From the NCBI RefSeq assembly GCF_000321415.2, contig NC_019902.2, positions 124,001-188,000 of the forward strand: DNA of 64,000 nucleotides, in the 5' to 3' direction. Below the pieces are notes generated by a model. The model was not told the DNA's origin, made no database searches, and saw only the letters and a program-made list of their open reading frames with translations. Source of the stretch: Thioalkalivibrio nitratireducens DSM 14787 (GTDB lineage: Bacteria > Pseudomonadota > Gammaproteobacteria > Ectothiorhodospirales > Ectothiorhodospiraceae). This document shows positions 1-64,000 of this stretch, piece after piece; the first letter of the stretch is position 1; each line of letters begins with the position of its first letter. The translations under genes were made by a program, and so were the position numbers.

Positions 1-255
1 TACCGAATCGTTGCGGGTACCGATATGGACGACGACCGGCAGATCTGCGACCCGGGTGAGGCTTGCGGGGCTTATCCTACGCTGGCCCTGTTCGAACTGC
101 TGCGCGTCGATCGCGATCTCGACGGGATCGACTTCTCCGTCGGCTTCCGCGCCGGGCGGCCGGGTCTCAGCGGCCTGTCGAGCGGTGGCGCGGATGCGCC
201 GGGTGGCGTCGACCGGGTGACCGATCCGCCGGCACCGGGCGTCGCGCGGCCCTGA
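1..255 (+). CDS. C-terminal end of an exported protein (5' end outside window)
   Basis: The first frame is open from base 1 to a TGA at 253-255 and gives the last 84 codons of a longer protein. An aspartate-rich stretch (GTDMDDD) followed by ICDPGEACGAYP resembles a calcium-binding, disulfide-bonded module that I recall from secreted or surface proteins such as S8-type peptidases; this assignment is tentative. The last 40 residues are Gly/Pro/Ala-rich and look like a disordered tail. No domain can be assigned firmly from this fragment. Confidence 0.5.
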   Translation, partial: YRIVAGTDMDDDRQICDPGEACGAYPTLALFELLRVDRDLDGIDFSVGFRAGRPGLSGLSSGGADAPGGVDRVTDPPAPGVARP

Positions 256-584
256 CGCAGTCGGCAGGTGGCTCGGTAGCGGGGGGTTCCGCCCCGGGAA
301 GAGTCCGCCCGGTCCATAGCCGGGACGCCCGGGTTTCCGAATCGCCCGTTACCGCCCATAATCGCAGGGTAATGGGCGAGCTGCGTCCATTGCGGCTAGA
401 CTGTTGGCAGGAGCGATGTGCGGCCTTCAGTGCGGCTCGCAATCCGAAGGCTCGAATAGCCTTCCGGTCCCTGTAACCGAGCTCCGCCCCCCAGCCAAGC
501 GCCGACCGCGAAATCGTGTGGAATCCGCCTGCTCGTGGATTCCCCTGTCGCGCTTATGATGAAACCCAAGGAGACAACACCGTA
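256..584. other. Intergenic region with one inverted repeat
   Basis: No convincing gene. The arms GCCCGTTACC and GGTAATGGGC near 346-375 pair (with one G-T) and could form a hairpin downstream of the partial gene. There is no T-run after it, so it is a weak terminator candidate. Confidence 0.4.
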
Positions 585-854
585 ATGAATGAACCTCAAG
601 CCGTCTCGCCGCGCCGCCGCCTGCAGGAGCTGCTGGCGATACCGGACAGCAAGCGGACCGAGGCCGAATGGGATGAACTGAACGAACTCGAGATCTCGCT
701 CGCGGCCGTGAACCAGATCTCCGCTGGTGGCGATCGGCATCCCCGGACGAACGGCGGTTCCTCGGGCGGGGAGGGCCGATCCGGAAGGGGCTCCAAGGGC
801 CGTAAACCGCAGATGCGTTCCCAGAAGCGGCCACCTCGCGCTGCGGAGTCCTGA
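585..854 (+). CDS. Small basic protein of unknown function (89 aa)
   Basis: The start at 585 is chosen because AAGGAGA lies about ten bases upstream; the open frame extends further 5' but without a ribosome site. The first 45 residues are a mixed-charge, probably helical segment (RRRLQELLAIPDSKRTEAEW). The last 40 residues are Gly/Arg/Lys/Ser-rich and probably disordered, as in nucleic-acid-binding tails. I do not recognise the family. It stands alone upstream of recC in the same direction, separated by 235 bases. Confidence 0.6.
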   Translation: MNEPQAVSPRRRLQELLAIPDSKRTEAEWDELNELEISLAAVNQISAGGDRHPRTNGGSSGGEGRSGRGSKGRKPQMRSQKRPPRAAES

Positions 855-1089
855 ACCCTGCCCCCTGGCGGGGCATGCGGCAAATTTCGTACCCAATCGC
901 TGACCGAACCATCCGCCTCCGCTGGCCGTGAACCGCACGGCCGGCTTGTAGCCACGGCTTTCGCTGGCGCCGGGCTCCTGTCGCCGCGGGCACGACCTGT
1001 GCGTGCTGCGGATGCCTCGGTGCGCCTCACTACCCCGGCCACCGCCCCGGTCTGCTATCGTCCTCCGTGTTTTCCAATGGAGACTGCAA

Positions 1090-4000
1090 ATGGCGGATGC
1101 GGAGTCTCTGGTGCCCGGCTTCATGGTGGTGCACGGCAACCGCATGCACGATCTGCGCGCGCTGGCCGTGGAATGGCTGCGCCGCTACCCGCTGGCGCCG
1201 TTGGAGAACGAGGTCATCCTGGTCCAGAGCAGCGGCATCGCGCAGTGGCTGAAGCTGGCGCTGGCCCGCGATCCAGGGGGGGATGAAGGGGGCTGCGGCA
1301 TCGCCGCCGCGCTGGACGTGCAGCTGCCGGCGCGTTTCCTGTGGTCTGCCTACCGGGCGGTGCTTGGCCCCGACGCACTGCCCGACGAATCGCCGCTCGC
1401 GAAGGCCCCGCTGGTCTGGCGCCTGATGCGCCTGCTGCCCGAATGCCTCGAAGCGCCGGAGTTCGCTGCGCTCGCGCGCTTCCTCGGCGACGATCCCGAC
1501 CTGCGCAAGCGCTGGCAGCTCGCGGGACGCCTCGCGGATCTGTTCGACCAGTACCAGGTCTACCGAGCCGACTGGTTGGAGGACTGGGCCAGTCGGCGGG
1601 ACGTGCTGCGCGACGCGCAGGGGGGCGCCGCGCCCGCTGCCGGAGGGGCAGTGCTGGCAGGCCGCGCTGTGGCGAGCGGTGCTCGACGACCTCGCGCCCG
1701 GGCAGCGGGAGCAGAGCCGCGCTGCGGTGCACCGGCGCTTCATCCCACGGATCCGCGATCTCGACCAACGGCCGCCCGGGTTGCCACGGCGGGTCGTCGT
1801 GTTCGGCATCTCGTCGCTGCCCTCCCAGGCGCTCGAGGCGCTCGAGGCGCTCGGGCGTCTGAGCCAGGTGCTGCTCTGCGTCCACAATCCCTGCGAGCAC
1901 TACTGGGCGGACATCGTGGCCGATCGGGACTTGCTGCGGGCGCAGCGACGGCGCCAGGCCCGCAAGCCGGGCATGCCCGAAGATCTCGGCGAAGCCGACC
2001 TGCATCAGCATGCGCACCCGCTGCTGGCAGCCTGGGGCAAGCAGGGCCGGGATTACATTCGCCTGCTCGACGAGCATGACGATCCGCAGCGCTATGGGCA
2101 CCTGCTCGAGGCGCTGCGCTGGCAGCGGATCGACGTGTTCGAGCCCCATGGCGGTACGACGCTGCTGAACCAGCTGCAGGACGACATCCGCGAGCTCCGG
2201 CCGCTGCACGAGACGTGCGTGCACTGGCCGGCGGTGAACCCGGCCCGCGATGAATCGCTGCGCTTTCATATCGCGCACAGCCCCCAGCGCGAAGTGGAGG
2301 TGCTGCACGACCGATTGCTCGATCGATTCCAGCGCGACCCCGAACTGCGCCCGCGCGACGTAATCGTGATGGTGCCGGATGTCGAGACCTACGCGCCGCA
2401 CGTTCAGGCGGTCTTCGGCCAGATCGACCCCGGGGATCCGCGTCATATCCCGTTCGCACTGTCGGACCGCAGCCGGCGCGGCCGCGAACCCCTGCTGGTG
2501 GCATTGGAGCGTCTGCTGGCACTGCCCGAGTCGCGGCTCGCGGTCAGCGATCTGCTCGATCTGCTCGAGGTGCCGGCTGTGCGGCGGCGCTTCGGCATCG
2601 GTGCCCAGCAGCTGTACCTGCTGCATGCCTGGATCGAGGGCTCCGGCATCCGCTGGGGGCTGGACGGCGCCCAGCGCGCCAGCCTCGGGCTGCCCGGCGG
2701 GCTCGAGCAGAACACCTGGCGTTTCGGCCTGCGCCGGATGCTGCTGGGCTATGCGGTCGCAGGGCCGGGAACCCCATCCGTGGATTGGTCCGGCATCGAA
2801 CCCTACGACGAGGTCGGGGGCCTCGATGCCGCGATGGTGGGGCAGCTGGATGCACTGCTGTCGGCGCTTGCGCGCTGGTGGTCGCGCTTGCGGCAGGACG
2901 CGATACCGGCACAGTGGGGCGATCGGCTGCGCATGCTGCTCGCAGACTTCTTCGCGGCCGAGGACGAGCGCGAACAGGGGTTGCTGAGCCAACTGGACGA
3001 GGCACTGGAGGCATGGGAAGGAGCGTGCGCGTTGGCCCGCTTGGAAGAAACGTTGCCGCTGGCGGTGGTACGCGACAGCTGGCTCGCGGCCGTCGACGAA
3101 CCCGGGCTGGCGCAGCGTTTCCTTGGCGGGGCGGTGAACTTCTGCACGCTGATGCCGATGCGAGCGATCCCGTTCCGGGTGGTCTGCCTGTTGGGGATGA
3201 ATGACGGTGACTACCCGCGCATTCCGACGCCGATGGATTTCGACCTGATGGCGGGAAACTACCGGCCCGGGGACCGTTCCCGGCGTGAAGACGACCGCTA
3301 CCTGTTCCTGGAGGCGCTGCTCTCGGCGCGCGAGCAGCTGCACCTGAGCTGGGTCGGGCGCAGCGTGCGTGACAACGCCCCGCGTCCGCCATCGGTACTG
3401 GTCACGCAGCTGCGCGATCACCTCGCCGCCGGCTGGCGCCTCGCGGAACCGGCTGCGGGCGACGGGACCGGCGCCGAAGGGCCGTGGCTGCTGCGGGCGC
3501 TGACCGCCGAGCACCCGCTGCAGCCATTCAGCCCCCGAAACTTTCCGTCGGACGGCACCGGCCCGCTGTTCACCTACGCCCGCGAGTGGAACGCGGTTCA
3601 TGCGCCGCGATCGCAAGGCCGATCGGGTGTGGGCGAACCCGGGGATCCCGGCGAAAGGCCCGCGATCGGGCAGCCCCTGGCCGAACGGCCGGCCGATGCC
3701 CCGCTGGCGCCGGAGGATCTCGGCGGATTTCTGCGCAACCCTGTGAAGAGCTTCTTCAATCGCAGGCTCGGAGTCTTCTTCGACGAAGAGACCCCCGCAG
3801 CCGAGGACCAGGAGCCGTTCGTGCTGGATGGTCTCAGCCGCTGGTCGGCGCGCGATTACCTCGTGGGCAACGCGCTCGCCGACCCCGACTCCCCGGAACG
3901 CTGGGAGGCCAGTCTCACCGCTGCGCTGGCAACGCTGCGTCGGTCCGGGCAGCTCCCGCTCGCTGGCCTCGGGTCTATCGTCGCCGACGAGTTGCGCAGC

Positions 4001-4639
4001 GAGATCGGCGATCTGCTGGAGCGTTACCGTGAGGCCATCGCACGTCTGCCGCGGCGCGTCGAACGGCCGGAGCAGGTGCGTTTCGAGCATGCGGGCCTCG
4101 TGGTCGAGGGAATGCTGACCGGCCTGCGCGCGGAAGCCACCGGCGCCCCGGCGCTGCTTCGCCACCGCGCCGGGCCGCTGCGGGGCAAGGTGCCCGCTTG
4201 GCGCTACGACGTGTTCGCCCATGCCTGGGTCACGCACCTGCTGGCCAATGCTTCGGGACTGGAGCTGACGACGGTGCTGGTCGGAACCGACACCGGTCTG
4301 GACTGGGCGCCGGTGCCCGCGGCCGATGCCGCTGACGCGCTGCGGAGTTTGCTGGACGGCTGGAGTGCGGGCCAGCGGAGCCCCCTGCCGGTGGCCTGCC
4401 AGACCGCCTGCGCATGGCTGGAAGCCGAGGCGGCGGGCAAGGATCCCGGCGCGGCTGCAGCAGGCGCCTACGAGGGGGGCTGGCAGTCGGCCGGGGAGCT
4501 CGGCCGCAGCCCTTACCATGCCCGCGCCTTCCCGAGCGCCGGGCATCTGCTCGGGGCGGAGGGTTTCGTGCACTGGGCCCACGCGCTGTACCGGCCATTG
4601 TTCGGGGCGGTGCATGTGGCCGCGGAGACGGCCGCATGA
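1090..4639 (+). pseudogene. recC: recC, exodeoxyribonuclease V gamma subunit, with one frameshift
   Basis: RecC is the Chi-recognising scaffold of RecBCD, which resects double-strand breaks and loads RecA. The N-terminus reads in one frame from 1090 and contains the family segments VHGNRMHDLRALA, ILVQSSGIAQWLKLAL and QLPARFLW. The remainder, from about RPLPEGQCWQAALW to the TGA at 4637-4639, is in the next frame and runs about 1,000 codons. The switch lies at the six-G run 1620-1625: removing one G restores a normal RecC of about 1,180 residues. The downstream part is intact and the operon is otherwise undamaged, so this may be a sequencing error rather than a real lesion. The stop overlaps the recB start (ATGA). 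Confidence 0.85.
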
Positions 4640-7600
4640 CCGTCGGATACCGGACGGCAGATGCCGGGGCCGCCACGCCCCCGCTGCGGGATCCGGGCGA
4701 CCTGCCGCTGTTCGGCAGCCGGCTGATCGAGGCGAGCGCCGGCACCGGCAAGACCTACACCATCGCCGGGCTGTACCTGCGGCTGGTGCTGGGGCACGGC
4801 GGCGAGCGGGCCTTCGACCGGCCGCTGTCGCCGCCCGAGATCCTGGTGGTCACCTTCACCGATGCCGCGACGCAGGAGCTGCGCGCCCGGATCCAGGATC
4901 GGCTGCTCGAGGCGGCGCGCCATTTTCGCGGCGCCGCCCCGGCCGAACCGGATCCTTCGCTGCGGCGCCTGCTCGACGATCATCCGGACCCCGGGCAGCG
5001 CGCCGCGGGTGCCCGGCGGCTGGAGGCGGCCGCCGAGTGGATGGACGAGGCGGCGGTCTCGACCATCCACGGCTGGTGCTACCGGATGCTGCGCGAGCAT
5101 GCGTTCGACAGCGGCAGTCTGTTCGATCAGCAGCTGGAGGCGGATCTCTCCGACCTGCGGTCAGAGGCGGTGCGGGACTACTGGCGCACGATGATCTACC
5201 CGCAGCCTCCCGCGCGGCTGGGCCTGTTGTGTTCGATCATGGGTCAGGATCCGCAGGCGTTGGAGGCGCGAATCGGTGCACTGCTGGAGAGGGAGCCGCC
5301 TGGTGCCGCGGCCCTGCCTGAACTCGAGGCCCTGCTGGACCGGCGGCTGGACCAGGTCGCACAGCGCAAGGCCCCGTGGCGTGACGACTTCGATGCGGTG
5401 GCGGAGAGCTTCCGAGCTGCACTGCCGGCGCTGAACGGGAACAAATATCGCAACGCCGAGGACCTGCTCGAGAAGATGCGCGAATGGTCGCTTCATCCCG
5501 GGGCAGAACCTCCGCACGGGAATCTTGCCGAACGCTTCAGCCTGCAGGGCATGCGCGAGCGCCTGAAGCAGGGACGGGACCTGCCGGCGGATCTGCACCC
5601 CGCTTTCGCCGGGCTGGACGGCTACGCCGGCGAACGCGACGACACGCCGGGGCAGGTACTTGCCCATGCCGCAGCCTGGGTGCGCCACCGCTTTGAGCGC
5701 GAGCGGCAGCGGCGCGCGCAGCTGGGTTTCGAAGACCTGCTGCAGGGCCTGGACACCGCGCTGATCGGGCCAGGAGGGCCGCAGCTCGCCGAGACCATCC
5801 GCAGCCAGTTCCCGGTCGCGATGATCGACGAGTTTCAGGACACCGATCCGGTGCAGTACCGGATCTTCGAGCGCATCTACCGGGTCGCGGAGAACCGCCC
5901 GGAACAGGGCGTGTTCCTGATCGGCGACCCGAAGCAGTCGATCTATGCGTTCCGCGGCGCCGACATCCACAGCTACCTGCGCGCCCGTGCCGCGACCTCC
6001 GGGCGCCACTACACGCTGGCGACGAACTTCCGGGCTACCGGATCGTTCGTGCAAGCGTGCAACCGGCTGTTTGCCCATGCCGAGGGGCACCCGCAGGGCG
6101 CGTTCCTGTTCCGCACGCCGGAGGGCGAGAATCCCGTTCCGTTCGAGGGCGTGGCCGCGCACGGTCTCGGCGAGTCGCTGCGGATCTCGGGGCAGCCGGT
6201 ACCGGCGCTGACGCTCGCGTTCGTCGACGACGGCGCGGCGGTCGGGAAGGGGACCTACCTAGGCACGATGGCCGAACGCTGTGCCAGCGAGATGGTGGCG
6301 CTGCTGCAGGCCGGTCAGGATGGCCAAGGCGGCTTCCTCGGGAACGGCGGGCTGCGTCCGCTGCAGCCTTCGGATCTGGCGGTGCTGGTGCGTAACCGCA
6401 ACGAGGCGGAAGCGATCCGTGGCGCGCTGGAGCGGCGCGGCGTGCGCAGCGTCTACCTGTCCGACCGAGAATCGGTGTTCGACACCCCCGAGGCAGCCGA
6501 CCTGCTGCGCTGGCTGCGCGCCTGCGCCGAGCCCGAGTCGGAACGGCTGTTGCGCGCTGCGCTGGCGACCGCGACGCTGGACCTGGACCCCGAGCAGATG
6601 GACCGCCTGAACCACGACGAGGCCCACTGGGAGGAGCGGGTGCTCGAGTTCCGGGAATACCGGAGGATCTGGCGCGAGCAGGGGGTATTGCCGATGCTGC
6701 GCCGCCTGCTGCACGCATTCGAACTGCCTGCCACGCTGCTGCAGCGGCCCGACCGCGGCGAGCGCGCGCTGACGAACCTGCTGCACCTGAGCGAACTGCT
6801 GCAGGCGGCGGCCGGGGAACTCGATGGCGAGCAGGCGCTGATCCGCCATCTCGCGGAACACCTCGACGGCCGGGGCGCGGGGAGCGACGAGCAGATCCTG
6901 CGGCTGGAAAGCGACGAGGGCTTGGTCCAGGTGGTGACCATTCACAAGTCGAAGGGATTGCAGTATCCACTGGTGTTCCTGCCGTTCATCTGTACCTTTC
7001 GCCAGGTCGATGGGAAAGCGCTTCCGCTTGTTTACCGCGACGACGCCGGTCAGTCCTGCCTGACCTGGCACCCCGAGTCCGCGCAGGTGGAACTGGCCGA
7101 TCGCGAGCGCCTGGCCGAGGACCTGCGGCTGCTGTATGTCGCGGTGACCCGCGCCCGGCACTCCTGCTGGTTGGGGATCGCGCCGCTTCGGGTTGGCAGC
7201 GGATCGGCGAGCCAGCTGCATCTGAGTGGCTTCGGCTACCTGCTGTCCGGTGGCGCCGAGATCCCGCCCGGCGGCGTGCGGGCGCAGTTGCAGCGATTGG
7301 CCGGTGACTCGGCCGATATCGCGGTACGCCCGGTGCCTGAGCCGCGGGACGAGCGCTTTCGCATCGTGGCCGCGGCGACCGGTGTCGGTCGTGCCCGCGA
7401 GCCGCTGCGCGCGGCGCGCGAGCACTGGTGGATCGCCAGCTACAGCGCGTTGCGCGCCGCCGATGCGCTGTCCGGGTCGATGACCGCGCCGCCGGACGCC
7501 GCCGACACTGCGCTGGAGGACCGGTTCCCCGAGATCGCGGACGAACCGGCGGCAGGCGGCCACGACGCGGGCGATACCGAGACGGGTCTGCACCGCTTTC

Positions 7601-8337
7601 CCCGTGGCCCCGAGCCCGGAACCTTTCTGCACGGCCTGCTAGAATGGGCCGCGCGCGAGGGCTTTGCCGCCGTGGTCCGGGATCCCGCGCTGCTGCGCGA
7701 CACCGTTGCCCGGCGTTGCCGCCGGCGTGGCTGGGGGCACTGGGTCGAGCCGGTCAGCCGGTGGCTGCACCGGCTGCTGACCGAGCCGCTGGTGCTGCCC
7801 GATTGCGACACGCCTGCACGGCTGTGCGAGCTGTCTGTGTTCCAGCCGGAGATGGAGTTCTGGTTCGAGACGCACTGGGTCGATGCCCAGCGCATCGACC
7901 GGCTGGTGCGGGCGCAGACGCTCGGCGGTGCCGCGCGGCCCGAACTGGCGCCAGTCCTGCTGAACGGGATGCTGAAGGGGTTCATCGACCTGGTGTTCGA
8001 GCACGAGGGGCGCTATTTCACGCTGGACTACAAGTCCAACTGGCTCGGCCCGGGGCCGGCGCACTACGCACCGCAGCGGGTTGCGGCGCAGGTACTGGCG
8101 CACCGCTACGACCTGCAGTACCTGCTCTATACCCTGGCGCTGCACCGGCAGCTGCATGCACGGTTGCTGGACTACGACCCCGACCGGCACCTGGGCGGTG
8201 CGCTGACGTGGTTCCTCCGCGGTGTCGATGCCCCGCGGGCGGGCCTGCATGCGGATCGACCGCCCGGGGCGCTGGTCGATGCGCTGGATCAGACGATCCG
8301 CTCGGCACCGGACGCCGCCGCGGGAGATGCCGCATGA
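4636..8337 (+). CDS. recB: RecB, exodeoxyribonuclease V beta subunit (helicase-nuclease)
   Basis: This 1,233-residue protein is the SF1A 3'-5' helicase and nuclease subunit of RecBCD. Walker A is EASAGTGKT (residues 32-40), helicase motif II is MIDEFQDTDPVQ (from 396), and a later helicase motif reads HKSKGLQYPLVF. The C-terminal nuclease has GFIDLVF (Asp1118) and LDYKSNW (Asp1131, Lys1133); the 13-residue and 2-residue spacings match the known catalytic Asp/Asp/Lys of E. coli RecB. The start ATG overlaps the recC stop and the stop overlaps the recD start, so the three genes are translationally coupled. The frame extends upstream inside recC, but that part has RecC-frame content and is rejected. 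Confidence 0.97.
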   Translation: MTVGYRTADAGAATPPLRDPGDLPLFGSRLIEASAGTGKTYTIAGLYLRLVLGHGGERAFDRPLSPPEILVVTFTDAATQELRARIQDRLLEAARHFRGAAPAEPDPSLRRLLDDHPDPGQRAAGARRLEAAAEWMDEAAVSTIHGWCYRMLREHAFDSGSLFDQQLEADLSDLRSEAVRDYWRTMIYPQPPARLGLLCSIMGQDPQALEARIGALLEREPPGAAALPELEALLDRRLDQVAQRKAPWRDDFDAVAESFRAALPALNGNKYRNAEDLLEKMREWSLHPGAEPPHGNLAERFSLQGMRERLKQGRDLPADLHPAFAGLDGYAGERDDTPGQVLAHAAAWVRHRFERERQRRAQLGFEDLLQGLDTALIGPGGPQLAETIRSQFPVAMIDEFQDTDPVQYRIFERIYRVAENRPEQGVFLIGDPKQSIYAFRGADIHSYLRARAATSGRHYTLATNFRATGSFVQACNRLFAHAEGHPQGAFLFRTPEGENPVPFEGVAAHGLGESLRISGQPVPALTLAFVDDGAAVGKGTYLGTMAERCASEMVALLQAGQDGQGGFLGNGGLRPLQPSDLAVLVRNRNEAEAIRGALERRGVRSVYLSDRESVFDTPEAADLLRWLRACAEPESERLLRAALATATLDLDPEQMDRLNHDEAHWEERVLEFREYRRIWREQGVLPMLRRLLHAFELPATLLQRPDRGERALTNLLHLSELLQAAAGELDGEQALIRHLAEHLDGRGAGSDEQILRLESDEGLVQVVTIHKSKGLQYPLVFLPFICTFRQVDGKALPLVYRDDAGQSCLTWHPESAQVELADRERLAEDLRLLYVAVTRARHSCWLGIAPLRVGSGSASQLHLSGFGYLLSGGAEIPPGGVRAQLQRLAGDSADIAVRPVPEPRDERFRIVAAATGVGRAREPLRAAREHWWIASYSALRAADALSGSMTAPPDAADTALEDRFPEIADEPAAGGHDAGDTETGLHRFPRGPEPGTFLHGLLEWAAREGFAAVVRDPALLRDTVARRCRRRGWGHWVEPVSRWLHRLLTEPLVLPDCDTPARLCELSVFQPEMEFWFETHWVDAQRIDRLVRAQTLGGAARPELAPVLLNGMLKGFIDLVFEHEGRYFTLDYKSNWLGPGPAHYAPQRVAAQVLAHRYDLQYLLYTLALHRQLHARLLDYDPDRHLGGALTWFLRGVDAPRAGLHADRPPGALVDALDQTIRSAPDAAAGDAA

Positions 8338-10448
8338 GCCGACCCGTGGCCGCTGCGGCCCTAGCGTCGGCCGACGCGCTGCTGGACCTGCTGGATCGGT
8401 GGGTCGAGCATGGCTGGCTGCGGGCCCTAGATCGTGCGCTCGCACGCTTCCTGCGCGAGCAGGTACCGGAGGCCGCGCCGCTGCTGCTGCTCGGCGCGGC
8501 ACTAGCGAGCCATCAACTGGGCCGGGGGCACGCCTGCCTGGACCTGGAAGCGGCACTGGACGCCCCGGACCGGACGCTGTCGCTGCCGCCGGATGGCGAA
8601 CCGGGAGAGGATCCCCCGGTTCGGCCGGCGGCGCTGCTCGCGCCGGTCACGCTGCAGGACTGGACCGCATCCCTGGATCACCCGGCACTGGTGGCCCCTG
8701 CCGCCGGGGCGACGCCGCTGGTGCTGGACCGCGGCCGGCTCTACCTGCGCCGGCTCTGGGAATGCGAGCAGCGTATCGCGGAGTCGGTCGCTGAACGCGT
8801 CGCCTGGTTCAGCGAGCTGCGTTCCGGTCTGGATCCGGCCGCGATGCGGACCTGGCTCGATCACCTGTTCGGGGCCCGGACGGAGCGCGAGATCGACTGG
8901 CAGCGCGCGGCCTGCGCGCTGGCGGCGGCCGGAGCCTTCGGCGTAATCACCGGCGGACCGGGCACCGGCAAGACCACCACGGTGGTGCGCCTGCTCGCGC
9001 TGTTGCAGGCACTGCAGCTCGAGCGCGCGTCTGCGTTGCCGCTGCGCATCCGCATGGCCGCGCCTACGGGCAAGGCCGCTGCCCGCCTGAACGCCTCGGT
9101 GGCCGGCGCCGTGCATGCGCTCAGCCTGCCGGACGACGAATGCGGGGCGCGGATCCGCGCCGCGATCCCGGCCGAGGTCAGCACGGTGCACCGGCTGCTG
9201 GGGAGCCGGCCCGGCAGCCGCCGGTACCGGCACCATGCGGGCAACCCGCTGCCGCTGGATGTGCTGGTGGTCGACGAGGCGTCGATGATCGACATGGAGC
9301 TGATGACCTCCGTGGTCCAGGCGCTGCCGACCGCGGCGCGGTTGATCCTGCTGGGGGACAAAGATCAGCTCGCATCGGTGGAGGCCGGCGCGGTGCTCGG
9401 CGAGATCTGTGCACGCGCCGGTGCCGGGCATTACTCGCCCGCGACGAGCCGCTGGCTGGAGGCGGTCAGCGGCGAGCGGATCCCCGATAGGCTTCGGAAC
9501 CCGGCCGGCGGACCGCTGGACCAGCACGTCGTGATGCTCCGGCGCAGTTACCGTTTCGGCGAGAGCAGCGCGATCGGCCGTCTGGCCCGCTCGGTGAACG
9601 CGGGTGACGCGGAGGCGGCCCGGGCCATCGTGTCGGGCAGCGGGGCGTTGCCCGATCTCGCCGCGGTCTCGCTGAACGGTCCCGAGGACGCGGTATTCGA
9701 GCGCTATGTGCTTCACGGCCGCGACGATGCCGCGCGGGACCGACGAAGAGACGACCTGCCCACCGGTCAAGCGCACTACCTGAGGCTGATGCGCAGCCTG
9801 GATCCGGGCGACGACGCGGTGCCGGACGCGACCAATCGCTGGGCCGGGCAGGTCCTGGATGCGCATTCGGGGTTTCAGCTGCTGAGCGCGGTGCGCCGTG
9901 GCCCCTGGGGGGTCGAGACGCTGAACCGCCGCATCGAGGCCGCACTGCGCTCGGAGGGCCTGATTCCCTCGAGCGGGATCTGGTACGCGGGACGACCGGT
10001 GATCGTGACCGCGAACGACTACGGGCTCGGCCTGATGAACGGAGATATCGGGGTCACGCTTGCCCGCCCCATGGCAGAGGCGGATGGACGCCGGGTGCGT
10101 GCGCTGCGCGTCGCGTTTCCGGCTGGCGACGGCAGCGGCCGGGTGCGCTGGTTCGTGCCGAGCCGGCTGGTGAACGTCGAGACGGTCTACGCGATGACAG
10201 TGCACAAGGCGCAGGGATCGGAGTTCGACCACGCGGCCCTGCTGCTGCCCGAGCGTGAGAACCCGGTCCTGACGCGGGAACTGCTGTACACGGCGATCAC
10301 GCGCGCGCGGTGCTGGTTCACCCTGATCGAACCGCGGGCGGGGGTCCTGGAGCAGGCCGTCCGCCGCCGCGTGCTACGCGGTACCGGCCTCGGCGACGCG
10401 CTGCGCGGGCGCATGTCGGGGCAGCACATCTCGGGTGGCGGACGATGA
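8334..10448 (+). CDS. recD: RecD, exodeoxyribonuclease V alpha subunit (5'-3' helicase)
   Basis: This 704-residue protein is the fast 5'-3' SF1B helicase of RecBCD. Walker A is GGPGTGKTTT (from residue 207), Walker B is VVDEASMIDME, and a late helicase motif reads MTVHKAQGSEFDHAALLLP, followed by LLYTAITRARCW. The N-terminal 200 residues are the RecD domain that contacts RecC. A loop of about 60 residues (around 460-500 in the protein) is Arg/Asp-rich. The ATG at 8334 overlaps the recB TGA. With recC and recB it forms a complete set in the order recC-recB-recD without the ptrA gene seen in E. coli. Confidence 0.96.
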   Translation: MSRPVAAAALASADALLDLLDRWVEHGWLRALDRALARFLREQVPEAAPLLLLGAALASHQLGRGHACLDLEAALDAPDRTLSLPPDGEPGEDPPVRPAALLAPVTLQDWTASLDHPALVAPAAGATPLVLDRGRLYLRRLWECEQRIAESVAERVAWFSELRSGLDPAAMRTWLDHLFGARTEREIDWQRAACALAAAGAFGVITGGPGTGKTTTVVRLLALLQALQLERASALPLRIRMAAPTGKAAARLNASVAGAVHALSLPDDECGARIRAAIPAEVSTVHRLLGSRPGSRRYRHHAGNPLPLDVLVVDEASMIDMELMTSVVQALPTAARLILLGDKDQLASVEAGAVLGEICARAGAGHYSPATSRWLEAVSGERIPDRLRNPAGGPLDQHVVMLRRSYRFGESSAIGRLARSVNAGDAEAARAIVSGSGALPDLAAVSLNGPEDAVFERYVLHGRDDAARDRRRDDLPTGQAHYLRLMRSLDPGDDAVPDATNRWAGQVLDAHSGFQLLSAVRRGPWGVETLNRRIEAALRSEGLIPSSGIWYAGRPVIVTANDYGLGLMNGDIGVTLARPMAEADGRRVRALRVAFPAGDGSGRVRWFVPSRLVNVETVYAMTVHKAQGSEFDHAALLLPERENPVLTRELLYTAITRARCWFTLIEPRAGVLEQAVRRRVLRGTGLGDALRGRMSGQHISGGGR

Positions 10449-10530
10449 TGACTGCACAGGCTCACGGAGTCGCCGCCGTCGCGTGCCGGTGGTTCTGCCC
10501 ACAGGACCTCGCGTCGGAAGGAGCTGCACG

Positions 10531-11013
10531 ATGACCGTCGGGCCCGCGCCGCCGCGGCCGGATCCCGCGCTGCTTGCCGCCTATCGCGCGGCGGAATACG
10601 TAGTGCCGATCGGTTCCCGGGTCTGCCGACTGCGGATCGGGCAGCCGGTGCCGGAATCGATGCAGCAATGGCTCGCCGCCCGGGGGGGCGCGGGATGGAT
10701 CAGCGCGTGCAACCCGGGCAGCCGCCCGCTGACTCTGCTGGAGAATCTGCGGCGCCACCAGGATCTGTTTCGATGTCTACAGGCCGAAGGCTTCGATGCA
10801 CTGGTCGGCTATGCCACCGACCCTGCAGGCCAGTGGCCCGACGAAACCAGCCTGCTGGTTCCGGATATCGCGCTGGAGCGGTTGAATCGGCTCGCGCTGG
10901 ACTTCGGCCAGGTCGCGTTCCTCTGGCTGGAACGCGCGCAGCCGCCCCGGATGTGGCTCGCAGATCCGGGCGACCCGCTGCCGGATCCGCTTGCTCCTCC
11001 TCCCTCTCGCTAG
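10531..11013 (+). CDS. DUF3293 family protein
   Basis: A 160-residue cytosolic protein. The motifs WISACNPGSRPLT, NLRRHQDLFRCL, AGQWPDETSLLVPDI and DFGQVAFLWLE match the DUF3293 family, whose function is unknown. The start at 10531 has GGAAGGAG about seven bases upstream; the frame is open 32 codons further 5' but that part overlaps the end of recD and is Arg-rich filler. It follows recD by 82 bases on the same strand and may be co-transcribed, though no link to repair is known. Confidence 0.8.
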   Translation: MTVGPAPPRPDPALLAAYRAAEYVVPIGSRVCRLRIGQPVPESMQQWLAARGGAGWISACNPGSRPLTLLENLRRHQDLFRCLQAEGFDALVGYATDPAGQWPDETSLLVPDIALERLNRLALDFGQVAFLWLERAQPPRMWLADPGDPLPDPLAPPPSR

Positions 11014-11121
11014 AAGTGGGTGGAAAAGGCCGCAGGGCGTCAGCGGTCGGTGGTCGCCGGGGTCGGCAGTCGCGAAGCGGTTCGGCCTGCGTCGCAGGTG
11101 CACGACTCCGGAACCGCGCTG

Positions 11122-11904
11122 TCAGTCCTTGAATGCGACGAACGTCGCGCCCTGAACGCCGAACTGGCGGGCGATGTCCTCCTTGCTGGTGCCAGCGAAC
11201 GAATCGAAGTAGGCGACGCTCTGGGCACGCTGGAAACCGGCGTCGGCCAGTGCCGCGAGGTAGCCTGCAGACTGCAGAGCCCCCGCGATTCACCCAACCC
11301 AGAGTTCGATGTCGTTGCGCGCCGCCGCCGACAGTTCAGCCTCGATCACGATGTCGGAGAACTGCACGCGCCCGCCTGGGCGCAGCACGCGGTAGAGCTC
11401 CGCGAATACCCGATCTTTCTCCGGGCTCAGGTTGATCACGCCATTCGAAATGGCCACATCCACCGACGCGTCCTCGAGCGGGAGTTCCGCGATGTCGGCG
11501 CGTTCGAAGCGGGCATGGTCGATGCCGACCGTCGCCGCCCCGGTCCGGGCCGTGCGGAGCATCGCGTCGGTGAAGTCGAAGCCGATCACCTCGCCGCGCG
11601 GCCCGACCTGACGTGCGGCCAGCAGGCAGTCCATGCCGCTGCCCGAACCCAGGTCGATCACCCGGGCGCCGCTGGGGAGTGCAGCCGCGCGGAAAGGATT
11701 GCCGACGCCGGCAAACGGCGCGGTGACGAAGTCGGGCAGCTCGTCGAGCTCGGCCCGGTCGTAACCCAGCAGTGTCGCGGCATAGTCCGGGCCGCGGTGA
11801 AAGTGGAAGTCGCCGTCGGGTTCCTCCGCCACCCGGCCATAGGTGGCGCGGATCTCCTTCTTCAGCCGTTCGCGGTCCAGTGTCACTTCGCAATCGGTTG
11901 CCAT
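11122..11904 (-). CDS. Selenocysteine-containing ArsM-like SAM methyltransferase
   Basis: A 260-residue class I methyltransferase read through an in-frame TGA at 11290-11292 (residue 205). The start ATG at 11904 has GGAGGA upstream. The SAM site is DLGSGSG (84-90), with ISNGVINL and VLRPGGRVQFSDIV following. Before the TGA the protein ends ELWVG; after it 55 codons continue as IAGAL, GYLAALADAGF, AYFDSFAGTS and a TGA at 11122-11124. The paralogue at 18597-19826 has WVECVVGAT at the same place, so Sec replaces a conserved Cys. This Cys corresponds by position to a substrate-binding Cys of ArsM arsenite methyltransferases. The other ArsM Cys before the SAM site is Val here (FAGVGNP), so the true substrate, perhaps a metalloid or chalcogen, is uncertain. 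A SECIS-like hairpin follows the TGA. Confidence 0.88.
11263..11292 (-). promoter_or_regulatory. UGA(Sec) codon with bacterial SECIS-like hairpin
   Basis: Read on the minus strand, UGA is followed nine bases later by an 18-nt hairpin at 11280-11263. Its arms are GC-CUGCA and UGCAG-GC with a single bulged U on the 5' side and loop GUC. E. coli fdhF SECIS has the same features: a bulged U, an apical loop with GU, and the loop about 19 bases after UGA; here G and U are at +18 and +19. The hairpin core UGCAGUCUGCA differs from the E. coli core by one G. SelB binding is inferred, not shown. Confidence 0.8.
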
Positions 11905-12209
11905 GGTCGTTCTCCTCCGTGTCCTCGTCGTCTGCCGTCCCGGGGTCCTTCGGTCTGTGCCAACGGACTGGGTGGAGCCTGTCCGCGGGGGGTGCCCGGG
12001 CGGGTGGTTCGGCCGGCGCCGTGCAAACGGGATATACCGTGCCGTTGGCCCAAGGACGCGCGAGGCACGCAAACGGTTCCCCGGCTTGCGGCCAGCGGGG
12101 CCGGCACCGGGTGGTCTTCACGGCGCGGGGCAAGGTTCTTCGTGGGGAGTGGGTTCTGGGGAGTGGGGCATTGGTCGTGTCGGGGTGGCGTTGCGGGACG
12201 CCGCCGGGT
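11905..12209. other. Intergenic region upstream of the selenoprotein gene
   Basis: About 300 bases without a credible gene. It must hold the promoter of the minus-strand methyltransferase and the 3' end region of the next minus-strand gene. The plus strand around 12130-12200 is G/T-rich. I see no clear promoter, operator or repeat. Confidence 0.4.
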
Positions 12210-12545
12210 TCAGGGGTCGCCGTATTCGTACCGTCCGCGGCGCAGCCGGCGGTAGCGGCGGATCATGATCATCGCCTTGCGCACGGTGGAGGTGTCGATG
12301 CGCTCGACCGGGAGACCGACTTGGATGGGCACCGTGCCGTCGGCGGCGTCCGGCCCGATCTGGATGAATCGCCGTTCGGGTGGCCTACCCACGGCGGCTT
12401 GGGCGACGAGTGTGGCCTGCCAGGTGATTTCCCGGCCCTCGAACGGGCCGCAAAAGCGCAGGCGCAGCGAGGGACCGCCCGGGGCATCGAGTAGCTCGGC
12501 CTCGTCCAGGAGGTCGGCCTTCGCACGGGCGGGCGGTGACGTCAT
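12210..12545 (-). CDS. Conserved-looking hypothetical protein (111 aa)
   Basis: I do not recognise this protein. The chosen start at 12545 gives a protein with a hydrophilic N-terminus, a beta-rich centre (LRLRFCGPFEGREITWQATL, RRFIQIGPD) and a very basic C-terminus (MIMIRRYRRLRRGRYEYGD). It has no signal peptide and one Cys. It is divergent from the 114-residue gene at 12681, with 135 bases between the two starts, so the two may share a control region. Confidence 0.65.
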   Translation of the reverse strand: MTSPPARAKADLLDEAELLDAPGGPSLRLRFCGPFEGREITWQATLVAQAAVGRPPERRFIQIGPDAADGTVPIQVGLPVERIDTSTVRKAMIMIRRYRRLRRGRYEYGDP

Positions 12546-12680
12546 GAGGACTCCCGAAAGCGGTATGGCGTGCAGTCTATTGGTTCGTCCGGTGTAGCGC
12601 ATGCTAGCTTCCAGAAGCTCTGGAAACCGACGTGTGCCGCGTTGGCTGCGGCACTGGGCCGAGAACGGGGGGATACCACG

Positions 12681-13025
12681 ATGAAACGACCGGCGATTCG
12701 AACCGCGTTACCGCAGCGGCGCTACAAGATCGGGGATTTCTCGGCGGTGGTGCTGGGCGAGATCGAAAGCGACGACGGCGTCGACTACCGGTATGTCTGT
12801 GCGCTGGTGCAGGATGGCTCGACCGAACCGGGTTTCTACGTGCTGTCGGTCCGGAGCGCCACTGCATCCGGCGACTTCGCGCTGCGGGTGCTGGGCCCCG
12901 ACCTGGACCGTGAACTCGACGTCTCGGGCCGCTGGCGCGACCTCGACGCCTTCTGCGAGCAGGCGATCTCGCTGGCCCAGCAGGTGCTGCGTCTGGAGGA
13001 CGAGCAGGCGCACCGGTTGCTGTGA
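12681..13025 (+). CDS. Hypothetical protein (114 aa)
   Basis: A small acidic cytosolic protein that I cannot place in a family. The segment RRYKIGDFSAVVLGEIESD followed by YRYVCALVQDG and GFYVLSVR suggests a beta-sheet fold; the C-terminal part (DLDAFCEQAISLAQQVLRL) is probably a helix. The start at 12681 follows a G-rich GGGGGGA ribosome site. It is divergently arranged with the preceding gene. Confidence 0.65.
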   Translation: MKRPAIRTALPQRRYKIGDFSAVVLGEIESDDGVDYRYVCALVQDGSTEPGFYVLSVRSATASGDFALRVLGPDLDRELDVSGRWRDLDAFCEQAISLAQQVLRLEDEQAHRLL

Positions 13026-13071
13026 GGCTGCGCCCGTCTTCGCGGCACCGTTGCCGCTCCTGACCGGCGTC

Positions 13072-13233
13072 GGCGGATGACGGCCTTTGGCCCTTTCCGC
13101 CCCGCGCTCGCGGTCCACCCCGGGTAGGGCGGAAGAGCGCAGCGTCATCCGCCGATCGGAGTCAACGCGATCCCCAACCCCCTCGTCGACCCCGGTAGCG
13201 AATGGCGGATGACGGTCTTCGGCCTCTTCCGCC
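13072..13233. repeat. REP-like inverted repeats (three arms)
   Basis: The arm GGCGGATGACG at 13072-13082 is matched by its complement CGTCATCCGCC at 13143-13153, giving a hairpin-forming element of about 80 bases. A third arm with the same core, GGCGGATGACG, lies at 13204, followed like the first by TTTCCGCC/CTTCCGCC. This is the pattern of dispersed extragenic palindromes in GC-rich gammaproteobacteria. It fills most of the gap between 13026 and 13497; no gene is seen there. Confidence 0.75.
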
Positions 13234-13497
13234 TCACCTGCGGACTCGATGACGGGCGTTGGGATCGGCCTTGCGTTGTTGCCGACCACCGTGATCGACG
13301 GGCGGCGCGGGAACCGGTCGCAATTCACCCGAGTGACTTTCAGCCGGCCGCGTTATGGGCTATTTTCGATGTCACTGCAACGCGAAGGGCAGGCGCGTGA
13401 CCCCGGGCGACGGAACCCCCCGTGCGGGGTGGTGTTCCAGCCCGTGGATGAGGAGCGATGTCCTTAAGCGGCATCCCGATCTGATGAGCGCGATCTC

Positions 13498-14313
13498 ATG
13501 AGCGATGCGCGGCCGGAGTCGTCCGACGCCAGCAGCGACGGCACGCCCAGGATCGGGCTGTTCGTCACCTGCCTCGCGGACATCTACCGGCCGAATGTCG
13601 GTCTTGCGGCGGTCGCGCTGCTCGAGCGGTCCGGCTGCACCGTGGAAGTGCCCGACTCGCAGACCTGCTGCGGTCAGCCCTCGTACAACAACGGTGATCT
13701 CGCCGGAGCCGCCCGCACCGCGCGCCGCACCATCGAGGCCTTCGAGGACTACGACTACGTCGTCGTGCCGTCCGGCTCCTGTGCGGGCATGCTGCGCGAC
13801 TACCCCCGCCTGTTCGAGGCCGAGCCGGGCTGGCGGCTGCGGGCGCGGGCGATGGCGGAAAAGACTCACGAACTGATCTCGTTCCTGACCGACGTCCGCG
13901 GCGTCACGTCGGTCGACGCCGCCTTCAACCGCCCCGTGACCTACCACGACAGCTGCCATGGCCTGCGTGCGCTCGGAATCAAGGAACAGCCGCGCCGGCT
14001 GCTGGAAAGCGTGCGCGGCCTCGAGTTGCGCGAAATGGCGGACTCCGAGATCTGCTGCGGCTTCGGCGGCACGTTCTGCGTGAAGTACCCCGAGATCTCG
14101 GGCCGGATGGTCGCCGACAAGGCGGCCAGCATCGGCGCGACCGAGGCAAAGGTCGTGCTCGGCGGCGATCTCGGCTGCCTGCTGAACATCGCCGGCCGCC
14201 TCGGCCGCGAGGGCGGCGGGGTGAGCGTTTATCACGTCGCCGAGGTGCTCGCCGGCATCGCCGACGTCCCGGGACTCGGCGATCCGCCGAAACCCGGCAA
14301 GGGATCGCGCTGA
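13498..14313 (+). CDS. lutA: LutA-type (Fe-S)-binding subunit of L-lactate oxidation
   Basis: A 271-residue protein of the LutA/YkgE family, part of the LutABC complex that oxidises L-lactate to pyruvate in the cytosol. It has the two cysteine-rich CCG-type motifs of the family: TCCGQP (residues 57-59 CCG) with SGSCAGM, and DSCHGLR with EICCGFGG (186-188). These ligate Fe-S clusters or bind heterodisulfide-like partners. Length is typical (about 240 residues) plus a short hydrophilic N-terminal extension. The stop overlaps the lutBC start (TGATG), so the two are coupled. Confidence 0.93.
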   Translation: MSDARPESSDASSDGTPRIGLFVTCLADIYRPNVGLAAVALLERSGCTVEVPDSQTCCGQPSYNNGDLAGAARTARRTIEAFEDYDYVVVPSGSCAGMLRDYPRLFEAEPGWRLRARAMAEKTHELISFLTDVRGVTSVDAAFNRPVTYHDSCHGLRALGIKEQPRRLLESVRGLELREMADSEICCGFGGTFCVKYPEISGRMVADKAASIGATEAKVVLGGDLGCLLNIAGRLGREGGGVSVYHVAEVLAGIADVPGLGDPPKPGKGSR

Positions 14314-16394
14314 TGCAGCCGCTCAGCCACGCCTTCAAGAAACGCTCGGTCGCGGCATTGCAGGACGAGACGCTGCAGGTCGCGCTGCACCGGGCGAAGG
14401 ACGGCTTCGCGGTCAAGCGCGCGAACGCGGTTGGCGGGCTGCCCGAGTTCGATGCGCTGCGCGACCGCGCGGTCGCGATCAAGAACCACACGCTCGAGCA
14501 CCTCGATTACTACCTGGAGCGTTACGCCGACGCGGTCGAGCGTAGTGGCGGCACCGTGCATTGGGCCGCGACCGCCGACGATGCGCGGCGCGCCGTGGTC
14601 GAGATCTGCCGTGCCGCCGGCGCGCGCATGATCACCAAGGGCAAGTCGATGGTCGGCGAGGAGGTCGGCCTGAACGGTGCGCTCGAGGCGGCGGGGTTCG
14701 AGGTCGTCGAGACCGACCTCGGTGAGTACATCATCCAGCTCGCGAACGAGCCGCCGAGCCACATCATCGTTCCTGCGGTGCACAAGACGCGCGGGCAGAT
14801 CGCCGATCTGTTCCACCAGCATCACCAGCAGTACGGGTTGACGCGCCGGCTCAACGAGGTGCCGGAGATGGTCAACGAGGCCCGGCAGGTGTTGCGCAGC
14901 AAGTATCTCGAGGCCGATGTCGGCATCACCGGCGCGAACTTCCTGATCGCCGAGACCGGGACCAGCGTGATCGTGACCAACGAGGGCAACGGCGACCTGA
15001 CCTGCTCGCTGCCGAAGGTGCACATCGTGATCACCGCGATCGAGAAGGTCGTTCCCACCGCCGAGGACGCGACCACGCTGATGCGCCTGCTCGCGCGCAG
15101 CGCGACCGGCCAGGACCTGACCACTTACACCACCTTCAGCACCGGTCCGAAGCGCCCCGGGGATCCCGAAGGTCCCGAGGAATACCACGTGGTGCTGGTC
15201 GACAACGGTCGCTCGACGATGCTCGCCGACGAGTTCCGCGAGATGCTGCGCTGCATCCGCTGCGGGGCCTGCATGAACCACTGCCCGGTCTACGGGGCGA
15301 TCGGCGGCCATGCCTACGGCTGGGTCTACCCGGGGCCGATGGGTTCGGTGCTCACGCCGCTGTCGGTCGGGCTGAAGGAGGCGGGCAACCTGCCGAACGC
15401 ATGCACGCTGAACGGGCATTGCGCCGAGGTCTGTCCGGTGCGCATCCCGCTGCCCGACCTGCTGCGCACGCTGCGCCACCGCGAGTACCAGCTGAAGCTG
15501 GGCTTGAAGCCGCTGCGCTGGGGGCTTGCCGCCTGGGTCTGGTTCACCTCGCACCCGCGCATCTACCGTCTGGGCACGCGGGTGCAGGCGCGGATGCTCG
15601 CGCTGCTCGCGGGCCGCAAGGGCCGCTTCACCCGGATGCCGCTCGCCGGCGGCTGGTTCCGCGGCGGGCGCGACCTGCCCGCGCCGCAGGGCGAGACCTT
15701 CATGGCGGTGTGGAAGCGCCGCCAGAAGGAGCGGGGGCCGGTGAGCGGGCGCGACACCGTGCTGGCGGCGATTCGCCGCGGCCTCGGGCGCGGCCCGCTG
15801 GGCCCCGACGCGCGACGGGCATTGGAACGCCGCCGGGGCGCGACCGACAGCGAGCCGCTGCTGCCGAGGCTCCCGCACGGGCCACTGGCGCAGGTGTTCC
15901 GCGCCGGGCTCGAAAAGGTCTCCGGGACGATGTCGGAACTCGAGTCACTGGCCGAAGTGCCAGCCGCGGTGGCCGGCTACCTCTCCAGCCATGGTCTGGG
16001 CCCCGAGGCGGCGGTTGCGCCGTCCCTGGAGGAACTGGACTGGACCGGGGCGGGGATCACCGCGAGCGTCGGGCCGACCCGCGGCGGCGACTATGCCGGG
16101 GTGAGCCTGGCCTGGCGCGGTGCCGCCGAGAACGGCAGTCTGGTGCTGCTTTCCGGCCCCGACGATCCGACCTCGCTGAACTTCCTGCCCGACCACCACA
16201 TGGTCGTGCTGCGCGCGGGTGATCTGGTGCCGCACCTGGAACAGGTCTGGGCCGCGCTGCGCGAACGGGGCAGGGACGGCTGGCCCCGGACCGTGAACGT
16301 GATCACCGGGCCGTCGCGCACCGCGGACATCGAGCTGACGATCCAGCTGGGTGCCCACGGACCGCGCAGCCTGCACGTGTTCCTGGTGGACTAG
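14313..16394 (+). CDS. lutB: LutB-LutC fusion, iron-sulfur lactate oxidation protein
   Basis: A 693-residue protein. Residues 1-460 are LutB: a LUD domain (KGKSMVGEEVGLN, GITGANFLIAETGT) and two ferredoxin-type clusters, CIRCGACMNHC (314-324) and CTLNGHCAEVC (364-374). From about residue 480 a second, LutC-like LUD domain follows (GITASVGPTRGGDYAG, LPDHHMVVL, NVITGPSRTADIE). LutB and LutC are normally separate proteins, so this is a natural fusion. It overlaps lutA by one base and is followed after 261 bases by the lactate permease. Confidence 0.92.
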   Translation: MQPLSHAFKKRSVAALQDETLQVALHRAKDGFAVKRANAVGGLPEFDALRDRAVAIKNHTLEHLDYYLERYADAVERSGGTVHWAATADDARRAVVEICRAAGARMITKGKSMVGEEVGLNGALEAAGFEVVETDLGEYIIQLANEPPSHIIVPAVHKTRGQIADLFHQHHQQYGLTRRLNEVPEMVNEARQVLRSKYLEADVGITGANFLIAETGTSVIVTNEGNGDLTCSLPKVHIVITAIEKVVPTAEDATTLMRLLARSATGQDLTTYTTFSTGPKRPGDPEGPEEYHVVLVDNGRSTMLADEFREMLRCIRCGACMNHCPVYGAIGGHAYGWVYPGPMGSVLTPLSVGLKEAGNLPNACTLNGHCAEVCPVRIPLPDLLRTLRHREYQLKLGLKPLRWGLAAWVWFTSHPRIYRLGTRVQARMLALLAGRKGRFTRMPLAGGWFRGGRDLPAPQGETFMAVWKRRQKERGPVSGRDTVLAAIRRGLGRGPLGPDARRALERRRGATDSEPLLPRLPHGPLAQVFRAGLEKVSGTMSELESLAEVPAAVAGYLSSHGLGPEAAVAPSLEELDWTGAGITASVGPTRGGDYAGVSLAWRGAAENGSLVLLSGPDDPTSLNFLPDHHMVVLRAGDLVPHLEQVWAALRERGRDGWPRTVNVITGPSRTADIELTIQLGAHGPRSLHVFLVD

Positions 16395-16437
16395 CGGGAT
16401 GGGGGCTGTCACGCACGGGGGCGACGGGACCGGGGGG

Positions 16438-16523
16438 CCCTGCCTGCCCGCGGGACGCCATGAATACGTCCCTGTAGGCTTCACGGCAGCATCCGTGCCG
16501 CCGACACCCGCCGGAAGGCAGGG
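16438..16523. repeat. Intergenic palindromic repeat upstream of lldP
   Basis: The 17-nt arms at 16438-16454 and 16507-16523 pair with two mismatches (CCCTGCCTGCC / GGCAGGG ends). Between them lies a second hairpin around GCTTCACGGCAGC / GTGCCGCC. This 86-base element has the look of a dispersed mosaic repeat. It sits between lutBC and lldP, where it could stabilise or separate transcripts. Confidence 0.65.
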
Positions 16524-16655
16524 CACCCCGGTCCTTTCGGTTCTTGCGGCGCCCTGCTGTAGGCCCGCAACCGCATTCTTCGCCACGCGCCGGCCCGCTG
16601 CTTTCGGTCCGGGGGCGGCGGAGCCTGATACCAATAAGAATAGAGGAGCGAGTCC

Positions 16656-18428
16656 ATGAACCTGGGTATCCTGTTCCTGCTGGCACTGATGCCGGTGGCC
16701 ACGGTGTTCGTCTTCCTCGTGGTGCTGCGCTGGCCAGCCAAGCACGCGATGCCGTTGGCCTACGTGGTCACGGCGGCGATCGCGCTGCTGCTGTGGGGCA
16801 CCGATTTCAGGGTGGTCGCTGCGGCGAGCGTGCACGGCGTCGTCACTGCGCTGAACATCCTGTTCATCGTGTTCGGGGCGATCCTGTTGCTATACACGAT
16901 GCGCGAGAGCGGGGCGATGCAGACGCTGCGCCAGGGGTTCACGAACATCTCGCCCGACCGGCGCATCCAGGCGATCATCATCGCGTGGATGTTCGGCTCG
17001 TTGATCGAGGGCTCCGCCGGTTTCGGCACGCCGGCGGCAGTCGCGGCACCGCTGCTGGTCGCGATCGGATTCCCGGCCATGGCGGCGGTGCTGTCGGCGC
17101 TGATCATCCAGTCGACGCCAGTGTCGTTCGGCGCCGTTGGTACGCCGATCCTGGTCGGCGTGAACGCCGGCCTGTCGGGGCAGGAGATCGTCGAGGGGCA
17201 TATCGGCGACGTCGCCTTCGCCGATTACCTGCTGCAGATCGGCGGAAACGTCGCGTTGTTGCACACCCTGGTCGGTTTCCTGATCCCGCTGATCATGGTC
17301 GGCATGCTCACGCGTTTCTTCGGTAAGTCGCGTTCGTTCCGCGAGGGCCTGAAGGCGTGGAAGTTCGCGCTGTTCGCGGGCGTGTCGTTCACGATTCCGT
17401 ACCTGCTGGTTGCCTGGCTGCTGGGCCCGGAGTTCCCGTCGATCGTGGGCGGCCTGGTCGGCCTTGCGATCGTGGTGACCGCTGCGAAGAAGGGCTTCCT
17501 GGTCCCGAAGGAAGTATTCCAGTTCGAGGAGCGCAGCCGCTGGGAGCCCGAGTGGATCAGCCGCTTCCAGGATCAGCCGGACCCGGTCAGGACCGGTGCC
17601 GCGATCACGATGGTGCAGGCCCTGGTCCCCTATGTCGTGGTGGTGCTCCTGCTGGTGATCACCCGCACCGTGGAGCCGGTCACCGCGTTCCTGCGGTCGC
17701 CGGAGATGACGCTGTCCTGGACCGGCATTTTCGGCACCAACATCAATACCTCGTCGCAGCCGCTGTACCTGCCCGGGGCAGTGCTTCTGGTCGCGTCGAT
17801 CGTCACCTATTTCCTGCATAGAATGTACAGGGAAAAGGGCGCCTATCTCAGGGCCTGGGGCCAGTCCGGGCGGATCATCGTTGGGGCGAGCGTCGCACTG
17901 ATCTTCGCCGTGCCGATGGTGCAGGTGTTCATCCAGTCCGGGCAGGCGTCGGAGTACGCGAGCATGCCGCTGGTGCTCGCGGAAGGCGTGTCCGCGGTCT
18001 CGGGGGCAGCGTGGCCGTTCTACTCGCCGATCATCGGCGCGCTCGGCGCTTTCATCGCCGGTTCGAACACGGTCAGCAACATGATGTTTTCGCTGTTCCA
18101 GTTCGCGACTGCCGTGCAGATCGACCTGACCGCCAACCAGGCGGCTTTCGTCGTGGCGCTGCAGGCCGTGGGCGGTGCCGCGGGCAACATGATCTGCGTG
18201 CACAACGTGGTCGCGGCGTCGGCCACCGTTGGCCTGATCGGGCGCGAGGGTGACCTGATCCGCAAGGCGCTGATTCCGATGACCTATTACGTGCTCGCAG
18301 CCGGTGCACTGGGTATGGCGATCATCTATGCCGCTACGCTCTGGTATGTCGTGTGGGTCGCGATCGTGGCCGCGTTCTTGCTGTTCATGCTCTGGAACAA
18401 GGGCAGGCAGCCGGCCACCGCGGTCTGA
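16656..18428 (+). CDS. lldP: L-lactate permease (LctP family)
   Basis: A 590-residue inner-membrane protein of about 13-14 transmembrane helices that imports lactate, probably with protons. Family signatures include [34 protein letters not shown] and [13 protein letters not shown], and [20 protein letters not shown] near the C-terminus. E. coli LldP has 551 residues. The start at 16656 follows AGAGGAG with good spacing. Position downstream of lutA-lutBC supports lactate as the substrate rather than glycolate. Confidence 0.94.
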
Positions 18429-18442
18429 ACGCAGTCGCCTTT

Positions 18443-18470
18443 GGAGTGCGGCGGCTTGCCGCCGCGCTCC
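18443..18470. terminator. GC-rich hairpin after lldP
   Basis: The sequence from 18443 forms a 13-bp stem (GGAGTGCGGCGGC with GCCGCCGCGCTCC) with a TT loop, 15 bases after the lldP stop. No T-run follows, so it may block 3' exonucleases or act as a weak, Rho-assisted terminator. It lies between convergent genes. Confidence 0.5.
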
Positions 18471-18596
18471 CGATCGTCCGACCGTGCCCACGCCGCCGTA
18501 GGCTGTGCCGCAGGCACAACGTCGCGACCGGTCGCGATAGTCCAGGGTCTGCGGTTGTAGCTGCTTGGGTTTTTGTGCCTCCTGTGTCGGCACAAC

Positions 18597-19826
18597 CTAC
18601 CGCGACTGCGCGCCCAACCCCAGCAGCCTTGCCTGTTGCCGCCGGCGCAGCCAGATGTCCCAGCCCACCGCGCCGGCCAGGGCCACGAACCCGGTCAGTT
18701 CCGTCAGCGCGTGGTAATTCACGAACAGCGCGTAGACGATCACGCCCGCGCCGCCGGCAGCCAGTAGCGACGGACCGACCCCGCGGTGGCGGCGGAACCC
18801 GGGCACGACCGCCAGCGCCGTCAGCACCGCGAACAGTGCGATCGCCCCGGCCCAGATGCCTTCGTCGAGCGCGAGGCCGATTCCGAGCACCGCGAGCAGC
18901 CCCAGCGCGGCCAGCGTGCCGTAGCAGGCCAGCAGTGCGGCCGCGAGTCCCAGCACGCCCGCGAAGCCCCGCCGCCAGAGCGATGCGGCCAGGCGCGCGG
19001 GATTCACCCTCCGGAAGAACTGCGCGGTGCGGGACGGCGCACGATTGCCACGGCGCATCGCGAGCTCGACCGAACGCGCCCCGAAGCCGGCGGCGACCTC
19101 GCGGGTCTGGCGGCTCGGGCTGTGGGCGAAATAGTCCCGCGAGCCCAGCACCCGCACATCCTCGAACCCGGCGTCGCGAAACATGTGCAGCAGGTCCTCG
19201 TCGACGGTCGCACCGACCACGCACTCGACCCAGAGACGCGGATCCTCGGCGCAGTCGACGGTGACGGGCCGGTCGATCACCACGTCGGCGAGTTGCAGGC
19301 ACCCGCCAGGACGCAGCACGCGGAACATCTCGCCGATCGCGCGTCGCTTGTCCGGGACCAGGTTCAGCGCACCGTTGCTGGTGATGCTGTCGACGCTCGC
19401 ATCTGCCAGCGGCAGCGCCTCTGCCGAACCCCGGATTACGCTGACCGGAGCGCCCCCGGATTCGCTGGCGGCGTGCCGGAGCTTGCGGGTCATCGCCGTG
19501 GTCAGGTCGAGCGCGACCACATGTCCGTCGGGACCTGCCAGCTGGCCGGCGATCAGTGTGTCCACCCCGGCCCCGGCGCCGATGTCGAGCACGGTGTCCC
19601 CGCGCCGGACGGCTTCGCCATTGAAGGGGTAGCCGACGCCGGCGAACGATTCCTGCACGGCGCGCGGAAGGGGGGCGGTGCGCTCGGGCGGATAGCCGAC
19701 CAGCGCGCTGGCGGAGGCCCCGACCGGGAAATGGAAGTGCGAGTCGGGGTGGTCGGCCACGGTGGTATACATATCCTGCACCGCCGAGTGAATCTGCTCC
19801 CGCGAGTAACCGAGTATGGCGACCAA
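18597..19826 (-). CDS. ArsM-like methyltransferase fused to a four-helix membrane domain
   Basis: A 409-residue protein. Residues 1-270 are a SAM methyltransferase paralogous to the selenoprotein at 11122 (FHFPVG, FAGVGYPF, DIGAGAGVDT, ITSNGALNLVPDK, VLRPGGCLQLADVV). Cys202 in WVECVVGAT is the residue that is selenocysteine in the paralogue. Residues about 290-400 hold four hydrophobic helices ending WDIWLRRRQQ, reminiscent of small metal-transport membrane proteins such as MerC, but not firmly so. The start is TTG at 19826, chosen because GGAGG lies eight bases upstream and family similarity begins at once. Substrate unknown; a metalloid is a reasonable guess. Confidence 0.85.
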   Translation of the reverse strand: MVAILGYSREQIHSAVQDMYTTVADHPDSHFHFPVGASASALVGYPPERTAPLPRAVQESFAGVGYPFNGEAVRRGDTVLDIGAGAGVDTLIAGQLAGPDGHVVALDLTTAMTRKLRHAASESGGAPVSVIRGSAEALPLADASVDSITSNGALNLVPDKRRAIGEMFRVLRPGGCLQLADVVIDRPVTVDCAEDPRLWVECVVGATVDEDLLHMFRDAGFEDVRVLGSRDYFAHSPSRQTREVAAGFGARSVELAMRRGNRAPSRTAQFFRRVNPARLAASLWRRGFAGVLGLAAALLACYGTLAALGLLAVLGIGLALDEGIWAGAIALFAVLTALAVVPGFRRHRGVGPSLLAAGGAGVIVYALFVNYHALTELTGFVALAGAVGWDIWLRRRQQARLLGLGAQSR

Positions 19827-19929
19827 GGCGGAATCCTCCCTGTCGTTGTCTCGAACCAGAGAGTCTAGCAGCGCTGGGCCGGAGGCCCGTCGGGTATTCG
19901 GGTGGCCCGCCGCCGGGGTTTCCCCGGCC

Positions 19930-20166
19930 TCAGAACCGCTCGATCAGGCGCCGCACTCGACGCCGCAGCCGCGGCGGTGCCTCGTCTTCGGCGGCCGCGT
20001 GCACGCGTGCGCGCAGCTTCTTCTCGAACTCTGCGCGGCTGAAGCATTCCCGGCAGCGCTCGAGGTGGCGGTCGATGTCGCTGCTCCGGGCTGGATCCAA
20101 CTCGCGGTCCAAATATTCGAAGAGGAGCCGAATGACCTCCTCGCAGTTGATTTCGTGTGCTGTCAT
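19930..20166 (-). CDS. Zinc-finger anti-sigma factor (ZAS type)
   Basis: A 78-residue soluble protein with the ZAS motif: Cys8, His34, Cys38, Cys41 (HLERCREC). The spacings 26, 4 and 3 equal those of the redox-switched RsrA of Streptomyces (Cys11, His37, Cys41, Cys44). In that family zinc holds the anti-sigma factor on its sigma factor, and oxidation to a disulfide releases it. The ATG overlaps the sigma-factor stop (ATGA), the usual arrangement for a cognate pair. The C-terminal third is Arg-rich. Confidence 0.88.
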   Translation of the reverse strand: MTAHEINCEEVIRLLFEYLDRELDPARSSDIDRHLERCRECFSRAEFEKKLRARVHAAAEDEAPPRLRRRVRRLIERF

Positions 20167-20813
20167 CGCGTCTTCCCGTGCCCCGTCGCACCGGGATCCA
20201 ATCCTTCCTCCCGAGCGATCTCCCAGAGACGGCGCTGCAGCAGACTGCGCCCCCGGCTCAGGCGCGAGCGCACGGTCCCGACCGGGATTTCGAGTAGATC
20301 GGCGACTTCCTCATAGGTATGCCCCTGCACCTCGACCAGCACGACGACGATACGAAATGCGTCCGGCAGGTTGTCGAGTGCCGCCTGCAGGTCCTCCCGG
20401 AGCAGATCGTTCAGGAAACGCTCCTCCGGGGTTCCCCACCACAGCAGGAACGGCTGGTGCAGTTTCTCGAACAGCGAGAAGTCGGCGACCGCGGACGGAT
20501 CGGTGATCTCGGGATCGGTGTGCTGTTCCACCTGGCTCCGTGTCCGGTGGCGGCGCCACGCGCTGACGAAGGTGTTGTTGAGTATACGGAACAGCCAGCC
20601 CTCGAGGGATCCCGCGTCACGCAGGTCTCCGAAACTGGCCCAGGCCTTCGCCACTGTCTCGGCGACGATGTCTTCGGCGTCGTCCGGATCACCCGCCAGG
20701 CGCAGGGCCGTGCCATAAAGGCGATCCATGAGCCGATCGACCGTCCTCTCGAAGATGTCCCGACGCTCGCTCCTGCCGAGAGATCTCGCATCGTCTGCGC
20801 CTGGGTCCGCCAT
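20163..20813 (-). CDS. ECF RNA polymerase sigma factor
   Basis: A 216-residue ECF-type sigma-70 factor with region 2 (LYGTALRLAGDPDDAEDIVAETVAKAW, GWLFRILNNTFVSAWRR) and region 4 (LPDAFRIVVVLVEVQGHTYEEVA, IPVGTVRSRLSRGR). The start at 20813 is preferred; the frame is open 31 codons upstream but those are basic and unlike the family. The region 2-4 linker is long, as in SigR-like factors. It is coupled to the zinc anti-sigma gene, so it probably directs a thiol- or redox-stress regulon. Confidence 0.9.
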   Translation of the reverse strand: MADPGADDARSLGRSERRDIFERTVDRLMDRLYGTALRLAGDPDDAEDIVAETVAKAWASFGDLRDAGSLEGWLFRILNNTFVSAWRRHRTRSQVEQHTDPEITDPSAVADFSLFEKLHQPFLLWWGTPEERFLNDLLREDLQAALDNLPDAFRIVVVLVEVQGHTYEEVADLLEIPVGTVRSRLSRGRSLLQRRLWEIAREEGLDPGATGHGKTR

Positions 20814-21240
20814 GACAAGCCTTGTACCGATCCTCCATCGTTCGCGGTCCCTGCCGGAACGGGGTCCGGCACTTCGCCTGGTCAAGACCATCGGTGACTC
20901 GATCATGGATCATTCCGCAGGGGCGCGCCAATGCGGCACCTGTGGATCGGCGATTCATCTGTCGCCATTTCGGGCGCAACGCAGATCTTCCTAGCGCAGG
21001 GGTTTGCTTTTCCCATGGGGCATGTGTGGTGGTCTGATTGTCGTGGACACCTCGATAGGATGCGAAAGGATGTTCGGCGAGAGATTGCCGTTGCTGCGTG
21101 CACCGTCCGGGCAGTCGTCAAGGGTTCCTGCTCCCCGGGTTTCCCGAAAGCCCGGTCCGCGACGAGAAGCGGCGTGCGGTTCCGATCACCCACCGCACGC
21201 CTGCCTCCTCGTTCCGTTCAGGTCAGGATCATCCCCCCGC
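20814..21240. other. Intergenic region upstream of the sigma-factor gene
   Basis: About 430 bases with no credible gene on either strand. It should hold the promoter of the minus-strand sigma/anti-sigma operon and the 3' end of the DUF302 gene. I found no clear autoregulatory ECF promoter, repeat or terminator by eye. Confidence 0.4.
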
Positions 21241-21684
21241 TCAATCGAACACGGTGTCCAGCATCGCTTCGAAGGCGGGCAGGGCCTTGTCCCCCGCCCT
21301 CTCGAGGTTGGGATCGGGATAGAGTTCGTTCATGAAACGCGGATGCAGCAGTGACATCCGGGTGAGGTTTCCTTCCTCGTAGATCGCGAGGTTGCCGCAG
21401 GGCAGCATCGCGGACGCCTTCATGTCCGCCTGGAAGAAGTCCGGGCCGATCGGCGGATAGCAGATCTTCATGATCGTCACTTCTCCTCCCTTCAATGGGT
21501 GCTCCGAGAGGAACAGCCAGTCGTCGTGCCCTTCCGCATATTGCCGGATCCTGGCGGCGAGTTCCGCGGGCGAGTCGGTGGTATCGCGGATGATGAACAT
21601 CCCGTCGTCCGCGGTGGCGACCGATACGTGGGTGAAGGCCGTCAGACAGCCGGCAACCAGCATGCTCGTGGTCAGGTGTTTCAT
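21241..21684 (-). CDS. Exported DUF302 family protein
   Basis: A 147-residue protein with an N-terminal signal sequence (MKHLTTSMLVAGCLTAF) that contains a Cys, so a lipoprotein is possible but the context is not a classic lipobox. The mature part has DUF302 features: VTIMKICYPPIGPDFFQAD, ASAMLPCGNLAIYEEG and LLHPRFMNELYPD. DUF302 proteins are small periplasmic or cytosolic proteins of unknown role, often near sulfur or redox genes. The start at 21684 follows AAGGAGGAG, an excellent ribosome site. Confidence 0.85.
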   Translation of the reverse strand: MKHLTTSMLVAGCLTAFTHVSVATADDGMFIIRDTTDSPAELAARIRQYAEGHDDWLFLSEHPLKGGEVTIMKICYPPIGPDFFQADMKASAMLPCGNLAIYEEGNLTRMSLLHPRFMNELYPDPNLERAGDKALPAFEAMLDTVFD

Positions 21685-22058
21685 GCGTGCTCCTCCTTCG
21701 TTGTGGTTCGGATCGACCTGCACGCGCCGCGTGCGAGATCCGGTCCCCGGTGCGCGGGTGTGGCCCGAGGTGCTGCAGGGACGCGCGAGACGCCCGGAGG
21801 GTTCCCGGGCGTGGTTCGGTTCCCGCGGCATGGACCGGTCTGCCCGGAAAAGGCGCGCGCACCTCGCTTCGCCGGATCCCCCGGCTGGCCGCGAACCAGA
21901 GCGTTCGCCGCCACGAACGCCGGGCAGGGGCGGGGCCGACAGTCATAGCTCCCCCTTGCCGGAGCGGCCTATGGCTCCGCGCCCGGCGCGTCCCTACAAT
22001 CGTGGTCATCTCCCTCAACCCGAACCCCCGGTTCGCCAGTCAGGAGTGGTACATCACC
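21685..22058. other. Divergent intergenic region
   Basis: 374 bases between the divergent DUF302 gene and the CMD-Rieske gene. Open frames here have no similarity or ribosome sites. It presumably holds two divergent promoters, but none stands out in the GC-rich sequence. Confidence 0.4.
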
Positions 22059-22685
22059 ATGAGCGATGCCCTGAACTACCTGGTCCAGGTGCGCGGCGAC
22101 GCGCTCGGCCATTACTTCAAGTTTCTCAAGGACGCCGGCAAACACCTCGACCCGAAGACCCGCAATCTGATCTCGGTGATCACCAAGGTCCATTCCCAGA
22201 CCGAGGCAGGCTTCAAGCAGTATTTGATGCGCGCGCTGCGCGAGGGCTGCACGCCGATGGAGGTCATCGACGCACTGATGATGGCGTTCCCAGCATTGGG
22301 CTTGGCCAAGGTCGTCTGGGCCACCGAAATCATTCTGAAGATGGATATTCCGGAGTTTTCCCCGGAACTGATCGCCGCCGAGCCCCAGTGGCGCGATGTG
22401 ATGGCCGCCGACGATATCGCGGACGGCGAAGTGCTTCGTGTGGAATCCGCCACCCGTACCGTGTTCGTGTACCGCGAAGGGGATTCCTACCGGGTCTACG
22501 ATTCGCATTGTCCGCACCAGGTGACCAACATTCCGCATCTGGCCCTGGAGGGCATGACGCTGACCTGTCCGAAACACCAGTGGAAGTTCGACATTCGTAC
22601 CGGTGACTGCATCGCCAAAGGCAAACACCCGATGAAGGCGTTCGAGACACGGGTCGCGGACGGGCGTCTGTTGGCCTGGTGGTAG
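22059..22685 (+). CDS. Fusion of a CMD (AhpD-like) domain with a Rieske [2Fe-2S] domain
   Basis: A 208-residue cytosolic protein. Residues 1-100 resemble the carboxymuconolactone decarboxylase/AhpD fold (KTRNLISVITKVHSQTEAGF, ALREGCTPMEVIDALMMAFP). The usual redox CxxC of AhpD is replaced by HSQT, so peroxidase-type thiol chemistry is unlikely here. Residues 120-208 are a Rieske ferredoxin: SHCPHQVTN (Cys151, His153) and LTCPKHQWKFD (Cys170, His173), the C-x-H and C-x2-H cluster ligands. The start at 22059 has CAGGAGTGG upstream. Such a protein could be an electron-transfer partner of an oxygenase or sulfur enzyme; no partner gene is adjacent. Confidence 0.87.
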   Translation: MSDALNYLVQVRGDALGHYFKFLKDAGKHLDPKTRNLISVITKVHSQTEAGFKQYLMRALREGCTPMEVIDALMMAFPALGLAKVVWATEIILKMDIPEFSPELIAAEPQWRDVMAADDIADGEVLRVESATRTVFVYREGDSYRVYDSHCPHQVTNIPHLALEGMTLTCPKHQWKFDIRTGDCIAKGKHPMKAFETRVADGRLLAWW

Positions 22686-22770
22686 GGTGGTCGGGAAGGG
22701 TCGTTGACCGGGCAACGCACAGGGCCCTATGCTGCCGCGTGTTCCGCCTTCCCCTGACTGGAGACCGCTG

Positions 22771-23688
22771 ATGCTGAGATTCCTTCGTTCCGGACGCAAT
22801 GCTCTGTTGGCCGCCGGCCTGTTGCTGGCGGGTCTGCTCGCCTTTGCTGCAACCGCCGCTGCCGGCGATGCCCTGCGCCCGTTCATCCTGGCTCCGGATG
22901 GCGCGGGTGATCCGCAGACGCGTCTGAACGATGCGCGCAACGCGCTGGAAGGTGCCGGCTTCGAGGTCGTCGGCGAGCATGCTCCCTACCCGCAGGCCCG
23001 GGTGTTGGTGGTGACCAGCGAGGCACTGCGGCAGGCGGCTGCCGCCAGCGATTCCGGTGCCTACGCCGCGGCCCAGCGCGTTGCAGTGACCGCCACCGAT
23101 GGCGGTACCGAGCTGGCCTTTACCAATCCCCGCTACATGGCCGCCGCATATCGCCTGGGTGACGATCTCGACGGCGTGGCCAGTTCGATGGAAGCGGCTC
23201 TCGGGCGTGCCCGCGATTTCGGCTCCGAGGAAGGCAAGTCGGTACGCGACCTGAACCGCTATCGCTACATGATCCGCATGCCCCGGTTCGATGACCCCCT
23301 GACACTGGCCACGCATTCCAGCCATGCAGCGGCCGTCGCCGCGGTCGAAGCCGGCCTGGCGGCCGGGGCAGGGGATACCGCGCAGGTCTACCGCATCGAC
23401 ATCCCGGGACGGGAGCAGGTGCTGTTTGGTGTCGCGCTGCTGGGAGGCGAGGCTGCGGATGCCCACATCATGGGGAACATCGATGGACGCTCGCCGCATC
23501 ACACACCTCATCTGCCCTACGAGTTGCTGGTGGACGGAGATACGGTCAAGGCCCTGGACGCCCGCTTCCGCATCGCCATCAACTTCCCCGACCTGTCGAT
23601 GATGGGCAGCGGCAGCTTCATGAGCATCCGTTCGGCTCCCGACGCCATTGCGGAATCCCTGGCGGCGGCGGCGAACCACGCACAGTAA
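22771..23688 (+). CDS. Exported protein of unknown function, DUF302-like segments
   Basis: A 305-residue protein with a signal peptide (LLAAGLLLAGLLAFAATAAAG). The mature part starts FILAPDGAGDPQ and carries LNDARNALEGAGFEVVGEHAPYPQARVLVVTS, a pattern similar to DUF302-type folds. Further conserved-looking pieces are FTNPRYMAAAYRLGDDLDG, YRYMIRMPRFDDP and FRIAINFPDLSMMGSGSFMS. The protein has no cysteines or haem motifs. It lies 85 bases downstream of the CMD-Rieske gene on the same strand and near the DUF302 gene, suggesting a joint function. I cannot name it. Confidence 0.72.
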   Translation: MLRFLRSGRNALLAAGLLLAGLLAFAATAAAGDALRPFILAPDGAGDPQTRLNDARNALEGAGFEVVGEHAPYPQARVLVVTSEALRQAAAASDSGAYAAAQRVAVTATDGGTELAFTNPRYMAAAYRLGDDLDGVASSMEAALGRARDFGSEEGKSVRDLNRYRYMIRMPRFDDPLTLATHSSHAAAVAAVEAGLAAGAGDTAQVYRIDIPGREQVLFGVALLGGEAADAHIMGNIDGRSPHHTPHLPYELLVDGDTVKALDARFRIAINFPDLSMMGSGSFMSIRSAPDAIAESLAAAANHAQ

Positions 23689-23798
23689 ACGGCGATGGGC
23701 GCCGGGCACCCCGTCCGGACATTACGCCTGTTTCGCGTGAGCAGCGTCGCGTGCATCCTGCACGGCGTTGATGCGATGTAGCGGCAGGGCGGCGGGTG

Positions 23799-26216
23799 AT
23801 GTCGGAGGCGGCCGGGGCGGTGCAGGTGGATACCGGGAGCGACGACCCGGTGCGGTGGCTGGTGCGGCGCCTGAAGACCCGCTACCGGGGGCGGATCACC
23901 GGGAATGTGGTGCTGCCCGGGCGCCCGGCGCGGCTGCTGCCGCTGCCCGACGGACTCGACCCGCGCCTGGCGTCCGCGCTGCGCGCCCGCGGCGTGGTCC
24001 AGCTCTACAGCCACCAGCGCGAGGCCTGGGACGCGGTGACCGCCGGGCGGCACACGGTGGTGGTCACTCCCACCGCGTCGGGCAAGACACTCTGCTACAA
24101 CCTGCCCGTGCTGCAGTCCGCGCTCACGAACCGGGCGAAGGCGCTGTACCTGTTTCCGACCAAGGCACTGTCGCAGGACCAGGTCGCCGAGCTGATGGAG
24201 CTGAACGAGGCCGGAGGGCTCGGCATCCGCGCGTTCACCTTCGACGGCGACACGCCCGGCGACGCACGCAAGGCCGTGCGCACCCGGGGCGACATCGTCG
24301 TGTCGAACCCGGACATGCTGCACCAGGGTGTGCTGCCGCACCACACCAAGTGGGCGCAGTTCTTCGAGAACCTGCGCTACGTGGTGATCGACGAGATGCA
24401 CAGCTACCGCGGCGTGTTCGGCTCGCACGTCGCGAACGTGATCCGCCGGCTGCGGCGCGTCTGCCAGTTCTACGGCTCCGACCCGGTGTTCGTGCTCAGC
24501 TCGGCCACCATCGCGAACCCGGCGGAGTTGGCCGAGGGCCTGATCGGCGAGCCAGTGACCGCCATCACCGAGAGCGGCGCGCCCGCCGGCGAGCGCCACC
24601 TGCTGCTGTGGAATCCACCGGTGGTGAATGCCGATCTCGGCATCCGCGCGTCGGCGCGCTCGCAGGCGACGCGCATCGCCCGGATGGCGGTGAAAAGCGG
24701 GCTGAAGACGATCGTGTTCGCGCAGTCGCGGCTGATGGTCGAGGTGCTGACCAAGTACCTGAAGGACGTGTTCGACGCCGATCCCCGCAAGCCGGCACGG
24801 GTCGCCGCCTACCGCGGCGGCTACCTGCCCGGCCAGCGGCGCGAGACCGAGAAGGCGCTGCGTGCCGGCAACGTCGACTGCGTGATCGCGACCTCGGCAT
24901 TGGAACTCGGCGTCGACATCGGCAGCCTCGACGTCTGCGTGCTGAACGGCTATCCGGGGACGATCGCAGCGACCTGGCAGCGCCTGGGCCGGGCCGGGCG
25001 TCGCCAGCGTCCGTCGCTCGGCGTGCTGGTGGCGACCAGCCAGCCGCTGGATCAGTACATCATCCGCAACCCGGAGTTCTTCCTCGAAAGCTCCCCGGAG
25101 CACGCGCGCATCGATCCCGACCAGTTGCTGATCCTGCTCGACCACGTGCGCTGCGCGGCGTTCGAACTGCCGTTCCGCAGGGGCGACCGTTTCTGCAAGG
25201 AGAACCTCGAGGAACTGCTGACCTACCTCGAGGAGCACGGCGTGTTGCACCGCGAGGCCGACACCTGGCACTGGACCGAGGACAGCTACCCCGCGCAGAG
25301 CGTGAGCCTGCGCTCGGTCGCCGAAGGCAACTTCGTCGTCGTCGACACCACCGGCGGGCGCAAGGACATCATCGCCGAGGTCGATTACTCCAGCGCCGCC
25401 GAGACGTTGTACGAGGGTGCAATCTACATGGTGCAGGCGCAGACCTGGCAGGTCGAACGGCTGGACTGGACCGGGCGCAAGGCGTTCGTGACCAAGACCG
25501 AGGTGGATTACTACACCGACGCGATCGACTACACGCGCCTGAAGATCCTCGACCGCTTCGAGCACCGCCAGGACGGACGCACCGAGACCGCGCACGGCGA
25601 GGTGCACCTGGTCCGGCGTATCCCCGGCTACAAGAAGATCCGCTACTACAGCCACGAGAACATCGGCTACGGGAACATCGACCTGCCGGACCAGGAGATG
25701 CACACGACCGCCGCCTGGTGGGAGGTCGCACCGGAGGTGCTGGCGCAGTGGTTTCCGAACCGCCAGCAGGCACTGGACGGCTTCCTCGGCGCGGCCTATG
25801 CGATGCACCACGTGGCGGCGCTGATCGCGATGTCCGAGCCGCAGGACATCGGCCGCGCGGTCGGCGACGGCGACGCCCGCTGGTTCGCGACCGTCGGCAC
25901 GGACGGGCGCGGGCAGATGCGCAGCCTCGAAGGTGGCGAACAGGATCCCGAGCGCGAAACCCGGTTTCGCCCCGCGGTGTTCCTGTATGACAACTACCCG
26001 GGCGGCGTCGGGCTCGCTGCGCCGCTGTACGATCAGCGCGACCGGGTGATCGGAGACGCGGCGCGGCTGATCCGCGACTGCGACTGCCGTCACGGCTGCC
26101 CGGCCTGTATCGGCCCGATCCTCGCGTCCGACGAAGAGCGCGGCTTCTCGCCGAAGGCGGCGGCGCTGACGGTGCTCGCGCAGTTCCTGGCCGATGGACC
26201 TGAAACGCCGGCTTGA
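23799..26216 (+). CDS. mrfA: MrfA/YprA-type DEAD/H helicase with C-terminal zinc domain
   Basis: An 805-residue SF2 helicase. Walker A is TPTASGKTLCYNLP, motif II is DEMH (VIDEMHSYRG), motif III is LSSATI and motif VI is QRLGRAGRR. The C-terminal DUF1998 region ends with CDCRHGCPACIG, four cysteines that bind zinc. In Bacillus MrfA with the nuclease MrfB removes mitomycin-induced DNA damage. The ATG at 23799 is preferred over the adjacent GTG at 23796. The last 23 bases overlap the start of mrfB, so translation is coupled. Confidence 0.92.
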   Translation: MSEAAGAVQVDTGSDDPVRWLVRRLKTRYRGRITGNVVLPGRPARLLPLPDGLDPRLASALRARGVVQLYSHQREAWDAVTAGRHTVVVTPTASGKTLCYNLPVLQSALTNRAKALYLFPTKALSQDQVAELMELNEAGGLGIRAFTFDGDTPGDARKAVRTRGDIVVSNPDMLHQGVLPHHTKWAQFFENLRYVVIDEMHSYRGVFGSHVANVIRRLRRVCQFYGSDPVFVLSSATIANPAELAEGLIGEPVTAITESGAPAGERHLLLWNPPVVNADLGIRASARSQATRIARMAVKSGLKTIVFAQSRLMVEVLTKYLKDVFDADPRKPARVAAYRGGYLPGQRRETEKALRAGNVDCVIATSALELGVDIGSLDVCVLNGYPGTIAATWQRLGRAGRRQRPSLGVLVATSQPLDQYIIRNPEFFLESSPEHARIDPDQLLILLDHVRCAAFELPFRRGDRFCKENLEELLTYLEEHGVLHREADTWHWTEDSYPAQSVSLRSVAEGNFVVVDTTGGRKDIIAEVDYSSAAETLYEGAIYMVQAQTWQVERLDWTGRKAFVTKTEVDYYTDAIDYTRLKILDRFEHRQDGRTETAHGEVHLVRRIPGYKKIRYYSHENIGYGNIDLPDQEMHTTAAWWEVAPEVLAQWFPNRQQALDGFLGAAYAMHHVAALIAMSEPQDIGRAVGDGDARWFATVGTDGRGQMRSLEGGEQDPERETRFRPAVFLYDNYPGGVGLAAPLYDQRDRVIGDAARLIRDCDCRHGCPACIGPILASDEERGFSPKAAALTVLAQFLADGPETPA

Positions 26217-27621
26217 CGTGCTGCGCCGCCAGGCCGGCACGGCTTCCCCCGTGGCTGCCGAAACGGCTGACGCACCGGGGCCTCTGGCGGCCCCGGACGG
26301 CCTCCGGGCGCGGCTGGACCGCCTGGGCGGGCGCTCATCCATGCCGCGCAGGCGATTCGCCGACGGGATGCGGGAGTCCACTGCGGCGCTGGCCGAACGC
26401 CTGGGCGGCGTGGTGGTCTCGGAACACCTGATCCTGGTCGAGACGGTCCTGCCGCTGGCTGCGCGCCACGGTCGCTGGCGTCTAGCGGACGCGCTGGAGC
26501 CGTTGTGGCCCCTTGCAGCGTCGTTGCCCGCCTCGCCCAGGCTAGAAGGAGACGGACTCTTGCCCACTGTCCCGCTCGCGGGAGAGGGGGCGGAGAGGGC
26601 GGGTGCATCGGCGCTAGTCCGTGCACCGCCCCCTCCGCAACCCCTCCCCCGTGCCGGGGGAGGGGCTTTGGCCTCGCCCGATCCGAGGGGGGCGGTGGAC
26701 GGGGCCGCAGGCGGATCGGTCATCGGCATCGATACCGAAACCACCGGCCTGGCGGGCGGTACCGGCACCGCCGCCTTCATGGCGGGGGTCGCTGAGGCCG
26801 GGCCGGGAGGCGTGCGCCTGCGGCAGTGGCTGCTGACGGCCTTCTCCGGCGAGGCCGCGATGCTGGACGCGCTGGACGTAAGCCTCGCCGGCGCCGGCCT
26901 GATGGTGAGCTACAACGGCGCAACCTTCGACCTGCCGCTGCTGCGCGACCGGCGGCGTCTCCAGCGCGGACGCGCCCTTGCCGAACCGCGGCACCTCGAC
27001 CTGCTACACCCGACCCGCCGGCTGTTCCGCAGCGCCTGGCCGGACTGCCGGCTTGCCACCGCGGAGCACAGGCTGCTCGGCCTGGTCCGCGAGGACGACC
27101 TGCCGGGATCCGAGGCGCCCGGGGCGTGGCGCGACTACCTCGCCGGTGGACCCGCCGATGACCTGGAGCGGGTCCTTCGCCACAACGCGCTGGACGTGCT
27201 GAGCCTGCTGGTGCTGGGCCCGGTCCTGGCCCGGGCGATGTACGACCCGCTGGCCTTCAGCGCCGACCCGCTGGCTGCCGCGGAGGTCTGGTCGCGGAGC
27301 GGGGAACGGCGCAGGGCGCTCGCCGTGCTGGAACGCGCACAGGATCGCCTCGATATCCGCGGTGGGCTGGAACTGGCGCGCGGGCTGCGCAGGGCCGGGC
27401 GCTGGCCAGAGGCCGTCGCGGTCTGGGAGCGCCTGGCGCAAACCGGCTGCGCCGAGGCAGTGGAATGCCTCGCCAAGTACCACGAGCACGTGCGCCGGGA
27501 TTGGGAAACCGCGCTGGATTATACCGCCAGGCTCGGCGAAGGGCCGGAGGCACGCCGGCGCCGGGGCAGGCTCGAGAGGCGGCGCGGGGTCGGGCAGGGG
27601 CGGCTGGATCTGACCGAGTAG
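26194..27621 (+). CDS. mrfB: MrfB/YprB-type RNase H-like exonuclease
   Basis: A 475-residue DEDD exonuclease. The first catalytic motif is IGIDTETTGL (Asp180, Glu182), with SYNGATFDLPLL, HLDLLHPTRRL, CRLATAEH and HNALDVLSLLVL following. The C-terminal 130 residues resemble helical repeats (ALAVLERAQDRLDIRGGLELARGL). Residues about 119-166 are a Pro/Ala/Gly-rich insert encoded by a hairpin-rich repeat (see 26549-26690). The gene overlaps mrfA. The pair is expected to act in repair of cross-links or bulky lesions. Confidence 0.9.
   Translation: MDLKRRLDVLRRQAGTASPVAAETADAPGPLAAPDGLRARLDRLGGRSSMPRRRFADGMRESTAALAERLGGVVVSEHLILVETVLPLAARHGRWRLADALEPLWPLAASLPASPRLEGDGLLPTVPLAGEGAERAGASALVRAPPPPQPLPRAGGGALASPDPRGAVDGAAGGSVIGIDTETTGLAGGTGTAAFMAGVAEAGPGGVRLRQWLLTAFSGEAAMLDALDVSLAGAGLMVSYNGATFDLPLLRDRRRLQRGRALAEPRHLDLLHPTRRLFRSAWPDCRLATAEHRLLGLVREDDLPGSEAPGAWRDYLAGGPADDLERVLRHNALDVLSLLVLGPVLARAMYDPLAFSADPLAAAEVWSRSGERRRALAVLERAQDRLDIRGGLELARGLRRAGRWPEAVAVWERLAQTGCAEAVECLAKYHEHVRRDWETALDYTARLGEGPEARRRRGRLERRRGVGQGRLDLTE
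26549..26690. repeat. Hairpin-rich repeat inserted in frame within mrfB
   Basis: The stretch contains three palindromes: CCCGCTCGCGGG near 26571; the arms CGGAGAGGGCGGGTGCA and TGCACCGCCCCCTCCG (about 26591-26638); and CCCCTCCCCC/CGGGGGAGGGG (26641-26665). Similar segments (CCCTTTCCCGC...GCGGGGGAGGG) occur outside genes at 49670-49701 and 60146-60235. The repeat keeps the mrfB frame open. Confidence 0.7.
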
Positions 27622-27729
27622 CGGCAAGCCTTACGGTTCGGCCGCGTTCCGATCCGCCTGTGGCAGCGGCACGCCTCAGCGCTGCGACCAGGCTGCCCAA
27701 TGGTCGGCGAGGGTGTGCCCGGCAGGGCC

Positions 27730-28308
27730 TCAGGCCGAACCCTGCCATTCGTGTTCGTGGCAGATCAACCGACTGTCGGAATCGGACAGGGCCTCCCCGG
27801 TCAGACCACAGCGGTGCCCCCCCTCCGATACCGTCTGGAAGTGACGGCAGCTGCGGCAGATGCCAAAGGTTCGACCTCCATGCGCCCGCTGCAAGCCCTG
27901 CAGTAGGCGTTCCAGTCCCTCGGTCATCGCCTTGCGTTCGTGTTCGGCCAGCGTTGCCTCCGCCCGGCTCCAGGCCCGTGCAGCGGCCGTTTCCGCGAGC
28001 AGCCCCCGCCCCCGGGCTGTGAGCGCAAGGCGTACGACCCGCCGGTCGTCTGGATCGTCGCGCTTCGTCAGGTAGCCCTCTCGCTCCAACAGCTTCAGGG
28101 ACTGGGATACCGTTCCCTTGGTCTGGCCCAGGTAGGCACCCAGTGCCGCAGGGGTGTTGCTGTAGCGGTTGCAGCGCTCGAGGTACAGCAGCGCCTGAAG
28201 ATGTACCGGCTGCAGTGCGGCATCGGCCCCGAGGCGGCGCGCCTCGGTGCGCAGCAATACGCCGATCCGTTCGATCAGCTCATGGAGTCTGGAACTGTCC
28301 ATGGCCAT
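27730..28308 (-). CDS. MarR-family transcription regulator with C-terminal Cys cluster
   Basis: A 192-residue MarR-type regulator. The winged-helix core includes PVHLQALLYLERCNRYSNTPAALG, QTKGTVSQSLKLLEREGYLTKR and the wing DPDDRRVVRLALT. A C-terminal extension beyond the usual 150 residues carries GICRSCRHF, GHRCGLTG and LICHEHE; this Cys/His set could bind a metal or Fe-S cluster and act as sensor. The start is ATG 28308 or 28302; neither has a strong ribosome site. It is divergent from the cytochrome P460 gene, with an inverted repeat over the P460 promoter. Confidence 0.88.
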   Translation of the reverse strand: MAMDSSRLHELIERIGVLLRTEARRLGADAALQPVHLQALLYLERCNRYSNTPAALGAYLGQTKGTVSQSLKLLEREGYLTKRDDPDDRRVVRLALTARGRGLLAETAAARAWSRAEATLAEHERKAMTEGLERLLQGLQRAHGGRTFGICRSCRHFQTVSEGGHRCGLTGEALSDSDSRLICHEHEWQGSA

Positions 28309-28320
28309 ATGGTATCGCAT

Positions 28321-28372
28321 CGAAACTGGTTTGACGACTGCGCTTTCATGCCCTATAGTTTCGACACGAAAC
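28321..28372 (+). promoter_or_regulatory. Sigma-70 promoter of the P460 gene with MarR-type operators
   Basis: TTGACG at 28331-28336 and TATAGT at 28354-28359 are separated by 17 bases, a near-ideal promoter. The perfect inverted repeat GTTTCG-ACA-CGAAAC (28358-28372) overlaps the -10 element and start point. A second, half-perfect copy (CGAAAC-TG-GTTT, 28321-28332) lies at the -35 and 13 bases upstream of the marR start. The same regulator could thus repress both genes. Confidence 0.7.
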
Positions 28373-28393
28373 CACAAAGGAGGAGGATCTGCG

Positions 28394-28882
28394 ATGACCC
28401 GTACCAACCGACGCTTGTCGACCGCGCTCGCCCTGGCTGCAATGCTGGGAGCCCCACTGGCCGCGATGGCCGATCCCGTGGCCTATCCTGAGGGGTACCG
28501 TCACTGGCACCACGCGAAGTCCATGGTGATCCACGACGGTCATCCACTCGCCGATCCCTTTGCAGGGATTCATCACATCTATGTGAACGACCCGGCGCTC
28601 GAGGGCCTGCAAACCGGTCGTTATGCCGATGGCTCGGTGTTCGTGTTCGATCTGCTGCAGGCGGAGCACGGCGACGAGGTATTGACCGAAGGCGAACGCA
28701 AGCTCGTGGGCGTGATGGTCAAGGGAGCCGAGACCTACCAGGAAACCGGCGGCTGGGGCTTCGAGGGGTTTGCCGGTGACTCGCGGGATCAGCGCCTGGT
28801 GTCTGACGGTGGTCAGGCCTGCTTCGCCTGCCATCAGTCGCAGGCCGATTCCGATTACGTGTTCACGCGCTGGCGGCCGTGA
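28394..28882 (+). CDS. Exported cytochrome P460-type c-haem protein
   Basis: A 162-residue periplasmic protein with a signal peptide (LSTALALAAMLGAPLAAMA). The mature part starts DPVAYPEGYRHWHHAKSM and ends with the c-haem motif CFACHQ (Cys143-His147). Segments HHIYVNDPALEGL, FPDGS-like YADGSVFVFDLL and GWGFEGF fit the cytochrome P460/cytochrome c'-beta family, whose members oxidise hydroxylamine or bind NO. Whether this one has the Lys cross-link is unknown. The start at 28394 has AAAGGAGGAGG upstream. Expression is probably controlled by the divergent MarR protein. Confidence 0.86.
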   Translation: MTRTNRRLSTALALAAMLGAPLAAMADPVAYPEGYRHWHHAKSMVIHDGHPLADPFAGIHHIYVNDPALEGLQTGRYADGSVFVFDLLQAEHGDEVLTEGERKLVGVMVKGAETYQETGGWGFEGFAGDSRDQRLVSDGGQACFACHQSQADSDYVFTRWRP

Positions 28883-29254
28883 CCCGAGCCGGGCCCGTGC
28901 GTCCGCCCGGGGCCGGGTTTCCGTCCGGGCGGGGGCGCGCCTGGCAGTGTGCATATCCGGGGCGGCGCGCGCCGCCCGGTCGTTCATCCCCTCGGACCGA
29001 GCCGGTCGACCGCGGCGGCCAGGGGAAACGATGGGTTTGGCAAGTGCCGGGGCACCTTTTCCGACGAAATGTGACGGGAGGCCGTTCCTGTACGACGATC
29101 GGTGCGATCATCATGCCGAACGGTATAAACCGGTCTGGAAAAGGGCGGCATCCCAGCCTAGTCTCTACTACAGACCGCCGGGATCCACGGCGGGTCGTAG
29201 GTGGGTGCCAGCAGGGCTCCGCACCCCGACAGGGCGACCACCGGTACGGGAACC
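28883..29254. other. Intergenic region upstream of the PilZ gene
   Basis: No gene seen. It must contain the promoter for the PilZ-domain gene. I looked for a GEMM-type c-di-GMP riboswitch because of the PilZ neighbour, but the conserved core is not present. Confidence 0.4.
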
Positions 29255-29635
29255 ATGGACAAGCGCAAGAACACACGTCTACCGCTGAAGCTTTCCGGGC
29301 ACCTGAGCCTCGAGGATGGTCAGTACCACGAGACCGAGACCCAGGATATCAGCCTCGGTGGGGCCCGAGTGGACTTCGTCTCCGGCGATTCCTCGGAACG
29401 CAGCTGCGTGCTGACGCTGTTCGCCGAGGGCGAAGACGTGTTCTCGGTGACGATCGATGGGTGGGTCGTTTACGAGGACGGCCGGGGTTGCGGCGTCGCG
29501 TTCCAGTCGATGGACAAGCGGGACTTCGCGGCCTTCAAGGAGTTCATCGAGCGTCAGACCCGGGATCCCGAGAGCATCCGCAAGGAAGTCGCCCAGGGGA
29601 AGATCCCGGAGTTGAAGGACTGGGTGATCTCCTGA
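29255..29635 (+). CDS. PilZ-domain protein
   Basis: A 126-residue cytosolic protein. It begins MDKRKNTRLPLKLSG and continues ETQDISLGGARVDF, the RxxxR-like and (D/N)xSxxGG motifs that bind c-di-GMP in PilZ domains; the first motif is KRKNTR. The rest is a beta-barrel (WVVYEDGRGCGVAFQSMDKRD) with a C-terminal helix. The start at 29255 follows GTACGGGA. It is a single gene; the HD-GYP phosphodiesterase at 45827 is a possible functional partner in the same genome. Confidence 0.86.
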   Translation: MDKRKNTRLPLKLSGHLSLEDGQYHETETQDISLGGARVDFVSGDSSERSCVLTLFAEGEDVFSVTIDGWVVYEDGRGCGVAFQSMDKRDFAAFKEFIERQTRDPESIRKEVAQGKIPELKDWVIS

Positions 29636-29644
29636 TCGATTCGC

Positions 29645-29662
29645 GGGGGGGGGGGGGGGGGG
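29645..29662. repeat. Homopolymer of 18 G
   Basis: An uninterrupted run of 18 G residues ten bases after the PilZ stop codon. Such tracts slip during replication and sequencing. It lies between convergent genes, so its length would not change a reading frame. Confidence 0.9.
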
Positions 29663-29717
29663 CGACGGCCGGGCGCCTACCGGACAGGGGGTGGCAGTCG
29701 CACCGAACCAATTGGTT

Positions 29718-30857
29718 TCACCCGGTTTTGCGTCCCACGATCAGGCCATGATCGCGCGGCAGCCGCAGGCGGCTGACCGATTGGAACCCCGCGTCCCGGA
29801 GCCAGCTCTCGTATTCGTTCCACGTGTAGAGCATGCCCCGACCCGTGGCGAGGGTCAGGAAATACGGTGAGCCCAGCGCGGCGCTCAGTGGTCCCCGGCC
29901 GTCGTCCGCCTGCATCATGTTGAAGATCATCACCTGCCCGCCGCTGGGAAGCGCCTGAAACGCCTTTTCGAGTAGCCGCCGGTTTTCGGCCTCGGACCAG
30001 ATCGTCAGGAAGTGACAGAACAGAAAGCCGTCGGCGCCCTCCGGAAACGGATCGGTGAAGCAGTTCCCGGCATGTGTGCCCAGCCGGTCGGCGTGCCGGC
30101 TTTGCTGGAAGTTCCGCTGCGCGATCGTGCAGACGCTCGGCAGGTCGAAGACCGTGTTGCGCAGATGCGGGTGCTGGCCGGCAAGTTCCAGCACGTTGGC
30201 TCCGTTGCCGCCGCCGACATCGACGAGATGGCGGACACCGGAGAAATCGCCGAAACGGGCGAGCAGCTGGTTGGCCTGCACCGAGATCGACTCCATCGCC
30301 TCCTGGAAGATGGTTTCCAGCCGCGGATCGTGGGCGAGACGTTCGTACAGGGTGGGTTCGTTACCCGGGAACTCCGTGAGGCCGACGTTCGTGTTCGCAG
30401 CCAGGGCCTCGGGAAGATGCGCCAGCGCCCGGTAGTTGATCTCCCGCTGCCACCGGAGGATCGGCACCACGTTGCCCGGAACCCCTTCCACCAGCAGCCG
30501 GCTTGCCAAGTAGCCGTTCCGGTAACGGTGCCGTCGCTTGCGCAGCAGGCCCAGGCTCGTACATCCCAGCAGCAGGATCCGCGTGGGCTTCTCTTCCAGT
30601 CCCAACCGTTCGGCGATTTCCGGCAGCGTGAGTTCGGGTTCGCGGTCGAGCAGCGTGAACAGACCGGTCTGGACCCCGGCGCAGACGGTCTGGAAGTAGA
30701 TGTGCCCGCCCATCAACAGGTACATGTGCCGCGCGTGGCGCCGCAGCAGCAGGCCTTCCATCACGCGCGTGGTCCAGATCCGTTCGGCATGCCGCCACAG
30801 CCGACCGAGCGTGCGTCGCGGCCGGATGGATGCGGTCGATGGATCCGGCATTGGCAT
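29718..30857 (-). CDS. O-methyltransferase family 2 (hydroxyneurosporene/ASMT-like)
   Basis: A 379-residue SAM-dependent O-methyltransferase. The N-terminal dimerisation domain has LTLPEIAERLGLEEKPTRILL and the SAM site is LVDVGGGNGANVLELAGQHP; the catalytic region includes FHHVL-like FCHFLTIWSEAENRRLLEKA and a C-terminal WNEYESWLRDAGFQSV. This family methylates carotenoids, aryl-polyenes or other phenolic and hydroxylated natural products. The N-terminus has a basic stretch of 40 residues. No pigment or natural product genes adjoin it, so the substrate is unknown. Confidence 0.85.
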   Translation of the reverse strand: MPMPDPSTASIRPRRTLGRLWRHAERIWTTRVMEGLLLRRHARHMYLLMGGHIYFQTVCAGVQTGLFTLLDREPELTLPEIAERLGLEEKPTRILLLGCTSLGLLRKRRHRYRNGYLASRLLVEGVPGNVVPILRWQREINYRALAHLPEALAANTNVGLTEFPGNEPTLYERLAHDPRLETIFQEAMESISVQANQLLARFGDFSGVRHLVDVGGGNGANVLELAGQHPHLRNTVFDLPSVCTIAQRNFQQSRHADRLGTHAGNCFTDPFPEGADGFLFCHFLTIWSEAENRRLLEKAFQALPSGGQVMIFNMMQADDGRGPLSAALGSPYFLTLATGRGMLYTWNEYESWLRDAGFQSVSRLRLPRDHGLIVGRKTG

Positions 30858-31114
30858 GAAGGCTTCCCTCTTGTGGCCGAGCGACCGATGCGAGGCACCT
30901 GCCGAGCATTTCCGGCGTTTCCGGGCACCTGCGGGCGTGTTCGGGTCCAGTCTCTGGCATTCTGCGGCCCGCCGCAGTATCCAGTCGTCGCCAGTTCTGC
31001 GTCAATCGGCCACGGTTACCGGCGTCGCCGTTCCCCCGGCTCATTGGGCGGCACAACGCAGCACTTGACTACCACGGAACCTTCGCGGTGAGTGCGACAC
31101 TGCCCTGCGTCGGT
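30858..31114. other. Upstream region of the O-methyltransferase
   Basis: About 250 bases without a gene. It should hold the promoter of the minus-strand methyltransferase; nothing specific is evident. Confidence 0.4.
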
Positions 31115-31291
31115 CGTCATTGCGAGCGTAGCGCGGCACAAATGCGCGCAGCGCATTGAACAGCCGAAGGCTGGCCCGCAGGGTGAGCGCAGCGAATAAT
31201 CTAGGCGGCGCCAGGAGGGCCAACGCCGTTTGAATCGCCACGTGCCGCCACGCTAGGCTCGCGGCTAAAGGCCTCGCTTTTCGCGATGACA
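31115..31291. repeat. Dispersed repeat with GTCATTGCGAGC ends
   Basis: GTCATTGCGAGCGTAGCG at 31116-31133 is the known left end of a widespread dispersed bacterial repeat; the inverted right end CTCGCTTTTCGCGATGAC is at 31273-31290. The inner sequence includes AATCTAGGCGGCG and AATCGCCACGTGCCGC, also typical of that family. The element is 177 bases and non-coding. Confidence 0.7.
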
Positions 31292-31320
31292 GTGGTTTCG
31301 AAGACGGCCCGTTCCAATGT

Positions 31321-31347
31321 GCGGAGTTTCCGTGATAATCAGGACGC
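31321..31347. repeat. Solo end of the GTGATAATCAGG element
   Basis: GCGGAGTTTCCGTGATAATCAGG here matches the right terminal repeat of the MITE-like element at 45574-45784 (GCGGAGCTTGCGTGATAATCAGG). No matching second end was seen nearby, so this is a remnant or the end of a different internal sequence. Confidence 0.6.
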
Positions 31348-31577
31348 AGCATGGGTGGGCGGATTCGTGAATGGCCCGGCCGACAGGACCGTCCCGGAAC
31401 CCGGGGCGGCCTTCAACGCATCGCGAATAATCCGGTGTTCGTCGGTCTGCAGCGCCTGGAGCAGGGTGGGCTGGGCCAAGTCCTGGTTCACCAGGCGATG
31501 GGAGAACCTATAGAGCGCGTCGCCGAAGACGGGCCGCGGCGGCCGGCCCCGGGCCGTGAGTGTGCGTGCGCGGAACC

Positions 31578-31746
31578 ACTAGCAGCCTGTCGGACTTGGA
31601 CTGCTCCTACTGCGCCGGTGGGAAGAGCGGTGTATTTTCCCTGATTTCTCGTTACATAGAACCACTATGCGCCTCGAAATCATGAAAACTGCCCTCGCTC
31701 TCCCACGCGGCTCGCTACGGGCACCCAAGTCCGGCAGGCTGCTAGT
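31578..31746. mobile_element. MITE-like element with 22-bp terminal inverted repeats
   Basis: ACTAGCAGCCTGTCGGACTTGG at the left end (31578) is the inverse of CCAAGTCCGGCAGGCTGCTAGT at the right end (31725-31746) with one mismatch. Inside, GTATTTTCCCTGATTTC and GAAATCATGAAAACTGCC also pair, and the centre has CATAG/CTATG, so all 169 bases can fold as one long imperfect hairpin. It encodes nothing. It is probably mobilised by a transposase elsewhere in the genome. Confidence 0.75.
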
Positions 31747-32376
31747 ACTCGTCGTAGCGCCCCGTCGTTGACGGCGAGGGACGGGGCGAAGATCGGTGCT
31801 AAATTCTTGCACCTGCGGCAGGCGCATCGCCACGCCGCCTCGGTGGACCTGCTGCGCTTGATAGCCCCATCGCGCCCGCCCTGCCAGGCCGGGCCAAACC
31901 ATCGCGCGCGAGGCCCGGCCTCGCCGGCAGACACCGGGGCGGCCCGATCGGCAGAACCCCGCCAACCGTCACCGGCACCACCGTAGGTGGAACACGGGAG
32001 TGGGATTGCCGCTTCCGGCGAACCCTTATCTCAGAGACCGGGCTCCGGGTCGCTCGCGGCGTAGCCGTACCTTGTCGCTCGGGGGCCAGGGGCGGTCGCG
32101 CCAGTCGCGTTCGTAGGCGAATCGGAGCCGGTCTGATCTAGGTTGCCCGGACGCGACCTTGCCATCCACGGATGGTGCCGGTGCGGATTACCCCGTTCGC
32201 GTGGGGCGGGCCCCGAGCCAATGGCAACCCGTGTTCGGAACGTTGAACGTTGACAGTAGTGCCGCCATCCCTGCACGCCCAATGCCCGACCGCGAGCGGA
32301 CACTCGATACGGAGGGCTGTTGACACCCCCAGAACGAACAAGGCCCGGATGCCCGAGCCTATGTTCTTGATTCAAT
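31747..32376. other. Intergenic region between repeat element and tRNA-Pro
   Basis: About 630 bases without a recognisable gene. Short frames on both strands are Arg/Pro/Ala-rich and lack ribosome sites or similarity. The composition and neighbouring repeats suggest decayed accessory DNA. Confidence 0.4.
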
Positions 32377-32453
32377 TGGTCGGAGTGAAAGGATTCGAAC
32401 CTTCGACCCCTGCCTCCCGAAGGCAGTGCTCTACCAGGCTGAGCTACACTCCG
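32377..32453 (-). tRNA. tRNA-Pro (CGG)
   Basis: On the minus strand the acceptor arms CGGAGTG and CACTCCG pair, followed by ACCA encoded in the gene. The D-arm is GCTCAGCCTGGTAGAGC, the anticodon arm CTGCC-TTCGGGA-GGCAG with anticodon CGG, and the T-arm contains GGTTCGAATCC. All stems are complete. Confidence 0.97.
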
Positions 32454-32466
32454 AACCGAGCCGCAT

Positions 32467-32495
32467 ATTCTGCATGGAACTTTCGCCGCTGTCCA
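32467..32495 (-). promoter_or_regulatory. Possible promoter of tRNA-Pro
   Basis: Read on the minus strand, TGGACA (32495-32490) and CAGAAT (32472-32467) are 17 bases apart and end 14 bases before the tRNA. They lie in the gap between ispB and the tRNA. Fit to consensus is moderate. Confidence 0.4.
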
Positions 32496-32515
32496 TGCCC
32501 CGGGTAATTCGCGAT

Positions 32516-33484
32516 TCAGTGATCGCGTTCCACCGCGAAGCGCGCGAGATGCGTCAGCACGTCGCGGTGCGGCGAGGGCGGCAGGAGTTCGAGAGCGGCG
32601 ATCGCCGCCGATGCCTCGGCCTCGGCCCGTGCTCTGGCATAGTCGAGCGCGCCGCTGTCGCGGACGATCGCGAGGATCTCGTCGACATGATCCCGGCCGC
32701 CCGACTCGATCGCGCCACGGATCAGGGTTTGGCCCTCGGGCGACGCGATGCGCAGCGCCTGGATCAGGGGCAGCGTGGGTTTGCCCTCGGCGAGGTCGTC
32801 GCCCATCCGCTTGCCGGTGACCTCGCTGTCGGCGGAGTAGTCGAGCACGTCGTCGATCAGCTGGAACGCGGTGCCGAGGTGCATTCCGTAGTGGGCCAGC
32901 GCCTGCTCTTCCGCGTTCGGCATTTCGGCGAGTACGGCCCCCATCTGGCACGCCGCCTCGAACAGCTTCGCGGTCTTGGAGCGGATGACTTCCATGTAGC
33001 GCGCTTCATCGACGTCGGCATCGTGGCAGTTCATCAGCTGCATCACCTCGCCCTCGGCGATCACATTGGTCGCATGCGCGAGGATCTCCATCACCCGCAT
33101 CGAGCCGACGTCGACCATCATTTCGAACGCGCGCGAGTACAGGAAGTCGCCGACGAGTACCGCCGCCTCGTTGCCGAACAGCTGGTTGGCCGTTTCCTGG
33201 CCCCGGCGCAATTCCGAGGCATCGACCACGTCGTCGTGCAGCAGGGTCGCGGTATGGATGAACTCCACCACGGCGGCCAGGGTGACGTGGTGCGGCCCCT
33301 GGTAGCCGCAGGCACGGGCAGCGAGCACCGCGAGCAGTGGCCGCAGGCGCTTGCCGCCGCTGCGGATGATATAGTGCGAGAGCTGATTGATCAGCGCCAC
33401 CGGCGAGGCAAGGCGCTCGCGGATGCACTGGTCGACCGCCTGCATGTCGTCTGCAGCGATGGTTGGAATGACGCTAGTGGACAT
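32516..33484 (-). CDS. ispB: IspB, polyprenyl (octaprenyl) diphosphate synthase
   Basis: A 322-residue trans-prenyltransferase that makes the ubiquinone side chain by adding isopentenyl diphosphate units. The two aspartate-rich motifs are LLHDDVVDAS and QLIDDVLDYS, which bind the magnesium-diphosphate. SGGKRLRPLLAVLAA, HTATLLHDD and GEVMQL are also family signatures. It is divergent from rplU with 193 bases between the starts, the usual gene order in gammaproteobacteria. Confidence 0.96.
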   Translation of the reverse strand: MSTSVIPTIAADDMQAVDQCIRERLASPVALINQLSHYIIRSGGKRLRPLLAVLAARACGYQGPHHVTLAAVVEFIHTATLLHDDVVDASELRRGQETANQLFGNEAAVLVGDFLYSRAFEMMVDVGSMRVMEILAHATNVIAEGEVMQLMNCHDADVDEARYMEVIRSKTAKLFEAACQMGAVLAEMPNAEEQALAHYGMHLGTAFQLIDDVLDYSADSEVTGKRMGDDLAEGKPTLPLIQALRIASPEGQTLIRGAIESGGRDHVDEILAIVRDSGALDYARARAEAEASAAIAALELLPPSPHRDVLTHLARFAVERDH

Positions 33485-33602
33485 GTTGCAGGCTGAAAGC
33501 CGGTGGTGAGGGCGATTGCATGCTAGAAACGGCTTTCAGGGGTGTCAAGCGGCCCTGCGGCTGCTCGGTGGTCCGCCGCGCTGCCGGGGAGCGGATTCGG
33601 CG

Positions 33603-33631
33603 TTGACCGCGGGGTGATCCGTTGCTAGTAT
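33603..33631 (+). promoter_or_regulatory. Sigma-70 promoter of rplU-rpmA
   Basis: TTGACC at 33603-33608 and TAGTAT at 33626-33631 with a 17-base spacer, 47 bases upstream of the rplU start. This is the best match to consensus in the ispB-rplU gap. Confidence 0.7.
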
Positions 33632-33677
33632 TCCGCCCCTTTCGCGAGAGCAGTAGCGCCAACGGAGTCTGAGCATC

Positions 33678-33989
33678 ATGTACGCGATCATCGCAACGGG
33701 TGGAAAGCAGTATCGGGTGGCCGAAGGCGACCTGATCCGGATCGAGAAGCTCGAGGCCGACGTCGGGTCGACCGTCGATTTCGACCGGGTTCTGATGGTC
33801 GGCGAGGGCGAGGACGTGCGTGTCGGGGCTCCGCTGGTCGATGGCGGCAAGGTCACCGCCACCGTGGAATCTCACGGGCGCGGAGACAAGGTGCACATCA
33901 TCAAGTTCCGCCGCCGCAAGCATCATCGCAAGCAGATGGGGCACCGCCAGTACTACACGGCCGTGCGCATCACCGGCATTGCCGGGTAA
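33678..33989 (+). CDS. rplU: 50S ribosomal protein L21
   Basis: A 103-residue ribosomal protein that binds 23S r[21 protein letters not shown] at the N-terminus and [19 protein letters not shown] near the C-terminus are diagnostic. It is the first gene of the rplU-rpmA pair and 12 bases separate it from rpmA. Confidence 0.98.
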
Positions 33990-34001
33990 GGAGAAACAAA
34001 G

Positions 34002-36511
<2,510 letters not shown>

Positions 36512-36569
36512 CTTCCATCGCTCGCCCGGCGGTGTACGGGCGGCCGATGCCTGCGCGGCCGCGCACAGC

Positions 36570-36606
36570 AGAAAGCCCGCCGAGGTGTGACCTTGGCGGG
36601 CTTTCT
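36570..36606. terminator. Bidirectional terminator between proB and rpsT
   Basis: AGAAAGCCCGCC and GGCGGGCTTTCT form a 12-bp perfect stem extended by AGGT/ACCT. It has A-rich and T-rich flanks on the two sides, so it can serve both convergent genes. Confidence 0.88.
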
Positions 36607-36646
36607 GTCGGAGGCGGGCACCGGGTGCGGCCCGGTGCCCGCTGGA

Positions 36647-36916
36647 TCAGGCCTGGCCCATCTCCCGGATCCGGGCGTTCAGCCGACTCTTGTGCCGCGC
36701 GGCCTTGTTCCGGTGTATCAGGCCCTTGCTGACGGTGGAATCGATCACCGGCACGGCCTGGCGATAGGCGCTGGTCGCGCTTTCCGGATCGCCGGAGCGG
36801 ATGACCTTCAGCACACTCTTGACCGAGGTGCGGAAACGGGAGCGCAGCGCCATGTTGTGGGCGCGGTTCTTCACTGCCTGTCGGGCGCGCTTGCGTGCAG
36901 ATGCGATGTTCGCCAA
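36647..36916 (-). CDS. rpsT: 30S ribosomal protein S20, TTG start
   Basis: An 89-residue protein that binds 16S rRNA: ANIASARKRARQAVKNRAHN, RTSVKSVLKVI and GLIHRNKAARHKSRL. The start codon is TTG at 36916, seven to eight bases after AGAGGA. E. coli rpsT also starts at UUG, and there the poor start is part of S20 autoregulation; the same may hold here. It is transcribed towards proB, with a shared terminator between. Confidence 0.95.
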   Translation of the reverse strand: MANIASARKRARQAVKNRAHNMALRSRFRTSVKSVLKVIRSGDPESATSAYRQAVPVIDSTVSKGLIHRNKAARHKSRLNARIREMGQA

Positions 36917-37168
36917 GGCGGAATCCTCTTGAATGCCGTGTAGAGCGTCGGAAAGGGACGAGAAAATACAGCGATGCGCGGCTGCGGTCAAGGCGTTGCC
37001 AGCCCCCGGCATCGCCGCGCGTCGGCCCGATGCGGATTGAAACGCGTTGCTGCTGCGTCTACTTGCACAGGCTGCCTGCGCCGCCCCGCACCGATCGGCA
37101 CTGGCCGCGCCGGGTCGCATCCGGTGTTCAGGCCGGCAGCGGAACCCACGATCCACAGGAGAGATTCG

Positions 37169-37696
37169 ATGATGAAGACTGGAAATCACGGAACGCGTGC
37201 CCGTTCCACCGGCTGGTTGGGCATGGCCGCGCTGCTGGTGGTGGCCAGCCTGATGTTGGCGGCGGCGCCGAAGGCGTTGAGCGCGGCCGAGGCGCGCGTC
37301 GTCTACCACGCGGACTTTGCCGATCCCCGGCGCTTCTCGTCGATGCTGACGAGCATCAACAACATGGTAATGCACTACAACGACCACTTCATCGACTACG
37401 ACGTGCGCATCGTGTTCGTGGCGCACGGGATCCGTTTCGTAACCGACGACGCGCTGGAGGGGACTCCGTTCGAGGAGGACGACCGGCTTCGCGAGGACCG
37501 TTCCACGCTGCGCGGGCGCCTGCTGTCGCTGAACAGCCTGCACAACGTGCGCCTGGAACTCTGCGAGATCACCCAGGGCGCGATCGGCCTGGGTTCGGAC
37601 GAGGTGTACGAGGCGGTGGATTTCATCCCCTCGGGCGTGGTGCGGATTGCCGAGTTGCAGAACGAGGAAGGCTTCGCCTACGTGAAGGTCGAATGA
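37169..37696 (+). CDS. Exported DsrE/DsrF-like protein
   Basis: A 175-residue protein with an N-terminal signal or anchor helix (GWLGMAALLVVASLMLAAA). The mature part is a DsrE-like fold: RVVYHADFADPRRFSSMLTS, INNMVMHY, YDVRIVFVAHGIRF and the single Cys in VRLELCEITQGAIGL, then FIPSGVVRIAELQNEEGFAYVKVE. DsrE-type proteins carry sulfane sulfur on a Cys or bind partners in sulfur transfer. A periplasmic version suggests handling of sulfur compounds outside the cytosol. The start at 37169 has CAGGAGAG upstream; an adjacent second ATG is also possible. Confidence 0.85.
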   Translation: MMKTGNHGTRARSTGWLGMAALLVVASLMLAAAPKALSAAEARVVYHADFADPRRFSSMLTSINNMVMHYNDHFIDYDVRIVFVAHGIRFVTDDALEGTPFEEDDRLREDRSTLRGRLLSLNSLHNVRLELCEITQGAIGLGSDEVYEAVDFIPSGVVRIAELQNEEGFAYVKVE

Positions 37697-37849
37697 ACGT
37701 CTGAGTCCGGGGCGGGGGCTGCCTGCCGGCCCCTGGCCGCCCCGGCGCGGGTCGCGGCCGGGGCGATCCACGCCAGCCAGGGCCCCGGTCTCCTTCATCC
37801 GGCGGCCGGCGTCCCCTACACTTGCCGGTTTTCGCGACGCAGGCTCGCC

Positions 37850-39409
37850 GTGAACCGCATATTCCGTTCCACCGCGATCGTCAGCGGGATGACGCTGATC
37901 TCCCGCATCCTCGGCTACCTGCGCGACATGGTGTTGGCCGTCACCTTCGGCGCGGGCGCCGCGACCGACGCGTTCTTCGTCGCATTCCGGATCCCGAACT
38001 TCTTTCGCCGGCTGTTCGCCGAGGGGGCATTTTCCCAGGCGTTCGTGCCGGTGTTTGCCGAATACCGGGAGAAGCACGGGCGCGTGTCCCTGCGCGACCT
38101 GCTCGATCATACCGCCGGGGCACTGCTGGCCGCGCTGGCGCTGGTCACGCTGATCGGAGTGCTCGCCGCGCCCTGGCTGATCTGGGTGTTCGCACCGGGG
38201 CTCGCACAGGCCGAGGGACGCCAGGATCTCGCGGTGCAGATGCTGCGCATCACCTTTCCCTACCTGCTGTTCATCTCGTTGACCGCGATGGCCGCCGGGA
38301 TCCTGAACAGCATCGGGCGCTTCGCGGTGCCGGCCTTCACGCCGGTGTTTCTGAACCTGGCGCTGATCGCGGCGGCGCTCTGGGCCGCGCCGATGTTTCC
38401 GGAGCCGGTGGTGGCGCTGGCCTGGGGCGTGTTCATCGCCGGGGTGCTGCAACTGGCCTTCCAGGTGCCGTTCCTGGTGCGCGCGGGGCTGCTGCCCCGG
38501 CCGCGCTTCCGGCGTGCACACGCCGGCGTGCGCAAGATCGTGCGGCTGATGCTGCCCGCGATCCTGGGCACGTCGGTGGTCCAGATCAACCTGCTGGTCG
38601 ACACGGTGATCGCGTCGTTCCTGGTCGCGGGCTCGATTTCCTGGCTGTACTTCGGAGACCGGTTCGTCGAGCTGCCGCTGGCGCTGTTCGGGATCGCGAT
38701 CGCGACCGTGATCCTGCCGCGGCTGTCGGGCGAGCATTCCCGCGCCGACGGGGCCGCGTTCGGGCGTACCCTGGACTGGGCGTTGCGGCTGTCGCTGCTG
38801 GTCGCGCTGCCCGCCGCGGCCGGTCTGATCGTGCTCGCGGTGCCGATCCTTGCGACGCTGATCCAGTACAGCGCCTTTACCGAGCACGATACCCGCATGG
38901 CCGCGATGGCCCTGGCCGCGTATGCGCTGGGCCTGCCTGCGTTCATCCTGATCAAGGTGCTGGCGCCGGGGTTCTTCGCGCGCCAGGACACGAAGACGCC
39001 GGTGAAGATCGCGGTGATCGCGATGCTCGCGAACATGGGGCTCAATGCCCTGTTCGTTGTGCCTTGGTACGTCTCCGGCGTTCCCGGCGCGCATGCCGGC
39101 CTGGCGCTGGCCACGTCCGCTTCGGCCTATCTGAACGCGGGGCTGCTGTACCGCGGGTTGCGGCGCGAGGGAATCTATCGCCCCGGCCCGGCACTGCCCG
39201 GGTTCCAGCCCGGGCTGTGGGCTGCGCTGGCGGTGATGGTGGCCGTGCTCGCACTGGCGGCTCCGGGCTGGGGACAGTGGTCGGACTGGGGTGCGGCACA
39301 GCGCGGGCTGGTGTTGTCGGGCCTGATCGCTGCGGGGGCAGGCAGTTTTCTGGCCGTGCTGTTCGTGGCCGGGCTGCGCCCGCGGCAGTTCCTGCTCCGC
39401 GATTCCTGA
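37850..39409 (+). CDS. murJ: MurJ, lipid II flippase
   Basis: A 519-residue inner-membrane protein of about 14 helices (MviN family) that moves lipid II across the membrane for peptidoglycan synthesis. The N-terminus reads STAIVSGMTLISRILGYLRD and FGAGAATDAFFVAFRIPNFF, with RLFAEGAFSQAFVPVF. The start is GTG at 37850. It precedes ribF, a common order in gammaproteobacteria. Confidence 0.96.
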   Translation: MNRIFRSTAIVSGMTLISRILGYLRDMVLAVTFGAGAATDAFFVAFRIPNFFRRLFAEGAFSQAFVPVFAEYREKHGRVSLRDLLDHTAGALLAALALVTLIGVLAAPWLIWVFAPGLAQAEGRQDLAVQMLRITFPYLLFISLTAMAAGILNSIGRFAVPAFTPVFLNLALIAAALWAAPMFPEPVVALAWGVFIAGVLQLAFQVPFLVRAGLLPRPRFRRAHAGVRKIVRLMLPAILGTSVVQINLLVDTVIASFLVAGSISWLYFGDRFVELPLALFGIAIATVILPRLSGEHSRADGAAFGRTLDWALRLSLLVALPAAAGLIVLAVPILATLIQYSAFTEHDTRMAAMALAAYALGLPAFILIKVLAPGFFARQDTKTPVKIAVIAMLANMGLNALFVVPWYVSGVPGAHAGLALATSASAYLNAGLLYRGLRREGIYRPGPALPGFQPGLWAALAVMVAVLALAAPGWGQWSDWGAAQRGLVLSGLIAAGAGSFLAVLFVAGLRPRQFLLRDS

Positions 39410-39463
39410 CGCTGGGGCCCCGGCGCCCGCGCGCCGGTACGCATGGCCGCCTGGAGGCCACCC

Positions 39464-39539
39464 GACTCAGGGGACGGCGTCCAGGGGGCGTCGCAGCGGG
39501 GCCGCGCCGGGCGCGCTTTGAACCCCTGAGTCTCAGGGG
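39464..39539. repeat. Palindromes upstream of ribF
   Basis: GACTCAGGGG (39464-39473) is the inverse of CCCCTGAGTC (39523-39532), and CCCCTGAG-T-CTCAGGGG (39523-39539) is itself a perfect palindrome. It lies about 30 bases upstream of TATACT (39568-39573), a possible -10 of ribF. It could be a murJ terminator without T-run or an operator. Confidence 0.5.
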
Positions 39540-39598
39540 GAAGGTGTGTGGCCGGGCGGGCCCGCGGTATACTTTCGCTTTTGTGCGGATGAGTGGCG

Positions 39599-40546
39599 AT
39601 GCGGCTGTTGCGCGGCTTGGCCTTCCGCAGGCCGGTGTATTCCGGCGCGGCGGTCACAATCGGGAACTTCGACGGCTTCCATCGCGGTCACCAGGCGGTG
39701 GTTTCCCGGTTGCTCGATGCCGGTGCGCGGCTGAATGCGCCCACCGTGCTGATCACCTTCGAACCACTGCCGCTGGAGTTTTTCGCACCCGAGCGCGCGC
39801 CGGGCAGGCTGCAGCGCCTGCGTGACCGCATCGATTTCCTGCGCACCACCGGGCTGGACGCCGTCTGGCTGATGCGCTTCGGCCCCGGCCTGGCCGGCTT
39901 GCCGGCCGAAACCTTCGTGGAACGCGTGCTGCACGACACGCTGGCGGCCCGCCACGTGCTGGTCGGCGACGACTTCCGTTTCGGCAAGGGCCGGACCGGC
40001 GACTATGCGCTGCTCGAGCGCATGGGCACCGGGATGGGCTTCTCGGTGGAGGCGACGCCGACGCTGACCGACGACGCGGGGCGCATCAGCAGCACACGTG
40101 TACGCGCAGCCGCGCAGGCTGGCGATTTCGATGCCGTGGCCCAGCTGCTCGGGCGCCGCTATGCGATCTGCGGTCGGGTCTCGCACGGCGACAAACGCGG
40201 GCGCGTGATCGGCTTCCCAACCGCCAACGTGCGTCTCGGCCCGCAGCCGCTGGCTCTGCGCGGGGTTTTCGCGGGATGGCTGTGCCCGCGCGGAGGCGAG
40301 CGCATGCCCGCGGTAACGAACATCGGCTGGCGGCCCACGGTCGCGGGCCGCGAACAGCGCCTGGAAGCGCACGTACTGGACGCCAGCCCCGACCTGTATG
40401 GCCAGCTGGTGCGTTTCGAACCACTGGCCCACCTGCGCGGCGAACAGCGCTTCGAGTCGCTGGACGCGCTGAAAGCCCAAATCGCGCACGATGTCGCGGC
40501 CGCCCGTGCGGTATTCGCGAATCTTTCACTACACCAGCCGGTCTGA
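39599..40546 (+). CDS. ribF: RibF, riboflavin kinase / FAD synthetase
   Basis: A 315-residue bifunctional enzyme. The FAD synthetase part has TIGNFDGFHRGHQAVVSRLL and GDDFRFGKGRTGDY; the kinase part has GRVIGFPTANVRL and RFESLDALKAQIAHD. The ATG at 39599 (MRLLRGLAF) is chosen by comparison with other RibF N-termini over the GTG two codons upstream. ileS begins 21 bases downstream. Confidence 0.96.
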   Translation: MRLLRGLAFRRPVYSGAAVTIGNFDGFHRGHQAVVSRLLDAGARLNAPTVLITFEPLPLEFFAPERAPGRLQRLRDRIDFLRTTGLDAVWLMRFGPGLAGLPAETFVERVLHDTLAARHVLVGDDFRFGKGRTGDYALLERMGTGMGFSVEATPTLTDDAGRISSTRVRAAAQAGDFDAVAQLLGRRYAICGRVSHGDKRGRVIGFPTANVRLGPQPLALRGVFAGWLCPRGGERMPAVTNIGWRPTVAGREQRLEAHVLDASPDLYGQLVRFEPLAHLRGEQRFESLDALKAQIAHDVAAARAVFANLSLHQPV

Positions 40547-40567
40547 CCGGCGCTTCGGAATCGACCC

Positions 40568-43405
40568 ATGGCACGCAAACCGCCCCCGCCGAACCCCTAC
40601 AAGCACACGCTGAACCTGCCGGAGACCCCGTTCCCGATGCGCGCTGGACTGGCGCAGCGCGAACCGGGCTGGCTGCGCGAGTGGACCGAGGGACGGCGCT
40701 ACCAGCGGTTGCGCGAGCACTGTTCCGGCCGCCCGCGCTTCGTGCTCGCGGATGGCCCGCCCTACGCGAACGGGTCCATCCACGTCGGGCACGCGGTGAA
40801 CAAGATCTTGAAGGACTTCATCATTAAGAGTAAGACCCTGTCGGGCTACGACGCGCCGTTCGTGCCCGGATGGGACTGCCACGGGCTGCCGATCGAACTG
40901 CAAGTCGAGCAGAACCTGGGCAAGGCCGGCAAGGACGTGGATCCGGCCAGCTTCCGCGCCGCCTGCCGCGAGTACGCGTCGGAGCAGGTTGCCGGCCAGA
41001 GTGCCGATTTCCAGCGCTTGGGCGTGCTCGCCGACTGGGGCCATCCGTACCTAACCATGGACTACCGTGTCGAGGCCGACACGATCCGGGCCCTGGGCCG
41101 GATCATGGCGCGCGACCATGTGCAGATGGGCGAGAAGCCGGTGCACTGGTGCGTCGACTGCGGCTCGGCGCTGGCCGAGGCCGAGGTCGAGTACGAGGAC
41201 AAAATCTCGCTGGCGATCGACGTGCGCTTCCCGGTGATCGACGAGATCGACCTGCTGCGGCGCGTTGAGCTCGATGGCGATTCCGACGAGCCGGTCAGCG
41301 TGGTGATCTGGACCACCACGGCCTGGACCCTGCCAGCGAACCAGGCCGTGGCGCTGAATCCGTCGCTGACCTACGTGCTGGTGCGTTTCGAGCGCGAGCG
41401 CCTGCTGCTCGCCGAGGAACTCCTGGACGCTTGCCGGGAGCGCTACCAGTTGGGCGAAGGGGTGGTCGTCGGCCGCGCGAGGGGGGCCAGTCTCGAAGGC
41501 CTGCTGCTGCAGCATCCGTTCCTGGAACGCCAGGTGCCGGTGATCCTCGGCGACCACGTGACCACGGAGGCGGGCACGGGCTGCGTGCACACCGCGCCCT
41601 GCCACGGTCAGGACGATTACGCGATCGGCCAGCGCTACGGCCTGCCGGTAGAGAATCCCGTCGGTCCGGACGGCCGTTTTCTGCCGGGAACGCCCTATTT
41701 CGCAGGAGAGAACGTGCATCAGGCGAACGCCCACGTCGTCGACGTGCTGCGCGAACGCGGCAGCCTGATCGTGGTGGAGAAGTTTCATCACAGCTACCCG
41801 CACTGCTGGCGGCACAAGACCCCGACCATCTTCCGCGCCACGCCTCAGTGGTTCATCAGCATGGAGCGTTCCAATCTGCGGCGCGACGCGCTACGCGCGA
41901 TCCGGGCCACCCGCTGGGTACCCGAGTGGGGCGAAGCCCGTATCCGCGGCATGGTCGAGAACCGGCCGGACTGGTGCATTTCGCGCCAGCGCAACTGGGG
42001 CGTGCCGATGCCGCTGTTTGTGCACCGGGAGACCGGGCGCCCGCACCCGCAGTCCGCGGCACTCCTCGAAGCGGTGGCCCGGCGCGTGGAAGAGCGAGGG
42101 ATCGAGGCGTGGTTCATGCTCGAGCCGGAGGAGATGTTGGGTTCCGATGCTGGCGAATACGTGAAACTGAAGGACACCCTGGACGTCTGGTTCGATTCCG
42201 GGGTCACCCATTTCACCGTCAGCGACCGGCGCGAGGAACTCGGGTTTCCGGCCGACCTGTACCTGGAAGGCTCGGATCAGCACCGCGGCTGGTTCCAGTC
42301 CAGTCTGCTGACCAGCGTCGCGATGCACGGCGAGGCACCCTACCGCGCGGTCTTGACCCACGGCTTCACCGTGGACGAGAAGGGCGAGAAGATGTCGAAG
42401 TCGCGCGGCAACGTGGTCGCGCCGCAGGAGGTGGTGTCCACGCTGGGGGCCGACATCCTGCGGCTGTGGGTCGCCGCCACTGACTTTTCCGGGGAGATGG
42501 CGATATCCCCCGGCATCCTGGAGCGCACTTCGGACGCCTACCGGCGTATCCGCAACACCGCGCGTTTTCTGCTCGCGAATCTCAACGGTTTCGAGCCCGT
42601 GCGCGACGCGCTGCCGGCCGAGGCCCTGCTGCCGCTCGATCGCTGGATCGTCGACCGGGCGCTGCGGGTACAGAACCAGGTGGTACAGGCCTACGACGAC
42701 TACCAGTTCCACCAGATCTACCAGCGGGTGCACCACTTCTGCTCGGTCGAATTGGGTAGCTTCTACCTGGACGTGATCAAGGATCGCCAGTACACCACCC
42801 CGTCGGAGAGCCTGCCGCGGCGCTCCGCCCAGACCGCGCTGTACCACGTGGCCGAGGCGCTGACCCGCTGGATCGCGCCGATCCTGACCTTCACCGCCGA
42901 GGAGATCTGGGCGCTGCTGCCGGGAGACCGCGCCGAGAGCGTGCTGTTCGCGCAGTGGTACGACGGCCTGCGGTCGCTCGCGGCCGATGCCGTGTTCTCG
43001 GCGCGGGACTGGGACCGGATCCTCGAGGTGCGTACCGCGGTCGCGCGTTCGATCGAGGTGGCGCGCAACGAACAGGGGCTGGGAGGCTCGCTGAACGCCG
43101 AGATCGACGTGTACGCGGCGGACGATCTGGCCGCGCTCCTGGAGCGCCTCGGCGACGAACTGCGCTTCGTGCTGATCACCTCCGACGCGCGCGTGCTGCG
43201 CGAAACGGCGCCCGAGGGCGTCGAGCGGGTGACACTGGCGAGTGGGGACACGATCGCGATCCGCGTGCGCAGGAGCGAACACCCGAAATGCGTACGCTGC
43301 TGGCATCGCCGGCCGGATGTGGGCAGCCACGCAGAGCATCCCGAACTGTGCGGGCGCTGCGTCGAGAACGTGGCCGGGGCGGGCGAACAGCGGCGGTACG
43401 CCTGA
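40568..43405 (+). CDS. ileS: Isoleucyl-tRNA synthetase
   Basis: A 945-residue class I synthetase. HIGH motif is [21 protein letters not shown] motif is [11 protein letters not shown], and the C-terminal zinc site is [12 protein letters not shown] and [10 protein letters not shown]. The editing domain includes [13 protein letters not shown] and [11 protein letters not shown]. The stop overlaps the lspA start. Confidence 0.98.
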
Positions 43406-43908
43406 TGTCCCCCGCGACTGCATTGTGGCCAGGCCTGGCCGTCGCCGCCACGGTCTTCGTGCTCGACCAGATCACCAAGTTCTGGGCGGAACGGGTGCTG
43501 ACGCTGTACGCGCCGATCGAGGTCACCGGCTTCTTCAACCTGACGCTGGTCTACAACCCCGGCGCGGCATTCAGTTTCCTGAGCGCGGCCGGTGGCTGGC
43601 AGCGCTGGCTACTCTCCGGGATCGCGCTGGGTGTTGGCGTGCTGATCGTGGTCTGGCTGCGGCGCCTGCCGCGCCAGGCGTGGCTGATGATGGCGTCGCT
43701 GGGGCTGATCCTGGGCGGGGCGCTGGGCAACCTGGTCGACCGGCTGCGTCTGGGCATGGTGGTGGATTTCCTGGACTTCCACTATGCCGGGCTGCACTGG
43801 CCTGCCTTCAACGTGGCCGACGCTGCGATCACCGTCGGTGCCATCTCCCTGATCATCGCCACGTGCACCGAGCAGTGCGGGCCGAACCGTGGGGAAAACG
43901 CGTCATGA
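43405..43908 (+). CDS. lspA: Lipoprotein signal peptidase
   Basis: A 167-residue inner-membrane aspartic protease with four helices that cleaves prolipoprotein signal peptides. VFVLDQITKFWAERVL, LVYNPGAAFSFLS, GALGNLVDRL and AFNVADAAITVG contain the family signature, with catalytic Asp in NLVDR and NVADA. Start and stop both overlap neighbours (ileS, fkpB). Confidence 0.97.
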   Translation: MSPATALWPGLAVAATVFVLDQITKFWAERVLTLYAPIEVTGFFNLTLVYNPGAAFSFLSAAGGWQRWLLSGIALGVGVLIVVWLRRLPRQAWLMMASLGLILGGALGNLVDRLRLGMVVDFLDFHYAGLHWPAFNVADAAITVGAISLIIATCTEQCGPNRGENAS

Positions 43909-44372
43909 CTACCATCGGCGAAGGCAGCCGCGTGATGCTGCACTACCGTCTGGTGCTCGAGCAGGGTTTCGTCGCAGACAGTTCGGGCGACGAACCGCTG
44001 GAGTTCGTGCTGGGCGACGGGACGCTGGAGCCGGGACTGGAACGCCACCTGATCGGGCTGGAAGCGGGGACCCGAAAGGACATTGCGATCGCACCCGGAA
44101 CCGTGTTCCCCTTCGCGGTGAAGGCCGCGGTGCAGGTGCTCGACCGCTCCGCGTTTCCGTCCGACATGCCGCTCGAGCCCGGCATGATCTACGAGTTCAA
44201 CACCCCGGCCGGCGATGCGGTGCCGGGGCGCATACAGGCGGTGGAGGGCGATGGTGTGACTGTGGATTTCAATCACCCGCTGGCGGGGCAGCCCTTCACC
44301 TTCGAGGTGGAAATCGTCTCGGTCGAACCGGCGGCCGACTTCGACAATGCCGGAATGGAAGGCGAGGGCTGA
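43905..44372 (+). CDS. fkpB: FkpB (SlpA) FKBP-type peptidyl-prolyl isomerase
   Basis: A 155-residue cytosolic proline isomerase of the SlyD/SlpA type with inserted chaperone flap. [46 protein letters not shown] are family motifs. It lacks the His-rich metal tail of SlyD. It sits between lspA and ispH as in E. coli, with ATGA overlap upstream. Confidence 0.95.
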
Positions 44373-44376
44373 GACG

Positions 44377-45339
44377 GTGGACGTGCTGCTCGCCAATCCT
44401 CGTGGTTTCTGCGCCGGAGTGGAACGTGCGATCGAGATCGTCGAGCGCGCGCTGGAACTGTTCGGTGCGCCGCTGTACGTGCGCCACGAGGTGGTGCACA
44501 ACCGGCACGTGGTCGATCGGCTGCGCGCGGATGGCGTGGTATTCGTCGACGAACTCGACGAGGTGCCGGATGGCCAGGTCGTGATCTTTTCGGCCCACGG
44601 AGTTCCGAAGCGCGTGCAGGAAGAGGCGGCGCACCGCGGACTGCGGGTCTTCGACGCGACCTGCCCGCTGGTGACCAAGGTACACCTGGAAGTGGCGCGC
44701 TACGCCCGGGAAGGGCGCGAGGTGGTGCTGATCGGGCACGCAGGCCATCCGGAGGTCGAGGGCACGCTGGGGCAGTTCGACCCCGCCTACGGTGGGCGGA
44801 TGTACCTGGTCGAATCGCCGGAGGACGTCGCCGGCCTCGAGGTCGCCGATCCCGACCGGCTGGCCTACGTCAGCCAGACGACCCTGTCGATGGACGACAC
44901 CGCAACGGTCATCGACGCGCTGCGCGCGCGCTTCCCGCGGGTCGAGGGTCCGCGCAAGATGGACATCTGCTATGCCACCCAGAACCGCCAGGACGCGGTC
45001 AAGGAGCTCGTGCGCCAGTGCGATCTGCTGCTGGTGGTGGGCTCCAGCAACAGTTCCAATTCCAATCGCCTGCGCGAGATCGGCGCCCGTGCCGGCGTAG
45101 AAGCCCATCTGGTCGATGGCCCGGCCGACGTGCAGCCAGCGTGGCTTCAGGGCAAGCAGCACATCGGTGTGACCGCAGGTGCGTCGGCACCCGAAATCCT
45201 GGTCCGGGAACTGATCGACTTCCTGCGCGCCCAGGGCGCACAACGGGTCAGCGAAGCCCGCGGCCTGGAGGAACACGTGACCTTCTCTCTCCCGGCCGCC
45301 CTGCGCCGGACTGGACCGGGCAACGATAGTCCCTCGTGA
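44377..45339 (+). CDS. ispH: IspH, 4-hydroxy-3-methylbut-2-enyl diphosphate reductase
   Basis: A 320-residue Fe-S enzyme that makes IPP and DMAPP in the last step of the MEP pathway. The cluster cysteines are in [23 protein letters not shown] and [26 protein letters not shown] and VTAGASAPE follow. GTG at 44377 fits the family N-terminus ([14 protein letters not shown]); an in-frame ATG at 44347 inside fkpB would add ten residues. The C-terminus is about 15 residues longer than usual. Confidence 0.95.
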
Positions 45340-45573
45340 CTGGCACGAATCCTCGGCGAATCGGCCGAGCTGTGCCCCGGGCAATCCCACTCGCTGCAGG
45401 GTCACCGGAACCGCCGCCGGGGTAGCGGTCGCCCCTCCTGCAACGGTGCGCGCCTGTCCTCCAGGGGCTTCGTGGGCGCTCGCGTGATGCCGTGTCGTGG
45501 GCTGTGTGTCCAGTGAGCCGGATGGCCCGCAGCCGCACCGTCTGGTTCGAGACGCAGCGTCTTGAAGATGCAT
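45340..45573. other. Intergenic region after ispH
   Basis: About 230 bases after the ispH stop with no gene or clear terminator. It leads directly into the MITE-like element. Confidence 0.35.
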
Positions 45574-45784
45574 GGACCTTCCTGATTATCACGAAAGCTC
45601 CGCCGGTGGTGAGATTCGTGTCGTTTGCGGGGACGCGGATGTAGGAGGCCAGTCCCTGGCCGATGGGTTTTCCGGCGCCCGATCGGCGAGAGGGCTCGCC
45701 TCCTACCGGGGGCAAGGCTGATGCGGAGAGTGCGTTGTGCACCACAGGGCGGCCTGCGGAGCTTGCGTGATAATCAGGTGGACC
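45574..45784. mobile_element. MITE-like element with GTGATAATCAGG ends
   Basis: Left end GGACCTTCCTGATTATCACG with AAAGCTCCGC (45574-45603) is the inverse of the right end GCGGAGCTTGCGTGATAATC with AGGTGGACC (45756-45784), about 29 bp with few mismatches. Inside, GTAGGAGGC and GCCTCCTAC (45639-45707) form a second nested palindrome typical of dispersed repeats. The element has no coding capacity. A related solo end lies at 31321. Confidence 0.72.
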
Positions 45785-45826
45785 TTTTCGCGGCTGGGTG
45801 AAGCTTTCGCAATGCGGAACAGGCTG

Positions 45827-47248
45827 CTAGAGGGGCAGCCGGTCCTCCGCCGCCAGCCGCAGGCAGGCGTCCACCACCTGCGGGGCATAGAGGCGCCCGC
45901 GGTTTTCCTGCAATTCTGCGAGTGCCACCTCGAGCCCCAGTCCAGGACGATACGGACGGTGCGAGTGAATGGCCTCGACCACATCGGCCACCGCCAGAAT
46001 CTGCGATTCCAGCAGGATGGCGTCGCCGCGGAGGCCGTCGGGATAGCCGGAGCCGTCCCGGCGTTCATGGTGCTGGCGCACGATGGTGGCGACCGGCCAC
46101 GGAAAGTCGATGCCCTTGAGGATTTCGTACCCCAACTCCGCGTGCCCCTTGATGAGTTCGAACTCTGGTTCGGACAGGCGGCCCGGCTTGGCCAGGATCT
46201 CCACCGGAACCGATATCTTGCCGATGTCATGGATGGAACTGGCGACGTGCAGCCCCTTGCGCCGTTCCGGGTCCAGTCCCAGCTCCGCGGCTATGGCGTC
46301 GGCGATCCGAGTGGTCCGCTGCTGATGCCCGGCGGTGTAGGGGTCGCGCACCTCGATGGTGGCGGCCATGGCCTCGATGGTGCGTTCCAGCGAATGTTCC
46401 AGAGCGGTGCGCGATTGTTGCGTACGCAGGCCGTAGACGAGATCGCCGGCCAGTTCCGCCAGCAGGGCGATGTCCTCGGTGGCGGCGAATGCCGTCTGGG
46501 TGTGGCTGCTGACTTGCAGGCTGCCCAGCATGCCGCGGTCACTCTGCAGGGGCAGGACCAGGACAAGCAGACGCGGGTCCTGGAAACGGACCAGGCAGGG
46601 GCCGGCCGGGTTGAGCGTTCCGGTCTCGACCGCCGCCGCGGGGCTGCCCGACTGACAATGCCGCCCGTCCTCCATCCAGACTCCAGCGGCAGGGTAATCG
46701 CCGCTGGTCACGATCGCATCGGTCATGCCCTGTAGCAGACCTACCTCGCTTTCGGCATGCACCAGCGCCCGGTTGCCCGCAGACACAGTATGCAGGGCAC
46801 GCGTGCGTTCGGCGACTAGCGCCTCGAGTTCCCGGTGCGATTCATGCAGCGCCAGATGACTCTTGACCCGAACCAGGACCTCTTCGGCCACGAACGGCTT
46901 GGTGATGTAGTCTACGGCACCGGCGGCAAATCCCTGCAACTTGTCCTCCGGCTCGCGCAGCGCGCTGAGAAAGATGACGGGAATGTCCGCGGTGGCTGGA
47001 TCCTCTTTCAGGCGCCGGCACACCTCGAACCCGTCCAGATCCGGCATCCGGATGTCCAGCAGAATCAGTGCCGGACGCCGTTCGACGACCGACTCCAACG
47101 CCAGGCGTCCGCCCGGCGCCACGCGCACCCCGAGGCCGGCCTGCTGCAGGACATTGACGATCAGGCGCAGATTGTCGGGGTTGTCGTCCACTACCAGGAT
47201 GCCGTTCTCGGCATCGGGGTGTCGCACGGGATCCTGAACGGGTGTCAT
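45827..47248 (-). CDS. Response regulator with GAF-like region and HD-GYP domain
   Basis: A 473-residue protein. Receiver domain residues 17-135 with phospho-acceptor Asp65 ([13 protein letters not shown]) and SKPF-like [10 protein letters not shown] middle region of about 130 residues has GAF-like character ([20 protein letters not shown]). The C-terminal HD-GYP domain has [12 protein letters not shown] and [15 protein letters not shown], the metal ligands of c-di-GMP phosphodiesterases. The ATG overlaps the kinase stop, so it is the cognate regulator. No output DNA-binding domain is present. Confidence 0.93.
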
Positions 47249-49494
47249 GCGCTGCGCCCCTTCCCGATCGCGGTCAGGATGTCGTCGTAGCGAAAGGCCG
47301 ATGCTGCGGCGCGGACCGCCTCGGCCAGTTCGGGGCTCTCACCGCGCATGTGTTCCACCCAGTCCGCCAGTGCCTGTACATCGCCCGTGCGTACTGCATG
47401 TTCCAATGCTTCCAGCTGTCCTGGAGCCAGTGCCTGCAGCCGCCGGGCATATCTGTTCAGGCCGGCGGTGTGGGCCACTCCGCGCTCGCTGGTGGCAGCG
47501 TAACGGTATTTGACGCCCAGGTGGCGTCCCATCGCGGCGAAGATGTCGTGATCGCGGAAGGGTTTGCTGATGAGGTCGACGCAGCCCGCATCGCGCACTT
47601 CCTGTGCCTGCACCGACGATGCCGACGCGGTCAGTGCGATGATCACCGTGTCCTGACCGCCAGGCGCCTCGCGGATCGCCCGGCTCGCGGCGAAACCATC
47701 GATCCGCGGCATGCGCATGTCCATCCAGACGAGATGCGGCTGCCATTCGCGAAACACCTTCAGTGCCTCCTCGCCATCGGCCGCGACGCGCACGTCGAAA
47801 CCCGCGCCTTCCAGTAACCGGCGCAGGAGGATCCGGTTCGATTCGGAATCATCGGCGACCAGGATGCGCCACGCAGGCTGGCCGGGTGCCAGGCCCAGTA
47901 CCCGGCGCGCGGGGGCGTCGTCGGGTTCGGGTTCTCCGTCGACGGTTTCCAGGGGGAGGTGAACCGTGAAGCGGGATCCGCCGCCCGGCGTGCTGGCGAG
48001 GGTGACCGAGCCCCCCATCAGTTCCGCGAACTGGCGGGTAATCGGCAGACCGAGGCCCGTGCCCTCGGTCGTGCCCGCGTCGCCCCCCTGGACGAAGGGC
48101 TCGAAGACCCGTCGCTGAAGCTCGGGGTCGATCCCCGGGCCGGTATCTTCAACCACCAAACGCAGCCATTCCCCACCCCCGGGATTCTCCTCCCGGCTGG
48201 CGCGAAGGGTCACGGCACCGACATCGGTGTATTTGATCGCGTTGCCCACGAGATTGATCAGGATCTGACACAGTTTGCGCGAGTCGCTGCGGATGAAGCG
48301 AGGCAGCTGCGGATCCGCGTCCAGCGTCAGTGCCAGATCCTTTTCCCGTGCCCGGGCGCGCAGCATCTCCAGCACGTCGTGCAGGTTCCGTGAGAGGTCC
48401 AGCGCCCCCGATTCAACGGTCTGGCGCCCGGATTCGATCTTGGCCATGTTCAGCACGTCGTTGATCAGCGACAGCAAATGATCGCCGTTGCGTTCCACCA
48501 GGCCGAGGTGTTCACGCTGCTCCGTGGTCAGATTGGGGCCCTGGGCGGCCAGGCGCGAGAACCCGAGGATGGCATTCATTGGCGTGCGCAACTCGTGGCT
48601 CATGTTGGCCAGGAACACGCTCTTGGCCCGATTGGCGCCCTCGGCCTGCTGTCGTGCCTCGTCCAGTTCGACGGTGCGCTCGCGTACGCGCTTCTCCAGG
48701 CCGGCGTTCAACTCGCGTATATGTTCGGCTGCCGCCTGTTGCAGGCGGATGTCCTGGCTCAGACGCCGGGCCCCGAGACCCAGCCCGGCGAGGCCCAGCA
48801 GCCAGACTCCGGCGAACGCGGAGACGGTGACGCCGGCAATCTGGCGCTCGCGTTCCAGGTAGTCGGTAAGGGGCACGGCGACCGATACGCCGCCACGGAT
48901 GTCACCCACTTCGTAGCCCTGATGGGCATGGCATTCCAGGCAGCCGTGGTCCACCTGCATCGGCGCCATGTAGCGCAGATGCGGTTCGTCCCCGATGGCA
49001 GCTACTTCAAGCCGCTCCTGCGCATTTTCCTCGAAGCTGCGAAGCGCATCCTCTTCCCAGGCATCCGGGGCGTTCTCCGGCCGCAGCGGATCGAGACTCG
49101 TGATGTTTCCACGCACCCCGAACAGGTCGCCGAACTCTTCGTGCAGGTGGCGCAGCATGTAGGCCGGATTCATCAGGGTCAGTTCCTGGCCGGACGGAGT
49201 CGTGATATCGCGTTCCGGCAGATGCGCCAGGTACGGGTTGGGCTGGATCAAACCGTTAACCGGCACGTAGACGCCGCCGTGCAGTGTTCCCCAGTAGCGG
49301 AAGGCCTGGTCCTTGTTGAAATTTGCGCGGGCTTCCTGGAAAGCGAGATCCAGCGTGTTGGAGCGGAAGTGGTCCAGCATCCACCCGCTCAGCCCGGCGA
49401 AGGACAGCGTCCACACCAGTGCCGCCAGCGCCACGTACACGCGGAGGCGACGCAATTGCGCGCGGAAAGCGGAATCGGCGGTCCGATTGGGCAT
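47245..49494 (-). CDS. Hybrid histidine kinase with periplasmic c-haem sensor domain
   Basis: A 749-residue membrane kinase. After a first helix (residues 19-40) a periplasmic domain of about 180 residues ends with the c-haem motif CLECH (185-189) and [13 protein letters not shown], as in DUF3365/Tll0287-like haem sensors. A second helix is at about 222-242. Then the kinase core: His300 in [30 protein letters not shown] and TGLGLPI, followed by a receiver domain with Asp592 ([11 protein letters not shown]) and a short helical tail. The start ATG at 49494 gives a clean N-terminus before the helix. It is coupled with the HD-GYP regulator gene. Confidence 0.92.
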
Positions 49495-49669
49495 GCTGGA
49501 AGGGCACGTGGAATGGCCTTCTTCAAAGTGTAACAGCTGCCCGGAACCTTGCTGCGCGTTCGTGCGAAGATGACTGCGATCGCGCCTACCGAATGACGAC
49601 GGCGGTGCGGAAGGCATCGCAGCTGTTGGCGCCAACAGTCATGGCCCTGTGCCACTTCTGACGACGAGA

Positions 49670-49701
49670 ATCTCCCTTTCCCGCTTGCGGGGGAGGGGGC
49701 C
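49670..49701. repeat. CCCTTTCCCGC/GCGGGGGAGGG palindromic repeat
   Basis: A short GC-rich palindrome between the kinase gene and the CAP pseudogene. It resembles the repeat inside mrfB (26549-26690) and the one at 60146-60235. Confidence 0.6.
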
Positions 49702-49813
49702 TTTGCTCGCCTCATCGCCGCTTATTCACGGTAACACGGTCAACGCCATGCGCCCGGCCGGCGACGTTGTGTCGGCTCAAGGCTCCGCAAGGCTGCACAG
49801 ACCCGACACGCCC

Positions 49814-50211
49814 CTTCAGGATGTTGGCCCGGTGGCCCGGGGCGTCCATCCAGCCTTGCACGAGGGACTGGCCCGATCACCGGTTCCCCCTGGCGATGTT
49901 TACGGCGGATACCTTGGCCACATGCCCGACGGCTTTGATCGCATCGCGGGGGCCTTCACCGGCGTCGGGGTTGCGATGTGCGAAGTAGCGGTGCGTTTTC
50001 ATGTCCTGCGCGCGCGCCAGTGTCGCGGCGTTCAGCGCCGGGTTGACCGTCAATGGCGGGATGCCCTGCGCGTTGCGGAATTGGTTGGTGTAGCGCACCA
50101 CCTCGTGCGGGGTGACGGCCTTCGGGAACAAGGCCGTGAGATCCAGCCCCCAGCGCTCCGGGCGTTCCAGGTCCGGCGGATCGAACCAGAGCAGCAGAGC
50201 GCCGGCTAGTA
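49814..50211 (-). pseudogene. CAP-domain (SCP-like) protein, broken
   Basis: One frame on the minus strand reads LLLWFDPPDLERPERWGLDL, VVRYTNQFRNAQGIPPLTVN, LNAATLARAQDMKTHRYFAH, NIARG, then a TGA at 49877-49879, then VQGWMDAPGHRANIL. These are the CAP-domain motifs of secreted YkwD-like proteins. The gene has lost its start, because the IS4-type element begins at 50212, has an internal stop, and loses similarity after RANIL. It is a pseudogene. Confidence 0.8.
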
Positions 50212-52037
50212 CTGCCCTTTACCCACAAATGGCGCAGACCAATCAATGCCAGGCAGTGTCATTCGATTTCATCTCTTAAGGTGTAGGCGAAGGACATGGT
50301 GGTGAGTTTGGCGTAGCCGTGCCACATCAGCTGGTGGCCAGGCGGCGGATCGTGATTGCGGTTGGTGTACCCACCGAGGATGGCGACTTCGCGGACAGCT
50401 GCCCGGAGGCTGCTGGGGCGAGGCCGGCGCCGGGACTGGGCGTAGTCGCCGAGCACCCGCAATTCGACGTCCGAGAACAGCAGTTCCGGTGGCAGCTCCG
50501 GGGCCTCCCGTCCCAGCAGGGTCATCAGCATCACCCGCCAGGCGATGACCAGCCGGATCGCGATGGCGCGCTCCAGACGCTCGACGCTGTGATGGCCGAG
50601 CTCGTCGATCTTGCAACCCGATTTCAGCACCCGGTTCCAGTCCTCGATGCGCCAGCGCAGGCGATACCAGCGCAGAATCTCGGCGGCCTGTTCGGCCGAG
50701 GCGACGCTCAGGGTGGTGAGCACGAACCACTCGAGCGGCTTTTCCCCTTTCGGCGGATCCCGTTCCAGCGCATGCACCACGGTCAGTTCCAGGGTGACCG
50801 GCGGATCGACATCGGCGGGTCGGCCACGGACCGTGACCGGGGCGTAGCGCAGGTCCAGTTCCGCGGCCCGTGCCGCTCGGCCCAGGCGGGCGGGGCGCTT
50901 GCTGGTCTTGGTGCGCAGACTCTGGCCGTCGACCTGGAGTTGCACCGATCCGCGGCTCGCCGTCGCCCGGGCGACCTCGAACAGGCGCCGCCCGTCGGCG
51001 AGCCGGCGGTTGTGCTGGGCGCGGACCACCAGCTCCACCTCGGGGTGACGCTGCTGCTCGACCTAGAGCTCGAACGCATCGGCCTCCCGGTCGGCCACGC
51101 TGACCACCCGGGTGTTGGGGAGGGTCGCCGCCAACGCCGCCGTATCGCGCAGACCGGCGATCCAGCGGAAGCTCTTCTTCTCTTCCTGCGGGGGTACTTC
51201 CTCGCCCCGCGGCTGCGGCGCCTCGAACTGCGCCTGCAGCACTCCCAGCGGCAGTCCGTCGGCGTTGACCGCCAGCGTCGAGTGCAGATGCAGCCCCAGA
51301 CTCTCGGCACCGGTTTGGTTGCGGCCAATGACACCGATGCCGCGCGTCTGCGGGCGGGTGGTGAAGTTCAGATCGGTGCCATCCTGCAGGCACAGCACCG
51401 TCGCCTGCGCCTGCATCCGGCGCTGCGCGCGCGATGCGGCGCCAGGATGTGCCCCGGCGTCACCTCGGAATCGGCCGGCTGGTCGATCAGCCGGTAGTAG
51501 CCCTTCACCGCCGCCCAGTCGTCGCGGGCCACTGCGGTGAAGGCGCGCAGCGGATCCTCCCCCTGGCGCTGGGCACTGGCCACCAGCCGTTTCGTCAATC
51601 GCTGGTCCCCCAAGGGCGCACCCCCGAACTCGTGCTCGGCCCACAGCTGCGCATCCAGACCCTCGGCGGGTTCCAGCGGCCTGTCCCCCCGTGCCGGTGC
51701 CGGACCGCTACCCCCAGGCGCCGGCCCTGGCCCCCGCGCCCCGGGCTGTTGCGCGCAGGCGGCAGCGTCATCTGCCCTGCGCGTTCCGAAGCGCGCAGCG
51801 CCTTCAAGCAGCCCGCCCGCTGCACGCGCCCACGGGCATCGAGAAAATCCAACGTGGCACAGACCCGATCCGCAAGCCCCGTGCGGTGCAACTCCGGCGC
51901 CTCACGCATCAGCGCCTGCACCCGCGCCAGGTTCGCCGGCGCGCTCAACGTGCGCTTGATCTGGTTCTGCTCCCACATGCCCGGCACGGTACCGGCCGGC
52001 ACGCGTTTGTTCAGCACTAGATGTGGGTATAGGGCAG
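50212..52037. mobile_element. IS4-family (IS50/Tn5-like) insertion sequence, degenerate
   Basis: Terminal inverted repeats are CTGCCCTTTACCCACA at 50212 and TGTGGGTATAGGGCAG ending at 52037 (one mismatch). Between them lies a single broken transposase gene. No target duplication is visible at the two flanks, so the element is old or rearranged. Its left end truncates the CAP-domain gene. Confidence 0.75.
50259..51978 (-). pseudogene. IS4-family transposase with frameshifts and a stop
   Basis: The protein can be assembled from three frames: WEQNQIKRTLSAPANLARVQ (start near 51978), then DQRLTKRLVASAQRQG and WAAVKGYYRLIDQP, then LCLQDGTDLNF, GLHLHSTLAVNADGLPLGVL, VVSVADREADAFEL, a TAG at 51063-51065, and in the same frame LRWYRLRWRIEDWNRVLKSG. 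The DDE residues and the YREK-type signature are still present, but at least two frameshifts (near 51650 and 51430) and one amber stop inactivate it. Confidence 0.85.
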
Positions 52038-52305
52038 CCCGAGGCGGCATCCGAGAAACGCCACTCGTTCGGGTTACGAAGCCCACGACCCATCGAATTA
52101 CGCCGACGACGGGCCGAGGCAGGCAGCCGTGCACGTTGGCCTTCAGTCCAGTCCGGCTGGCATCACGCCTTGGCCAGAACCTCGACGATCTTCGTAAGAA
52201 AGCCGACCGGCAGCCATCACAGCACCTCGGCGCAGCCCGCCGAAACGCACTGACTTTGCCGCCGCGCAGACGAGATTCAGAAGCGTGTTGGGTTATGCTC
52301 TCCGC
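52038..52305. other. Region between IS element and DUF1028 remnant
   Basis: About 270 bases with no recognisable gene; part of the decayed island. Confidence 0.35.
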
Positions 52306-53198
52306 ATGACCTATTCAATTGTCGCGCGGGATCAGCGTACTCGTGAAATGGGCGTGGCCACGCAAAGCCAGGCGTTCGCGGTGGGAAGCAGCGTGCCGTG
52401 GGCCATGCCCGGGGCAGGCGTCATCGCCACACAATCGATTGGCGAGCCTATGTATGGAGAGCTGGGGCTCGATCTGATGCGCAGCGGCCTCACCGCGCCG
52501 GAAGCCTTGGATGCGTTGCGATCGATCGACCCTTCTCCAGAACGCCGTCAGGTGGCGATGATCGACTGCAGCGGCGCGCTGGCGGCGTATACCGGCGATT
52601 CCTGCGTCGCGTCGCAGGACACCACGTGAGTGCCCATAGCGTGGCGCTTGGAAACATGCTTGCGGATAGCGCCAGTTGAACGCGCATGGTCGAGGTGTTC
52701 GAGAACTCCACTGGCAGCTTGGCGCTACGTTTGGTCGAGGCACTGAAAGCCGCTCAATCACTGGGTGGTGATGTACGCGGTCAGCGTTCGGCCGCGCTAC
52801 TGGTGGTGCGGGTTGAGCGCAGTGGTCGGCCCTGGCGCGACAACGTGGTGGACCTCAGGGTCGACGATCATCCGGAAACTGTGTTCGAACTGGAGCGCAT
52901 GACGCGGTATAGCGTGCGCTATCACGCCGCGTATGGGGCGTTTGAGCTTGCACTCGATGGCCAGGCCGCCGCCGGGCTCGATCTGCTTGACGGGTCGATT
53001 TCCACCCCACACGACGAACCAGAGCTCGCTCTCTTGCACGCAACTGTGCTGGCCAAAGCGGGTCGCGTCGACGAAGCACGACGGTTGCTGCGCCAACTGG
53101 CCAGGGACGCGCCTGCTTTCGTCGATACCGCCCACCGTTTCGCTGCCGCAAATGTCGTGGAGTCTGGTTTGTGCAAAGAGATTCTCCCCGAGACCTGA
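52306..53198 (+). pseudogene. DUF1028 family protein, broken
   Basis: The N-terminal part MTYSIVARDQRTREMGVATQ, GSSVPWAMPGAGVIATQS and GLDLMRSGLTAPEALDAL is typical for DUF1028 (Ntn-hydrolase-like). It stops at 52629. The continuation VSAHSVALGNMLA is in another frame, ends at a TGA (52677-52679), and resumes in that frame as MVEVFENSTGSLALRLVEAL, GGDVRGQRSAALLVVR and DLRVDDHPETVFELERM to 53198. One frameshift near 52625 plus an internal stop make this a pseudogene. Confidence 0.85.
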
Positions 53199-53498
53199 AT
53201 CACGGGGCCATGCATCAACCCTCTTGTTGTTGCTTGATGAACTGAACCACCCCGCGTTTTCCGGAGGCGGGTTGCGGTGGGTCAACCTGCACTGGGGTTG
53301 GATCGGGGGCCAAAAAGCGGGTGGGCACCGGGCGGGCACATCTCGGGGGCAGGCCCGAAACGGGGGCACACGCGGGGCGTGACGGGCAGCGATTGTGAGC
53401 GCTGGCCAAAACGGGACTCAACAATGAGCGTTGCTCGCGACGGTCAGCGCTCGAGGAAGAACGGGGTTGTTTCTTAAGCGCATAATTCTAGGGGAGAG
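53199..53498. other. Decayed region upstream of tRNA-Arg
   Basis: Three hundred bases without a gene. Segments GGGTGGGTCAACCTGCACTG and similar G/C/A-rich repeats recall ends of IS21- or IS481-type elements, but this is only a resemblance. Confidence 0.3.
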
Positions 53499-53575
<77 letters not shown>

Positions 53576-53783
53576 ATTGATCGCCGCATAGTACGGGCAG
53601 CCGGGCAGCGCGTCCAGTGTCCCCGCGGGCCGCGCGGTCGCCCAAGACGACGCTGGGGTCCGGGGCCCGGTCGATTATGGCTAGCACGGGGGGGTTTGGC
53701 CTATACTCGGCGACCGTCTCGGGCGGCCCGCTGGGGTGGGTACGACCTGGGGCCGCAGCCGGCCAGGACCCTGGAGGAGTGAA

Positions 53784-54587
53784 GTGGCTGATCAACAGTT
53801 CAAGATGGATGCGGGCAACAAGTTCCTGATGGTCGTGTCGGTGCTCGCGCTGGCGGGTGCGGCGGCCTTTCTGGCGTATCACCTTGTGAATTTTCTGGGA
53901 CAGGTCGGCCTGGGAGAAAGGGATCCGGCGCCGGCGGTCACCGAGACGGTCGACGAACGCATCGCGCCGGTGGGTCGGGTCGAGGTGGCCGCCGTCGACG
54001 AGGACGAAGCGCCCGCGGAGGCACGCCCGGCAAGCGAGGTCTATCAGTCGGTGTGCGCCGCCTGTCATGACACCGGCGCGGCCGGCGCACCGTTGAAGAC
54101 CGACCGCGACGAATGGCAAGCCCGCCTTGACGAGAAAGGGCGCGACACATTGGTCACGCATGCGATCGACGGTTTCCTGGCCATGCCTGCACGGGGTGGC
54201 GACCCGAACCTGAGCGACGAGGAAGTGACGGCTTCGGTCGACTACATGCTGTCGGAGGCCGGGCTGGAAGTCGATGCGGACGCCGCCGTCGAGGTCGCGG
54301 CGGTCGACGAAGAGGCGGATGTTCCCGAAGCCGCTCCCTCCGATGGCGACGCCGAGCGCGGCGAGGAGCGGTATGCGGCCTGCGTGAGCTGCCACGGGGC
54401 CGAGGGCGAGGGCATGGGCATCTTCCCGAAGATCGCCGGGCAGGGCGCGGATTACATCGCTGAGCGGCTCGGGCAGTACCGCGCCGGTGAGACGGTGGGG
54501 CCGAACACGGCGCTGATGGCGCCGCATGCGTCGGGTCTTTCCGACGAAGCGATCGCCGATCTGGCCGCGTACATCGCTTCGCTCTGA
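53784..54587 (+). CDS. Membrane-anchored di-haem cytochrome c
   Basis: A 267-residue protein with one N-terminal helix (FLMVVSVLALAGAAAFLAY) and two class I cytochrome c domains in the periplasm. The haem sites are CAACH (91-95) and CVSCH (200-204), with likely axial Met in FLAMPARGG and TALMAPHASG. The linkers before each domain are Asp/Glu/Ala/Val-rich (VAAVDEDEAPAEA, VAAVDEEADVPEA) and repeat each other. The start is GTG at 53784 with GGAGGAG upstream. Likely role is electron transfer to an oxidase. Confidence 0.92.
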   Translation: MADQQFKMDAGNKFLMVVSVLALAGAAAFLAYHLVNFLGQVGLGERDPAPAVTETVDERIAPVGRVEVAAVDEDEAPAEARPASEVYQSVCAACHDTGAAGAPLKTDRDEWQARLDEKGRDTLVTHAIDGFLAMPARGGDPNLSDEEVTASVDYMLSEAGLEVDADAAVEVAAVDEEADVPEAAPSDGDAERGEERYAACVSCHGAEGEGMGIFPKIAGQGADYIAERLGQYRAGETVGPNTALMAPHASGLSDEAIADLAAYIASL

Positions 54588-54606
54588 CCGCCTCGGCACG
54601 CCCGCG

Positions 54607-56115
54607 TCAATCGATCCTCCAGCGGTCCAGCGCGCGGAAGCCCAGCGCCTCGGCGAGGTGGTCCGCGCGGATCGTCTCACTGCCGGCCAGGTCGGCGATG
54701 CTGCGCGCGACGCGGAGGATCCGATGGTAGGCGCGGGCGGATAGCCGGAACTTGTCGACCGCCCGCTCTAGCAGCACGCGTTCTCCGCGTTCCAGCGGGG
54801 CATGCACATCCAGTTCCCTTCCGCTCAACTGGGTGTTGAGTCTGCCATCCTGGCGCCTGCGCTGGCGCTCATGGGCGGCGCAGACCCGCTCGGCGACGCT
54901 GGCCGAAGCCTCGTCCTCTCCGGGAACCGGTTTAAGCGCCGTGGTCGGCAGGCGTGGCACCTCGACCGCGAGGTCGATGCGGTCGATCAGCGGGGCCGAC
55001 AGGCGCCTTCGGTGTCGTGCGCGCTGCTCGGGGGAACACTGGCAGCGCTCGGCCAGGTCGCAGTCGAAGCCCTGCGGACACGGGTTCATCGCGGCAACCA
55101 GCTGGAACCGGGCCGGGTATTCCGCGTGGCGTGCGGCTCGGGAGATGTGGATCACACCCGTCTCCAGCGGTTCGCGCAGCACGTCGAGAACCCTCCGGTC
55201 GAATTCGGTCAGTTCGTCCAGGAACAGCACGCCGTTGTGTGCCAGCGAGATCTCGCCCGGCCGCGGGTTCGGGCCGCCGCCCACCAGTGCAACGCCCGAC
55301 GCGGTGTGGTGTGGCGAGCGAAACGGACGGCAGCGCCAGTTGTGGCGCAGGTGCTCGGAACCGCGCAGGCTGTGAATCGCGGCGGTCTCCAGCGCCTCCG
55401 CTTCGGTCAGCGGCGGCAGGATTCCCGGTATGCGCGAGGCGAGCATCGACTTGCCGCTTCCGGGAGGGCCGATCATCAACAGGTGATGCCCGCCGGCTGC
55501 TGCGATCTCGAGTGCCCGCCGCGCCTGGTGCTGCCCGCGCACATCGGCCAGATCGGGTGCGGCGACTGGCTGCAGGCCGGGAGGCTCTGCGGCGGGCAGT
55601 TGCGCCTTGCCGTTTAGTGCGGCGCATACCTCGAGCAGGTGATCGGCGGTCACCACGTCGGCACCGCCGGCCAGTGCCGCTTCCGGGCCATCGTCGCGGC
55701 CCAGTACCAGCTGATGCTCGCTGTCCCGAGCCGCGAGGCTTGCTGGTAGCGTGCCGCCAACCGCGCGCAATCGGCCGTCGAGGCCGAGTTCCCCGAGAAA
55801 CTCACGGCGGTCCAGCGCCGACTGGGGAACCTGGGCGCTGGCCGCGAGAATCCCCAGTGCAATTCCAAGGTCGAAGCGCCCGCCGTCCTTCGGGAGGTCG
55901 GCAGGCGCGAGGTTCACCGTGATGCGCCGGCGCGGAAACTCGAAGCCGCTGGTCTGGATCGCCGCGCGAACGCGGTCGCGACTCTCGCGCACCGCAGCTT
56001 CGGGCAGCCCGACGATCTGAAACCCCGGCAACCCGTTCGCCAGGTGGGTTTCGATACGCACCAGTGGGGCTCGGATTCCGTCGACGGCACGGGCATTAAC
56101 CATTGCGATGGGCAT
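54607..56115 (-). CDS. comM: ComM/YifB, Mg-chelatase-like AAA+ helicase
   Basis: A 502-residue AAA+ protein. N-terminal Lon-like domain (GLPGFQIVGLPEAAVRESRDR, NLAPADLPKDGGRFDLGIALG), then Walker A IGPPGSGKSML, Walker B VLFLDELTEF and the zinc-like AMNPCPQGFDCD with CQCSP. ComM helps integrate transforming DNA by branch migration. The start at 56115 has AAGGAGGGG upstream. Confidence 0.95.
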   Translation of the reverse strand: MPIAMVNARAVDGIRAPLVRIETHLANGLPGFQIVGLPEAAVRESRDRVRAAIQTSGFEFPRRRITVNLAPADLPKDGGRFDLGIALGILAASAQVPQSALDRREFLGELGLDGRLRAVGGTLPASLAARDSEHQLVLGRDDGPEAALAGGADVVTADHLLEVCAALNGKAQLPAAEPPGLQPVAAPDLADVRGQHQARRALEIAAAGGHHLLMIGPPGSGKSMLASRIPGILPPLTEAEALETAAIHSLRGSEHLRHNWRCRPFRSPHHTASGVALVGGGPNPRPGEISLAHNGVLFLDELTEFDRRVLDVLREPLETGVIHISRAARHAEYPARFQLVAAMNPCPQGFDCDLAERCQCSPEQRARHRRRLSAPLIDRIDLAVEVPRLPTTALKPVPGEDEASASVAERVCAAHERQRRRQDGRLNTQLSGRELDVHAPLERGERVLLERAVDKFRLSARAYHRILRVARSIADLAGSETIRADHLAEALGFRALDRWRID

Positions 56116-56238
56116 CCGTGCCCCTCCTTGTTGCGGGTTGGCTTCAGGCGGGTTGCGCGGGTCCCGCGTCGCCCTCGATTCCTGTCCCTGGGCGCACAGG
56201 CGCCCCAAAGGTGCCACGTTGTAGGCCGAGGGAGGCGC

Positions 56239-56514
56239 TCAGGTAATGTCCGACCCGCCCCGGTCGTCGATCGAGGGCTGGGCTTCCAGCGCGGCGATCC
56301 TATCTTCCAGTTCGCGCAGGTGCGCCCGTGTCCGCTCGAGCAGCGCGACCTGCACGTCGAAGTCCTCGCGCGTCACCAGGTCCATGCGCTCGAAACCCTG
56401 GTGCAGCGTGGATCGGACCTGGCGTTCGACGTCTCTCTGGAACGCGCGGACCGATTCGGGCAGGCTGGCGCCGATGCGCCGCGCCATCTCGTCAAGGTTC
56501 TTCGGGTCGATCAT
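56239..56514 (-). CDS. ubiK: UbiK accessory factor (BMFP/YqiC family)
   Basis: A 91-residue coiled-coil protein that assists aerobic ubiquinone synthesis with UbiJ. MIDPKNLDEMARRIGASLPE, RDVERQVRSTLHQGFERMDLVTREDFDVQ and the C-terminal LLERTRAHLRELEDRIAAL coiled coil are family features. Ribosome site GAGAGGAA. It precedes comM on the same strand, a common neighbourhood. Confidence 0.93.
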   Translation of the reverse strand: MIDPKNLDEMARRIGASLPESVRAFQRDVERQVRSTLHQGFERMDLVTREDFDVQVALLERTRAHLRELEDRIAALEAQPSIDDRGGSDIT

Positions 56515-56570
56515 CGGTTCCTCTCCCGTGTTCTGGAGGCTGTCAGCATAACGCAGCCGGATGCCGCACC

Positions 56571-57338
56571 CTACTGCGAGGCCGACCGGCCGCCGTCGAC
56601 CGGAATCACCTGTCCGGTGATGTAGGGCGCCTCGCGCAGCAGAAACAGCACTGTTCGGGCGATGTCGCTGGGATCCCCTTCGCGTTTCAACGCGGTACGC
56701 AGGACCATCGCCTCGTGGGTGCCCACGGCCGCCATGTCTTCCGGCAGCAGGATGGCCCCGGGAGCGACCCCGTTCACCCGCACCTCGGGTCCGAGTTCGC
56801 GGGCATAGGCCTGAGTCAGGGCCCACAGACCGGCCTTTGCCGCGGAATACAGCGGGTAGTCCTTCAGCGGTCTCAGGGCGTGGATGTCGACGATGTTCAC
56901 CACAGCGCCGCGCGATTCCTTCAGGGCCGGCGCGCAGGCCTGGGTCAGGAACAACGGAGCCTTCAGGTTCGATCCCATCAGGTCGTCCCAGTGCTCGCGG
57001 GTGATCTGACCCACCGGCGTGGCGTAAAAGGTCGAGGCGTTGTTCACTAGGTAGTTGAGGTGCCCGTATTCTGTCACCGCGCGTTCTGCCAAGTCGGCGG
57101 TTGCCCGTTCGTCGAGCAGGTCGGCCTGCAGCAGTCGTGCACTGTCGGGCCTGGCCTCGTTCATCTCGGCAGCGAGGGTGGCGGCCTCCTCGCGCGAACC
57201 GCGATAATGGAGCAATATGTTGATTCCGGCGCGGTGCAAGGTGCGGGCGATCGCCGCTCCGATCCGGCGGGCCGCTCCGGTGATCAATACCACTTCGTGG
57301 TCCCGGCCGCTTGCGGCCGTGCCAGGGCTCTCCGCCAT
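56571..57338 (-). CDS. Pteridine reductase-like short-chain dehydrogenase
   Basis: A 255-residue SDR. The NADPH site is VVLITGAARRIGAAIA with the Arg-Arg typical of pteridine reductases, then ILLHYRGSREEA, NNASTFYATPVG, and catalytic YSAAKAG. The C-terminus ends YITGQVIPVDGGRS. It probably reduces dihydromonapterin or dihydrofolate (FolM-like). It is in the ubiK-comM direction and divergent from the midA gene. Confidence 0.88.
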   Translation of the reverse strand: MAESPGTAASGRDHEVVLITGAARRIGAAIARTLHRAGINILLHYRGSREEAATLAAEMNEARPDSARLLQADLLDERATADLAERAVTEYGHLNYLVNNASTFYATPVGQITREHWDDLMGSNLKAPLFLTQACAPALKESRGAVVNIVDIHALRPLKDYPLYSAAKAGLWALTQAYARELGPEVRVNGVAPGAILLPEDMAAVGTHEAMVLRTALKREGDPSDIARTVLFLLREAPYITGQVIPVDGGRSASQ

Positions 57339-57361
57339 CAGGGTCTCTTCATCCTCGCGTC

Positions 57362-58576
57362 ATGGTCGCTCGCCCAGAATCTAGCACACCCGACGGCTCG
57401 CGGCCGCGGCACGAGCCGGCTGCCGAAGCGCTCGCGCTTTCGGCGCGCCTGCACGACCGGATTCGCGCTGCGATCAAGGCCGGTGGCGGCTTCCTGCCGT
57501 TCTCCCGCTACATGGAGATGGCCCTGTACGAACCCGGGCTTGGTTACTATGTGAACGGGCTGCGCAAGCTCGGCGCCGACGGCGATTTCGTGACCGCTCC
57601 CGAGCTGTCGCCGCTGTTCGGTGCCGCCCTGGCGCAGTGGCTGGGGCCGGTTCTGGACGGAACCCGCTGCGAGATCCTGGAGTTTGGCGCGGGCAGCGGC
57701 CGGCTGGCGGCGGACGTGATCCAGAGGCTCGACGATCTCGGCGTGCGACTGGAGCGCTATCGAATTCTGGAGGTCAGCCCGGATCTGCGCGCGCGGCAGC
57801 AGTCGCTGCTCGCCGCGCGCCTCGGCTCCGAGCGCATGGTTCGGGTCGAATGGCTGGACCGGTTGCCGGCCGAGCCGCTGCAGGGCGTGGTGCTGGCCAA
57901 CGAGGTGCTGGACGCGATGCCGGTGGAACTCTTCGCCTGGCGCGAAGGGCGGGTGCTGCAGCGTGGAGTGGTGACGCAGGATGCGGACAACGGTCTCGGC
58001 TTCGCAGAACGCCCGGCGCCGCCCTGGCTGGATCGGGCGGTGCGGGATCTCCAGAGACAGGCGGGTCCCTGGCCGGATGGGTACGTGTCGGAACTGCGCC
58101 CGGCCGTCCCGCCGTGGCTGCGCTCCGTAGTCGACGCGCTGGCGGAGGGAATCGTCTGGATTGCCGATTACGGTTATCCGCGCCGCGAGTTCTACGCACC
58201 CGAGCGTGGTGCCGGCACCCTGGTGGGCTACTACCGGCAGCAGCTGGTGTTCGACCCCTTCGCCTGGCCGGGTCTGATGGATTTGACCGCGAGCGTCGAC
58301 TTCACTGCCGTCGCCGAAGCCGCGCACTCGGCGGGGCTGGAAGTGCTGGCCTACGCGGCGCAGGGAGAGTTCCTGCTCGGTGCCGGCTTGCCCGCGTTGT
58401 TCGAGCAGGCGGTGGCCGGGAATGACGATCCGCGGCATATCATGCAGCTCGCGCAGCAGGTGCGGATGCTGACGCTCCCGGGCGAGATGGGCGAGCGCTT
58501 CCAGGTGATGGTGCTCGGGAGTAACTGCGACCTTCCTCCCGGCGGCAGCTTTCCCGACCGGCGCGAACGTCTGTAG
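57362..58576 (+). CDS. MidA/NDUFAF7-type SAM methyltransferase
   Basis: A 404-residue DUF185 protein. IRAAIKAGGGFLPFSRYMEM, LYEPGLGYYVNG, DFVTAPELSPLFG and EFGAGSGRLAADVIQ are hallmarks; IADYGYPRREFYAPERG and TASVDFTAVAEAA follow. The eukaryotic homologue methylates an Arg of complex I; bacterial targets are unknown. The ATG at 57362 lacks a strong ribosome site. Confidence 0.92.
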   Translation: MVARPESSTPDGSRPRHEPAAEALALSARLHDRIRAAIKAGGGFLPFSRYMEMALYEPGLGYYVNGLRKLGADGDFVTAPELSPLFGAALAQWLGPVLDGTRCEILEFGAGSGRLAADVIQRLDDLGVRLERYRILEVSPDLRARQQSLLAARLGSERMVRVEWLDRLPAEPLQGVVLANEVLDAMPVELFAWREGRVLQRGVVTQDADNGLGFAERPAPPWLDRAVRDLQRQAGPWPDGYVSELRPAVPPWLRSVVDALAEGIVWIADYGYPRREFYAPERGAGTLVGYYRQQLVFDPFAWPGLMDLTASVDFTAVAEAAHSAGLEVLAYAAQGEFLLGAGLPALFEQAVAGNDDPRHIMQLAQQVRMLTLPGEMGERFQVMVLGSNCDLPPGGSFPDRRERL

Positions 58577-58936
58577 CCAGTGCAGCGCGGGCCGCTCCCG
58601 AACGCGCCCGCGCGGCGCATTGCCCCCGAGGGGGCTTCGCTGATCGCACCGAAAGGCATCACCAACAGGTGCAGCGATTCTCCGGCTACCGCAGGATGTC
58701 GTTCCGGCAGGCGCAAACCCGTAACGTCAGATCCCGCGCCCCGGACAGTGCCGGGGGCGCTGCAGCCCCCCGGGTGTCCGCCCCCCCCCCCCCCAACCGG
58801 ACGCCCATGGCGTGTAGAATGCGCGGTCGCCACGGCAGGGCCGGATGCGCTTCCGTGCGGACGCCCACGCTCTCTGAAGCCGGGGCGCCTTCATGCCCGA
58901 TATCCTCGGACGCCAACGATGCGGCACGAGGAGCTG
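58577..58936. other. Intergenic region with a 14-C homopolymer
   Basis: No gene is evident. A run of 14 C lies at 58781-58794. The rest is unremarkable. Long antisense frames here are low-complexity. Confidence 0.4.
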
Positions 58937-59104
58937 ATGGGCTGGCTGCGGGCGCTCGTGCAGGGGTTTAGCGATATCCTGTGGATCTCCAGCATCACCC
59001 GTCGGATCGTGGATGTGGTTCCCGGGGCGGATCTTCCTCGGAGTGGGCCGATGACACTTCGCCCGCAGGACCTTGTCCAACCCGACACCGCCAACGAACT
59101 GTGA
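58937..59104 (+). CDS. Possible small protein upstream of tsaD
   Basis: A 55-codon frame from ATG 58937, preceded by GAGGAG with short spacing, ending two bases before the tsaD start. It begins with an amphipathic helix [18 protein letters not shown], followed by a polar tail. There is no known homologue to me. It may be a small membrane-associated protein or leader peptide, or simply a chance frame. Confidence 0.3.
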
Positions 59105-59106
59105 CC

Positions 59107-60123
59107 ATGCGCGTACTTGGAATCGAGACCTCCTGTGACGAGACGGGCGTCGCGATCGTCGACGCCGAAGCGGGTCTGCTGGCGCACCGGCTGTACAGCC
59201 AGGTGGATCTGCACGCGCTGTATGGCGGGGTGGTCCCCGAGCTAGCGTCGCGCGATCACATCCGGCGCATCCTGCCGCTGCTGCGCGAGGTGCTGGACGA
59301 GGCAGGCGTGGAGGGCCCGGAACTGTCTGCGGTCGCCTTCACTGCGGGCCCGGGCCTGCTAGGGGCCTTGCTGACCGGCGCCTCGGTTGCGCGTGCATTG
59401 GCCTATGGCTGGGGTGTGCCCGCGCTGGCGGTGCATCACCTGGAGGGCCACCTGCTCGCACCGTTGCTGGACGACGCCCGGCTATCGTTCCCGTTCCTCG
59501 TGCTGCTGGTTTCCGGCGGGCATACCCAGCTGATCCTGGCGCGGGAGCTCGGTGAATACGAGTTGCTGGGTGAAAGCATCGACGACGCGGCGGGTGAGGC
59601 CTTCGACAAGACGGCCAAGCTGCTGGGCCTGGGCTACCCCGGCGGCCCGGCGCTGTCGCGGCTAGCCGAGACCGGCGCAGCGGGCAGCCTGCGGCTGCCG
59701 CGGCCGATGCTTGACCGGCCGGGTCTGGACATGAGTTTCTCGGGGTTGAAGACGGCGGTGCTGACTGCGGTGCAGAAAGGCGAGTACGCTCCGGCGGCAG
59801 TCGCGCGGGCCTTCGAGGAGGCGGTCACGGACACGCTCGTCGAGAAGACACGCAGAGCACTGGAGGCCAGCCGGGCACCCGCGCTGGTGGTGGCAGGAGG
59901 CGTGGCCGCGAACCGGCGGCTGCGCGCGGGCCTCGAGGCCATGGCGGGGGCACAGGGGGTTCCGGTGTTCTTTCCGCGGCCCGCGTTCTGTACCGACAAT
60001 GGTGCGATGATCGCGCTTGCAGGGCTGCGCCGCCTGCAGGCCGGTGGCGCAGACAGTGGGCTGGCCATCCGCGCCCGCGCCCGCTGGCCGCTGGCCGAGT
60101 TGACTCTGGAGCACTCGGTGTGA
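59107..60123 (+). CDS. tsaD: TsaD, tRNA threonylcarbamoyladenosine transferase
   Basis: A 338-residue ASKHA protein that transfers threonylcarbamoyl to A37 of tRNAs. [31 protein letters not shown] (His metal ligands), [12 protein letters not shown] and [10 protein letters not shown] are diagnostic. The start at 59107 gives the family N-terminus. It stands alone; the common rpsU-dnaG cluster is not here. Confidence 0.97.
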
Positions 60124-60145
60124 GCGTTGCACTCGCCTTGGCCAC

Positions 60146-60235
60146 GTCCCTTTCCCGCAAGCGCCAACGGCGAGAAAAGCCCTCCGCCGGGAACGGGGGA
60201 GGTGAAGGGGACGCGCGCGGCCCCATCGTAATGCC
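60146..60235. repeat. GC-rich palindromic repeat between tsaD and plsY
   Basis: GTCCCTTTCCCGCAAGCG and the downstream GGGGGAGGTGAAGGGGAC can fold back on each other, with inner arms around CGGCGAGAAAAGCC. It belongs to the same loose family as 26549-26690 and 49670-49701. It lies between convergent genes. Confidence 0.55.
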
Positions 60236-60291
60236 CACGGGCGCGCCGATGCGCGCTATCCGGCTTGCGGGAGCGCGCGGGGGGCGGAGAT

Positions 60292-60915
60292 TCAGTCGCC
60301 GCGGTTGGCTGCCGGCTTCTTTTCGCCGATCCGCGGTTCGGTGCCCTGCAGCAGGCGCTGGATGTTGGTCGAGTGACGCAGATACAGGAACAGCACCATC
60401 ACGCCGACGGCTGCAATCAGCCAGGGCTCCGGGTGCCACAGGGCCAGGTATATCGGTGCCGCCAGTGCGGCCACCAGCGCGGCGAGCGAGGAGTAGCGCA
60501 CAATGACGGCGACCAGCAGCCATGTGGCCAGCACCAGCAGCCCGGTCAGCGGATGGATCGCGAGGATCACGCCCAATGCGGTGGCTACACCCTTGCCGCC
60601 CCGGAAGCCGAAGAACACCGGATAGAGGTGACCTAGGAATGCCGCCAGTGCGATGAGCCCGACCATCCAGGCCGGGAAGTGTACGCTCTGCAGTGCGATG
60701 AACACCGGCAACCAGCCCTTCGCGGCGTCGCCGGCGAGGGTCAGCGCAGCACCGGTCTTGCTGCCGGCGCGCAGCACGTTGGTGGCGCCGGGGTTTCCGG
60801 AGCCGGTGGCGCGCGGATCCGGCAGGCCCAGCAGGCGGCTGACGACGATCGCGGAGGAGATCGAGCCGAGCAGGTAAGCCAGCAACATGCCGATGATCAA
60901 TACTGCGATGTCCAT
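60292..60915 (-). CDS. plsY: PlsY, acyl-phosphate glycerol-3-phosphate acyltransferase
   Basis: A 207-residue inner-membrane protein of five or six helices that makes lysophosphatidic acid from acyl phosphate. [53 protein letters not shown] and [18 protein letters not shown] are the family motifs. It is convergent with tsaD and divergent from bioH. Confidence 0.96.
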
Positions 60916-61104
60916 CCTTACGATCCGTGCCGCTGTCGACGTTTGCCATCATACGCAAGCCAGCCGTCGGGGTTCATCCGGGCGGGTGCGCGGACCCCGG
61001 TACACCGGGGCTGCGCTGTTCGCGCCGGCTACGGCGACGCAGCGCGTGGGCTCGATGGTCCGCGCCGGTTCCCGCCTGCCGGCCCCGGCGGGGCTCGGTG
61101 GTGC

Positions 61105-61857
61105 ATGAAGCCGCGCGCGCTGCAGGCGCCGACCGTGGTGCTGATCCACGGCTGGGGGTTCAGCGGCGCCGTCTGGGATTCCCTGCGGGTGCTGATCGAG
61201 GATCTGGATCCGCTGGTGCTGGAGCTGCCCGGGCACGGTGACGCCCCGGGAGGCGCCGAACTGGCGGATCCGCGGCAGGTCGCCCAGACCCTGCTGCGCC
61301 GGCTCCCGTCGCGCGTGCGCGAACCGGTCTGGGTGGGATGGTCGCTCGGTGCGGTCGTGGCTCTGGCGGCCGCCGCCCGGTGGACGGGCCCGCAGCGCCT
61401 GGTGCTGGTCGCCGGTACGCCGCGTTTCACCCGCGCGCCGGGCTGGTCCTGCGGCCTGCCTCCCTCGGACCCGGCCGGTTTCGTCGATGAACTCGGGCGT
61501 GACCGGGGGGCGCTGGAGCGGCGCTTCGCTTCGCTGTGCGCGCAGGGCGGGCGGTTCCCCGCGCAAATGCGCCGCCTGCTGGCCGGGCAGCTGAGGGTCC
61601 GGCAGGCAGGCCTCGGCGGGCTGCGGGCGGGACTCGATGCGCTGGCGCGGGGCGACCTGCGTGCCGCCTGGGCCGGTCTGGATGCCCCCGTGGCCGCCTG
61701 GCTGGGTCAACACGACCGCCTGGTCCCGGCGGAACTCGCAAACCGCTTGTCCGAGATGCGCCCGGACGCTCGGATCCGGCTGGTGCCGGGTGGGCATGCT
61801 GCCTGGCTGGAGCGGCCCGCGGATCTGGCGCATTTTCTGCGTGAGGTGGTCGCTTGA
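61105..61857 (+). CDS. bioH: BioH, pimeloyl-ACP methyl ester carboxylesterase
   Basis: A 250-residue alpha/beta hydrolase. HGWGFSGAVWDSL forms the oxyanion region and WVGWSLGAVVALAAA is the nucleophile elbow (GWSLG). The acid and base are in LGQHDRLVP and PGGHAAWLE. With BioC downstream it removes the methyl ester from pimeloyl-ACP in biotin synthesis. Its stop overlaps bioC. Confidence 0.92.
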   Translation: MKPRALQAPTVVLIHGWGFSGAVWDSLRVLIEDLDPLVLELPGHGDAPGGAELADPRQVAQTLLRRLPSRVREPVWVGWSLGAVVALAAAARWTGPQRLVLVAGTPRFTRAPGWSCGLPPSDPAGFVDELGRDRGALERRFASLCAQGGRFPAQMRRLLAGQLRVRQAGLGGLRAGLDALARGDLRAAWAGLDAPVAAWLGQHDRLVPAELANRLSEMRPDARIRLVPGGHAAWLERPADLAHFLREVVA

Positions 61858-62717
61858 GCGACGGTTTCGAAATCGACAAGACTCAGGTGCGCGCGGCTTT
61901 CGACCGTGCCGCACACGACTATGATCGCCATGCACGGCTTCAGCACGAGGTGCAGCAGCGGCTGCTGGAGCGCCTGCACTGGATCCGACTCGATCCCGCA
62001 CGGGTGATCGACCTCGGGTGCGGGCCGGGTGGCGCACTGAAGGCGTTGGCCCAGCGCTACCGCAAGGCCCGGGTAGCCGGGCTGGATTTTGCGCCGGGAA
62101 TGGCGCTTCGTGCCCGTGTCCAGGGGCGCTGGTTCCGCCGGCCCTGGGTGATCTGCGCCGATATGGAACGGCTGCCGCTTGCGGATGCGAGCTTCGACCT
62201 TGCGATCTCGGCCGCGGCGTTGCAGTGGGTGGCCGACCTCGACCGCGTGTTCGCGGAGGTCCGGCGGGTGGTGGCGCCGGGCGGCCTCTGGCTGTTCGCG
62301 ACCTTCGGGCCGGACACGCTGCGCGAGCTGCGTGCGGCGTTCGCCTCGGTGGATGCGGGAGCGGCCACCCACGTGAACGCGTTCATCGACATGCACGATA
62401 TCGGCGACGCGCTGGTGCGCGCGGGCTTTGCCGATCCGGTGATGGACCAGGAACGCCTGACCGTGACCTACCCCGACTTCAACGCGCTGTTGCGCGACCT
62501 GCGCGGCGTCGGTGTCCGCAATGCGCTGTCCGGGCGTTCGCGCGGACTGCTGGGGCCGCGCCGGCTGCGCGCGGTGGCCGACGCGTATGCATCGCACTAC
62601 GGCGAGCAGGGGCGGCTGCCTGCATCCTGGGAAGTGGTCTATGGTCACGCTTGGGTTCCGGCCGCGCCACCGCCCTCGCGGGCTCCGGGGCATTTCATCC
62701 CGATCCGGGCCCGGTGA
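61854..62717 (+). CDS. bioC: BioC, malonyl-ACP O-methyltransferase
   Basis: A 287-residue SAM methyltransferase. IDKTQVRAAFDRAAHDYDRH, VIDLGCGPGGALKALAQRY, LPLADASFDLAISAAALQW and LFATFGPDTLRELRAAF fit BioC, which primes biotin synthesis by masking malonyl-ACP as a methyl ester. The start is probably TTG at 61854, overlapping the bioH stop (TTGA). Confidence 0.92.
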   Translation: MSDGFEIDKTQVRAAFDRAAHDYDRHARLQHEVQQRLLERLHWIRLDPARVIDLGCGPGGALKALAQRYRKARVAGLDFAPGMALRARVQGRWFRRPWVICADMERLPLADASFDLAISAAALQWVADLDRVFAEVRRVVAPGGLWLFATFGPDTLRELRAAFASVDAGAATHVNAFIDMHDIGDALVRAGFADPVMDQERLTVTYPDFNALLRDLRGVGVRNALSGRSRGLLGPRRLRAVADAYASHYGEQGRLPASWEVVYGHAWVPAAPPPSRAPGHFIPIRAR

Positions 62718-62885
62718 AGACGCGGGGGAATAGATCGGATCCGCGCTCCGTCGCCTCATTCGGGGCGCCGGAGAGGGGATGGAGCCTGTATGGGCGTTGC
62801 TTTTTTCTGGTGAGTTCTTGGGGTACAGTTCACGTCCCGGCGCGCCGGGCATACCGTATTCCCCGCAGGCAAGGTGGAAATCAAT

Positions 62886-64000
62886 ATGTCTGAAACTGCA
62901 GCAACCGCCGGGTCCGTGCCGGCTTCGACGGCTGTTCCGTCGGAACAGTACAACTACGAAATCGTCAAGAAATTCTCGATCGCGGCGGTCATCTGGGGAG
63001 TGCTCGGGATGGCCGCCGGCGTCTGGATCGCCTCGCAGCTGGCCTGGCCGTTCCTGAACTTCGATATCGCCCAGATCACCTTCGGCCGCTTCCGCCCGGT
63101 CCATACCACGCTGGTGATCTTCGGCTTCGGGGGCAACGCGCTGTTCGCGACCTCGTACTACATCGTGCAGCGCACCTGCCAGACACGGCTGTACGGCGAC
63201 AAGCTAGCGCTGTTCACCTTCTACGGCTGGAACCTCGCGCTGGTCCTCGGCGTGATCACTTACATGGCAGGTATCACCCAGGGTCGCGAGTACGCCGAGT
63301 TCAACTGGCAGATCGACATCCTGATCGCGGTCGTCTGGGTCACCTACTTCTGGATCTACCTGATGACCCTGCTGCGCCGCAGCCAGCCGCACATCTACGT
63401 CGCGAACTGGTTCTTCATGGCATTCATCCTGGCCACCGCGCTGCTGCACATCTTCAACAACCTGCAGGTTCCGGTCAGCCTGACCAGCCCGCATTCCTAC
63501 TCGCTGTTCTCCGGCGTCCAGGATGCAATGACCCAGTGGTGGTACGGACACAACGCGGTCGGCTTCTTCCTCACCGCTGCGTTCCTCGGGATGATGTACT
63601 ACTTCGTGCCGAAACAGGCCGGGCGCCCGATCTACTCGTACAAGCTCTCCATCATCCACTTCTGGGCGCTAGTGTTCCTGTACATGTGGGTGGGCGCGCA
63701 CCACCTGCACTGGACCGCGCTGCCCGACTGGGTGTCGACGCTCGCCGCGACGTTCTCGATCCTGCTGCTGCTGCCTTCCTGGGGCGGGATGATCAACGGG
63801 ATCATGACGCTGTCCGGTGCCTGGGACAAGCTGCGCACCGACCCGATCATGCTGTTCCTGATCACCGCGCTGTCGTTCTACGGCATGTCGACCTTCGAAG
63901 GGCCGATGATGTCGCTGAAGAGCGTGAACGCGCTGTCACACTACACCGACTGGACCGTCGGCCACGTACACTCGGGCGCGCTCGGCTGGGTAGCGATGAT
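62886..64000 (+). CDS. ccoN: cbb3-type cytochrome c oxidase subunit I (3' end outside window)
   Basis: The frame is open from ATG 62886 to the window end (371 codons). The N-terminus has a short polar stretch, then [20 protein letters not shown] and helices. [17 protein letters not shown] carries a haem His; [36 protein letters not shown] (His-His of CuB) and [17 protein letters not shown] (two His of haems) are present. AAGGTGG precedes the start. It is the high-affinity oxidase catalytic subunit; further cco genes should follow outside. Confidence 0.96.

Follow-up and report, generated by a model that had tools for sequence, protein, structure and literature searches.

Does the in-frame TGA that interrupts an ArsM-like methyltransferase gene of Thioalkalivibrio nitratireducens DSM 14787 end the protein, or does it encode a selenocysteine (Sec) and, if so, what would the enzyme methylate? 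The gene lies within the stretch of 64,000 nucleotides analysed here (the window), which is part of a genome of 4,002,350 bases in a single contig; its features are collected in Table 1. On the minus strand, an ATG start codon (11904–11902) is preceded by GGAGG, and the frame that it opens contains only one internal TGA, codon 205, beyond which 55 further codons (206–260) lead to a second TGA. With codon 205 taken as Sec, the surrounding residues read LWVG-U-IAGAL and include a UxxG motif (U205-I-A-G208). The product falls within the class I SAM methyltransferases (PF13847, 109.4 against a Pfam gathering score of 27).

An initial annotation of this DNA was right about the 55 further codons, but what it called a normal stop is also a TGA, which it did not mention. 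This second TGA is very probably a true stop, because TAA stands there in two relatives, after residue 259 in L066 and after residue 260 in L032. A frame extending beyond it was considered and rejected, given these two TAA codons and the divergence, by eye, of the read-on sequences of relatives.

Table 1. Features of the selenoprotein gene and its paralogue in the window (coordinates are window positions).
Feature	Position	Strand	Remarks
Predicted Sec-containing ArsM-like methyltransferase gene	11122..11904	−	260 codons plus stop
UGA codon 205, predicted to be read as selenocysteine	11290..11292	−	TGA at all 18 loci with at least 70% identity
SECIS hairpin, GC-U-CUGCA-GUC-UGCAG-GC	11263..11280	−	Frozen codons, fdhA plan, covariation, Cys-locus control
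Terminal stop, TGA	11122..11124	−	TAA at the same place in L066 and L032
Probable ribosome-binding site, GGAGG	11914..11918	−	Read from sequence
Cys-form paralogue fused to a MerC domain	18597..19826	−	Context, not part of the selenoprotein

TGA or Cys at codon 205

The TGA had been placed at a Cys position of the methyltransferase, and comparison with homologues bears this out. The paralogue in the window (L019), which is 39% identical to the selenoprotein, has TGC at the Sec site. Among 65 loci covering codon 205, TGA was found in 19 and TGC or TGT in 46, every one of these 46 Cys-type homologues having Cys at the position. All 18 loci with at least 70% identity carry TGA (the window's own included; L028, L030 and L033 are repeats of L064, L067 and L068). 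That all homologues end at the TGA, which by the initial annotation would have refuted its proposal, is not the case: 17 of the 18 continue to a common end, the exception being L037, in which the frame is broken soon past the TGA. The nineteenth TGA locus, L071, has 42% identity.

The named loci with at least 70% identity come from Thioalkalivibrio and from Hydrogenophilales, Sulfuritalea, Rhodocyclales, Casimicrobiaceae and betaproteobacterial metagenome-assembled genomes (MAGs); one genome carrying a related locus, G011, is marked as belonging to the same genus as the window genome. One further such locus lies on a 3.5 kb contig of a MAG filed as Planctomycetota. This first survey found the TGA form in 14 distinct genomes; the TGA is therefore no read error for TGC or TGT. 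In a sample of 398 Pseudomonadota genomes (P0001, E 1e-50), the window's own was the only TGA form. A second survey covered 377 genomes from the phylum of one deltaproteobacterial MAG; NF041537 (E 1e-60) matched eight of them, and five of the eight have TGA at the site.

L037 is a second copy (4001–4737) in the MAG Sulfuritalea bin.273, in which the hairpin described below has, by eye, lost 7 bases; the same MAG holds the intact copy L032, and L037 looks like a decaying duplicate. The distant L071 (933–1691) has a good hairpin, and its genome, G057, is 97% complete and gave no match to selB, which could reflect contamination, loss of selB or another cause. The most distant Sec form, L135 in G646 (39%), has a very stable hairpin with a one-base shift compared with the others.

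Selection on either side of the TGA

Codon conservation was assessed in 12 sequences, the window's own and 11 relatives 73–84% identical to it, with the repeats L028, L030 and L033, the partial L038 and L041 and the frame-broken L037 omitted. Within codons 206–215, 8/10 amino-acid-invariant codons were also codon-invariant, as compared with 7/128 elsewhere (Fisher p = 1e-7). When stretches of 10 codons were ranked by identity at the third base, codons 205–214 came first (0.923, against a median of 0.519). Omission of L067 and L029 as well left 10 sequences (45 pairs), in which mean pS was 0.585 before the TGA, 0.14 over codons 206–215 and 0.597 over codons 217–258, with pN/pS being 0.231 before the TGA and 0.288 after it. 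The pattern of pS and pN/pS indicates that the part beyond the TGA is under purifying selection as protein, and that the hairpin has been selected as nucleic acid.

A hairpin 3' of the UGA

The hairpin is found as the initial annotation described it: it begins nine bases 3' of the UGA, has a bulged U and closes on a GUC loop (11272–11270), which lies 17 bases from the UGA. The likeness to the fdhF SECIS that had been claimed for it also holds, since E. coli fdhF (NC_000913.3; GG-U-UGCA-GGUC-UGCA-CC, in a split of our own, RNAfold bulging the neighbouring U) has a bulged U, a short stem and a GU loop. The window genome also carries a formate dehydrogenase alpha gene (fdhA) with one in-frame TGA, and its hairpin follows the same plan (GG, U, GGCCA, GUC, UGGCC, CC) 19 bases after the UGA; in several betaproteobacterial relatives the fdhA hairpin reads GG, U, AUCCA, GUC, UGGGU, CC. 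The fdhF and fdhA elements thus share with the window hairpin the bulged U, the short stem, the small GU loop and a distance of 17–19 bases from the UGA, but differ from it in their stem letters, with pairing kept, and in residing in an unrelated host gene.

Of 13 fdhA loci, 10 yielded a hairpin, the exceptions being L121, L126 and L127. In an alignment of five distinct hairpins, one from arsM and four from fdhA, 97.1% of cells pair and four of the seven pairs have changed on both sides; the covariation score was matched by 0/500 shuffles. The seven arsM-type sequences alone gave a weaker signal, in that 16/500 shuffles reached the covariation score and a register slid by −2 equalled it. When the register was fixed, 15 of 18 Sec loci formed all five stem pairs, two formed four and one formed two, the last being, by eye, the shifted L135; in the 65 Cys loci used as control, which include some stretches twice, two formed five pairs and one formed four.

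The bSECIS limits, as given in PMC13188914, are a loop of 3–9 bases, an upper stem of 4–16 bp, a G in the first two loop bases, a distance of 16–37 bases from the UGA and an energy of −7.5 or lower. The window hairpin has a loop of three with G first, a stem of 5 bp with two more below the bulge, and a distance of 17 bases; its energy is −20.6 over 42 bases counted from the UGA, but the 18-base hairpin by itself reaches only −6.7. The SECIS assignment thus agrees with these limits, whereas Rfam returned no match over the stretch. The 18-letter hairpin had no match in IMG/VR. Folding energy was unexceptional against dinucleotide shuffles (z = −1.21; 25/200 shuffles as good), and such a z-score is unconvincing by itself as proof of a SECIS.

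Selenocysteine machinery and decoding of the UGA

The window genome contains selA (581 bits), selB (460 bits), selD (495 bits) and a tRNA-Sec gene, selC (78 bits; also detected by ARAGORN, anticodon tca), the complete set on which the initial annotation had made its reading depend. These genes are clustered within about 9 kb (L009). In the first survey, selB was present in 11 of the 14 distinct TGA-form genomes (G017/G581, G040/G583 and G019/G586, whose match coordinates agree, being counted once each), and in the second in 5/5. Overall, 16/19 TGA-form genomes have selB as compared with 3/18 Cys-form-only genomes (1/11 in the first set, 2/7 in the second), the genomes for this comparison having been chosen, not drawn at random. 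The three TGA-form genomes without a selB match are G019 (77% complete), G582 (filed as Planctomycetota) and G057. In L115 (= L028), the genes arsM, selA and selB share a strand and follow in this order, 238 bases separating the first two.

Comparison of sequences leads us to conclude that UGA205 is very probably decoded as Sec. A TGA is a stop by default, the relative copy L037 is broken soon after it and selB was not matched in three of the TGA-form genomes, as would be expected if the TGA really ended the frame, leaving a pseudogene or a 204-residue enzyme. Nevertheless, the TGA is kept in 18 close loci, selection at the protein level continues beyond it, the hairpin codons are frozen and the sel set is complete; because of this frozen stretch, the downstream selection, the presence of TGA in 14 genomes and the sel genes, we reject a real stop or pseudogene as very improbable. 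An open frame alone cannot identify the inserted residue, and read-through could in principle place one of the standard amino acids, for instance Trp or Cys, at the UGA instead of Sec; this is the least credible reading of all, in view of the Cys in 46/46 Cys-type loci, the bacterial SECIS features 3' of the UGA and the association with selB.

Relationship to known selenoprotein families

The initial annotation needs an addition here, since a Sec methyltransferase is not a new kind of selenoprotein. The tables of PMC9312934 and PMC13188914 list a Sec arsenite methyltransferase (UxxG) as a selenoprotein family, with WP_011987699.1 as its representative, credited to Fomenko et al. 2007; the PMC9312934 table places it among the ‘experimentally verified’, and a table row of PMC2398784 also includes it. 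The corresponding family, NF008823 (PRK11873), resembles the window protein in having Sec in UxxG and in being an ArsM-type SAM methyltransferase, but the window protein scores 230.5 bits, under the curated cut-off of 263. NCBIfam further holds three Sec fusions, NF041537 (ArsM/AhpD), NF041536 (ArsM/DUF2284) and NF047649 (methyltransferase/UXPK-star), from families tabulated with UxxG motifs. These match the methyltransferase part of the window protein, residues 9–232, with scores far below their cut-offs (200.9/510, 188.5/575 and 185.6/460 bits, respectively) and matches ending at 231–232; unlike them, the window gene lacks a second domain and has one Sec. What we regard as new here is a Sec form that consists of one domain and is devoid of two of the three arsenic ligands.

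A literature search, incomplete in coverage and mostly at title level, returned no account of a Thioalkalivibrio Sec methyltransferase. In PMC11611182, whose wording combines selenoprotein and Thioalkalivibrio, selenoproteins figure as an annotation step only, and PMC12013277 mentions none of the sought topics.

Paralogue and gene surroundings

Next to the TGA-containing methyltransferase gene of the window we recognised no operon partner. A shared operon that would explain its function was considered and rejected, as neighbours vary among relatives and only L115/L028 has selA–selB adjoining. Between the two methyltransferase genes lie lactate-use genes (13498–18428, plus strand: a CCG protein, an LUD/ferredoxin protein and a lactate permease).

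The Cys-form paralogue stands behind genes for a zf-HC2 protein (19930–20166), a sigma-70-family, ECF-like factor (20163–20906) and a DUF302 protein (21241–21831). The combination of sigma factor, zf-HC2 and ArsM-like gene recurs in L105, L106, L107, L108, L110, L111 and L114, and L105, L106 and L107 have a further short Cys homologue on the far side of the sigma factor. Pfam confirms MerC, a mercury transport domain, in L105, L110 and the window, and is absent from the gene of L106. These surroundings suggest that the paralogue block may belong to a regulon for metalloid or thiol stress. Close to the sigma/ArsM-like block, four loci have a gene with a weak ChrR-cupin-like/DUF4437 match, namely L105 (10129–10608), L107 (966–1700), L110 (9021–9617) and L114 (5990–6613), only that of L105 being above the Cupin_7 cut-off. 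In the window, a plus-strand frame at 21687–22685 has a carboxymuconolactone decarboxylase (AhpD-like) domain ahead of a Rieske domain.

Arsenic-ligand positions

The best folds for the window protein are CmArsM (PDB 6cx6, 4fr0) and CrArsM (5evj). In the alignment with CmArsM, Cys72, Cys174 and Cys224, which we take to be the ligands that hold arsenic, correspond to Val67, Gly155 and Sec205. The window protein thus differs from CmArsM and CrArsM in having Val and Gly at the first two positions and Sec at the third, presumably a substrate-ligand position in ArsM; the Cys near the SAM site that the initial annotation found missing is Cys174, and Cys72 is lost as well. These three cysteines of CmArsM are conserved. 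By a rule given in PMC5552862, an arsenite methyltransferase has at least three of Cys44, 72, 174 and 224; the window protein has Gly38 (in a weak region of the alignment), Val67, Gly155 and Sec205 at these positions. Gly155 was present in 42/42 sampled proteins without Cys67, and in this biased sample Sec occurred only in the Val/Thr67–Gly155 branch (18/42, against 0/25 outside it).

The single Sec nucleophile of the initial annotation overlooks Cys5 and Cys93, neither of which varies among the 12 close Sec members, as against 1/5 and 2/21 elsewhere. Cys5 is also present in L137, L139 and L141, three of the five distant Sec members. Either Cys may serve as a ligand or as a redox partner. A second Cys near Cys205 in the Cys forms was sought and rejected as a general feature, position 197 being Cys in 4/21.

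Discussion

With Val67 and Gly155 at the other two ligand positions, the three-thiolate grip on arsenite is not expected; since one chalcogen is left and such a grip is unlikely, we propose a single-selenolate methyltransferase for another metalloid. The explanation as a whole, a SAM methyltransferase with Sec205 at the ArsM ligand site and a thiophilic substrate held by the selenolate, seems to us probable. Its narrower form, an enzyme with one selenolate and a substrate other than free arsenite, has about an even chance of being correct.

In the mechanism envisaged, the gene would encode a 260-residue SAM-dependent methyltransferase with the ArsM fold, in which UGA205 would be translated as Sec by the cell's SelA, SelB, SelC and SelD, guided by the hairpin. 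Sec205 would occupy the position of arsenic ligand Cys224 of arsenic methyltransferases. Without three thiolates, free arsenite would not be gripped as in CmArsM; instead the selenolate, alone or together with Cys5 on a putatively flexible N-terminal tail, would hold a thiophilic substrate beside the SAM methyl group. Such a substrate would have few exchangeable ligands, as in a methylated trivalent arsenical or another metalloid, and would be methylated and then leave.

An ordinary Sec arsenite methyltransferase, in which As(III) is methylated with Sec as the third Cys and with glutathione or other thiols as the missing ligands, would account for the best named family being the PRK11873 arsenite methyltransferase, for the CmArsM and CrArsM folds and for the name of the listed selenoprotein family. 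The score below the curated PRK11873 cut-off and the Val and Gly in place of Cys72 and Cys174, the latter substitution being uniform among the non-Cys67 proteins sampled, speak against it; we regard it as unlikely, and canonical arsenite methylation by the window protein appears doubtful. Somewhat less likely still is a redox role, in which Sec205 would join Cys5 or Cys93, both specific to the clade, in a selenenyl-sulfide that controls or drives methyl transfer. The conservation of both cysteines in the close Sec members, their rarity elsewhere, the Cys5 of L137, L139 and L141 and a listed relative in which the same enzyme is fused to an AhpD-type domain would fit such a role. However, Cys5 is missing from the Sec forms L135, L136 and L071, Leu or Ser takes the place of Cys93 in the Sec members L137, L139, L141, L136 and L071, and position 205 is where ArsM binds its substrate.

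Beyond the preferred single-selenolate reading of the window protein, a wider proposal can be put forward tentatively: the Val67/Gly155 branch would consist of widespread single-chalcogen methyltransferases outside the arsenite family, in which Sec has repeatedly replaced the one remaining Cys and a substrate with one exchangeable ligand is methylated on one selenolate. If this is true, the substrates could be, for example, a dimethylated trivalent arsenical or species of selenium, tellurium or antimony.

The locus adds a single-domain selenoenzyme, below the curated cut-offs, to Thioalkalivibrio and to several betaproteobacterial MAGs, with more distant Sec forms in five genomes of another phylum; annotation that takes the TGA as a stop would truncate the gene. 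Because the use of Sec is tied to the branch from which two of the three arsenic ligands have disappeared, ‘arsenite methyltransferase’ may misname these selenoproteins and, should the wider proposal be true, their catalogue name would be misleading.
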